Source of the DNA: Hirudinaria manillensis
Lineage: Eukaryota; Annelida; Clitellata; Hirudinida; Hirudinidae
Reading direction: 5' to 3'
Assembly (NCBI GenBank): GCA_034509925.1
Contig: CM067531.1
Coordinates: forward strand, 4,682,001-4,746,000
Length of the DNA: 64,000 bases
Shown here one piece after another: positions 1 to 64,000 of the stretch; position 1 is the stretch's first letter; every line of letters begins with the position of its first letter. The position numbers and the translations under genes are program-made. The notes under the pieces were generated by a model, which saw only the letters and a program-made list of their open reading frames with translations, ran no database searches and was not told the origin of the DNA.

Positions 1-197
1 AAATTGGTAACCATCACGACTGCGATCAGCAGCTAACTCCTCCCCAGCAACACCATCATCATAATCACCACCATCATCATCATCAACAGCAGCAACAACA
101 ACAGCAGACACAGCAACATTTGAACAAGCAAATCAAGCACGCCAATCATCAACCGAGATCTCCCCAACTTCATCACAAGCTTGAAACGCGGACGTAA
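1..197 (+). CDS. C-terminal tail of an upstream gene, His/Gln-rich (partial)
   Basis: Reading from base 3, one frame stays open for 64 codons and ends at TAA 195-197; the other two forward frames are closed early. The peptide has a run of histidines with one Asn, then a run of glutamines, then a basic His-rich end finishing in LETRT. Such tails are common in transcription factors and signalling proteins, but this one does not identify a family. It is seen only as the end of a last exon, because the 5' part lies outside the window. An AATAAA at 424-429 fits its polyadenylation. It is followed closely by the TATA box of the TRPV gene on the same strand. The low-complexity codons could in principle be a chance open frame over a CAT/CAA microsatellite, but the frame continues well past the repeat. 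Confidence 0.55.
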   Translation, partial: IGNHHDCDQQLTPPQQHHHHNHHHHHHQQQQQQQQTQQHLNKQIKHANHQPRSPQLHHKLETRT

Positions 198-602
198 AAT
201 TTCAGTCCACTTTTAACTTCAGCCCGGAAGTTCGGCGTCGATATTCTCCATTATTCTTCACCAATTTGTTCAAGCAATCCATGTCGAACTGAAATTATAT
301 TTGGTGGTTTCACTGAAAACTTTCCTTTCGCAATAGATTGATTGATTGGTTGATTGATTGATTGATTGATTGATTGATAAGATCCGAGCCGACAACCGAT
401 GACCATAATTCAATTATTCTTTCAATAAAAACCTCAGAGTTGAGTGTCCAATTAAAAAACGACGCATTTCGTCGAGTGCCATTGACGGAAGTCCTGGCGC
501 TCGTGTCGCCATGGAAACAAATGATAGCAAAACCAATGGAGTTATCGATTCATTCGTTCTCGAGCGCCTGGAGTTGTCGACGACGATACACTTTCCACGG
601 GT
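198..602 (+). other. 3' UTR of upstream gene and intergenic spacer
   Basis: No gene is visible. The stretch holds an ATTG/ATTGATTG tandem repeat at about 336-378, an AATAAA polyadenylation signal at 424-429, and AT-rich then moderately GC-rich sequence leading to the TATA box at 603. Start-to-stop spacing between the two genes is under 500 bp. Confidence 0.5.
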
Positions 603-609
603 TATAAAA
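603..609 (+). promoter_or_regulatory. TATA box of the TRPV gene
   Basis: TATAAAA lies 74 bases upstream of the ATG used for the TRPV channel. This spacing would put a start site near 630-640 and leave a 5' leader of about 50 bases. It is the only TATA-like element in an otherwise less AT-rich patch (480-700), which supports a real core promoter. Confidence 0.55.
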
Positions 610-682
610 GCCCCTGCGCTGCTGGGACGATCACCGATTTTGGGCAGGGATCGAATATCTGGGGACTAGACACTGACTTCGC

Positions 683-3600
683 ATGGGGAACAAGTTGGGG
701 AGTCAAGTCTCTGATGCCGTCAAGCAGCAGGCGGCAGGGGGTGCCGGTCAAACTCCGATCTATCAGTACACGGATGTCAATGGCGGAGGAGAACTCATCG
801 AACTGATGAAAAAGGTAATTGGAAATTTTAGATTTAAAATCGTCGTCGTTCAATGCTCGAGGTCCTAAGTCTGCCTCTAAGGCTTCCAAGACGAAGGACT
901 ACAGGGAGGTTGACGAGAGGGTCAGAACTTGCTTCCTGCCCTACTTGTACAATGGCGGGGAAGGAGAAATCATCCACATCTCGGAAATCGTTCAGCTCAG
1001 GGAAGGATGGAAGAAAAGTGAATTCGATAAGAAAATGATGACCAATGTTTTCAACTTGGAATCGATGACCGAAGAAATATCGAGGAGAGGTTTATGGCAA
1101 TTTCTTTTTTCTTTAATGAATTTTAATAATAATAATAGTAAATATTTAAAATACGAGTATAATAATAAATGTTTAAAGTATGTAATATAGTGAATGCGAT
1201 AGGAAATATGAATATTTCCTTTTTCATATTGTTGGATCCCTAGATCCAATAAATTGAAGAATAATTAAAATTATATTGCCGATTAATTAATTTAATAATT
1301 AATTAAATTTAGTGGCAATATAATTTGAGAATTAATTAATTGGTGCTATTCAGACTCTTTGGTTATGTACCTTGACAAATGGATTTATCTCGGAAAGTAG
1401 AGCGAGAGTTAGAGAACAGCAGATTTCAAGACTTAGACATTTGAGCATTGTACATCTTCCAAGCCATCTGACAACTTTCAATAAACCTGACCTTCTATAA
1501 TTAGTTTGAGGACCCCGGGTTATTACATTGGTGTCAGGAGTTGGATTTAGAGTTAAAGGGTGTCCAAAAGTAACTAAGGTAGAAGCTTGTTTAATTGAAA
1601 AGTGAAGGATGCCGAAGTACTTGGATGAATTGTACGTGCCTCGATTGAGACAAGAATTGAGAGATCGTGGCCTGGATTGGAAAGGCACGAAAGCTGAGAT
1701 ACGAGAGCGACTTGGGACATGGCTGACAGAGAATGGCCATGACCCAGAGGAATACGAATTCGAGAATCCATCCCATAAAAAAATGGATGAATTTCTTGAT
1801 TTTATGAAAAAGTCCGTAGATGAGTTGAGGAGGAGTATTAGGGGCGATTTGAAAAACACAGCGATTCCATGTCAGGATGTCTCGCTGGTTTCGGGTGAAA
1901 ACTCTACCGAGAAGAGTCCTGTTGGTTCTTTTGAATTCGAGTCCGAATATAGTAAGTTTCGGAGAAAGTTTGTAGAGAAGTCTAGGAGGATTATTAGGGG
2001 CGATTTGGAAAACACAGCGGTTCCATGTCAGGATGTCTCGTTGGCTTCGGGTGAAGACTCTGCCGAGAAGAGTCCTGTTGGTTCTTTTGAGGAGAGCAAA
2101 GTGGTGCTTCCATCTTGCGAAGAACAAGGAGAGGAACTCTGCAAGGTTACCAACGAAGAACAAATCATGTCCGTTGTTCCAGGTACCGTTTCTGGCAGCA
2201 TTGGGATGGAGTCATTAGAAGGCACATCCAACCACAGTGCGTGCGTGTCTCCAGAAACTCTGTGCTTGATGGCAGACTTAGAGAACTCGACGTTGGAGCC
2301 CATAGAGTTACCAAATCAGGTCGAGTCGTCAGCAGGGCCCAGAGAGCTCACGGACGTTTTAGTGGAGCAAGTGGGACTTTCGGAGGAGCCTGTGGGATTG
2401 CCGGTGGATCATGTGGAGTTGTTGGTGCAGCCCGAGGAGTTACTGATGAGTCACGTGGAGTTGCCGGTGGAGCGCACGGATTTGATGGTGGAACAAGTAG
2501 AGTCTACAGAACAGCCCATGGATTTACCAGCGGATGTTTCGGCTCCATTGGAAATAACAGAAGGGAGTGCTCGGGATTTCAGGAGAGTGCCTAGCATGGA
2601 AAGTGAAGCAGGTGATCCTGAGGAGAGTCTGGGATCTGGCGACATCGTGGAGCAGGAGGGTGTGCATAGAAATGGCGATGTTCCGCGGCTGAAACTTGCG
2701 GGACGCAGAAATAAAAGGGACGAGACAGAAATCCCAGAAGATGACAAAGCAAATGGATCTGGGATTTGCAGCCATGAGATTGTTGGAAGATCGGATCCTA
2801 TTCCTAGAGTAAAAATGAAAATGGGAATAGATGTCTGTTCGGGACGAACAGATTTAAGGAGGGGGCAGTGTTGGATCCCTAGATCCAATAAATTGAAGAA
2901 TAATTAAAATTATATTGCCGATTAATTAATTTAATAATTAATTAAATGTAGTGGCAATATAATTTGAGAATTAATTAATTGGTGCTATTCAAACTCTTTG
3001 GTTATGTACCTTGACAAATGGATTTATCTCGGAAAGTAGAGCGAGAGTTAGAGAACAGCAGACTTCAAGACTTAGACATTTGAGCATTGTACATCTTCCA
3101 AGCCATCTGACAACTTTCAATAAACCTGACCTTCTATAATTAGTTTGAGGACCCCGGGTTATTACAATATTAAGAGGTTTGTTCTCAAACTGTCCTTTTA
3201 TTACGAAGCATTTTATTTCGAGAACTTTATAAACTTTGACTTAAATCTCTTAAATCACTTTATATGCTTACATTATAAGCTTACTACACTTTTGAAACTT
3301 TGCACCAATAAAATAAAATAACAGAGAAACGTGTCAACAGGACATCAATACAAAGAGGTTTGTTGGAGGTTAGACAAAAGAGGAAGTCTTGGAGAGACGC
3401 CGCTCCATGTTTGCTTCTTGAAGGGAACTTCAATCCATGCCGACCTTGCCAAACGACTCCTCAACATTTTTCCAAGACTCGTCAAAGACATTTACCTTCT
3501 CAACGAATTCTACGGTTGGTTTGCTTTCAAGTACCAATTTTGTTTTGTTTTGTGATGACGTAATATCTGTTGGGTATCACGTTGTTCACGTTGATTGCAA

Positions 3601-6600
3601 ATGCTGGAGTTTAATCTATCAACAACCAGTTATATAAGCGAAATTTCATATGTATTTCGATAAAGATCCACAAAGATATACAAAGATGTATATATATTTA
3701 TATATTCATATGACAAAACACTTTAGTAACTGGTTTGTAAATGAACTTTGTATATCTTTTTGTCATTTCGCATATTTATTATTTCTATTAATTGGCTTTA
3801 AAGTGGCTTAAATATTGTTCACTAAATGCAGTTTTACTGAAATTAAATATTAACGATTCATTTTAGAGTTTAATTACCTAATATTATCTATTAATTATAT
3901 TATGAAATGTTTATAATAATCGCATCAATATAATATCAAAACAGTTTTATCACACTTTATAATATACCCTAAAATATGCAATGTTTCATTTCTAACCAGA
4001 AGCGCCCATCATTTTGCAACTTAAGAATTGCAACGATATCACGTAACTGTGAGTGATCTTAAAACATGGAATGCAAACAAGGGCGTGGATTCCTAAACAC
4101 GTCCAGAAAGATATTTTGGATGTGCAATGGATTGATCTGTCTCTAAATAAGGAATTCTTTAAATATCTCGACAAATTTCTCCTCTCGTGCGTAAAACATG
4201 AAATTATTACTGTACAATTACAATTGTTTACAATTACAATTACTTACAATTACAATCGCTTACAATTACAATTGCTTACAATTACATGAGGTTACGCCTG
4301 AAGTCAAATGTAATTGACTTAATAAGCAGGACGTTGGTCTTTTTCTTCTCTCTAAATAAATGGCATGAAAACAATGCTTATTAAAAACGACATAAAAAGA
4401 TCAATTACCTCAAATCGTAATGAACTCAAACCACACTGCAACAACGTCGAAGTTAGTTTCTTGCTTCCAGAAAATTAAAAAATAAAAATCATAAAATAAA
4501 AAGTGTATTTCATTTCATAAAAATACATAATTCGAAAAAAATGTAATATTTCCAAGTGTTGAATTTATTTAAAAACGAATTATTTTATATTAAATATATA
4601 ATATTATATCTATTTTATGTTGTTTGTAGGTGTTAATTATTTATAATAATTTCTAGATTAAATTTTGAATAAATCTTTTCAATGTGAAAAGCCAGAATGA
4701 AGTTTGCCGAAATTCAGATTTCATAATAATGCTTCATCCACAGTTGATTGATTTCACAATGTGAATTTCACAGTTCATTGATTTCACAATGTGAATTTCA
4801 CAGTTGATTGATTTCATAATAATGCCTGATTCACCTAATCACCCGTGTTTGCCTAAGTTAATGGGACTGTTATGTGCATGATTTATTATGAACTAATTTG
4901 TTTATGATTTATTATGAATTTATTTATTTATTGTTTATTACGAATTTATTTATGATTTATTACATATTATGATTGAATTTCCTAACCCTAACCCTAACCC
5001 TAATTGTTAGTCACAATTGAATTTCACAAGCTTGTCGACGAAATCTTAACAATATTTTTTACTTTAACATTTTTTTTTATTTATATAAAAATAGCAAAAT
5101 ATTCCTTTTATTCCTACTTAAGTTCACGAGACACATTGGTTCCATTACTTTTAATTTGTCAGAAATAAAACCTAAAGGCACAAAAATAGGAAAATAAAAT
5201 TGAATTATTTTCGTTGCTCAAAAAAGGACGAGACGGTATTTTTGAAAAAATAATTTTAAAATAAAAAGAACCACATTCCTTTAAACAAAAATATACCCAT
5301 CTGTTATTCTCAATTGAACGTTTAAAAATAACAATTAACCGACAAGGAAATAAATAGAATTAGATTGAATAAAACGTTGAATTATTAATAACTTAAATAA
5401 ATAAATAAAACATTTAATTAGTAATAGATAAATTAATTAATTAATAAAACATTTAATTAGAAATAAGTTAATCAATAAACAAATTCGAAACACTTTCACT
5501 CCACTAGAGTCGTCAGTTTTATCTCGAATATGTATAAACGTCCAATTTCAATGAAACATCGTCAACCAATCAGGAGAGAGCGTTTTGCACATGTCCATTG
5601 TCAACGAAGACCCTGCCATGGTGAAGTTTCTGCTGGACAGGGGGGCGGATTACCATCAGAGGTGCTGCGGTAACTTTTACATCCCCGAGGACCTGAAAGC
5701 CTCCCGAACGAGTACCTTCCAACACGAGTGGTTCGAGCTGGCCAGGGACACGAATTATGACGGGTAACGATTACGACTTGAGGCTTTGAGTTCCTCGACT
5801 TGTACTTTGGAGGAGATTTTGTTGGTGATTTTGGTTTGTTTGAAGTTACACGTACTGGGGAGAGTTTCCGCTCTCATTTGCCACGTGTTTGGGTCAAGAG
5901 GAATGCATTCGTCTGCTCGTCGCTAGGGGCGCTGACGCCAATCTTCAGGATTCCCTGGGAAATACTGCTCTGCACATGATCGTCATACATTACCACAAGG
6001 TTGGTTATTAAATAAATAAATTAATAACAAATAAATAATAATAAATCAACCCATAAGATTGTAAATGGTATTTCAAGTTGAAGTGAACATTTGTTTCGTC
6101 ATCAGATGAACCAGAGGTGCCAAGTTGCAAAAGTGAGTTTGTGATTTTAGGGACGTACAAAGATAACAACAACATGGATTGTAATATGTAATAGTTAATA
6201 TTATTTGTTTAGTAATCTAATATAATTTAAATGGTTAATATAACTTTATAATTATAATAAGTAAAGCAAAGTATAAAAAAAGTATGAAAGCATTTAATAG
6301 TAATATTATAATTATGTTCATGCAATTAATTCGGAGCACGTAGTGATCATTCTGAAACTGAAACCTGGATTATTTACAGAGTTACGGAAATCCCGAGGTG
6401 AAATTCAACATTTTTATTTTGTCCTTTTTTTTTCACTCTTTTAAATATCGTAATATATCTAAAATTATGGCACGAATTTCTGTAGAATTATTTCACAGGA
6501 TTTGTTTGATCTTCTAATATCGTTCGGAGCGAAAATAAATTTGAAAAACAAGCAGAGCTTGACTCCATTAACGCTCGCTGCAAAACTCGGCCACAAAGAA

Positions 6601-8224
6601 GTGAATGTCCATAAAATAAGTTTTGCTTAAAAGCGAACAAGTGAAAGATTTAAAAGTGAATTGAACTTCTTAAGATCTACGACCACATCTTGAAAGTTGA
6701 CAGGGAAATGTACTGGATTTACGGAGACGTGGCCTGCGCAGGGTACCCTCTGGAGCACATGGACAGCATTTCAGAATCGGGAAGCATCAACAACGATTCA
6801 GTGCTTTGCCTTATAGTCTACGGGGTATCAATTAGCATTTCAATCGATTGAAGGCTACCAATCAGTTTTGTTTCAATCAGTTCAGTTGTCGACCCTCGGT
6901 TGACGTTCAATTTGAAAGTTTCAAGAATTTTTTTAAAAATAAAAGCAATTTTTAACTTTTAAACAAGATTGGAATAGAAAACGTAAAAGTATTTTTATTT
7001 TTAAAGAGTTATATCTGACTCTATGGCCTTAATAATAACGGTAACTTAATAATGGCGTTAACCGCTTGAAACAACTGAACATCAGAAACCGAGTGAAAAA
7101 TCCGTTTTCGAATTATTTGTTGGAATTGCAAACGGATTTGCGAGTTTTGCAATTGATTTGTTCACGTGGCTGTGTTTATTTGTCGCAATATTCCAGGATT
7201 TGCACCTGGACAATTCACAATATTGCCACGTAGTCGTTCTGATTTTATGATATTTCATGCAATTACGGAAGGATGTAAATTATTTTTTTGTATAATTTAC
7301 AGAAATTTCGTAAATTAAAAAATTACCTAAAATTGGAAATGTTAATTTTCTAATTTGAAATTATTCACGAAAGTGATACTTTTCGTGTTGGAAGGAAAAA
7401 CCCGAACATCTCGAGATGATCGATGGAACGGTTGCGCAGTTGCTGCACGAGAAATGGGAAACTTTTGCCAGGTTCAGGTGGAAAGAAACATTTTAAAGTC
7501 TTTGTTTGTCAAAAGATGTCGTTTAAAAGTTGTTTTTTAAAAGTCGTTGTTGAAAAAATTATGCAAAAAAAAATTATGTTTAAAAGTTGTTTGTTCGTCG
7601 AATTGCATTTTAATAATTCATTTCGTTTTCCAACGTGTTCTAATATTTTTCCAGATTTTTTAGGCGCTTCATTTTCTTCCTGGTATATTATACAATCGCT
7701 TCGGTGGCCTTTGCTCTGCGACCTGCCACCGTTGAACCTACGTGCATCACGTTTTCCTCCAACGTCACTTTGCTGACGAGGGAAGCCATTTTCGTGGATC
7801 CCTGTTATCAACTGCGCTTCGATTCGCCTGCAAATCAGGTTGGATCTAAAAAAAAAAAAGGAAGTTAAATTCATTTTAATGAGTAAATACTCAAAAATGA
7901 AAAAAAAATCAAATTTAAATTCATTCTGAAATTGAGCGCAGCATAAATTATAGATCAACCCTTGCATTACAATTTTTTCTGAGATTCCTAAAGAAGCGAT
8001 ATTTTTCAATTGTTCCAACAACCTTGCCTCAAAAATTGATTGCAACGAACCCAACGACCCTTTTGTAATCGTTTGTGAATGTTTTGTTGCAGGCGAGGAT
8101 CATCTTGGAGTTGTCGACGCTCGTGGGTTCATTCATTTACATCGTTCTTTCAATCAAAGAACTCCACCATCAGGGATATCAGAATTATTTAAGGACTATG
8201 GTTATGACTTTTCGATGGAATGAA

Positions 8225-8259
<35 letters not shown>

Positions 8260-10223
8260 TAATAAATATAATATAATATCATATTTATAGAAATAATAAT
8301 AATAAAAGTTAACAAGTGCATAATAATTACTTGATCAGACAGTGTCTCCATCTAAAACCATGTTCCTAACATCAAATATATTGGTCATAATCATGGTCCC
8401 CTGTACTGGGATGTGCAAGTACAAGTGCGCCGATGTACTTGCAGTACTGGTTCTTCTTTTTGCTGGACCTTACTTCCTTTTCTTCTGCAGGTCTCTGTTT
8501 TCTCAATTTAAAAGTATTCAAAGATTTATTATTATTCATAATTATTTAAAAGTTTATTTTCCATAATTACTTAGAAAAATAAAGGTTATTAAAAAATATA
8601 TTTCATTATTGCCTCGGATTACTTTATTATATAATTGATTATTAATTAATTGATTATTTGAATAATAGTTTCAAAATGAATTTTTAAAAAAGGGGTTTCA
8701 AAACAGTCGGAGAGTTTGTGGTGATGATATACCAAATGGTCGTTACTGATCTCCTCCGCTTCTTCTCCATCTATCTCATCTTCCTCATTGGCTTCTCTCA
8801 AGGTCAAGTTCATCTGACACCGGATTTTGGTTGCTAGTATTCTAAATGTCACAGAATGTCTCGAAATGTCGTATTTGTCATTATCATTAATTTCACCATG
8901 AAATAGTTTTTATTCGTGGCAATATCGTGCTTTTGCAACGAGTAATGTTTAAGTGCTTCTGGAAGCCCATTATTAGTAAACAACCTACAGGTCATTATAA
9001 TGAATTATGATAATTAATGCCACAGCCATGTTCACCATGTTCAGAGGATATAAGAACCAGATGTTCGAAGATGCCACAGAATCAATAATGGCCATGTTCC
9101 GCATGTCCATCGGAGCTTTTGCAGACATTTACTCCAAATTGGAAACCAACGTCACCCTGACCATGATTAAGGAGAATCCCAGGGTTGATATTTTATGAAT
9201 ATTTTATGAACAACAACAACAACAACAATAATAATAATAATAATGAGTTAGGTTAATGATTGTACAGGAAGCTCAGGGTCACATCTATACTGTTCAGGTG
9301 AATCATTTCTTAAAGTTCAGATGTTCAGGCTTTTCAATCTTTTTAATTAATTTGAAAAAAAAGATATCTTTAAGTGGAAAAATAGAAGCTATCGTAATGC
9401 CTACGATAACAGCAATTACCTATAAAAAACATTTATAATTTCAGGCCATATTTGTTGTTTACATGGTCCTCGTAGCTCTGTTGTTGGTCAACATGTTAAT
9501 AGCCATGATGGGCCACACCTACGATTGCGTCAACCAATCACAGAGGGAGTGGCTTCGACAGGTCTGTTTCCCTTGAAATGATTGGTCGAACGATTGGTCA
9601 TCATAACAAGCAAATTGGAGGATGTTTGCTCAAAAGATGTGTCTAAATATGGTTTAAATAAGGTTCCAGTTGAGAACAATGACAGTACCATAAACGTAAA
9701 TATTTGTCATTAACATTGATCACAAATTATTTCTGCTTTTCAAGTTTTGTTCCTAATAAAAATATTCATTTAATTAAGTTATATTTAATTAATTTTGCTT
9801 TATTCATTTTTCTTTAAAGTTATTGTTGCTTTTATATCAAATGGTTGATACAATCAAAACATGAATTCAATCGGATGTCAAAGTATTTTCTGAACGTTGA
9901 CGTCTCTTTCAATGAAGCCATTGAAATGTTAAAGAATAAAAAGCCATCATTTTTAATTGCAACAGTGGGCGAAAATAATTCTGATCGTGGAGCAGACGAT
10001 AACGACAGACGCGCGAAGAGTGGAGCAGTTGAGGTATTCTCAGCCAATGAGAGATGGAAGAAGGGCTCTGACTTTACGCTGGCATCTTTCGGTGAGAACC
10101 TTTGGACCTTTCTCGCAACTTTTCACATCTGACCTCTGACCTATGACCTGCTAACCTCAGAAGGAAGAACAGGAGAAGATGGAACTGCAGAGACAAGCGG
10201 AAAGGCAGCAGACACGTCGCTGA
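683..10223 (+). CDS. TRPV-family cation channel, OSM-9/Inactive type
   Basis: Seventeen exons: 683-814, 870-1089, 3341-3514, 5574-5763, 5846-5999, 6499-6600, 6675-6824, 7395-7477, 7664-7838, 8093-8200, 8339-8490, 8693-8802, 9026-9183, 9268-9297, 9445-9561, 9966-10091, 10161-10223. All phases agree and give 747 residues. The N-terminus starts MGN and has the [11 protein letters not shown] block of invertebrate TRPVs. Ankyrin repeats follow (about residues 110-400; [46 protein letters not shown]). Six membrane segments lie at about 405-670, with a pore loop around SIGAFADIY (611-619) and S6 [11 protein letters not shown]. The C-terminus keeps [10 protein letters not shown] and [15 protein letters not shown], seen in the family. 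Relatives act in ciliated mechano- or chemosensory neurons and pair with a Nanchung/OCR subunit. The tail is shorter than in known OSM-9/Iav proteins. The start of exon 2 is the least certain boundary (870 or 879). Intron 2 carries an LTR element. Confidence 0.9.
1230..1527 (+). repeat. 5' LTR
   Basis: This copy is 298 bp, starts TGTTGGATCC and ends GGGTTATTACA. It contains an inverted-repeat AT-rich block (ATTAATTAATTTAATAATTAATTAA) in its first third. AATAAA motifs occur near both ends, one of them (CAATAAACCTGACC) about 45 bp before the end. It matches the 3' copy except at three positions. Confidence 0.93.
1609..2907 (+). CDS. SAP-domain, gag-like protein of the LTR element
   Basis: A 432-residue open frame fills the interior of the element. 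Residues about 1-40 form a SAP-type helix-turn-helix ([20 protein letters not shown]), a DNA/chromatin-binding fold that also occurs at the start of some arthropod retroelement Gag proteins. The rest is acidic and low in complexity. It has two tandem copies of a roughly 36-residue unit ([17 protein letters not shown] and [17 protein letters not shown]) and then a long run of short VEQ/VELP/EEP-type repeats (about residues 235-310). No zinc knuckle, protease or RT motif is seen. The frame runs through the polypurine tract and stops 39 bases inside the 3' LTR. It could be a reduced Gag or a captured host SAP protein; I cannot decide which. Confidence 0.75.
   Translation: MPKYLDELYVPRLRQELRDRGLDWKGTKAEIRERLGTWLTENGHDPEEYEFENPSHKKMDEFLDFMKKSVDELRRSIRGDLKNTAIPCQDVSLVSGENSTEKSPVGSFEFESEYSKFRRKFVEKSRRIIRGDLENTAVPCQDVSLASGEDSAEKSPVGSFEESKVVLPSCEEQGEELCKVTNEEQIMSVVPGTVSGSIGMESLEGTSNHSACVSPETLCLMADLENSTLEPIELPNQVESSAGPRELTDVLVEQVGLSEEPVGLPVDHVELLVQPEELLMSHVELPVERTDLMVEQVESTEQPMDLPADVSAPLEITEGSARDFRRVPSMESEAGDPEESLGSGDIVEQEGVHRNGDVPRLKLAGRRNKRDETEIPEDDKANGSGICSHEIVGRSDPIPRVKMKMGIDVCSGRTDLRRGQCWIPRSNKLKNN
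2869..3166 (+). repeat. 3' LTR
   Basis: This copy is 298 bp with the same TG...CA ends as the 5' LTR and follows the polypurine tract directly. Three substitutions separate the two copies: one in the AT-rich block, one in the GCTATTCA(G/A)ACTC region and one in CAGCAGA(T/C)TTC. No indels were seen. Confidence 0.93.
4210..4288 (+). repeat. Minisatellite of CAATTACAATTGCTTA-type units
   Basis: About five imperfect copies of a 15-17 base unit built from ACAATTACAATTGCTT. It lies in TRPV intron 3. The short open frame across it is a product of the repeat. Confidence 0.7.
4741..4820 (+). repeat. 30-bp tandem repeat, 2.7 copies
   Basis: Units start at 4741, 4771 and 4801 (CAGTTGATTGATTTCACAAT...). 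The first two differ by one base. The array is in TRPV intron 3. Confidence 0.85.
4981..5003 (+). repeat. Interstitial telomere-like repeat
   Basis: Three and a half units of CCCTAA in an AT-rich intron. The motif is the vertebrate-type telomere repeat, which is also used by many non-arthropod invertebrates. It may mark an old break repair or simply be a short microsatellite. Confidence 0.7.
8224..8262 (+). repeat. (AAT)n microsatellite in TRPV intron 10
   Basis: About thirteen AAT units with one AAC. Smaller AAC/AAT runs also lie at about 9209-9243 in intron 13. Confidence 0.85.
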
Positions 10224-10449
10224 ATGTTTTCATCTTTCCATCCTCTTAACCCCGGGAATTTATTGTCGCTTGAACAACGCCCAAATTGATGTTTATTCCT
10301 TCAATTTGAATTACAAATTATGCCTGTAAAATTGTCATAAACTTTCATTTTTCCATTAGAAAATGAATTAAATCGACTTTGGAATTATTTCTTAATATGA
10401 AATATAATACCGGAAAAATAAAAATAGCAATAATAATAATAATAATAAC

Positions 10450-10485
<36 letters not shown>

Positions 10486-11085
10486 CATCATAATCATCAT
10501 AATCATAATTCATAATTTTCCGCGATGTCGGGTTCCAGAAGCATTGAAGCGGACGACTTTTAAAGCAAGATTTAAGACTTGGATGCTTTCGAAATGTCAG
10601 TGAATGGAAAATTGTTTTTCAATCTTTCAATCCTTTTTGATTGGAAGCTAGGATTGAAGAGCCACCTCTCGCACATGGATTGAATTTATGAAGGACTTTT
10701 CTTCTTCTTCTTCTTTTATGCAAACGAAGTCGGTGGCGTGTTGCTCAGTGGAGGAGGGAATTCTTCTTTCAAATTCAATCAAAACTTTTCGACATTTTGT
10801 CGTTTTGAGATTTTGTGATTCACTTTCGCAATTTTCGTGCGGAATGTTTGTCTCTCTCTCTCTCTCTCTTTGAAGGTGTTTGCTTTGAACTTTTTTATTT
10901 TTAATAATTTAACTTAGGTAGTTATTTTGCAACTACTTCGTAGAAAAAAGCATATTTCTCTGATTTGCCAGAAGTTCAGAGATTTGTTTAATTTGGTTTT
11001 GTCTTGAAATTCTCTAGAATTCATTTCTCCGAAGTAATTTATGGCAAAGAAAAGCTAAAAATCTACAACAAGGAGATGAAAATTT
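10224..11085. other. Intergenic region between convergent TRPV and GPCR genes
   Basis: This holds the 3' ends of both genes. An AATAAA near 10417 suits the TRPV transcript. TTTATT near 10895 reads as a polyadenylation signal for the minus-strand receptor. An (AAT)n/(ATC)n microsatellite covers about 10427-10508, and a short CT run lies at 10853-10869. No additional coding exon was recognised. Confidence 0.55.
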
Positions 11086-12981
11086 TCAGACCTCCTCCTT
11101 CTTGTTGTACGATATGTCGTTGCTCCATCTCCAGTTGTTCTTGTCGGAACCGACGACAATTTCCAAGGTCCTACCGTAAGTCATCCACGGCCGATAGTAA
11201 CAAAGTTGCCTGCGAAAAGCTCCCCTGAAATCCCGATTAAAGCATGCGTAGATGATCGGATTGAGCGCCGAATTCGTGTATCCGACCCAAAACAGGACGG
11301 ACACGACGACTTTGGGCGTGTAGCAGTAGTCCTGACAGATGGAACTTGTCAAGTACCACGTGAAGAACGGAAGCCAACAACCCAGGAAAACTCCCATGAT
11401 TATTCCGAGAGTTTTGGCTGCTTTGTGTTCTTTCTTGAGTCGCCTGCGATTTTCGCTGCTGTTCGCGTTTTGAGATTTCGAGTCGAGCTGGAAAAGATTT
11501 GTTAAGCTTCTCTTGAAGTTTGGTTGAAGGGACTTTTTTAAGAGCAGACCCTGTTCGAGCGACTCTGTCTTCAGCGTCGGCGTGTTGTGTTTCTTCCTCT
11601 TGCATTGGTTGCCGACGATCAAGTGATTGCTCGACACGGAAAGTCTGGGACTGACGTAAATATTGGAGTTGGTCGACTTGCTTGAGCTCTCGGATGGCGG
11701 TGGACAGGCGTCTGGAATCGCATTCGCCACTCTCTCCTGGGAACTTCCTCTCGGAATTTCTTTGGAATTGAATTCGTTGAGAAGTATGTTTGGCGAAGGT
11801 GGTGTTTTGGGTCGCAGGGATTCGATTTGTTTCACCTGCCTCTGAGCTTCGCTGAAGATTTTCTTGTAGGTGAAGAGCATGACGACCGCCGGAGACCAGA
11901 AAGAGACGAGCGACGAAATGATTCCATAATAAACATTCACTTGGAAGGAACACTCCGTCTCGTCAACCGATGTGGCCGAGGTGGCGTAGAGTTTGAGATG
12001 GATGGGCAGGTGAGAGACCAAGATCGATGCCGTCCACACGACTATCATGGTGACGATGATCTTACGCCTGGACATCCGAACGGAATAATTGAATGGATCC
12101 GTGATGGCGATGTATCTGTCCATGCTGATGCAACAGAGATTGAGCAGTGAAGCCGTTGAAAAGAGAACGTCGTTGGCGTTGAAGACGTCGCAGGTCAATC
12201 GGTTGAACATCCACCTGAGATGAGTCACCCATTAAGCAGGTTAAGTTGGTCAGTTGATTGATTGATCGAGTGATTGAATGATTGATATTCTCGACCAACT
12301 TTGTAAATGAAAGTCTCCTGATTTAATTAACTCTGGCTGTCCGAATGAAACAAGAAACATAAAATAGCAGGAGACCTGGAATAAATCCAGTGTCCACGGA
12401 TCAACGGAGGTGATTGGTGATTGGTGACACCTTAACGAAGACAAAACGATAGCCTTGTTCTGGATTTATCGTTGGATGTCGTTGTTGTCTGGAACTTTGA
12501 ACCGAATAAAATGAGCAGATATCTTTCATAAAATAATAAGTGGACGACATGACACTCAGAACCTAATGAAGGACTTTTTTGGGAGGTGCCATAATGGTGC
12601 CTCCTAATGAAGACCGATGGACTTCCTTAAAAGTTTGTTTTTCAGAACTCGTCGATACGTCTGCTCGACAAGAGATCATCTCCCGGCATAAATTCTAATT
12701 CATTGGGATGCTAAATGAATATTGATGAGTGCAAACTGAATATTAAATGAGTGTTAGTGAGTGCAGATTGATTATTAAGTGGATTTGTCCATTGAATTTG
12801 AAGGGTATAATTTGAACCTAGTGACGTAGTTATTGGTCAACTTATGGGCACGTTATGTTAATAGCGAGTACATTTGTTGATATTGCTGCTAGGATGACTA
12901 TTTTGTGTTACATTTATTAAAAATTGAGCGAAAACTATTCAATAAACCTTTTATTATGTTGAAAAATAAAACTCCAACATT

Positions 12982-13018
<37 letters not shown>

Positions 13019-15420
13019 TCAACAACAACAACAGATAGCAACTTATTTCTGTTCCGTCGAAGTTTTTAAGCAGAATTCTTTCCAAAGTTTTAAACCAGGA
13101 AGTCATTATTCTCCAAAATATTGTTCTAAAAATAAATAAAATGGAAAATACCCAGAAAAATATTTAATTTCTATTTCAATACTTAAAACTCTGGAGAAAA
13201 AAAATTCATTTCAATAACTTTGGAACTTTGAGAATCGTTGAAGTGATTTTAATATTAAGAAAGAAATCAATTTAAAATCATCTTTTTACGAGTTTAACTT
13301 ACTCCGCTTCAAAATATTATAACCTCGCTTGTTTTATGTGATAATGGATAAAGTATGCATTAAGTTTTAATGATAAGCTTTCAAATAATGGCAGAATATA
13401 TTTCTTTAGTTTGCAATTAAGTGCTGTTAAGTTCTTCTGAAGTGTTTGTTATCTTAAAGATAAAATTGAATTTTGAAATTAAAATAATAATTAAATAAAA
13501 GATAATTAGTAAATAATTGTAGAATTTACCTTGTATATACATTCATAATTAAAGTGCTTAATAAATTAATAAATTCTAGAATTTCATTGATATTTATTTA
13601 TATTATTATGCAATTTGTCATAAAAATGCTTTAACAAGAATTAATGAGGACTAAAAGGAAGCCATGCAAGACATGTTGATGGTTACACGTAACACATTCG
13701 AGAATTATTAAAGATTTAATTATAAATAAAAATAATTGTACAAATTAATTAAATTATTTATTTAAGATTAACATGAATAAATATTGTTATAAATATAACT
13801 GCAATATTATTAATATTCATATTATTTTTATTTATATTATTATTTAATATTATTCTTAAAATTCCTGTTTTTCCACTTAAAAGTGTGACTTTAAATGTTT
13901 AAATTTTGAAATCTAAATTCCTTTTCCGCAGTCTTTTATCGCCCAACTTTCGCTCAAATTTTTCAATAAAGTATTCACTGGAATTATTTATCATGAATTA
14001 TTATAATTTATTTAATTATAATGTAATTCTACGTAAACATAGTTTTAATTATAAACATGGTTTTATTTACAATTTTCATCTTAACGAAACAACTGATAAA
14101 ATATTAAATTGTAGATTATTTTGCGTTTAAGATTCTCTCGTGAAACAAATTAAAAAATTCTTTAAAAATTAATTCTCATTAAATATTCTTTAATAATGCA
14201 TGAAATTACTTTTGTTTTCAAGATAAATGCTTTCAACTTTCAGATGTTTTTAAGGATAAATTGGTCAAATTGGTCAAATGGGTTGTAAATGTTGCATTTA
14301 ACTTCGCATGTTTCCAATAGGAAACTCTTTAACGTTGCTTCGACAGCATCGTGCAACTGAAATGGAAATAATTTTTATCTCGAATAATTAAAATTAATTA
14401 TTTAAATCAATTATGACATTTATACGGTTATTTGCGCGCTTTTTAAACTTTTTTAAATTTTCTAAATTCTTTTCTTATCTCATTCACTCACTCGCAGTAT
14501 ATATTTTTTTTTATTCTTTGGTTTTTATTTCGCAATTTATTTTCTATGATTTCTTTTGGAAAAATTGATTCCCCTCCGGGGATTAGCATCGACTGATAAG
14601 ACACGAGTTTTGGACAGGAAGTGATGGAATGAGACGTCCTGAGTCTCTCAAAGAATGATGTTGATGATCACGGTTTGTTCTTGGTGTCAGTACTTCGTGG
14701 TATCAGTACTCTTCATGTACTTGAACCCTTCTACAATCCAATCGTCGACTTTTGCTCTTAATCGTTTCTTAATGAAGTCCTTCAACTTTCTCGATCAATT
14801 GAACGTCAGAAAACAACATCAGCTTCCTGCTTCTCAATTTGTTGAACTTTAAAAACAGAATTTTTTTCAAATTTTGTGATTTTTAACGATTATTTTAAGC
14901 AACTTTTAACCGAAAATTAAGAACAGTTGATGTTCATTTGTCGAAAGATGACAACTAATGAATACCTAATAAACAGTTAGGTAATCGTCTTACATTTCAA
15001 CTTAAAATCATTAACCATCAATTATCACTGGAAAATAAATAAATGGATGAATAAATAAATAAATTCCTACATAGATAAATAAATTAATTACTTAAAAAAA
15101 AGAAACAAAAACCTCTGCGCAATTTCTTGGCTGGCACTGAAGGGCATGACGAGAAGTGCCACAAGGAGGTCCGCAAATGCCAACGAAACAATGAAAGAAT
15201 TTGCTCTCGTCCTCAGGTTCTGATATCGGCAGACGCTCATGATGACCAACAGGTTCCCGCCAACCGCAGCCACTATGATGCTGCCCAACAGAATGACCTT
15301 GATGACCCCTACAAGGCAGGACTCCTGATAATGATCTCTCGAGGCGAGATTCACTTGAACGGTACTGACGTTGTCCACAAAATATCGGAGACTTCCCTGG
15401 GTTCCCATGGACTGCTCCAT
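11086..15420 (-). CDS. Class A biogenic-amine GPCR, beta-octopamine-receptor-like
   Basis: Two exons, 15113-15420 and 11086-12214, join in phase (split Arg codon) to give 478 residues. Exon 1 carries TM1 and TM2 (GNLLVIMSVCRYQNLRTRAN, SLAFADLLVALLVMPF). Exon 2 starts in the first extracellular loop (RWMFNRLTCDV). It contains the amine-binding aspartate in TM3 (NDVLFSTAS, about D118), the DRYIAI motif, the serine-rich TM5 (ISSLVSFWSP), TM6 CWLPFF and TM7 NPIIY. The third intracellular loop is about 150 residues, rich in Ser, Pro and Lys. RWMF, FSTAS, CCIS.DRY and the NILLN motif after TM5 are typical of beta-adrenergic-like octopamine receptors, which signal through Gs and cAMP. A D1-like dopamine or other amine receptor remains possible. 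The single 2.9-kb intron contains no other gene. Confidence 0.85.
12215..15112 (-). other. Intron of the amine receptor
   Basis: AT-rich sequence bounded by a GT donor at 15112/15111 and an AG acceptor at 12216/12215. It includes an AAC/ATC microsatellite at about 12976-13035. No coding exon was recognised. Confidence 0.6.
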
Positions 15421-15780
15421 CAGCCCTCTGCTCGAATTTCATTTAATAATTAATTTAATAATAATAATTTTATTATTTCTATTAATGTTTGTCATTTTTT
15501 TGAATATTTGTGTTGTGTCGCCATATAATTGTTGCTATTGTATACTAACAATATTCAAAATATGGTTTTTATGAAATAATATGAATACAAATTTGTTAGA
15601 ATTCCAAAAGTTGAATGAACCGATGTGACTGAAGATCAGCATCGAAAAGAGTGATTGTATCAAACAACAACAACAACAACAACAATAACATCGACGACGA
15701 CGACAAGGACAACAACATTGCATTACATTATGAAATCATTTAAACTTTTAAATGTCTAATAATAAATATAAATAATAATA

Positions 15781-15816
<36 letters not shown>

Positions 15817-17590
15817 CCTCATTAAGCTGTTATATTCCTTAAAATTGTGGAAGATGAAAGTCCTTATGAGGTCTTGTTACGATCCATCTGAAGTCACGTG
15901 ATCACGTCGAAGCACTTCCTGTCAGAGGTCAACACGCCATCTGTCGAAATAAAATCTCTTAGAGTGCCGCTGTTTGTCGACACGAAGGAGCCCTTCAATT
16001 TAATAAATTTCCACATTTTCATCAAAACGTTTTCAATCCAATTTCGTGAGATTAAAGAAAATAACTTTTATTTGCAACCATTGAGATATTTTCGTAACTT
16101 ATTTATGCAATATATTAAATTAATATTAAATTAATATTACAATAATATATATTAAATCATTATATTCTTTTTCTTTCTTCTTCTTCTTCTTATTATTATT
16201 GCTGTTATATTTATTATTATTATTATTAATTATTATTATTATTATTATTTATTATTATTATTATTATTATCAACATATTGGGTCCAGAATGCCATTACAC
16301 GGTCCAGCACCACCTACCCTCCCCCCTGCCCTCCCCCCTGCCCTTGTGAAGCACTTGATCAATCAATCACAGACTGCTCATCTAATTAACGAGGTCCTCA
16401 TTCGTCAATTCTTTTCCAATTTTTTTCTCTCAATTAAAAGAAATTAATTGCTTCCTAACGATTGTCTATTTTTTCTGGATTCCATTATTAAATTAACATA
16501 TTAATAAGTTATTATATAAAAATAAATTAATAAATTAACATATTAATAAATTAACATATCAATAAGTTAATATATTAGCATATTAATAAATTGTTATTTC
16601 CCTGCAGATGCCATTTGCAAAGGCAATAATTATTAGCTAAAATAATATTTAGATTTAAATATATTTTCTTTAATTTTAAAATATATTTTATTAAATTAAA
16701 ATATTTTTTATAATACGTTTGATTTAATTTTTATTTAATTAAAAAAATATTTTTATATTTAATTCAAAATGAAAAATATCTTTTCCTAGGAAAGGTTCGA
16801 ACTAAAGGCTGATGGCAATTTATTTCAAGGAGATTTTTAAAAACAACATCAAAGAGGAACAATTTATTAATGAAATTATTTCATTAAGAAATAACAATGG
16901 GATATTTTATAGCGAAATGCTATTTATTGCTGTCATATTTATTGCTATTTTCGAATGCGTGGATTCATTTTTACCAAGGAAAATGCTGAAGATTTTCAGA
17001 TGCAATCGTCCATTTCATTCATCCATTTTATCTTTCCATTTATATAGCGCAATGTTCTGAATCCAAGATGTCGTGGAGAAACGAGATTTCAATGCCGCCT
17101 GCGTGGCCACCACGTCATCGTTATCATGACCACGACATTGTTAAAATAATATTTTTGTTAGTTATATTTTAAAATAATAATAATATTTAGTAGTCGTTAC
17201 AATTATTTGTTTATCCCTCTTTTGGATTCTTTTTGTTCGAAATGTTAATTTTTTTTATTGTTTCAAGTTAAACAATGTAATTAATTGTAATCTATTTATA
17301 AATGATTGTAATCGTTGTAATCCAAAGCATTTGCAAGTCATGAGCGGGTTACTTTAAGGATTAATCCCGACGTTGGAAATAATTTCTTTTGTCCATCCTT
17401 CTTGATCCCATTTTATTCATTTCTTTTCCTAGAGTTTTAAAAAGCTTTTCAAAATCTTCGCACAAGACACGGCCATCTTGGAACACCTTCATTCTATTTT
17501 ATTCTTTGGCTTTTCATTCCGTGCCAAAAAGGTTTTGAGAGGGAATACATTATTTTTAGTAGTTTCAGTTTCTTGTTATTCGTGAAGTGA

Positions 17591-17635
<45 letters not shown>

Positions 17636-20600
17636 CATTATTATTGTTATTATTATTATTATTATTAATTATTATCATTATTATTATTATTATCATTATT
17701 ATTATTTTTATTATTATTATTAACATGTAATTGTTTTTCCAGCGTGTGAAATGTTTAATTGATGACGTGTTACTCCATCTATTGAGGATGTTGACGTGGA
17801 ATTATGAAGTGCAGTTCATCACGATTCTCCAGGATATTTTGTCTCCGACACTCATTTGACATCAGTAAATTCAGCGGAAGTTCATCATTTTCCCGGCTCA
17901 GAATTGTTCTCACGTTTTAAAGTTTTTCAATTCTTTTAATATTGAAAATATTTTATTTAAAATTCAGAATATTTGATTTAGTATTTAAAATAATTGATTA
18001 TTAATTAAATAAACCTAACTACGTATCTACAAAAAAAAAGTTCATTTCATTCAAAAGTATTATATATCCAGTCTTTTGTAATATTTAATAATGTTTTTGT
18101 AAGGAGAGACGTAAATCTCATAAAAGTGCATTTATGCTGTGAAAATCTATTTTCATTCTTATTGATCAAATATCTCAGAAAAACCTTTTATTTATTATTT
18201 ATAATAAATAATTATGAAATAATGAAAATGAAAATTTATAATATCAATATATTTGAAATCGTTGAACTGCCAATGATTTTCAGATTAAACTGCAAAAGAT
18301 TCGCAATTCAAACGAATTGAGCATAAAACCACGCTTTAAGAAAAATGGTTTTTATAAATAATCAGAATTTAAAAAAAAAAAAGGCTCCAAAATCTGAAAG
18401 ATCTGATAATTTCATGAAAATTATGAATTAATTCGTCCTTCTGAATGTGAAAGTTTATCCGTCGGAATTAATTTCATTTAATTATTTGCATTTAATAATT
18501 CTTTTAAATTTATTTTATTATTGAATAATTTATTAATTTATTATTCAACTGAATAAATTATTTCAAATGAAAATAAAATTTCCAACGAATTCAATCATTT
18601 CCGCCGTGGATAGTGTCCCGGTAACCTAGCAACCAGAACGCCTAATGGAGTCCGCTATGAATCACTGACGATATCATTGCACTGAAAGTCATCAAGTACA
18701 ATTCGATTCAGTATTTTATTTGATAAATTAACAATTTAAAATTCTCAAGTTAACGACATGTCATGACACGTAGACTTGTTCTGCTGACAAGAACCGAACT
18801 GAAATAATCTCCATTTTCCTTTCCAAAAGCTCAATAACTCAATTAATGGCGAGTACTTTAAACCTTTATGGACGCAATGAAAACAAATCCAAAGCAGATT
18901 CTCTCCCATCAAAATTTCTTATTTCTCAGCAACTCCTTCTTTTTATCTCGTTTAGTTTTTCAAATGCTGTCGCTGTGAAGATTCGAAAAACAAAATTGAA
19001 CTGAATTTAGTTTCTTGTTTTTTTAAATAAATAAAATTTTATTCGAGTTAATTGTTTCTAGTTCAAAAAATAAATAAATGCAATTATCAGTGGAAAATAA
19101 ATTGTCTTTTAATTAAATTATATTGAATTATATATATATATTATTTTGAATATAGGAATTTGTGTTTGATTCGAATTTATACTCGTCAACGGTTCACGAC
19201 GAAAAGTTTTTTTTTCAGTTTTAAAAAACATTTTGATTTAAATTCAAATAAATTTAAATTCAAAGAAAGTTTCAGTTTGATTTATTTATCCTTCAAAGGC
19301 GGAAAAACCACAAATCAATCGATGCCGATCCTGGACCAATGGTATGATTTATTTGAATGAATAACAATATCATCTCAGCCTAACATTCATCATCATCATC
19401 ATCATCACAACATCCAAATCGTCATTACTATCATCATCCTAACCATCGTCATCATCACCACCACCATCATCGTCGTCATCATCACCACCATCATCGTCAT
19501 CATCACCACCGGCTTATCACCGACGTCGTCTCCATCATTTACAATGACTGATCATCAACAGAAAGTGGAAATGTGGCCATTTTCCTTGAAAATCCCGTGA
19601 AAATTGACTGACAGGCGCACCATTCACGGTCCCATCCATCCATCTCTCGCCAGGCGAGGTGCTTTCAAAATTTTCATTTTTTTCACAATTTCCATCAGCT
19701 TGCTATTATCATTTGCGACTTCTCTGAGCATAGTCCGGTTTCTTTTAAAATTGCGACATATCAAAAATAAATGTTTAAAAAATAAACACAAAATTTTAAA
19801 AGAAATATGAATATTATTAAAAATATTATTATTTAAAATACCTATATATTAGCACGATTGTACCACTTACGATTAGTATATTATTACTGTATTATGACTA
19901 TTTGGCCAAAAATATGTTAGCGGCCCATTAGCGGGAGAATATCCCTTCTGGCTGCTTATTATTTTCCTTCTTTTCCTTGATATTTGTATTTGGGCACATT
20001 TAATTCATTTGGATACATCTATATCATTTGAAAACATTTATACCATTTGGATAGATTTATATTATTTGGATTTTATTTATATCATTTTGATACATTTATA
20101 TAATTTTGATACATTTAGAATTAATTTCAATTGTTTCTGTGAACTTAATTCGTAAAAATGATTTCGTGTGAAAAGGAAGCATTAAAGTTGAAAACTTGCA
20201 AGGAACGGCATAAAAAACACGAGCAGCGAATGAAAGCAGTTCTTGAGTGTAGTTTGGAACATCCTTTAATCCTCAGTTTGCAACTCGTTCGAGGTTCCTG
20301 TTCGCAGTCGGTCGATCTCCTAGTCAGCCGCAGGAGATGATTTGGACGCTTCTCTTGGAGATTTCCAGAGAATTATTTCCAGGAGCTTTGAAAGCAATGG
20401 AGAGAAATTGACTCGAAACGTGCCTATGAACGCCCTTCCAAATGAACAAGGAAGCTCATGGCTCTCCTCGGGTAGAAAATTTTATCGCTTTCCTAAAACG
20501 CCTTCAAAAATAAACTTCCTGAGTTTTAGTAGTTTCGCCAGTTTCGATGAGGGAAGAGTTTGACTTTTAGGTTCCACTGGCAGTTAACGTGTAATTAGTA

Positions 20601-21736
20601 CGTGTAATTAACAACTAATATAACAGCTTTGATGATTACATTAATAATGGTCTTGCTTTCTAACAACATGTCGTGCTTAAAGAGGCCATTATTAGCTAAA
20701 GACATTACAGAAGATTATGAATAAATTATAGATATTCAGAAATAATTATTAGTTTCAATTGCTGACGTGTTGTCATTTCTTTTGATATTTCAATCCAAAT
20801 AATTTGATGCAATGAATTATATAAACTCTCACAATAGTTCATAATTTCTAGTCGTTTCAAAGACTAGCATTTTGAAAATCTTTAAACTCATGAGAACGAT
20901 CGAGCAGAACACAAAGATGATGAATTGCCAATAAGAGTTTCCTGGAAATGAAAGAAGAATTTATGAAGACAAACTCCTCAATAAGAAGAAAAAAGTCTTT
21001 AATAGTAATAAATAAGTAAATAAATAATAATATTAACAACAAATGAAATAATATCGAAAAAAGTTGTATTATGAAGAAGTTGTCTTGGATTCCAATTGCT
21101 CGCCGAAATCCCGCGCTCCGACGAGAGCGGCCGGTCAATGTATCGAATTATCCATGGTAACGTAAATATCAACTACTACGAGATGAGCAAGCATAATGGC
21201 GATTCGATCTTGAAAATGCACAACTTAATTTCTTTACATTTGTATTTATTAATTTTATTGCAAGCATTTTGTGTAATAATTTTTTATGACCATGAAATAA
21301 ACAATTATTAAATTTTAAACAATGTTAATTGATTGAATAATCAATTGTCAAATGTAATCTGATACATTATTTACTGCATTATTTAACGGCAAATATAATT
21401 TTTTTTACAAAAATTAATGACTTTCTTATCACCAATTGCTTCCCTAAATACATGGGCACGTGTGGACAGATTAATAATCAATGATTGCTCTGATGTCAGG
21501 TGGAAATTTGACCGATATCCTTGTTTATCTTCATTATCAGCGTGCATCAATATTTACATCCAATAAATAGATTCATTGACAAGATAATCTTGAAAATACA
21601 AAACAAACTTTTAGTTGAGATGAAGAAAACGAGAAACAAGGAAATCATAACGAATCAGTTATAAACGTGAACAGTTGGAAGATGAACTTAAATTCAAAAT
21701 TCTTTTAAAATTATGTTTTACTATCAATCATTTTAA
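15421..21736. other. Gene-poor region, left part
   Basis: Nothing convincing codes here. It should contain the promoter and 5' leader of the amine receptor at its left end. Simple repeats include (CAA)n at 15661-15690, (AAT)n at about 15766-15818, (ATT)n at about 16190-16270, two C-rich CCCTCCCCCCTG units at about 16316-16342, a long (ATT)n at about 17590-17725 and an interrupted (CAT)n at about 19388-19512. Confidence 0.5.
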
Positions 21737-22105
21737 TCTGTATAAATAAAAATGCAATGTGTGTTTGTAACATGCAAATGTTCTCTGAAAATACTTGACC
21801 AATTGCTTTGAAATCTTGACACAACATAGTGCTCGATCAGGGGAGTGTTTGTATATAGGTTTCATATATGTGCCACAACTATATCGTGTAAAAATACACT
21901 TTTTTCGCAAATCCGGCCATCTTGCCACGACGACGTCACGGCCCGATCTATGTAAATAAACTTTAGCGAGACATTAAAAAGCTCAAACTATCGTAACCCT
22001 CACGCAAATTTGTGAAATTGTAAAAATAAACATATTAGAAAATTTCTTTCTTATAAAATTAATAATCAGATTGAGCCACAGCGACGCGTGGCTGGGCACC
22101 ACTAG
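21737..22105 (+). mobile_element. Non-autonomous Helitron-like element
   Basis: The 3' end has the Helitron signature: a six-base stem AGCCAC/GTGGCT (22074-22079 and 22088-22093) with an eight-base loop, then eight bases, then CTAG at 22102-22105 followed by a target T. The 5' end starts TCTGTATAAATAAAAATG after an A, so the insertion is A|TC...CTAG|T, the usual A-T target with no target duplication. The stem-loop stretch (GCGACGCGTGGCTGGGCAC) is much richer in GC than its surroundings. At 369 bp it cannot encode Rep/helicase and must be non-autonomous. The 5' end is less certain than the 3' end. Confidence 0.75.
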
Positions 22106-30743
<8,638 letters not shown>

Positions 30744-32429
30744 TTATTCTGGAAAATATCGAATGAAATTTGAAATCACGAATTGAAGAGAATTAGAGGC
30801 ACCCACCGTAGAAATGACAAAGGATTCAAAGTCAATCCACATGTCATTGGAACTGATATGGCTGAAAGAATATGTTTTGTTGTTTAGAACAAACCTCTAC
30901 TGCAAAAAAACAAAATAATTTCAAGCAACTTACAGGTTATCATTTACTGGTGTTACTCTGTTATTCTTTAAAATAAAATTTGATATCAGAAATAATCAAA
31001 CTTTTCATTTTTTTTTTGTTTGCATCGGTACCTTAAAATTATGGAAGAATTTGCTAAAATCAAGAGAAATTTGACTGCTGACGGTGGATATCTGCTGGTT
31101 TTTTGATTCTTGTTTTATTCTTTCTTTGGTGATGTAGTCGTAGGTTGTCATTCTGTGATATGCTGACAAATAAAACAAATTTAAACAATTAATCACAATT
31201 ATTTCAATGCAGAGGATGAATTATTGAGGATCAAACTCACTCAAAAAGATATGAAAACCAAGTAAATGAAGGACCAAAGAGACCGTGACGAGACACAGAA
31301 CGACACCTAATGCTACCATTGCCATCCAAACAATACCCGAGGCTTCCACATAAAATATCTTGAAAGCTGAAACATTTACAAAGTTTATTTTATTAGGGCA
31401 ACACTCAGTTAAAAGTTAGACCATATTACCAGGAAGGCAAATGTGATGGCCATAAGTTCTATTCTCAGAAGAAGTCCCAGCAATGCAAGATGAATTTAAT
31501 TTCATTTCTTCAAGTTGAGCTTGAATAAGGTCAATTGTACCAACTATTATTGCATTACTTGGTTTTGGTGTGTAGTTGTTTTGATGCCATCAAGTAAATT
31601 AAGATTATCGAGTCGATATAAAATATAACATTTGGAAATGAAGCAATGAAAATGTCTTACACCAATAAGGCTTGAGATATGTTCCCTCCTTTTGATCAGT
31701 GAAATAAGAAACAAATTCTAGACACAAAAATGCCACCATCCACAGGCAGGCCAATATTGTGGATACCAGTGTCAAGATGAATGATCTGTAGTTGCGAGAG
31801 CCAATGCAATTGTTCAACCATTTGCAATGGTGGTCAAACTTGGCTATACATTTGTTACAGGCACCACAATGCTTAGAACCTGGAGAGCTAAAAAAAATAA
31901 TAATACTTATGTTAATTTTATATTAAAGAGAATAAAGAGCTGAATCACTTACACCTCTACTTCACAAATGTTGCACCAGAAATTTTCAATAACATTTCTG
32001 TGGAGATTCTTATCAAATACTGATGGTCTTGCAGATTTGGATTTGAATTTAAAAGCAACATTTTCATCAGCAGGATCAACAGAAACAACAACAAATTGGA
32101 AAATTAGGTTCACTATTAAAATGATGGTAAAAATCTACAAATTTTTTGTTTAGGAATAAAACGTAACTTCTGTTAAAATTAATTCGTTCGTTTATTAATT
32201 AATTAATTCATTCATTTATCTATCCAAAGGATACGGCATAATTCACGAATTGAAGTCTTTTTACAAGAGAGGGAATGCACGTTAAATAAAAGTATGAAGT
32301 TAAATACAAAATTGCAAACCAGGAAATAATTTGAAATGGATGTGGTGGCCAGGACCAGCCATTAATTCGTCTAAAAGTTTTATCGCTTTCATCAGCGTAA
32401 TTTATTTGTTTCACAAAAACTTCCATCAA
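30744..32429 (-). CDS. ZDHHC1: DHHC palmitoyltransferase, ZDHHC1/ZDHHC11 type
   Basis: Exons 32235-32429, 31953-32134, 31663-31887, 31430-31557, 31241-31366, 31032-31162, 30934-30965 and a last one starting at 30861 join in phase. The N-terminus has the [12 protein letters not shown] motif typical of ZDHHC1/11, followed by two membrane helices and the SVDPAD loop. The cysteine-rich domain follows (CNICEVEV...[10 protein letters not shown]), with the catalytic [13 protein letters not shown], two more membrane segments and the [12 protein letters not shown] motif. The enzyme attaches palmitate to cysteines of membrane proteins in ER or Golgi membranes. The C-terminal end is uncertain. Reading on from exon 8 reaches a stop at 30744, but a weak donor at 30806 could lead to a further exon. 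It is divergent from the small gene at 32542. Confidence 0.88.
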
Positions 32430-32541
32430 TCATTTGACAGCAAAATTTTGACAGCAAAAGTATTATAAAAATGTCGAAAATTCGCCTATCCGCGATAAAC
32501 CCGTGACGAGAAGATAAGCTTCTAAAATCACGACGGGCACC
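32430..32541. promoter_or_regulatory. Putative bidirectional promoter
   Basis: Only 112 bp separate the start codons of the DHHC gene (minus) and the small two-exon gene (plus). The interval includes a CG-containing patch at about 32470-32540 (TCGCCTATCCGCGATAAAC) and no obvious TATA box. Shared promoter use is inferred from the spacing. Confidence 0.45.
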
Positions 32542-32891
32542 ATGGCAATGGTAAGTCTAAAGGACCGTCCGTTAGTAAGAATTAATTATGAAAATCATTT
32601 TTATTAGAAATTGTAACCTGTCAAATAAAATTTTTAATTCGATAAAATTATTTAAGTGAGCTTCGGAGCGAAATCTACACAGAAATCATTAAGTCGATAG
32701 AAGCTTTCTATAAAGAAAAGGTCCTTTACCTTAATGTTTCGAAAAGTGCTGCTAGAGGACGAGTACATTTTTTAACTTATGTAAAAAAAAAACCTTCGGA
32801 AAAGTTAAAAAAACAATCTTTAGCAAAACTCTATGTTTCTCTATGGAATAAATTAGATAAACAATATTTTCGGTTACAGTCAGCAAATTGA
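32542..32891 (+). CDS. Small unrecognised two-exon protein, 87 residues
   Basis: Exon 1 (32542-32570) starts in an excellent context (CACCATGG) and ends at a GTTAGTAAG donor. Exon 2 (32657-32891) follows a TTTAAG acceptor and runs open to TGA. The joined product begins MAMVSLKDRPELRSEIY and continues as a basic, helix-rich chain (YTEIIKSIEAFYKEK, KKKPSEKLKKQSLAKLYVSL, ending FRLQSAN). No membrane segment or signal peptide is evident. I do not recognise the family. A stronger-looking donor (ATG|GTAAGT, after 32550) would put exon 2 out of frame, which favours the model given. Support comes from the start context, the in-phase splice, the long open second exon in AT-rich DNA, and the divergent pairing with the DHHC gene. 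Confidence 0.5.
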
Positions 32892-35481
32892 ACATGCGCA
32901 TGAGTGAATGCAGCTGCTAAAATTTAAAGAAATAACAAGTACAACCATGGTCTTCTGAACCATGACAAATATCAATGGGCAAGTTGTTGTCATACTTGGG
33001 TGGAAGTATTGGATGAGTGAGAGTCAAAAGACAACTTTAGCACCGAACCCAATCAGATTCTAACCTAACCTTAGCAAAACTTTACATAGGCCCTACCCTA
33101 TTCCCAACCCATTTCCTGACTCTGGAATGACAAATAGGTAAAACTTGTGTCTATGACTGCTGGTCATCGTGTATGTAAGCGTCGTGGAGAACTCTGTGTG
33201 CTGAGACGGAGAGGGAGTTAAAGCTGATGTGCTTCCCTCGGGGGCTAGTGGAGTGTTTCCAGATTAAGGTTCTCTGGGACAGTTCCTGCATATGGTTTAC
33301 CTGCAAAGGGTCAATCTGGAGGGAATATCGTTATGGTGCGAGTGTTGGCTCAGGAACGTCACGGAAAAGGCGAGACTACACTGTCCGCGGAGCTTGGCTC
33401 ATGTACGCGGTGGGGAGTAGGTGCACCGTCTATAGAGACATAGGGATGAGTTGGGGATTGTGCATTCTCCTTTGCACTAGTGGGAAGGTCGTGGACTTCG
33501 GGATGCTATGCGGACTCACAGTACGATCCAGTAGCCTATCAGCTCTAGATATTAAAAGTACAAGTATGCCCAACAAATTTGCCTAAGCAAAAGTTGAAGT
33601 ATGAGTTTAAAAAAAAATGTGCTCCAATAAAATAAAAAAGTTAGCAGCTTAAAGAAACTTTAAAAATAAAATTACTAAAGCTGCTGATCGTGCGTACCAA
33701 ACACTGCATGGTTTCATCGCGTTTCAAACGTTATTCAGTATGTAACCGTGCCAGGCGTAGCCAAGAATTTAACATTGATCGAGAATGGGGATGGCAGGAG
33801 ATACAAAAGTCATTCACTTGAGGTTCTAATTCTCCGAGTCCAGGGTGGGGGAGATTTCTCTCAAAGCCTTTTGTGGTTATTTGGTGAATATAATGCTTTC
33901 TATTCACTTTACTTTTTTTTTCTTTATGGCGAACAAATAACTAAGGCAAAAGTATTTCCTTGAAGAAAATCTTAAACAAAAGGATAAAAAATGTTTAATG
34001 ACATTTGCAATTGTCATTGTATCGTCGCTTTTTTATGCAAAGTCTGCCGATGCAAAACAAGGTTAACAGCCGATTTAGTGAAACTTTAAGTAAATTTTAT
34101 TATTTTTTTCTGTTACTGAAAAGTTGAGAAAATTCTTCCCCCTTTAGCTGAAACTATCCTTAATGTTATGCTGCCCATCAATGTCCTCATTTGTCATCAG
34201 CCCTGGATGGCTTCTGAATTTATCCAATTCCATCCTGGTTAAAATCCTTACAATAATAGACGGGAACTATCTATTTACAAGTAATTGCACTGTTTTCTTA
34301 AGTGTTTATTTGTCTTAGTGATGCGTCGGATCTGGATGAGGTATTTGTGCATAAACAAGTCTGGCACTCAAACCAAGTATCGCCGCGAGCAATGTTGATA
34401 TCCAATCATCGACTTAACTTTAACTTACTTACTTTACGTAATTCATTAATTCGCAAATTATTATTAAAACTTGGACGGAAATTTAAAACATGTCTTCTGG
34501 ACAATGGCGTTCCAACTACTGGTTCCACCCTCCCTTCCGGTTGATATCCCGATATGACGACATGACTCAAAATGGCATGATTCAAAATTCCGGAAAGCTT
34601 CTCAAAATATTTACTTTCATCGGATTACAAACAAATAAGTAATTTTAGATCGTGACTACGGTCAAGGGCTTTCACCTTATTAGAATGCCTATACAATGTA
34701 TTAGAGGGATTGAACTGTAAGCATAAGAATCAATAACATGTTACTTCATAACCCTAGCTTTAAAAGCTCATTTTTGCGTCAAATTTCAGATTTGTTTTAT
34801 TTTTTATGCCCTTAAAATGTCGCGCCCCGTTTGCTCCCATGCCAACAGGGGCTCCCTCCTTGCATCTGGAGTTGAATCAAATAGCTGCAACACATTCTTG
34901 TGAAGCGTGTTAATAGTCACGACGAAGACGATAATTACCTAATGACGATGATGATAATGATAATATTGGCAATAATAATAATAATAATAATAATAAATCA
35001 TATTCACAATATTAATAATAAATGTACCTTAAAAGTAATATAATAATATAATATTATATTCGGATACTACACACCAGTCGGCTTCTAAAAATCCATAAAT
35101 ATCCAATCGTTGGAGCGTTTCCAAATTTTTAATTTCTTCATCACAAGTGCGAAGTCATTATGACTTTCTCCGGAATAAAAAGTTGAATAATCAACAAGAA
35201 ATTGATAAAATCTTCGTTATCCAAAATTGCCTTCCAACTATTCGTTTTACTTTCTCAAGATTATGATTATGATTTCAGAGATCTGCCACAACTCGGTGAA
35301 GATAACAGCGACTATTTTTATTGGTTTTCACGTTCAGTTATGTTTTATTAGCTTACAAGCACATCTTCAAATTACAGTTTCGTTATAATTTTAAATACCA
35401 TTTGTTTTCATCGAATTCGATTCAGACAAGAGCACAACGAAGATTCAAATAATCCCATAAGTCCGTATGCAGTTAAAACTT
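32892..35481. other. Spacer between the small gene and the LIM-homeobox gene
   Basis: It contains the 3' region of the small gene and, at the right, the minus-strand 3' UTR of the LIM-homeobox gene. A distinctly GC-richer block lies at about 33150-33570 and is open on the plus strand for 119 codons with no recognisable domain. An (AAT)n microsatellite lies at about 34970-34998. No other gene was recognised. Confidence 0.45.
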
Positions 35482-36889
35482 TTAAGAATTCAAGAAGCCG
35501 CGCGCTAAATCCGTGAGAGCGGACGAGCTATCCTCCTCGTCGAATTGGTGCTGGTGACCCAGCGATGGAGTCGAAACGTCCGAAAGACTAGGAGACATGA
35601 GACTCTTCAGGGTCGATCTGTTCTGCCCGGAACCTTGCGGAGATTCCGAAGACGTGTGGCTCTTGTCCGTGATTGAAGAGGGTCCGTCATCCCTTGAGGA
35701 GAGGCCGTCTTCGCCTCTTTCCAAGTCTTGCTTCATCACGTTTCTTCTAAATTTGGCTCGAGCATTTTGGAACCAGACCTAATTTTTTTTGTGAAAGTAT
35801 CAATTAATTAAATAACGAATTGTCAAATAAACCCATCAAAATGCAACTCGTGCTGGCTTACCAACCAAAGATAGACAAAATATTAATGATTAATTTCAGT
35901 CATTTTTTCTGAGATAAAATTGCAACAGTTGACGTCAAAAGATAATTTGTTGAAGAATTTGGTAAAAGAAATATTTTTTTTTTTTAGAAACATTGTTCAA
36001 AATGATTGGGCTGGGAAGACTAGTACATTGAAATGCAAAAATGTATTCCATGCTAAAAGTTGATTTTCATTCAAAATGGGCAGAGAATTCTAAATATACA
36101 TCTGATAATCTCAGCATATCTTAGGTGAAACAAAATAGAGATCATACAACTTATTATATTGCTAACGAGCCATAATGACTGCGAATATAGGCACACAGGA
36201 CCAAACTTGGCATGCACCATGTTATTACAACTTGAACAAATGAAATTCACTTTTAAACGTTTGAATATCTTTTATTTATTATTCACATAAAGTGGCTTTC
36301 ATCATCATTCACCAACCTGCTATACAAATTATGACTTAAGACTATGAGTAATGACTAACGTAATTAGTTTGAAAGTATTCAAAAACTACAAAGTTCAAAG
36401 TACCTGTAAGACTCGTTTGGTTAGACCAGTTTTCTGTGCCAATTCCTTCAAATCCTTGGCATCGGGGTTGTGATTGACGGCAAAATAGTTTTTCATCGTA
36501 CGTAGTTGGTGGTGTTTGAACGACGTCCTGAGACGTTTCTGTCTGCTGTTGTTGGAGTTGTTGATGTTGTTGTTGTTGCTATAAACGCCGACCAAAGATT
36601 TACCCTCCTTCATGAATTGAAATTCTTCCCCTGCCAGGAAGTCGCCTGGATTGTTGTCGTCTGCTCAACAAGCAGTGAATTGTTAGCGAATTATTTTAAT
36701 AAATATTCCTTAAATGTGCCTTAATTCGGTCAGAATATTTGAAATCTACCTCCCTGGGTATTGGTCAGAGCCGAGGAGAGGGAAGAGCTACGAGGCCCCG
36801 TATGTTTTCTTATATTAATAAGTTTAAGTTTATAATTGGTCTAACGTCCATATTATATTACTACTAATAATAACAAAAACAACAACAAC

Positions 36890-36957
<68 letters not shown>

Positions 36958-37104
36958 CAATACCGCAACACATAGACAACTGTAGGCAAATAAAAAATAT
37001 AAGTCACGAAAGTACAGAAATGTTTTGTTTATTATAACCACATTTGTGCACTGATTTAACGAAAACAATTTTTTAATGTCTTGTATCTGACCCTATCCCA
37101 ACTC

Positions 37105-37137
<33 letters not shown>

Positions 37138-40100
37138 GTAGTAGTAGTATTACTATTATTTTTTTTTATTATTATTATTATTACGGTTTATTAGGCAACT
37201 TTTTTGACTTTTTTCCAAAAATTTAATATGGTTTTGGGAAGTTCCGAAATCTACATCAGCTGTTGAAAGTTCTTAAAGTACTGAGTTATTCCTAGTGCAA
37301 CGTGTAAATGTGTCTGAGCTTTAAAGCTATTTTTATTCCACAACATTTAAGCAGTTATTTTGTTTAATTAATTTTTAAAAAATAATAAAACTCTAAAAGC
37401 CGGTGAAAAATCATTTGAGAACTCACGAAAAACATATTGTTCGTCAAAGGGGTCCGTTGGCGGGAAGACAAACGAATCGTCTGCCGGCGTCTTTCTTTTC
37501 TTTGGCCGACACCTGACATTCTCAACGTAGTTGTAACCTGAATTCTGATTGGTCTGTAAATCAAACTCTTGAAGGCTGTGATTTGTCGTCGAGTCCAGAG
37601 AAGGCGGAGTGTTAAAATGAATGATGGGCTGAACGGAAGTGGTCACTGGATTCGAATCGATACAAAATGGCGGAGATTCTAGTTGAAGGGAAGCTGCTAG
37701 AGATTCGAAATGTGGTTTGCAATAGACGCGTCCTTCGATCTGTCCGTACTGCTGTCCTGAAGATATGGTCGTCAGACAAACAACGCACACGAAGCAAGAA
37801 ACGTGGAACAAATCCCGCTCTTTTGTACAGACAACGAACTCATCGGGTGATATGAATACTTCGCACTTTCTGCATCTTTTGCCAAAAAGTCTGCAAATGA
37901 ATTATAAAGAGGGTTTTGTTGAAATCAAATCATGAAAGATAAATCCAATCGATCGAACATTTTTAATCCGCGAATTGATTGTCAGGAGAAGTGAGGCCTC
38001 AAAATGAATTAAAATTCAAATGAATATAGGAGACGATGCTTAATAAAAGTCATCAGTGAGAATTACACAAAAAAAAAATAACAAATAATAAATCTGATAA
38101 TATACATTTAAAAATTATAAAGAAATAAATAAATTAAAAAACAGAGGAAGCGAAGGACATGCAGGAGGGGCTGTTTACGCATCAGCGGAGGGTACACTTC
38201 AAACTCCGGAGGGACTTCTTTCGAGCAGAAAGTTTGAAAAAAACTTTGAATGACAAACCAGTCGAGTGCGTTGTTGTATCGTGACAACAATACTCTGACA
38301 AGTGGGTTTTCACATCTTAATCAGAGCGGAGTGCATCAGGTTTTTGTTTGTTTTTCTTTCCTCTTTGACATGAAATGGTCGCACTTTACAAATACTCATC
38401 GGTTCTTAATCCCCTCTCGTGTCGACGACGACGACGACAACGATTATGATAACGATCTTTAGAGTCATTTGCTGTGACAACGTTGTTAACGTTTATCTCG
38501 GCTCTCTACTTTAGTAACGAGGATATTAGTAAACATGTGATTATACAGGTATTTACAGGTTGATGGTCATAATTGAAATAATAATATAAATTAAATATTA
38601 AATTAAAATTAAAATATTAAATTAAAAATATAAATTATTAGTAATACAATCAAATAGAATCATTGATAATAATGTGGAAATGCAAGAAACGCGACGAAGT
38701 GCCAACCAATCAAAGGAAGGGTTCCATAATTAGTCGTGCATGCGAATCATTCTTCCGTGGCATTAATTCAGCGTGACACGATCGAACCAATCGAGGGATG
38801 GTCACAATTAGGTCGATTTGAGGTCAACCTCTGACGTCACAAAAGATGGAAATTGAAGCCGAGTGAACGACTTTGGCCAACTTCCAGATGGAAGATGATT
38901 CCATCTCATTGAATTTGATTGAATGATGATGATGATGATGATGATGGTAGTAGTGGTGATGATGATGACAGTAGTAGTGATGGTGGTTGTGATGATGATG
39001 ATGATCTGAAAGCTTCTGAAATACAACGAAGATGGGAACCAGATGCATGACAGTGGCTATATTAATGTTGTTTTATGCCAGCCAGGAGACAAAATGATTT
39101 AGAGACCAAATTTAAGCTTTTGAAGGAAATTTATCAATAAATTACTTTTTTTTTCTAAATTTGCTGAAGAACAACGTCTTGAACGTTACGTGCTGATTTG
39201 TTTACAGTGTGAAATTGTTTCTCGTTCGAAGCGTTCTTTTTTTTAACAATTTTAAAAAGAATTACAAAAAATTACAAAAAATTGCAAAAAATTGATTCGA
39301 TTTTCAAAAACAAAACGTCTCAGAGTCGTCTCAACAAAATCTAAGTAAAAAAAATCTTCAAACATCGATGGGAAATTAATGAAAATCATAGCTTTTAAAG
39401 ACGATGAAGCGAAGGAGTAGATGGAAATGACAAATATTTCTTCCTGATGTCAATGCATAGAAATCTTCTCTCAACAAGAGTCGTGCATCCAATAATGGAG
39501 GTCATAAAGCAACATCGTTCTCCATCAGCAACTTCTGAGAGGCCAGTCATGCCTGAGAATCCATTTCTAATTAGTTTCCAGTTTTCTTCTAACTTTTTCC
39601 CAAATTAAAGATCGCAAGATGTTTTTATGCTGCAATTAGGCTGTCGTTATCCGCTTCCCAGCACCTTTAGACGCGTTGAAGACATCTGCGTAAGGACTGG
39701 AACGGTCTCCCGATTTGGGTCTTCGTTTTCGCATTTTCAATTTTTCATTTTTCAAAACCTTTCTCACTTTCTCACAATCGTACGATCGTCTCTCAAGACG
39801 GCAACGTGTCGCTTCAAGATCGTAATTGGCCGAACGGTGGAGAATGCTTGACTCCACAGGCGAACAAAGTCTCCACAACCTCTTCGCATTCCAAATCAAC
39901 CGAGTGTGAAACTTGAAAGGGAAACCTCCCGCGGCCTAGACTTTTTCATTTCTAGTTCGTCCATTGTTCCCGAGGTCTGCATACGCTCTTCGTACGCATT
40001 TTGTACTCATTGTTCGACCACATTTCGACCCGCTTTCACCGTTGCTCGACCAACAAACGAATCCATTTTGACAGAGTGTACTTCAAATCCAAACAACTCA

Positions 40101-40906
40101 CAATGCCAGTCACTTCTTAGCTGATGACTCGGCTCTCCGTGGGCGCCACTTTATTCAAACAAGCGTGACAAAAGGTGCTCGGATACCCCCCCGTGAGGCG
40201 CTGAAATCACGTGCGATTGATGCACCTTCTCGACATCTCCGACGACAAATCCAGAGCAGGGGTAACGAACGACCTAGGAAAGTTCAAAGTTCAAACGAAG
40301 AGGTCTTCAATCGAACCTCGTTCACGCCTAAATTCCAGTCTACGGATTTTTTTCCAAGAGCGTGCATTCCATGGCAAGTTTGGATGCCTCTTTCCTTCAT
40401 GCTTGGTTGCCCCGTGACACGGTCGGATGGTCGGAGTGTCGCGAAATAGCACACACCTGGCATGGACGAAAGCAGGTGTTGCACTTGTTCGAGAGTTTAG
40501 GAAGATGTTACCTCCACTTTCGTTTCAGAGTTTATAAGGTTCAGAGTTTTACTTTCAGTTTTATTTGAGAATTTAGGAAAATATTACTTTCACTTCTGTT
40601 CTCTGCTCGAAACTTTGACCTCAACAACACGAAAATAACGTATAAATAAATTCCAACGTCAACAACTTACAATCAATTCCCATCGTAATGTAAACGGGCA
40701 GAATTTGAAATTAATTAAGATAAATATATTGTTTTAATTTTTTTTTAAATAATTTAAAAACTTTAAAATTGTTCTGTTGCTGTTTGTTTGTTTGACAATA
40801 TCAAACGAGCCAAAAAGTTTTAAAAAATAATTAAAAACTCCTTTGACGTGGATGTTAGAATTTGTTACTTTTTACCAAAAATAAGAGGAGACAAGTTAAT
40901 AAGAAG

Positions 40907-40982
<76 letters not shown>

Positions 40983-42620
40983 TTTGTTGTTGTTGTTGTT
41001 GTTGTTGTTATTATTATTATTATTTATTTATTTTTATTATTAGTAGTAGTAGTATTGATATTATTAATAACGATCTTCCTTATAAGCAATCGCTTCGTGA
41101 ATCTGTGAAATGCCACTCAAGAGAATCGTCAAAATTCCAAATTTCTGAATATCTTTACAATTTTATATTTATTTACGAATAAGATTTAATAAAATATTTG
41201 AACGAATATTCGTTTGGTTTTCAAATAAATCCTTTTCACGTCATAAATCAATAATGGCACAAAGAGACATTAAGAGGGACAAATAAAATGGAGAAGTGGT
41301 CACATAAATTACTTAAAGAGTTTGTACGTTGTGGAGACGTCCCAATTAATCTTGAGACACGTCGACACAAGCGCACGCGAGCACAACCACGCATCTCCTC
41401 GTGTGCATGCATTTCACGGTTTCAATCATTCAACAAATGACTTTCAATCGCCAACCCTCTTTCAATCAAACCTTTTCACCAACCAACCAACCAACCATCA
41501 ATCCATCCTCAAACGTCGATCAATCAAGTCCCACAAAAAATACTCGAGAAATTAAAAAGCAACAATTCAATTGTTGTTCTTAGACGCGCTGCCAAAGGAT
41601 GACTTCATTCATTCACAGCCATCCACCCATCCATCCATCCACCCATCCGTCCATTCATCCGCCCATCCATCCATCTATCCGCCCACCCATCCATCCACCT
41701 AGCCAACCAGCCATCCATCCATCCACCCATAGCTCTTCATTCACAAGTTCAAGTTCATTAATTTTCTTCCACAAGCAACTCAAACGAAATATCAATTACA
41801 ATTGCCATTCAACTATCTATAATTGACATCCACAATTCACATTTGAATATTTAATAATCGATATTTGAATATTCAATGACTGGTATTTGAATATTTATAA
41901 TTGATATTTGAATAATCATTCAAGCCATTCTTGAAACGAAAGGTCGTCTCAGAGAAGAAGAAATAATTGGCATCGAGGGAGACACGAGGGAGGTTTGTCT
42001 TCTTCAATCGCCTTCAATCACTGATTGAAACAACCGTGACCGATTGAAAGGTTAAAGAATCATTTTCATATCAGAACAAGTTCAGTGATAAGAACTGCCA
42101 TTATCTTCAGCAACATATGATTATGCCGTAACAAGAGTCTCTGAGGATGACCACGTTGAATGTCTCGCGTGTCGTTGTGCATGTGTGCGTGTGTGCGCGT
42201 GCGCTTGTGTCCGTGTTTTGTTTATTGTATTTCATGTTTATTAATGCCTATTTGTTTTTAATAAAATTATATTTAATTATTATAAATCAATTCTTATTTA
42301 ATTTCTTTTGACGATGAAAATTTTAAAAATAAATCAAATAATTCCTAAAAACAAAATCAATGATTTAAGCAGTAAATGCACACAAGTTAACAAGTTAGTG
42401 TCCAGTTAAGTACTCAACACGATTTAAGAGTCTATTTTAGACGTCACCTGGGCGTTGTGATGTCACGAATTATGTAAATTAATGACTAAATATTTATTAA
42501 ATTCAACAAAAAAGGGTAATAAATAGAATAATTAATGACATTTACATCAAATCAATGTTTATTCATAAACAAAACCATCAACTGAAGACAATTTAAGCCT
42601 CTCACGATCCATCAAACGGA

Positions 42621-42652
<32 letters not shown>

Positions 42653-43139
42653 ACGACAACAATAGATGTTGATGATGATGAGAATTATGAACTATGAAAC
42701 GCCAACACGTTTTCAACATTTAATCGAATTATTTACTAAATAATGAAATTAATCGAATTATTTACCGCCAAATGACGAAAACAAAGGCAGACGAAAGACT
42801 GTCAAAATATCGTGGAAAGCAAAAAGGAAAAAAGAACCTTTTGTGGTCGTGACAGCAACAGAAGATCTTGTCCTCGCTGACGATGCACTTCGATCCAAAG
42901 TCGAGCGAGTCCCCGCACTCGTAGCATCTCAGGCACTGCATGGAACTGTGCCACTGAAGTCCTCCGGCTGCCAGGAATTCACGGTCGTGGATCGACTCGC
43001 CGCATCCACGGCACCAGGGATCGCCCCTCTTCGTGGCTCTCCTCTGTTGGTCCTGGAGACTGCTTCTGGAGTTGAACTGCCTGTCCGAAGCCATGCGGGC
43101 AGAATCCGTGCTGGTTCTGGCCTGAGTTTCCAGAATCAT
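35482..43139 (-). CDS. ap: LIM-homeobox transcription factor, apterous/Lhx2/9 class
   Basis: Four exons, 42838-43139, 37427-37890, 36404-36660 and 35482-35778, keep phase and give 439 residues. LIM1 spans about 43-98 (CRGC, WH, CLRCYEC) and LIM2 about 107-165 ([21 protein letters not shown]). The homeodomain at about 294-353 contains [33 protein letters not shown] and [13 protein letters not shown]. These are diagnostic of apterous/Lhx2/9, including the splice inside helix 3 before VWFQN. Known members specify neuronal identity and dorsal appendage or limb fate in the nucleus, together with Chip/Ldb. LIM1 has four residues instead of two between its zinc-binding His and the following Cys. The 5-kb first intron and 43-47 kb upstream region probably hold enhancers. 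An upstream non-coding exon is possible. Confidence 0.92.
36885..37182 (-). repeat. (AAT)n and (ATT)n arrays in a LIM-homeobox intron
   Basis: About 70 bp of AAT units (36885-36953) and, after 150 bp, about 75 bp of interrupted ATT units (37108-37182) lie in the intron between the LIM2 and homeodomain exons. The two arrays are inverted relative to each other and could form a hairpin in the transcript. Confidence 0.75.
37891..42837 (-). other. First intron of the LIM-homeobox gene
   Basis: A 4.9-kb intron with a GATGAT array at 38924-39006, a long (ATT)n/(TTG)n array at about 40909-41060, a CCAT/CCAC-type array at about 41620-41725 and CATCAT at about 42624-42650. A less AT-rich stretch at about 39600-40560 carries short open frames on both strands but no recognisable protein. 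Confidence 0.5.
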
Positions 43140-46100
43140 GGCTTTACGATGGTTTTTTGAGATTTTTGATGAATTCGATGTTGTGTCTTTACGTCGCTCT
43201 TGGTGGGTCGTTGCAGATGCTGGGGAAGACTTTTAGTTTGAGATACAAGCAATGAAAATGTATGCAATGATAATGCATGCAATGAAAATGTATGCAATGA
43301 TAATGCATGCAATGAAAATGTATGCAATGATAATGCATGCAATGATAACGCATGCAATGATAGTAATGATATCACAAAAGACTTATCGCTCGGTCACGCT
43401 TAATAAAACCCCGAAGCATATGTTTTCAGCCCACGAATGCAAATCAAAAGTTGATAAGAACTCATTCTCACTTTGCTCATTCCGTTATCAACGTACTTAT
43501 GTCATCATCTACAGTCGATCATTATCATCACCGCCATCAACTTCTTCTTCCTCATCACCATCGCCTACGTCGCACAGCCATCACCATCATCACCATCATC
43601 ACCATCATCACCATCGTCGTCATCATCGTCGTCGTCGTCGTCGTCAGCCTGAGACAACTCTTAATTTTAGGTTTGTATTTATGAAGCGGTGCCAAATTGA
43701 TAAATAAACTTCATTATGAATCATTTTGAATCCATTCGTTGCACGAAGAAGCATTCATTTTCATACATCATCGAATTGTTTACGAAAGTAATTATTAATA
43801 TGATGTATAATAATAATTTATTATTTATTTATTATTTTATTATTCGTAATGTAATGCCGATAATTTCTATGGAAATAATCCATATGATGCAGGCAGATCT
43901 GATTAATTCGCATTGGCACTCTAATTCTGAACGTCGGCGATTCGATGATGATGATGATGATGAAGACAAATAGAAAATAAATAAATAAATTAATTAATTA
44001 ATTAATTAAAAAGGAGGAGTTTTAATAAAAAATAGGAGCAGCACAGGACAGACCCACCACACAGCAAGGACATCACATCCATCAGACGTCTGCACTTCGC
44101 GAACTAACTCAAAATAAACTCAGAAATTTTGTGTCGAAATTGAATGAAATTCTTTACTTTTATTCGATTTATTTGTCTTTTTATTTTAAAAGAAAAGAAG
44201 GCATTTGCAGAAGAACGTGTCGAGGGAAGACCGTTGAATGACAGAGTCGGTGTTTGTCGGATTTTCCGAGTACTTTGTTTGTTACTTTCAATTTCAACGG
44301 TCATTGAGTCCGTGCGAATGACATGAAAATCCTCTGTGACAAGACCTGCTTAGCAGCTTTATGAACCAGCAAAACCTAAGAAGGATGGTTCCCTCGTAAG
44401 TCTGAGAATCGCGTCAGTAAAGATATTTCGCTAATCCCTCCTGGGTTATTAAGAAGATTCGCTGAAATCCCCTTTCGATAACATTTCGAACGGTAACATT
44501 TAGGATATTATTATTATAAGCCATTTCAAGTTCTTTGGTTCTTCTAACTTTTCGGGACGGACTTTGGCTCTCTTTTTTTTTTGTTGGAATCGCGAGTGAG
44601 TTTGTAATTTTATCCTTCGGGTTGTGAGTGCCAAGCCACGTTTTACGAGCGACAACAGCTTCTCAACAACTCAACAAAACTCGATGCAACAAAAATGAAT
44701 TTAACGAGATCTAAAAGAGAAAGACTCACCCTTATGCGTCTGATTTCCACGAGTCGAAGATGTTAAAATCCAGAGCTATGTTTGGACATCGGCTTTGGCA
44801 TCAATTTGTCATTCTCCAAGACTGAAGACAAAACGGCTCGTACACTACTAATTGTTTCCCCTGCGGTTAAATATCAGACAAAATACGAGACGTTTAAAAA
44901 CTTAAAAGGACTTCCACGCTCTTCAAACTAAGAAATCACGGTCTCAATCACCATATGGAGGTCTGCAACTTTAACAAGCTTCGATGCGATTGGACGAATT
45001 TATGAAAGCCATTTTCCCATTGGTTCCTGGCACATCGAAGGTGGAGCCAGCAGAACGACATGGACAGAATATAAAATGCTTTCTACCGATACGACGGTCG
45101 GATTCTTGTCTTCGATAAACATTTGTCATTCGCGGAACCCAAAGCTATTCATCACCGGGCAGGTACTCGTGACGTAACGATGACGTAACCTGTCATCGGC
45201 AGAAGTTGTTTGGATGCACAGCGAGGAAGATTATAAGTGGTTCCAACAGCTTTTAACTCTTCCGTCCCATCGTGAGTTGATGCGTGAATGTTTGGAGAAG
45301 CACCAAATGATCAACCATTATGATAGTAATGATGATGATCATGATGATGGTGGTGGTGATGATAACGATGGCAATGACGATGACGACGACGACGATGATG
45401 AACTACCTGGTCTTCGATCTTTTCAACATCACCAACTGGGTTTGAAAAACTGGGCACTTAAAAACTTAACCAATCGGATGGCTTCGATGACTCACAACTC
45501 GAAATAAAAGTAACGAGAAAAACTTTTTGGCGGTAACTTAATACGTCAGTGCCCATGCTTCGTTGACAGATTTTGATGGCCTTTGTTGGAAAAAGTTGTT
45601 TTGAGGAGAGATGTTGATGATGTGGGGGGAGAGGAGAGCGTGGTTGATGTTCGTGCGTGCATAACATCTGTTACACGTTCAGTGTAAACACGTGTGAAAG
45701 TTCCTACGTCGGATGTCAGAAGGTGGCGTAAAAATCTTACGCAAGGTGCTTGTGTCGTAACGTCACGCTCGAGTGACCATCCGTGGAAGCGTCCAGCAGG
45801 GCCGTCGAGACCCCCGGAAAGGCATTTCACTGAAAAGGATGGTGGTTCGCCGTCGGATAGAATGAAACTCGGAGCTCCAGAGCAGGCCACTCGACTTCGT
45901 CCTCATAAAAAGCGACCGTGGTTACTTTTTGAGAGGCATCAACAAAGAGGCCTCCGTGCAAGCATTTGGAGAGCACATTCCGAAGATATCGAGTTCTGTT
46001 TGTTGCCACTCACGGCGAACAACACGGGAAGATGGAGCGTCGGGGAGATGGATTTTCTCCACGGCATCTACTCTCGCAGGTCATTATTGTTCCGATGGAA

Positions 46101-49100
46101 TGATCGCTTTCGGTACAGTCGAGCACACTGCTTCGGGTTCTGGTACGACTAACATCCGCATCGAGTTCCAGGTGCTTTCCAGAAAAGTTAGCAAAGGATG
46201 CACCGAAACATTTATTTCCAGCTGGAAGAATGCATTTAGAAGTCAGTTACGCCAGGACACGCGGGGAGAAGCAATTCGTAAAGAGTAAAGAGATTCGAGA
46301 TCATCGGGTCCAATAATAATTGGCCACAATTCTCACATCAAAGCGATAAGTTGTTCGGCAGAGGAGGCAGAGAAGTTTACAGGTCTGTCTAAGAGCGTCT
46401 GAATGCGAGATGGTGCCGATGTCTCTAATTAAAAAGCAACCTGTTCCACTCGCTCTTCCAGGATGATTTCTTCGCTGGAAAATGTTTCATTCGAACGCCA
46501 GGAGATTGTTTTCATTAGAAAGCGATTCTTCATCTAATGCGGTAATCATCGTCGCCATTATCTTCCTGCTCGATAGTCATTTATCGAAACACGCCCGCGG
46601 AACAACATTATCATCATCACCATCGTCATCGTCGTCGTAGTCAGCATCACTATCATCATCGTCACTGTGGACACATGGACAGGATCGAAAATTAGGGACG
46701 CACTTGATCTCTGCTCACCTCTCCACGTGACACATCAGTGACGTCACATCCTTTCCTTGACCTTCGTCCGCGGTCAGTTCTGGGGTCTTGTGCCAAGATC
46801 ATCACTCATGTCTCACTGTCTCCTGGGTTCATGTGTTGAACGACTGAACGTATTAAATAAACGACAGTGTCACCCTTGTCACCAACAATTTCCCGCCTGT
46901 CATTTTCCTTTCCTTCCCTCGCTCGACGAAGCTTCTGTCATCCCATTTTTTGTTCTGTCAATCTGTGTGGCAAAGAATGAATTTTCTTCTCTTTTTTTTG
47001 TGAAGATTCAGTTTAAATAAACTTATAAAATTTAATATTTAAGACCTTTTAATGTACCTATCAAGTCGTTGGTTATCTGTTTTATCGCCATCGTAATCGG
47101 TTTCACGAGTACGTATATTCTCAATATGTAGAATGATGTCGAGCGTGGATGGTACACGATACGTAGTGCGTATATGCACGAACGTATAAACAGAGACAAA
47201 GGGCATGAAGTAAATGATTGCAAGGTTGGTCGGATTCACTGGCAGATCCAAAGGGGGGTAGAACCTAGTGGGTAGGCAGATCTAAGGGGACAGCATATCA
47301 GACCTCTTGATGTAGAAAGTACCAAAATTTGTTCCTGGTGACCGAAGAGGCCCAAAAGAGATTCAATCCTTGAAGTTGAACTTGTATAACACGTCCATAG
47401 GCCTTCCCCAAGGTTCTGTCCCCTCCCTTTCCTTGAAAGTGTTTTAGATCCACCGAAACTGACTTCCCTGGCAATTAATCGAATTAAAATTAGTATTTAA
47501 ATACATTTAAATTAAATAGTAGGCAATATTTTGTTTAAGATTCGAAAGATTATTCTTTCCGTTGGAATGTATTTACTTTCAGTTCTGCAGTGTATAGCAT
47601 CTGTTGGCGGACTCCAGATTTCCTTGGAAGAGACTGGAATCAACTGCATTCCTTGTTTACTCAGCAGGTCATCCATCCGTTGTGCAACCTCACACTCCTG
47701 CTACTTGGCCGCAGGCGTTTTAGTCTCTTATCGACGTTTTGGCGGCAAAAATAAATAAACGATACCTAGCCGATGGAGTGTAACAAATAGAAGTACTGAA
47801 GTCTGACCAGATAGTCCGATATTTTATTAGGCGTGCTTCTTTCCAATGGGAACTTTAAATCGTAAACAATCAGGCCAATTAAGAGAGGTGTGCCTGAGTA
47901 AACATTTGTCTTGAACGTGTTTCAACTGACTTCTATTTTTAGTCCCACAGGGGATTGACAGGGCAATAATTGGGTTCCCCGTACTCTTGACAGCTGCCTC
48001 GTCTGGTTCCTCTGAACTTTTCAGGACTGAAAAGAGATTCTTAACTTTGCATTTCATTGACTCCATAAGCCTTGGAGATTGTTTTGCTTTGACAATGCAC
48101 TTTTAATTATATCTTTAATTATTGGAATTATAGAAAGAAAGGTCAAGATTGGTCCTTGAAATTCGCACTTCCTTGTATCTAGGATGTAGTTTTGTTGTTG
48201 ACGTTTGAAATCTTTCTTGCATAAATTCACTTTTAGGTTTTTATTACTTTTTTAAATCGTCGCATGGCAGCGTCTGTTTGAAAACTTTTTCCATGTCAAT
48301 CAACTTTATGTTGTGGTCCTGATGATAATATTTTTTTGTGTGTAAAATTCTTTTATAGAAAATTACTTTAATTTATTCACAAAATCGCTTTATAAAATCT
48401 GTCGCTTTTTATTTAGAAGTCAATTTAAAATATTACTTAATATATACAACATGTATGTCCTCAAATTAGACAAGTAATTTATAATCGTCAACTTGTTAAG
48501 TTTTTAATTAAAATCATAGCGATAGAACAACATTTGACTGATCAAAGTAATAACTGTGTTGCAAGTTTGATATTTAAAACAACAAATTGTGAAATTCGTA
48601 TTTCAAAGCATAAATAATTCCGATTTATCTTCTCCTTTCTGTTTTTTAAAACCGTCTTCATCAAACATTTGATTCACCATCAGCCAAAATTCCTCTATTT
48701 TAATCTAAAAGAATAGCAAGCAATGAATATTTATCTTAATTGTATTTTGACCTTTGCTTCACTTTGCACCATAAAACCTCTGAAGGAAGTCAGAATTTGA
48801 AGAAAGTGAATTCTTCCGAGATGAGGCGAATTCGAGTGCAATTGTGATGGAATACTTTTGAATCCCATTAACCTGCCCATTGAACTAACGAAGAACAGCA
48901 TAATGTCCGCCTTCACACGTTGCTCTTGATTTGGCCAAAATTTATTTCAAAACTCAGTCGAAATCATAAAAAAGCCATTAACTGTCTTCGATGGTGCTTG
49001 GAAACTTAACTTGGAATTTAAGATCGAAACTAGCAATTCCAAAGTAATAATTATTACTCTGATGGATATGGGGATATGGTTCAAATGTTCATCGGGATAC

Positions 49101-49841
49101 TTCTACCTGGTATCTGACATTAATCTAGGCTTAGAAATGTCTTTGTGAGTGGCTGTTCCCCCTAAATAGAACTGAAACGATGTCCCTAAATTTTACTGAC
49201 CAGAATAACAAAGTTAAATTTTTATTAGTTTAAGGTCTTCGTGTAACACAAGTTAATATTATAATTGACTTAAAATAAAGTTGTGCCAACTTTCTTTGTG
49301 AGTTTAACCCCTTCAATGAAGTTATTTTTCCACAATCCGTTTTCTTAGTCCTATGGACAATCTTTGATGTAGAAATTTTTTAAATTCGGTATTGGGTTTT
49401 ATACGAAGTTTTATAATGAAGTAACCCTAAAGTTCGCCGGAGCCAAAATGTTAAATGCCTTGAATATTAAATAGATTTAACTTTAATTAACAACAAAAGT
49501 TTATTGCAATAAAAGAAAATAGCCTAAAGAGTCTCCTAGTTCATAGTATATTGGCTTAATTAACTTAAATAATTCTGTGTCGACTTCTGTGAAATTTTAT
49601 AAATCAGTGTAAATTAAAGGCTAAAAATTCTCAACTAGAGAGAATGAGCATTAACACATTTGAAAGAATTAAAATCTTTTTCTTAATGTTTTATTGAAGA
49701 TATTTATACTACTTAATTGATTAAAATACATTTTATCAATTTAATTTTCAAGAAAAAAAATAGTAAGAACTTCGATGCCATTTCTTCTATTTGTTGTGAG
49801 GAGTCCGCAGTCGTTTTGTATCACGGTAGCGATAAGCTGCT
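43140..49841. other. Upstream region of the LIM-homeobox gene and spacer to atlastin
   Basis: No gene was recognised. A minisatellite lies at 43252-43362. CAT arrays occur at about 43515-43650 and 46600-46660, a GAT array at about 45325-45400. A GC-richer patch at about 45530-46290 is open on both strands. Full CRE palindromes TGACGTCA occur here (for example near 46739). The region probably carries regulatory DNA for the developmental gene. Confidence 0.45.
43252..43362 (+). repeat. Minisatellite just upstream of the LIM-homeobox ATG
   Basis: Units built from ATGCAATGAAAATGT and ATGCAATGATAATGC alternate to form a higher-order repeat of about 30 bp, nearly four copies. It starts about 110 bp upstream of the LIM-homeobox start codon. 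Confidence 0.8.
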
Positions 49842-52832
49842 ATGTCTACCCCAATTAGCTCTGGACGGAGCGTTTCTCACGGTTCGCCAGGTATTTACAT
49901 TTTATTTTGTAACTGACAAAGGTTGCAAACCAATATATCACTGTACTTAATCCATCCTGACAATGCATTTACCTTGTCAAATGATCAGTTCCACATTTGT
50001 ATTGGATGTGATGCATTGTTTTCAAGTTTCCGCAAAAGGGACAAAATTGAGTGGGCACCCCGTTCAAGTTGTTGTCGCTAAAGATGACCAATCGTTTGAA
50101 CTCGCTGAAGAGGAGCTGGCCAGCATATTGTTGCATCCTAATGTCAGGGATAAAAAAGTCGTCGTGCTTTCCATCGCGGGAGCCTTTAGGAAAGGAAAAT
50201 CATTTTTATTAGACTTTTGCCTTCGATACTTAAATGCACAGGTATTGCATTCTTTTAATGTTTTCTTGTACTAGACTGTATTAGATGCATTCAAAGTTAA
50301 TAGATTCATTGCATTAGTGCATTTGTTGATGAGATGTAAAGGTTTGAATTCTTCGTGATAGAATTCTCCTGATTGGTTAGGGGACGATGACTCCCCTCTC
50401 GAAGGATTTCCGTGGAGAGGCGAATCAGATGGATGTACCTCAGGAATTTTGCTCTGGAGTGAGCCATTCATCACAACTCTCTCAAAAACTGGTGAAGAGG
50501 TTATAGCATTTAATCGTCATGGAAATCATCTTGAATTTTTTTTTTCCTATCTCGATCCTCAATCTCTTCAGGTTGCCATACTCCTGATGGATACCCAGGG
50601 ATCGTTCGATACCGAATCCACGATTAAAAACTGCGCCACCATTTTTGCACTCAGTCAGTTGCTTAGTTCTGTGCAAGTTTTCAACATCGCTTTGAACATA
50701 CAAGAAGACAATCTGCAACATTTGCAAGTACGGATTTAATGTCAATGGCCTCCTGCTTTTATAAGGATATTTTTATAAGAATATTTTTTTCTAGTTGTTT
50801 ACTGAATTTGGTCGACTTTCCATGGATGAAACAAATACTATTCCTTTCCAAGTAAGATGCAAGTTCCATTTATTGGATGAAATTGTTTTCTAGCTATATC
50901 TTATTTAACGTAATCAATAAATAAAAATTTAAAAACTTTAAATAAAAAATCGTCTGCTCGATCCAGGATTTGTATTTCTTGGTCCGCGACTGGCAATATC
51001 CGTACGAGCATCCTTACGGAGAACTCGGCGGACAGGAATTGATCGACAAAAGACTGAGGGTACGAACGAGACTTTAAAATGATTGACTAGCCAAAGCAAG
51101 GAAGTTATCATTTTACATTATTGTCTTTTTAGATTGTTGATGGCCAACACTCAGAGCTGGAAAAGTTGAGGAAGCACATAAGGTCGTGTTTTCGAAAAAT
51201 CGGGTGCTACCTCATGCCCCATCCTGGTCTCAAGGTTGCTACCAACCCCTACTTTGATGGCAGACTAACTGGTAATTATGTTTATGACATCTCAACAAAA
51301 TTATTTTTTTATAAAATCACTCACTCTGCCAGTACTATTGCTCTGATTGTGTGCCTGTGCAGTGGAATGTGATATTTTTAAAGCAGTTTGTGCTGCAGAA
51401 AAACTATTTAAGTTGCTTCTTCCTGGCGACTTCGTTTGAGATTTATTAGTTTTGATTGCTTAACTATTTAAATTGAGCATGAGTTGCTGATATCATTGTT
51501 TGGCTGCTTTGTTGTCATATGTTTTGTTGGTCACTGGGATCAGTTAAAGTAAACAATGACATCAGAAAATATGGTAATTAAAGAATGTCACGACTTGTCA
51601 TATTTTATTAAATTGATGGATATTTTATTAAATTGTTTCACAAATTCATCTCAAACTCCATGTTTTTCTGTTTCTGCAGATGTAAACACAGATTTGCCTC
51701 AAACTCAATGTTGTTGTTTTTTCTGCAGATGTAACAGAAGACTTCAAACAACACCTCAGGAAACTGGTTCCTCTTTTGTTGTCGAAGGAAAATTTGGTCA
51801 TTAAAGAAATAAATGGCACCAAAATTACCTGTAGAGAACTTTACGAATATTTTAAGGTATTTTAATAGTTACGTTATCATTTTGATGTTATGATACTTAT
51901 AATTATTTAATTATTTTGTCAGTGATAAAACGCATTCATCATGCAGAGCATTATACTTTCAGGCATACACTAAAATTTATCAGAGCGATCAAGTACCAAA
52001 GCCAAAGACTATGCTTCTGGTGAGTGAATGGTTAACTGTTTACCATGTTTGTGATGATACATGAGCACGATCTCCCAGGCCACTGCAGAGGCCAACAATC
52101 TGAGTGCCGTCTCGAGTTCCATGGAGTTTTACACCAGGGAGATGGACCAAGTAAGTCGTTCGTGTTTGCATCTCGATCTTCCTCGGGGTACCGTCGAGCC
52201 TGAGATTTGCAATTTATTTTGTCCAGATATGCGGTGCAGACGGTCCCTACGTTAGCCAAGAGCTGTTGTTGAGTCAGCACGTCCGATTCAGGGAGGGTGC
52301 GATGAAGATGTTCGACTCGTACAAAAAGATGGGGGGCGAGGGGTTCAGCGAAACGTTCAGGTCGAGGTTGGAAGAAGACATTACAAAGAAATACGACCTC
52401 CTCGTCAAACAGAACGAGTCCAAAAATCTGTTTGCTGCGGCCAAAACTCCTGCGGTGTTGTTTTGCGTCATCGTGGCATTTTATTTCGTTGCCGGAGTCT
52501 TTGCGGTCTTGGGGATGACGTCGTTGGCGAATCTCTCGAACCTGATGATGATGATTCTCATGTCACTCCTCGGCCTGTGGACGTATTCCCGATACACGGG
52601 CAACTTGACGGAGTGCGAGGAGTGCATAGACGTCGTAGCGTCGAACCTCTGGGAAAACGTGAGTAAACTTTCACCCATTCTTTGAAAATATACTTAACTT
52701 TACCTTCGTGAGATAATTATTTGCTTTGTCAAACAGTTCATTGGACCTCATTGGAAACAGCTGATGCAAGGTGGTACTGCAAAACTAGTGGAGCATTCTC
52801 TCAGTAACAACTTCAACAAAAAAATCAGTTGA
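49842..52832 (+). CDS. atl: Atlastin, ER-shaping dynamin-like GTPase
   Basis: Twelve exons: 49842-49890, 50027-50241, 50362-50499, 50572-50727, 50795-50851, 50967-51059, 51133-51271, 51729-51856, 51963-52019, 52079-52150, 52227-52658, 52737-52832. All phases agree; 543 residues, close to fly atlastin. GTPase motifs are present: P-loop GAFRKGKS (68-75), LLMDTQG (139-144) and the RD motif in VRDW (211-214). Other family blocks include [26 protein letters not shown] and [12 protein letters not shown] three-helix middle domain follows, with [15 protein letters not shown] before two adjacent membrane hairpins (about 443-492) and a short cytosolic tail. Atlastins fuse ER tubules by GTP-driven dimerisation. 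Exon 8 has a duplicated 3' splice site upstream, and intron 3 (72 bases) is open in frame. Confidence 0.95.
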
Positions 52833-54025
52833 TGAAGTTCTTTCTCACGTCATGATGTTTTATCGTTCAATCTGTTTATTATAAATCAAAAGCTAACGTC
52901 ACGAGATTTTTGCTTACTCTCACCCATCCTATTTGGTTCCCAGTACCTGGTTCTGATTGCAATAATCAATTTCATCCTACTTGATTTGTTTTGAATTATT
53001 TGTGCCTTTGGTGAACACCAATAGATTCTCCCATAACTTTTGTTTATCTTTAATTATCCTCTTTGGGCGTCTATTCAACTGATCAAAGAAGGCCATTGCT
53101 AATTAACTTAATTAATATGATTTAGCTGTGCCCCTGCACATGATGTCTATGTTGTCATGCTGGCTGACGAGAGATCTCTAAGGTAATAGAATCAAAATGT
53201 CAGTACTTCTGGCCAACATCCATTGATGGTTATGGAGCAGCAGCATCAAACTTCTGGAAAAGCATTCATCAGAGCCACCAACAGAGGTTTGAGACTCCAA
53301 ATGTAATTTCTCCACAAAGGAAGTTGAAAAGCCACGATGATATAAGCACGTACTAGAACTAATTGAGGTGTTCTATTAAGTTAGTGCGAGAAGTATCTAC
53401 GATAGAGATGTCTATGCAATAGTAAGTGGCATTCCCCAGGTTTTTGTGATTGTGTCATTTGCATATCTAATTGTCAGTACTAATTACAATATGCCTAGGA
53501 TGGGCCTAAAAAAAACTTGTGATTGTTGTGTTTGCATATCTAATTGCAATATTTTAATCATAATATGTCTAGGATAAGCCTACAAAATTTTTAAGACCCC
53601 TGGCAGTTGCACCCCAGCTACCCTTGGTTGTGGCATGAAAAATTTTTAGCCCGCCTGAGAAAGGCTCGTATGGAAAAGCATCCTTAGATAATGTGGCAAA
53701 ACACTAAAACAACATAGCATAGTTTGTCTCAAAGACGTTTCATTTAACAAATGCAAACAGGCCAATGATACAAAATGCGCTCGTCACGATGCATGACCTA
53801 TCAAAATTCGCTTACAAATTAGCCATTAGAAACGACATGGATAATGACCTATATCAGTTATTCAAGTTTCATTTAGAACATTAAAAGATACGATTATTTT
53901 TGGTTTAGATTTTCGTTAGTGTTTCTAGCACGCTTTATACCCAAGTCGTGAAATTCTGAGATGACGTTTCGTTCAAATTATTGATTTTATCTGAAATTTT
54001 ATTCAAAAACTGTCACTTCTTTGTT
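52833..54025. other. Intergenic region between convergent atlastin and PP5 genes
   Basis: No gene was recognised. The right end holds GAATAAAA on the minus strand at about 53997-54004, a good polyadenylation signal for the phosphatase gene. The remainder is unstructured, moderately AT-rich sequence containing a locally repeated TTGTGATTGTG.TTTGCATATCTAATTG phrase at about 53445-53475 and 53518-53548. Confidence 0.5.
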
Positions 54026-56832
54026 CTACATGAAGAGAGTTGATAGGGAGTTGGCATATGCCATGGGTTTAATATTGGGATGAGGCTGAAAAACACATTT
54101 TCATTGTTAAATCAATCAAAATAAATCCCAAACAATTGAAAATTGTTGAATGTCTCACCACAGCATCATATGACGTAAACTTCGGGGTCAGGTCACCGCC
54201 TCTGACGGTCAGGAAAGCACCTTTATTTCCCATCATGTCGCTAAAATGTCAAACTCTACAATCAGAATTGTTTCTTCGTAATTTGGTGATAAATTAAAAT
54301 TTCAAACCAGTAGTTAGGAGCTGAGAAGACTGTGATACATTTTCCATTGTGAGCCACTTCATAACCCTGCTGTTTGACTTCATGACTTCTAATGATGTAA
54401 TCAAGGCCATTCTTGTCTAGGAAATTCTTGGTAACATCTGGTCCAAATTGAATACCAACTCCTCTTTTGCTAGGTGATCTCCCAAGTTGAGGCTGAGGAT
54501 CAGACCAAAGGAGTTCACACATGAGACCTTTTAACAAAAAGAAATTATAAATTGATGGTCAAGAACCAATCAACTAATTCCATGGCTCCTATACCTGAGT
54601 CAGGTGGTTGCCTGTTCCTATCAATTTTCCTAATATCATCCAATGTGACATCATCACTGGAGAACAATCCTCCGTGCATAACCTGGAAATTTGGCAAAAT
54701 TCAAAGAATTAATCGGACAATATCAAGATATGCACAAAAACGTACCAAGATCTTTTTGTTTATGCAATGTGACAGTGGGAGTAAGTTGTATACTTCAGTG
54801 AACAGCTCAGACATTTGGGATGAGTACCTGAGAGTGAGAAGAGCAATTAGTACAATGACTGGGACAGAGACAAGAAATGGCCATTACTTTAGCTTCACCT
54901 CTCCTTCAAACCCATACATTTGATTCATGGTTTCGCTTTCGTGATTACCTGGATAAATTTATCGGCTGCATTCCAAGATTCGGAAAATTTCATCGCAACC
55001 CACCTCTGGACATGAAGAAATGATTCGGATATAACAACTTGTGAGTCAAAAGAGTAAAAATGCATTCCACTGAGAATGAACCTCTGTCCACAAAATCACC
55101 ATTGAAGAGCTTATGGATGGGTTAAGACTTATAACAGAATCAAACCTCAAGAATTTTGTTCATTGCAAAACCTATTCTATTGTAATAAAATGATTAAATC
55201 AGGTGATAAAGGATACATAAGGATTTTCTGTGGAAGGTACTCCATTCAAATCAAAGATATTCATCAAATCATAAAACTGTCCATGGACATCTCCACAAAC
55301 TGTGAACTTTTTGTCCTGCATTCATCAAAAATGTTTTTTAAAAAATGCTTCGATCAAACATTCACCAAACCCAGTCACCTTCTCAACAGTTATATCAACC
55401 AAGGAACATTGCTGTGAAAAATAGGTTTTTGCATCTAATAGAATCTGGAATCAAAAGCAATGTTAGTGGAAGCTGAACGTCAGGGTCAAAGCGACGTGAT
55501 TTTGAGTACCTTATAAGCGTATCTCTTATGCAGTTTCTTTTGAGCCTTGAAAGCTGCCATTAACTCTGTTGCAAACCTGACACTAACTCTGTCTCCATCA
55601 TCCATTCTTGGACCATCATATTCAGATTCCACAGCTGAAACAGATGTCAAACACAAAGCTCAGCAATAGCCAGGAGGTTCCTCAAATTATTTTTCATCCA
55701 ATTTTGTCAGCCAAATTGTTAAAGTTCCTCCATTCGGCAGTAATGACAACAATTGTTAAGCATTACGCTAGCAATCAGGCCTGCACCACCAGGGTGTGAC
55801 CCACACAAACGGCAGATCGACTAGGAATCACACCGACATTGGATATGTAAGGTGCTCTAAAGATGGGCTTATTGCAATTATTTGAAATTCATTTTCTTGT
55901 CTGTCCATTTACCTACCCATAGTGGAGATGTCTATTTGGTCTGCTGTAGACTTTTTCTTATCCTCAACAGAGATAGCTTTTTCAAAAGCTATCCTAGTAA
56001 CAATTTTGTTGCAGTCAGTATACTTGAGTCTTGCATCTTTGTCTTTTGGGTGACTTTTCATAACAGCTTCAAAGTCTTTAAGAGCCAACTTGAATTTACC
56101 AAGTGCCATGTTGGCAGTGGCCCTTCTGTAGTAAGCCTGTGAACAGTGTGTAAATTACCAACTATGACCTGCACATTAACATTCCAGACTCACTTTGACA
56201 TATGTTGGATCAAGTTTTATAGCTTGATCAGCATCTGATAATGCATAGCCATAACATTCTGTTTTTATGTATGCAAAACTTCTGTTTCCATAATACAAGG
56301 CAACAAATGGGTTCAAGTTTATGGCTTCTGTGTATAAGGCAATTGATTTCTCATATTCTTGCTCTACAATTATGGTTCACTTTTTAAATTTCATAGGAAT
56401 TTAAGAATTCATATTATATTAACTCCTTTCAATTATCTAAAATTATCTTAAATAATCTAAACGATCTCTACACAGGTCCCGCCGATAATTATTTCAGCGA
56501 ATCATTACAAAGCAGATATGAATATAAGGACTTACCGCAGAAACAAACTAATAATGATTGTGTCTAGTAAACCGAAAAACCATATTATTTACTATTATGG
56601 TTCTGGTAAAGCCAAGAACCATATATTAAGCATAAAACCGGCGATGGTGATGAGAGCGATAATAAGGAAACTCCTGAAACCTACTCTTGAAACACTCGTT
56701 GGCTTTTTCCTTAAAATTATCAGCCTCTTTTTTGTTCTCGTCAGTCAGTTCATTCAAAGAAAGTCCCCTAAAAGTGGTCTCATTAGCAAAATTCTGGTCC
56801 TGTTGATTCAGAACTCCAGCTGCAGCCATCAC
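54026..56832 (-). CDS. PPP5C: Serine/threonine protein phosphatase 5
   Basis: Thirteen exons read 5' to 3' at 56685-56832, 56194-56363, 55917-56136, 55510-55634, 55379-55444, 55217-55315, 55004-55109, 54888-54948, 54746-54827, 54595-54682, 54308-54527, 54159-54240, 54026-54085. The joined frame gives 508 residues against about 499 in human PP5. Residues about 35-145 form three TPRs ([48 protein letters not shown]) that bind the Hsp90 C-terminus. The PPP catalytic domain has GDVHG (251-255), GDFVDRG (280-286), GNHE (312-315), HGG (362-364) and RSHE, all metal or phosphate ligands. The C-terminus ends [19 protein letters not shown], matching the autoinhibitory helix. The phosphatase acts on kinases and steroid-receptor complexes. 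A SINE-like repeat lies in intron 3. Confidence 0.96.
55725..55880 (+). repeat. SINE-like dispersed repeat, copy 1
   Basis: It lies in PP5 intron 3. It shares a tail with the copy near 62.9 kb: CACAAA(C/T)GG(C/T)AGATC(G/A)ACTAGGAA, then AAGGT(G/A)CTCTAAA and TGCAATT. Upstream is a degenerate tRNA-like head with GCTAGCAATCAGGCCTGCACC. It is diverged and carries no obvious target duplication. Confidence 0.5.
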
Positions 56833-57845
56833 AATCGCTATAGAACTCCGAATAACTAGCGCCAGAAGGAAGCCAGTTGTTTACAGTTGTGACGGTTTAA
56901 TCCAATACCTCTTTTAAGCGCTTTTAATTTGTGATTATTTTATTCTAACCCTTTAAGTTTTTTGTTGGTGATAAATTAAAGGTATTTAACAAATTTAGTT
57001 CTCATAAGTTGTGATATATTAAAAGCTACCACAATGCCAGAATTTTTAAATTGATCAAGGTGGGGGGATGAATTTTTACGCATACATATATGGTGATGAT
57101 GATGACCTTTTTTGCAATATAAAACAAACTCATTCGTCATTATACTGTTCACCCTGGCATTTGTGGCTATATACCCATAATGTTGATCCATCTACACTAG
57201 AGACCTGCACAGGTCGAATTTTTTTGCCCAAGCCCGGCCCGGTCCGCTTGAAACATGTATCCCGTGGAAGATTTTGAAGTTGTCAATTTCTGAGATTTCT
57301 AAGAGCTTGAATCGTCATATAAAGGTTATTAATGATCTTTAAAATAAAATATCCAAATCTGGGCACATAATGGTCTACCGAAGCCCTCTTTGAAGTGTTG
57401 AATGACGGCCCTGCCCGCGCACATATATTTCTGAATCATTGTCATTAACACTAATTGAACAGGCCGTGGCGTCATCTCAGTCTTTTCCAGGAAAAGCATG
57501 GGATTGGCAAAGTAATGACCCTTTTTGCTTTTCATCAATAGCTAGGGGGTACCAGTCATTCAGGAACATAGCCAGTCGTTGCCCCAGCTGGTGTCCCCAA
57601 AAATCGCGTCCTTAGAAGGTAATGTTATCGGTGTTGTGAAAAATAATGTTCATAGAAAAAGCAATGGTTCCGCTAATTGATTATACCATTTTGTAAACAT
57701 GTTTATACAGTGTGTCACAAGTTCATCAATTTCTGGCGCGTTTCGGGAGTTTTGCCATCCGCGGTTTGCGTTAGTGGTCCATAGTGGCTCTCTGCGATAT
57801 ATAATTAATTAAAAGGATTTCGCAAATCGAATTGACCACAAACTG
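56833..57845. other. Intergenic region between divergent PP5 and SGSH genes
   Basis: It should contain both promoters. No TATA box was picked out. A short G/C-rich run (AAGCCCGGCCCGGTCCGC) lies at about 57230-57248. No coding exon was recognised in either direction. Confidence 0.45.
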
Positions 57846-60518
57846 ATGTTACTTTTGATCGCACTAGCGGGTTTTTTAGGTCCCATTGAGGCGAAGAAAA
57901 ATGTACTTTTAATACTATGTAAGTGCCTACTTCAAGACTTGACGTAATTTACGATACACTATAAAAAATTTACCTGCTTTAAGCTGATGACGGAGGTTTT
58001 GAAATTGGGGCATACAATCATACTGTATGCAAAACCCCAAATATAGATGGATTGGCAAGAAGAAGTTTGTTATTTACAGAAGCCTTTACTTCAGTAAGCA
58101 GTTGTTCACCCAGTAGGTCAGGGGACATGTACCTAGACCAAGCACATTCTTTTCTTTATATTAGTTTGACTTTGTAGATCAGCTCTTCTCACAGGCAGGC
58201 CACAACATGAAAATGGAATGTATGGACTCCAACATGACTATCATCATTTCAGCTCATTTGATTCAATTTCAAGCATAACCAAATTACTTCAAGAAAACAA
58301 CATAAGAACAGGTTTAAACATTTAAACTTAGCATTATTTTTAGAGAATAGTACACTGATTATAATATTTTGCTTCTTTCACTTTTAAGGACTTATTGGTA
58401 AAAAGCATGTTGCTCCAAGCTCAGCTTATCCTTTTGAGTTTGAACATTCTGAATTCTCAAATTCAATTTTACAAGTCGGCAGAAATGTTACAAGAATTAA
58501 AAATCTGGTTGATCAGTTTCTAAAAGACCTGAATGGGTTACTCTTACTTTATTTGCTTTTGAATGAAAAGATGTTTGGCTCCTAAGTTAAGCTTAAATAT
58601 TACTTTGAATTAAAAAACAAACTTAAGTTAAAATGGGAACTAATTTAATTATCACAACTTTTGAGATTTTAAGGACAAAATCTCTATCAGAATCATGTAA
58701 TACAATCATTTTTGATCCAGAGCTCCATTCTTCTTATACATTGCGTTCCATGATCCTCATCGGGATTCTTCAGGAAAATATGGACCTTTTGCAGAAAAGT
58801 TTGGAAATGGGCAGGAAGGAATGGGTTTTATACCTGATTGGAAGCCCTCACTATATGATCCTTCAGATGTAATTGTACCATATTTTGTTCAAGATACACT
58901 AGCAGCTAGGCTGGACATATCTGCTCAATATACCACAATCAGCAGACTTGATCAGGGTGTTGAGTGTCTTTCTGAGTTTTCTCCTTATAAAACTTCTGGA
59001 TTGACATTAATTCTTGAAATTTCAGGTATTGGGATTATACTAAAAAAACTGGAGCAGTTTGGTCTGATGGAAGAGACACTTGTTATATATTCATCAGACA
59101 ATGGGATTCCATTCCCAATGGGCAGAACAAATCTTTATGAGCCAGGTATTAGGGTGCCATTATTGATCTCATCACCACTTCATAGGCTTCGTTGGGGTCA
59201 GGTAGGTTCTTCTCTTCCAAAATAAGTTTTAAGCTTAAAAATTGTTTACTAAAACAATTTCTTTGTTAAATATCAGAAGAGTTAATTACCAAATATTAAA
59301 TAGTAGACATTGATGAAGGTAAGTACACACAAATATATACAAATTTGATAATAGGTCGTCATTGTTCAAAATTTAGGGCAAAAACTTCTAGAATGCTCAG
59401 CATTTAGCATATTGGTGATAGGCCCTTCCTAGTTCCTGGCCCTATTGTTGCCAAACAAAGGCACAGATTCATCCATCACAGAAAAGAAAGCTTTGGGGGA
59501 GGGGTGAAGACTGGCTAAATTAGTGTCGGCAATGCTAGGGTGGAATTGATTCCAGATCTGTAGACATTTGGCAGGGGCCAATAGTTCCTGATCTAAGCTC
59601 ATGATTTCCAGGAAATGCAAAGTAGCATTTAAATGTTATGAAGGCAATCTTGAGGAAGTTTAGAAAATTCTGGAAAACAGGATCTTTTCTTTTCTATGCC
59701 AAAATCAATCATTATGTTTGAGTTGCTTGATTGATAGTCAAAATTGATTAAATTTGAGTCTAAAATAAAATCTATTTGAATTATATAATGCAGGAGTCAC
59801 ATGCCATTGTAAACTTGTTGGACATACTTCCTACAATACTGGAATGGTATGACTTGAATGGAACTTTCCCCAAGGAAAATCTCACAGGAACTTCTCTCAT
59901 GCCCCTATTACAAAAGGAAACCTTAGACAAATGGAATGTCACATATGCCAGCCACAGTTTACATGAAATTGGGATGTATTATCCAATGAGAACCATCAGA
60001 ACTCATGGTTTTAAGCTCATAAAGTGAGTAATTATCTTGGCATAAATATTAGGATTTTCACTTTAAAAATTTCTTGCAATTTGTATGAGAACTAAATACT
60101 TTTGTAAATGTTTTGAGTCTGAAGGTTCTGATGGAATAATTGTGCTTCACTCTTTAAATTTTTTAGAAATCTCAATTACAAGATGCCTTTCCCAATAGAT
60201 CAGGATTTTTATCAATCCCAAACATTCCAAGACCTTCTGAACAGAACAAAGCAACACAAACCTCTTCATTGGTTCACAGATTTGAAATCCTACTACTACA
60301 GGGACAAATGGCAGCTGTTTAATTTGGAGAGTGACAGAAAAGAAGAACATAACTTGGCCTATCATCCTCAATACATGGGGTTGTTCAATAAACTTAAAAA
60401 AGCTTTGGAGGAATGGCAAGAAAAAACTGGTGATCCATGGCTGTGCAGCCCTGAGGGAGTGAAGCTGAAACACCATACTAAAGCTGATCAGTGTGGAGAT
60501 TTGCAAAACCATTCGTAG
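57846..60518 (+). CDS. SGSH: N-sulfoglucosamine sulfohydrolase (heparan N-sulfatase)
   Basis: Eight exons: 57846-57918, 57984-58116, 58178-58311, 58390-58536, 58721-58956, 59026-59201, 59794-60023, 60167-60518. They give 493 residues (human 502); the exon 4 start may be 58389, as GT-AG phase requires 148 bases. A signal peptide covers about 1-16 ([16 protein letters not shown]). The sulfatase motif CSPSR (65-69) has the cysteine that is converted to formylglycine. DDGGFE supplies calcium ligands. [39 protein letters not shown] and [10 protein letters not shown] are family blocks. The enzyme removes N-linked sulfate from heparan sulfate in lysosomes. Several N-glycosylation sites (NHT, NVT, NGT) are visible. 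The residue before DDGG is Ser where human has Ala. Confidence 0.95.
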
Positions 60519-61210
60519 ATATTTTAAACGTTTGATAAAGTGAAAGTTTGTCTTGCTTGTGAAAGCTACCAGTAACAATGTTTATAGCAAACTAACACAC
60601 CTCCAAAGCAGAATTATGTGAGTATTACCAATTTGGCCTGGCAGACTGAACCAAACTATCTGCCACTATCTGAAAAAACTGAAATAGTGTAACAGAGAAC
60701 ACTATCCAAACTTTTATTAAAAAGGCTTTTTATATCGAGACAATTCGTCGTTCTGAAATGTTTTGGCCAAAGCTGATAATTGTCAAAATTCATAGTGCTG
60801 GCAAGCCTTTTAGTTTCTAAATTACTACTTTTCAGAGAAAATGTAAATAACTGGAAATGAATAGCCAAGCACAGCCCCCCCAATCTTGTCTTGTCATAAA
60901 ATATGACATCATAATTAAACATCAGTTTCTATGACTAGACCACAATTTATCTTTTGGTCATCCATCTTGTTTTCATAAAAAAGGCTCAACTTGATTCTGA
61001 GAGCTTTAAAACACAGATTTCTATGGGGAATCTAATGCAAAAGGTTGGCAATAACTTGCAAATGTCATATTTGCCTCTCATAAGAACCAACAGCAATTTG
61101 TTGTAAAAATTAGGTTTGCAAAAGTGTGGGTGAATTGGTTTATCTGCTCCATCACCTGGTGAAGTAACATTTGTCAAAATATTTTAAAGTAATATTTATA
61201 ATGTGAGTGA
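60519..61210. other. Spacer between convergent SGSH and the unidentified gene
   Basis: It contains the 3' UTRs of both genes. No gene or repeat was recognised. Confidence 0.5.
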
Positions 61211-63954
61211 TCATAGGGTTCCAGAGTATTGGCAAGCCTGCATTAAGCTAAATGATTCAGAAGCACTGCATTCCTCTCTGGTCATTGTTTTTGAGTGCCG
61301 GGGCAATGGCTTTAGCATTTCTTCACAGCAAGGACTTTCTGGAATATCGATTTTAATAGACACAGCAGAAGCTGTTGCTTGATCTCCATAATCCTGGATA
61401 TCCTGGAAAATGCACCAAGTTGTTAATTCATGCGCACAATGTGGACCATTATTCGCGATAGCGGTGTTTGAGTATGCAGAAATACATATTTTTGAATCAC
61501 ACGAAAGGAGCTGCATGTGCAAGAAATGTCAAATTAAGGACTTTAATTTAAACCTTATTTAAAACATTTGTGTGTTTTCTGATCTAAATGAAATAAAAAA
61601 AGTGACCCGCAGAAAGCTTATTAACTTGTATTAAGACTGACCCAAACATTTTCCTGGTCATGATGTATATAAATGTTTTCAAATCATTTGGCACATAAAT
61701 GTTAGTAACCTAGCAGACTGTTTGCATCATAACCAACTGCAAATCAAATAGCAATTAAGAGGGGATTAATACCGTCGTAGGTGAAGTGGTTTCGTTGCTC
61801 TGGTCTTGATTTCCAGAATTTGAAACAGAATCCTCTTGTGTGACTAGATGAGGGGACTCAGTTTGCACTTCTGTGTTTGATCTAATCAATGTGGAGCTCG
61901 TGGCCACGTTTGGATTACTTTCTGTCACCACTGCCGACAAAACGTGAGGCAATCCTTCAGCTGCCGTGAGAATGCGCTGACAGACGTAATCCTGAAGAAT
62001 TGGTTGCCTGTTCTCATCTCTGAAGACGTGAAAAGCTTTTTAATAGTCTAGAAAAATCAGTGTGCTAAAATTTGTGCTTGCGACTGGGTATTTCAACACA
62101 CTTGTGCCAATTTTGAATGCAGAATGCATGACATGCCTTACACTTTATTGTGTATATATTGTCCATATTTCCAAGAATGCAAAATAAACAATAGAAGTTA
62201 TACAAACATTATTATAACAAAACCAACCTGTTATGGATAACAATAGCCACTGTGGTTGGATGGGCTATTGGGAGAGGAACAAGCAATCTTTCAAAGAATG
62301 CCAGCACCTCTGGAAATGAATTTCTCTTGTCCCACTTCCTTCTGCTTTATAAATGGATATTTTGGTTATTAAGAAAATATGCAGCAATTAGTAATATAAA
62401 TAACAGGTTTAACATGGAATTATGGACATATTCAATAAAAAAACTTTGAAACAATCAAACCTTTTTATTTCTTGTTCTTTGTTATGTACATGGTTTACAA
62501 AGTCATGATTCGGATTAAATATTTTAATGTTCATGGAGGGAGGCCCAACATCAATATCACCTGCATTTAATCAAATATCACCTGCATTTAATCAAATATC
62601 ACCTGCATTTAATCAAATATCACCTTAGCGTTATCATCAATAGGCAAATTTCGATAAATTTGGTTATGTGGGTTGTTAACAAAAAATCCATGCTGTATTC
62701 CCATGCATGGTTCATCAATATAAATGGTCATGTGACAAACTATTTTTAAAATATCTAAAGTTCTTCTTTTTGAATTCCATTTGAACATACTTTTTGCAAT
62801 ATAACGTAATGGTTAGCAATCCTGCACTCTACAGTAATAGCTAACAGTTATTATGTATCTACAGTATTATGTTACAGTTATTATGTATCATATTCAAAGT
62901 TCAGTCTCCACCATCAGGGATTACCTCACTCAAGATTATTTACACAAATGGTAGATCAACTAGGAAATGCTTTGTCATTCTGTTTGAATAAATAAGGTAC
63001 TCTAAAATGGCTAATAAGTCTAAATGCAATTGAAGAGCACATTGGACTTAAAATATTGTTTCTAATTAACCTTTTGGGCTGTGAATAGTGCTCACAATGT
63101 CAAGGTCATCTCTAAACTCTGCAGCTTTTAGCATTTCCAAATATCTTTTCAAGTTCAGATGCTCAACCTGGATTAAAAGTTTTTTATTGCTAATGATTTG
63201 TTGTGGTTCAAAATCAAATTAAAGCTTACATTCAGCTTGAAACAGGTGTCAATCTCCTCCAAAGGCATTGTGACGGATGGAGAAAACGCTTCGGTTAGCA
63301 GCTGCAGGGCAAGACCTTTATTTAAATTAAGTTAATTTAAAAAAATAAACTTAATATAATTTAAATATTTTCAAAGTAAAAGACAGCACCTTGCCAATCT
63401 CTAAAATTAAGTCGTTTTTCCTCCCAAAATTTATCCTCTGACTTTTGAATTCTATTAAGGACTCTCACTGGATAAAATTCTTCTAGCATTTTTGAGGTTT
63501 GGGCAATAACGACCTAAATTTAAAGTTTAAAATGCAAAAGAAATTTTAAGTTTACTGAATTAAGCTACTGAAATATGAAATCTGCAAACCTTTAATTCTC
63601 TGGAAGTGAGTCTGATTCTCGATTGGGTATCCACAGTGAGACCGGTGTGTAGTTTCTGCTTGCGACTAAATAGTATGCAAATAAGAGACATCATGTAATT
63701 AGTTGACAGAGAGCATTCAAATTAAAAGCAACACAAGTTTGTAATGGAAGATATTATCGGGTTAGGTAGTTGGTAGTGATCTATTTTCAAAAGCGATAGC
63801 AAAAGGAGTTGATAGAAAAAGAATCAAAGACAACCTTTCAACGTGCTTCAAAAGAACTTTTTGATGATCATCTGTTTCACGCACCAGTTTCTGATAAACA
63901 CCTTCGTTTGAAAGTACAGCAGAAAAGGGACTAAAACAGTGTTCAACAAATTTC
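61211..63954 (-). CDS. Unidentified multi-exon gene, 5' part beyond the window (partial)
   Basis: Nine exons read 5' to 3' at 63835-63954, 63590-63665, 63390-63513, 63230-63315, 63071-63167, 62461-62560, 62228-62341, 61773-62019 and 61211-61402. All junction phases agree, which strongly supports a real gene; about 385 residues are visible. The sequence starts KFVEHCFSPFSAVLSNEGVY and includes LEEFYPVRVLNRIQ, KFWEEKRLNFRDWQG, VEHLNLKRYLEMLKAAEFRD, FPEVLAFFERLLVPLPIAHP and YVCQRILTAAEGLPHVL. The last 110 residues are Ser/Thr-rich, acidic and probably disordered, ending QACQYSGTL. The body looks helical and soluble, with no membrane segment. I do not recognise the family. Intron 6 (between 62461 and 63071) holds a SINE-like repeat and a triplicated splice acceptor. 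Confidence 0.8.
62561..62625 (+). repeat. 21-bp tandem repeat at a 3' splice site
   Basis: Three copies of ATCACCTGCATTTAATCAAAT lie next to the exon ending at 62560. On the minus strand each copy carries AAATGCAG|GTGATAT, the same sequence as the acceptor of that exon. Confidence 0.85.
62805..63045 (+). repeat. SINE-like dispersed repeat, copy 2
   Basis: The head GTAATGGTTAGCAATCCTGC resembles the D-arm side of a tRNA (box A), as in tRNA-Gln/Glu-derived SINEs. A degenerate box-B-like AAGTTCAGTCTCC follows about 70 bp later, after an internal duplication of ACAGTTATTATGTATC. The tail matches the copy near 55.8 kb. It lies in an intron of the unidentified gene. Confidence 0.5.
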
Positions 63955-64000
63955 CTGGAAGGATTATCATTAAATATTTTTTTAAGGGAGAGTACAATAA

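What the first reader, a model, noticed from the sequence alone, without database searches (positions are those of the whole stretch)
1226..3170. Recent gag-only LTR element whose sole product is a SAP-domain protein
Both LTRs, the target duplication, primer site and polypurine tract are intact and the LTRs differ at only three of 298 bases. The interior is a single 432-codon frame with no pol. This is a self-contained non-autonomous element with an intact coding frame, unlike typical non-coding TRIM or LARD elements. The SAP protein may package or target the RNA while a partner supplies enzymes.
Basis: partly seen in the sequence, partly recalled or inferred. Interest (0 to 1): 0.75.

Follow-up and report, generated by a model that had tools for sequence, protein, structure and literature searches.

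The report
Parasitic retroelement encoding Gag's SAP domain
This is one copy of a large family of short jumping elements that lack enzymes of their own and probably borrow those of a longer relative, yet carry a single open gene whose only recognisable part, a small SAP domain, appears to be kept by natural selection.

Summary
Window 1226-3170 is a complete non-autonomous LTR retrotransposon: 298-bp LTRs (3 differences), ATAT target duplication, tRNA-Leu primer site, polypurine tract, one 432-codon SAP frame. Its family is large and recent: 340 LTR-primer junctions within one mismatch; 26 of the 30 best-scored copies lack LTR substitutions. A probable helper shares the genome: a Gypsy family (114 junctions) with SAP, zinc knuckle, protease, RT and integrase, similar LTRs, the same primer site, 55% identity over 73 N-terminal residues and an identical 31-nt pol end/polypurine stretch. 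RT hits follow 28 of 40 helper-type junctions but 1 of 97 SAP-type ones (a hybrid). Two divergent subfamilies still end in the helper's last six pol codons, so the family descends from an internally deleted helper. "Gag-only" overstates it: only Gag's N-terminus remains. In an ORF-blind sample of 28 junctions, 15 frames are open, 2 open without the usual start, 8 broken, 2 truncated, 1 unreadable. Only the SAP segment shows clear amino-acid constraint (omega 0.21, p=0.0002); the acidic, probably disordered rest evolves near-neutrally in sequence. Most likely a coding retro-parasite whose SAP protein acts on shared RNA or particles. New variant of the TR-GAG kind.

The parts
1226..1229 (.). target-site duplication ATAT, left
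1230..1527 (+). 5' LTR, 298 bp, TGTTGGATCCCT...CCCCGGGTTATTACA
1268..1326 (.). AT-rich imperfect inverted repeat inside the 5' LTR (29-nt arms, 83% complementary); second copy at 2907-2965 (79%)
1529..1548 (+). primer-binding site complementary to tRNA-Leu(CAG) 3' end plus CCA, one mismatch
1528..1608 (+). leader between 5' LTR and start codon, 81 nt (contains the primer site)
1609..2907 (+). the single ORF, 432 codons plus stop; ends inside the 3' LTR
1609..1761 (+). codons 1-51, SAP module homologous to the N-terminus of the helper's Gag (Pfam SAP at residues 7-35); the only part with clear purifying selection
1774..2013 (+). residues 56-135, holding two predicted helices of low confidence (56-83 and 107-135), overlapping the duplicated segment
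1789..2090 (+). direct repeat of 146 nt, spacing 156 nt, 86% identical (1789-1934 and 1945-2090); the second copy is absent in the shorter subfamilies and the segment is repeated further in L069
1762..2826 (+). residues 52-406: acidic, mostly very low-confidence (probably disordered) part; near-neutral amino-acid evolution, acidity retained in deep comparisons
2835..2865 (+). 31 nt identical to the pol C-terminus/stop/polypurine stretch of the autonomous Gypsy (which reads it as VRDEQI-stop); the window ORF reads it in another frame
2856..2868 (+). polypurine tract AAGGAGGGGGCAG
2869..3166 (+). 3' LTR, 298 bp, 3 differences from the 5' LTR
3167..3170 (.). target-site duplication ATAT, right

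Best explanation
A young, high-copy, non-autonomous Ty3/Gypsy derivative mobilised in trans by a SAP-Gag-Pol Gypsy family of the same genome. Shown by sequence: it keeps what replication needs in cis (LTR termini, tRNA-Leu primer site, polypurine tract) and a version of the helper's first ~50-70 Gag residues, and has lost the rest of Gag (capsid by position, and the zinc knuckle), protease, RT and integrase; two divergent subfamilies still end in the helper's last six pol codons and stop, so the ancestor joined gag start to pol end, with an acidic segment of unknown origin between. Shown by statistics: the SAP segment is under purifying selection, and divergent subfamilies are represented by open frames although neutral substitution would be expected to bring in stops. 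Inferred: the LTR transcript is translated into a SAP plus helical plus acidic-tail protein that meets the helper's Gag or the shared RNA/DNA through the same N-terminal module (co-assembly, RNA recruitment or chromatin contact) and so helps this element's RNA into helper particles; reverse transcription and integration are then done by the helper's enzymes. My confidence: about 0.95 for a helper-dependent non-autonomous family, about 0.6 for a selected SAP protein, about 0.3 for the particular role in particle or RNA recruitment.
For: 340 SAP-type and 114 helper-type LTR-primer junctions within 1 mismatch, reversed controls 0. On contigs C1-C4, an RT hit lies on the same strand within 1.8-3.6 kb downstream (found at 2.5-3.1 kb) of 28 of 40 exact helper-type junctions and of 1 of 97 exact SAP-type junctions. 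The helper copy read in two unjoined pieces (L046, L049) has LTRs identical over 224 bp and ATAC on both sides. Shared with the helper: first 12 nt of the LTR, GACCCCGGGTTA near its end, LTR similarity overall (score 43 against -3.6+-5.9 for shuffles, 0 of 500) and without the ends (0 of 500), primer site, 40 of 73 identical residues at the Gag N-terminus (E 1e-17), 31 of 31 nt at the pol end/polypurine tract. Helper domains: SAP, zf-CCHC, aspartyl protease, integrase C-terminal domain, RVT_1. Recency: 30 of 30 best-scored copies (window copy included) have matching 4-bp duplications and 26 of 30 have no LTR substitution, two of these with gaps. Selection: SAP omega 0.21 (p=0.0002, main clade, 14 distinct sequences) and 0.46 (p=0.004, all 16). 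Open frame: chance of no stop under neutral substitution 0.0005 for L009-L061, 0 of 4000 for L009-L042 and for L042-L061. Acidity: net charge kept beyond a neutral model in six of six deep comparisons (P 0.0000-0.012; three lineages only, not independent).
Against: Residues 52-309 and 310-406 show no significant constraint by tree-based maximum likelihood (omega 0.82-0.83, p 0.056-0.16; 0.94-0.99, p 0.8-0.97). Of 32 pairwise ML tests (8 pairs, 4 regions) only 3 fall below p 0.05, and SAP in the deepest pairs is not significant (omega 0.61, 0.75, 1.42); simple counting had suggested stronger constraint. The omega and no-stop tests used copies chosen for being intact; the indels are in threes by construction (protein alignment), and at the very end of the frame the main clade has in fact shifted frame relative to L042 and L061. 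Three shallower pairs gave no acidity signal (P 0.19-0.67). 8 of 25 assessable copies in the ORF-blind sample are broken, 2 more have lost the usual start, and some broken copies have near-identical LTRs (L054 and, outside the sample, L044: 0 differences; L063: 2 plus gaps), so a copy without an open frame may have moved recently: the protein may be shared between copies or be dispensable. The leader after the primer site shows no significant similarity to the helper's (65 of 500 shuffles as good), so a shared packaging signal there is not shown. No expression, protein or mobilisation data.
Confidence: 0.8

Rival explanations
1. An ordinary internal-deletion derivative whose open frame is a passive left-over: it spreads only because it has the cis signals, and the protein does nothing.
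For: Residues 310-406 omega 0.94-0.99 and residues 52-309 omega 0.82-0.83, not significantly below 1; 8 of 25 assessable copies broken, including L054 with identical LTRs; many open copies are simply very young.
Against: SAP omega 0.21, p=0.0002; open frames in subfamilies that differ at 212-292 nucleotides, with a neutral chance of no stop of 0.0005 or less (intact copies were chosen); acidity retained beyond neutral models in the deep comparisons.
Confidence: 0.25
2. The frame is kept open for the RNA, not for the protein: translation up to the 3' LTR keeps the 3' untranslated part short and so spares the transcript from nonsense-mediated decay, or couples translation to packaging; the SAP codons double as cis signal.
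For: The ORF runs from 81 nt after the 5' LTR into the 3' LTR; most of it is free in sequence but open in the copies compared.
Against: In the SAP segment synonymous change per site exceeds replacement change in 13 of 13 pairs counted and omega is 0.21, the opposite of what an RNA signal predicts; tail acidity is kept. Copies with early stops and identical LTRs exist (L044, L054).
Confidence: 0.2
3. The SAP protein is a restraint on, or competitor of, the helper's Gag (a dominant-negative-like truncated Gag), so the family is a brake on the helper and not just a passenger.
For: It carries only the N-terminal module of Gag with predicted helices and none of the rest; SAP-type junctions outnumber helper-type about 3 to 1.
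Against: No data on interaction or effect; helper copies with long open frames are still numerous.
Confidence: 0.12

Closest known systems
[quoted passage not shown] Chaparro et al. 2015, known here only as a cited reference; Arabidopsis AT5TE33540 in PMC8704663, passages read)
   Same: Two LTRs, a single ORF, no pol, a related full-length element in the genome, recent movement.
   Different: TR-GAG is described as encoding the GAG protein (562 aa in AT5TE33540, a COPIA family); here only the SAP N-terminus of a Gypsy Gag is left and the rest is replaced by an acidic tail.
Copia families with a single gag-related ORF in the brown alga Ectocarpus (PMC12477816, passage read)
   Different: Copia, not Gypsy; no SAP domain mentioned in the passage.
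TRIM and LARD elements (sizes from PMC6696364, passages read; that they are non-coding is recalled)
   Same: Non-autonomous, LTRs, primer site and polypurine tract; size within the range given there for TRIM.
   Different: Those are non-coding; this family has an ORF with a selected SAP segment.
Autonomous SAP-Gag Gypsy family of the same genome (L045-L049)
   Same: LTR ends, primer site, SAP module, pol-end/polypurine stretch.
   Different: The partner has the rest of Gag with a zinc knuckle, protease, RT and integrase, and a 224-bp LTR.
Cellular SAP proteins (PDB 1zrj E1B-55kDa-associated protein 5; 2kvu MKL1)
   Same: SAP domain by sequence, E 1.2e-4 and 9.1e-4.
   Different: Similarity is confined to about 35-40 residues; the closest relative found here is the helper's Gag.

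Membership tests
Non-autonomous LTR retrotransposon (general) | two LTRs, TSD, primer site, polypurine tract | tested here: met
Non-autonomous LTR retrotransposon (general) | no reverse transcriptase or integrase of its own | tested here: met
   in the window ORF SAP is the only Pfam family over its cut-off; RT hit behind 1 of 97 SAP-type junctions, from a capped RT list
Non-autonomous LTR retrotransposon (general) | a potential helper in the genome with matching ends | tested here: met
TR-GAG | single ORF between LTRs | tested here: met
   copies
TR-GAG | the ORF encodes a GAG domain | tested here: not met
   no Gag or zf-CCHC match in the window ORF (E up to 10) or in L042 and L061 (E up to 0.1); similarity to the helper's Gag stops after about 73 residues
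TRIM | short and non-coding (non-coding: recalled) | tested here: not met
   1937 bp, but with an ORF that is partly constrained
LARD | longer than 4 kb, non-coding interior (non-coding: recalled) | tested here: not met
   total length 1937 bp
BARE-2 type | gag start lost but pol kept (definition recalled) | tested here: not met
   start kept, pol absent
Autonomous Ty3/Gypsy | protease-RT-RNase H-integrase | tested here: not met
Functional helper-parasite pair | the helper's proteins mobilise this RNA | not testable with these tools
   inferred from shared ends and recency only

The most novel reading that the evidence does not exclude
A retrotransposon satellite that encodes its own hijacking protein: by keeping only the SAP/helical N-terminus of its helper's Gag on an acidic tail, the element makes a trans-acting factor that gives SAP-type RNA an advantage in helper particles (or restrains the helper), comparable in logic to satellites that code for a capture factor and not for a capsid.
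Probability: 0.3. Interest if true: 0.75.

Novelty: new variant of a known kind. Interest (0 to 1): 0.52.

Why it matters
Non-autonomous LTR elements are usually treated as non-coding passengers or as full-gag carriers. This family lies between: by junction counts it outnumbers its helper about three to one, keeps selection on one 50-residue domain of Gag, and lets the rest of its protein drift in sequence. It would allow a direct test of whether a retro-parasite needs, or gains from, a protein of its own, and of what the N-terminal SAP domain of this Gypsy Gag is for. Four literature searches (listings only) showed no paper on a SAP domain in an LTR-retrotransposon Gag; the library holds only open-licence papers.

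Tried and rejected
Counting dN/dS by Nei-Gojobori gave omega about 0.55-0.63 for the whole frame in deep pairs; maximum likelihood with transition bias and codon frequencies removed most of that outside the SAP segment, so the weaker claim is reported. 'Indels all in threes' was considered as evidence and dropped: one search counts them on a protein alignment of intact frames, and the main clade has a frame shift at its 3' end relative to L042 and L061. The 18-nt tRNA pattern CGAATCCCACTCCTGACA found nothing; the AAAT form hit a tRNA-Leu(CAG) array as well as the elements' own primer sites. ARAGORN found no tRNA in the window. The first LTR-primer pattern with 3 mismatches (472 places) also admits helper-type junctions, which differ at 3 positions, so the 1-mismatch count of 340 is used. 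AlphaFold with 16 family members gave mean pLDDT 42.1; only residues about 10-50 are confident, so no fold search was run. The origin of the acidic tail was not found: Pfam shows nothing above cut-off there, and no search with the tail alone was made. The similarity of L042's ORF to the helper's integrase end is only the last six residues, not significant by BLAST alone (E 0.41) and supported instead by the 31-nt identity. The composite at C3 (L045, L048, L067) was checked as a possible autonomous element with SAP-type LTRs: it has a SAP-type 5' LTR preceded by only about 118 bp of SAP interior (108 bp of it in L067) and a helper-type 3' LTR, so it is a hybrid. L066 was excluded because its interior reads N. 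Organism identity was not determined.

Full report
Observation. The element at window 1226-3170 is real and complete. The LTRs (1230-1527, 2869-3166) are 298 bp and differ at 3 positions; ATAT flanks both ends. One ORF of 432 codons (1609-2907) has a SAP domain at residues 7-35 over Pfam's cut-off. The ORF passes through the polypurine tract and stops inside the 3' LTR. The primer site at 1529-1548 pairs with the 3' end of tRNA-Leu(CAG) plus CCA with one mismatch; tRNA genes of this kind were read and identified by ARAGORN (sequence).

A family, and a recent one. The window lies at C6:4682001-4746000 of an unnamed 148.4-Mb genome. The pattern that spans LTR end and primer site occurs 340 times with at most one mismatch, reversed control 0. 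For the 30 best-scored rows of the protein search (L009-L038, the window copy being L009; only 97 of 913 candidates were scored), 30 of 30 have matching 4-bp duplications and 26 of 30 have no substitution between their LTRs (two of these 26 have small gaps); the window copy with 3 differences is among the four that do differ. These 30 were chosen by score, so they lean to intact copies.

ORF-blind sample. To avoid that bias I took the exact-match junctions on contig C1 in genome order, 28 in all: 25 read as DNA and 3 judged from rows only. Exact-match junctions still lean to young copies. Fifteen have the frame open from the usual SAP start to the 3' end; 2 (a tandem pair sharing one LTR, L068) are open but have lost the usual start; 8 are broken (L040, L041, L051, L054, L058, L059, L062, L063); 2 are truncated soon after the primer site (L052, L053); 1 reads N (L066). 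Outside this sample, L042 and L043 are open and L044 is broken although its LTRs are identical. Open frames of the sample range from 345 to about 495 codons, by in-frame repeats and deletions.

The helper. A second pattern, the LTR end and primer site of a Gypsy family, occurs 114 times with at most one mismatch, reversed control 0. On contigs C1-C4, RT hits lie within 1.8-3.6 kb downstream on the same strand (observed 2.5-3.1 kb) for 28 of 40 such junctions and for 1 of 97 SAP-type junctions (both junction lists are exact matches, and one search scored 150 of 1478 candidates, so both numbers are lower bounds). One helper copy read in two pieces has identical 224-bp LTRs and ATAC on both sides. 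Its Gag starts with a SAP domain, followed by short repeats (only weak, below-cut-off coiled-coil-like Pfam matches), a further Gag region and a CCHC knuckle; aspartyl protease and integrase C-terminal domain follow. Copies with open frames of about 1650-1750 codons around RT are listed; L047, upstream of one of them, is open from the SAP start to the end of the stretch fetched.

Kinship of the two. Shared are the first 12 nt of the LTR, GACCCCGGGTTA near the LTR end, significant similarity over the rest of the LTR (0 of 500 shuffles as good), the primer site, 40 of 73 identical residues at the protein N-terminus (E 1e-17), and 31 of 31 nt at the pol end and polypurine tract. The leader after the primer site is not significantly similar (65 of 500 shuffles as good). 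In the helper the 31 nt encode VRDEQI and the pol stop. The divergent SAP subfamilies L042 (with L072) and L061 end in the same six residues and stop; the main clade, the window included, has shifted frame there and reads on into the LTR. So the family most likely began as gag start joined to pol end. One locus on C3 has a SAP-type 5' LTR and a helper-type 3' LTR around a helper interior: the two LTR types recombine, which is consistent with shared replication but could also be chromosomal exchange.

Selection. Tree-based maximum likelihood on intact copies: residues 1-51 omega 0.21 in the main clade (14 distinct sequences, p 0.0002) and 0.46 in all (16, p 0.004); residues 52-309 omega 0.83 and 0.82 (p 0.16, 0.056); residues 310-406 omega 0.99 and 0.94 (p 0.97, 0.8). 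Of 32 pairwise tests 3 are below 0.05. Synonymous divergence between L009 and L042 falls from 0.87 (SAP) to 0.43 to 0.15 along the frame, a sign of mosaic ancestry. The copies compared are all open: under neutral substitution the chance of no stop is 0.0005 (L009-L061) and 0 of 4000 (L009-L042 and L042-L061), but 0.01-0.27 in six shallower pairs, and intact copies were chosen. Net charge of residues 52-406 lies between -25 and -36 in three lineages where a neutral model with the same base composition drifts to about -4 to -16 (P 0.0000-0.012 in six comparisons; for D+E content P 0.0000-0.037); three shallow comparisons show nothing (P 0.19-0.67). AlphaFold gives a confident SAP fold (about residues 10-50), two long helices with low confidence and no structure after residue 135.

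Reading. The sequence shows a family that keeps the cis signals and one Gag module and must depend on enzymes from elsewhere; the SAP-Gag Gypsy is the evident candidate. The statistics indicate a selected SAP segment and an acidic, otherwise free tail. That the protein works in trans on the helper's Gag, on the shared RNA or on chromatin is inference. The existence of copies with broken frames and identical LTRs fits a protein shared between copies, but fits a dispensable protein as well.

Known relatives. TR-GAG elements are the closest kind (passages in PMC8704663; PMC6696364; PMC12477816; the original paper was not held). This family meets the single-ORF and no-pol criteria but not the GAG-domain one. 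Rho et al. [quoted passage not shown] I do not claim that this genome is Daphnia. Searches for a SAP domain in retrotransposon Gag (listings only) gave nothing that looked relevant, and a search for TR-GAG with insects (listing only) gave two plant papers.

Noticed in passing
genome G000:C1:5585511-5629423 (unit read as L081): Tandem array with a period of about 585 bp, about 76 listed repeats, each holding the tRNA-Leu 3' end; the 801 bases read hold two tRNA-Leu(CAG) genes and, on the other strand, one tRNA-Thr(AGT). The tRNA-Leu is the apparent primer of both element types.
   Followed up: partly
L045 and L048 (C3:10941200-10948300), L067: Hybrid: helper Gypsy interior with a SAP-type 5' LTR and a helper-type 3' LTR, preceded by the last ~118 bp of a SAP interior.
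   Followed up: partly
L068 (C1:9071400-9075300): Two SAP elements in tandem sharing the middle LTR, both with the usual start codon lost but the frame otherwise open.
   Followed up: no
window 1268-1326 and 2907-2965: AT-rich imperfect inverted repeat (29-nt arms, 79-83% complementary) inside each LTR; the helper LTR has a shorter AT-rich stretch at about the same place.
   Followed up: no
L052 and L053 (C1): LTR plus primer site with similarity to the element ending about 30-70 bp further on (a short LTR-end fragment follows in L052), and no second full LTR in the stretch fetched.
   Followed up: no
L009 against L042: Synonymous divergence drops from 0.87 at the SAP end to 0.15 at the 3' end of the frame, suggesting recombination between subfamilies.
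   Followed up: no
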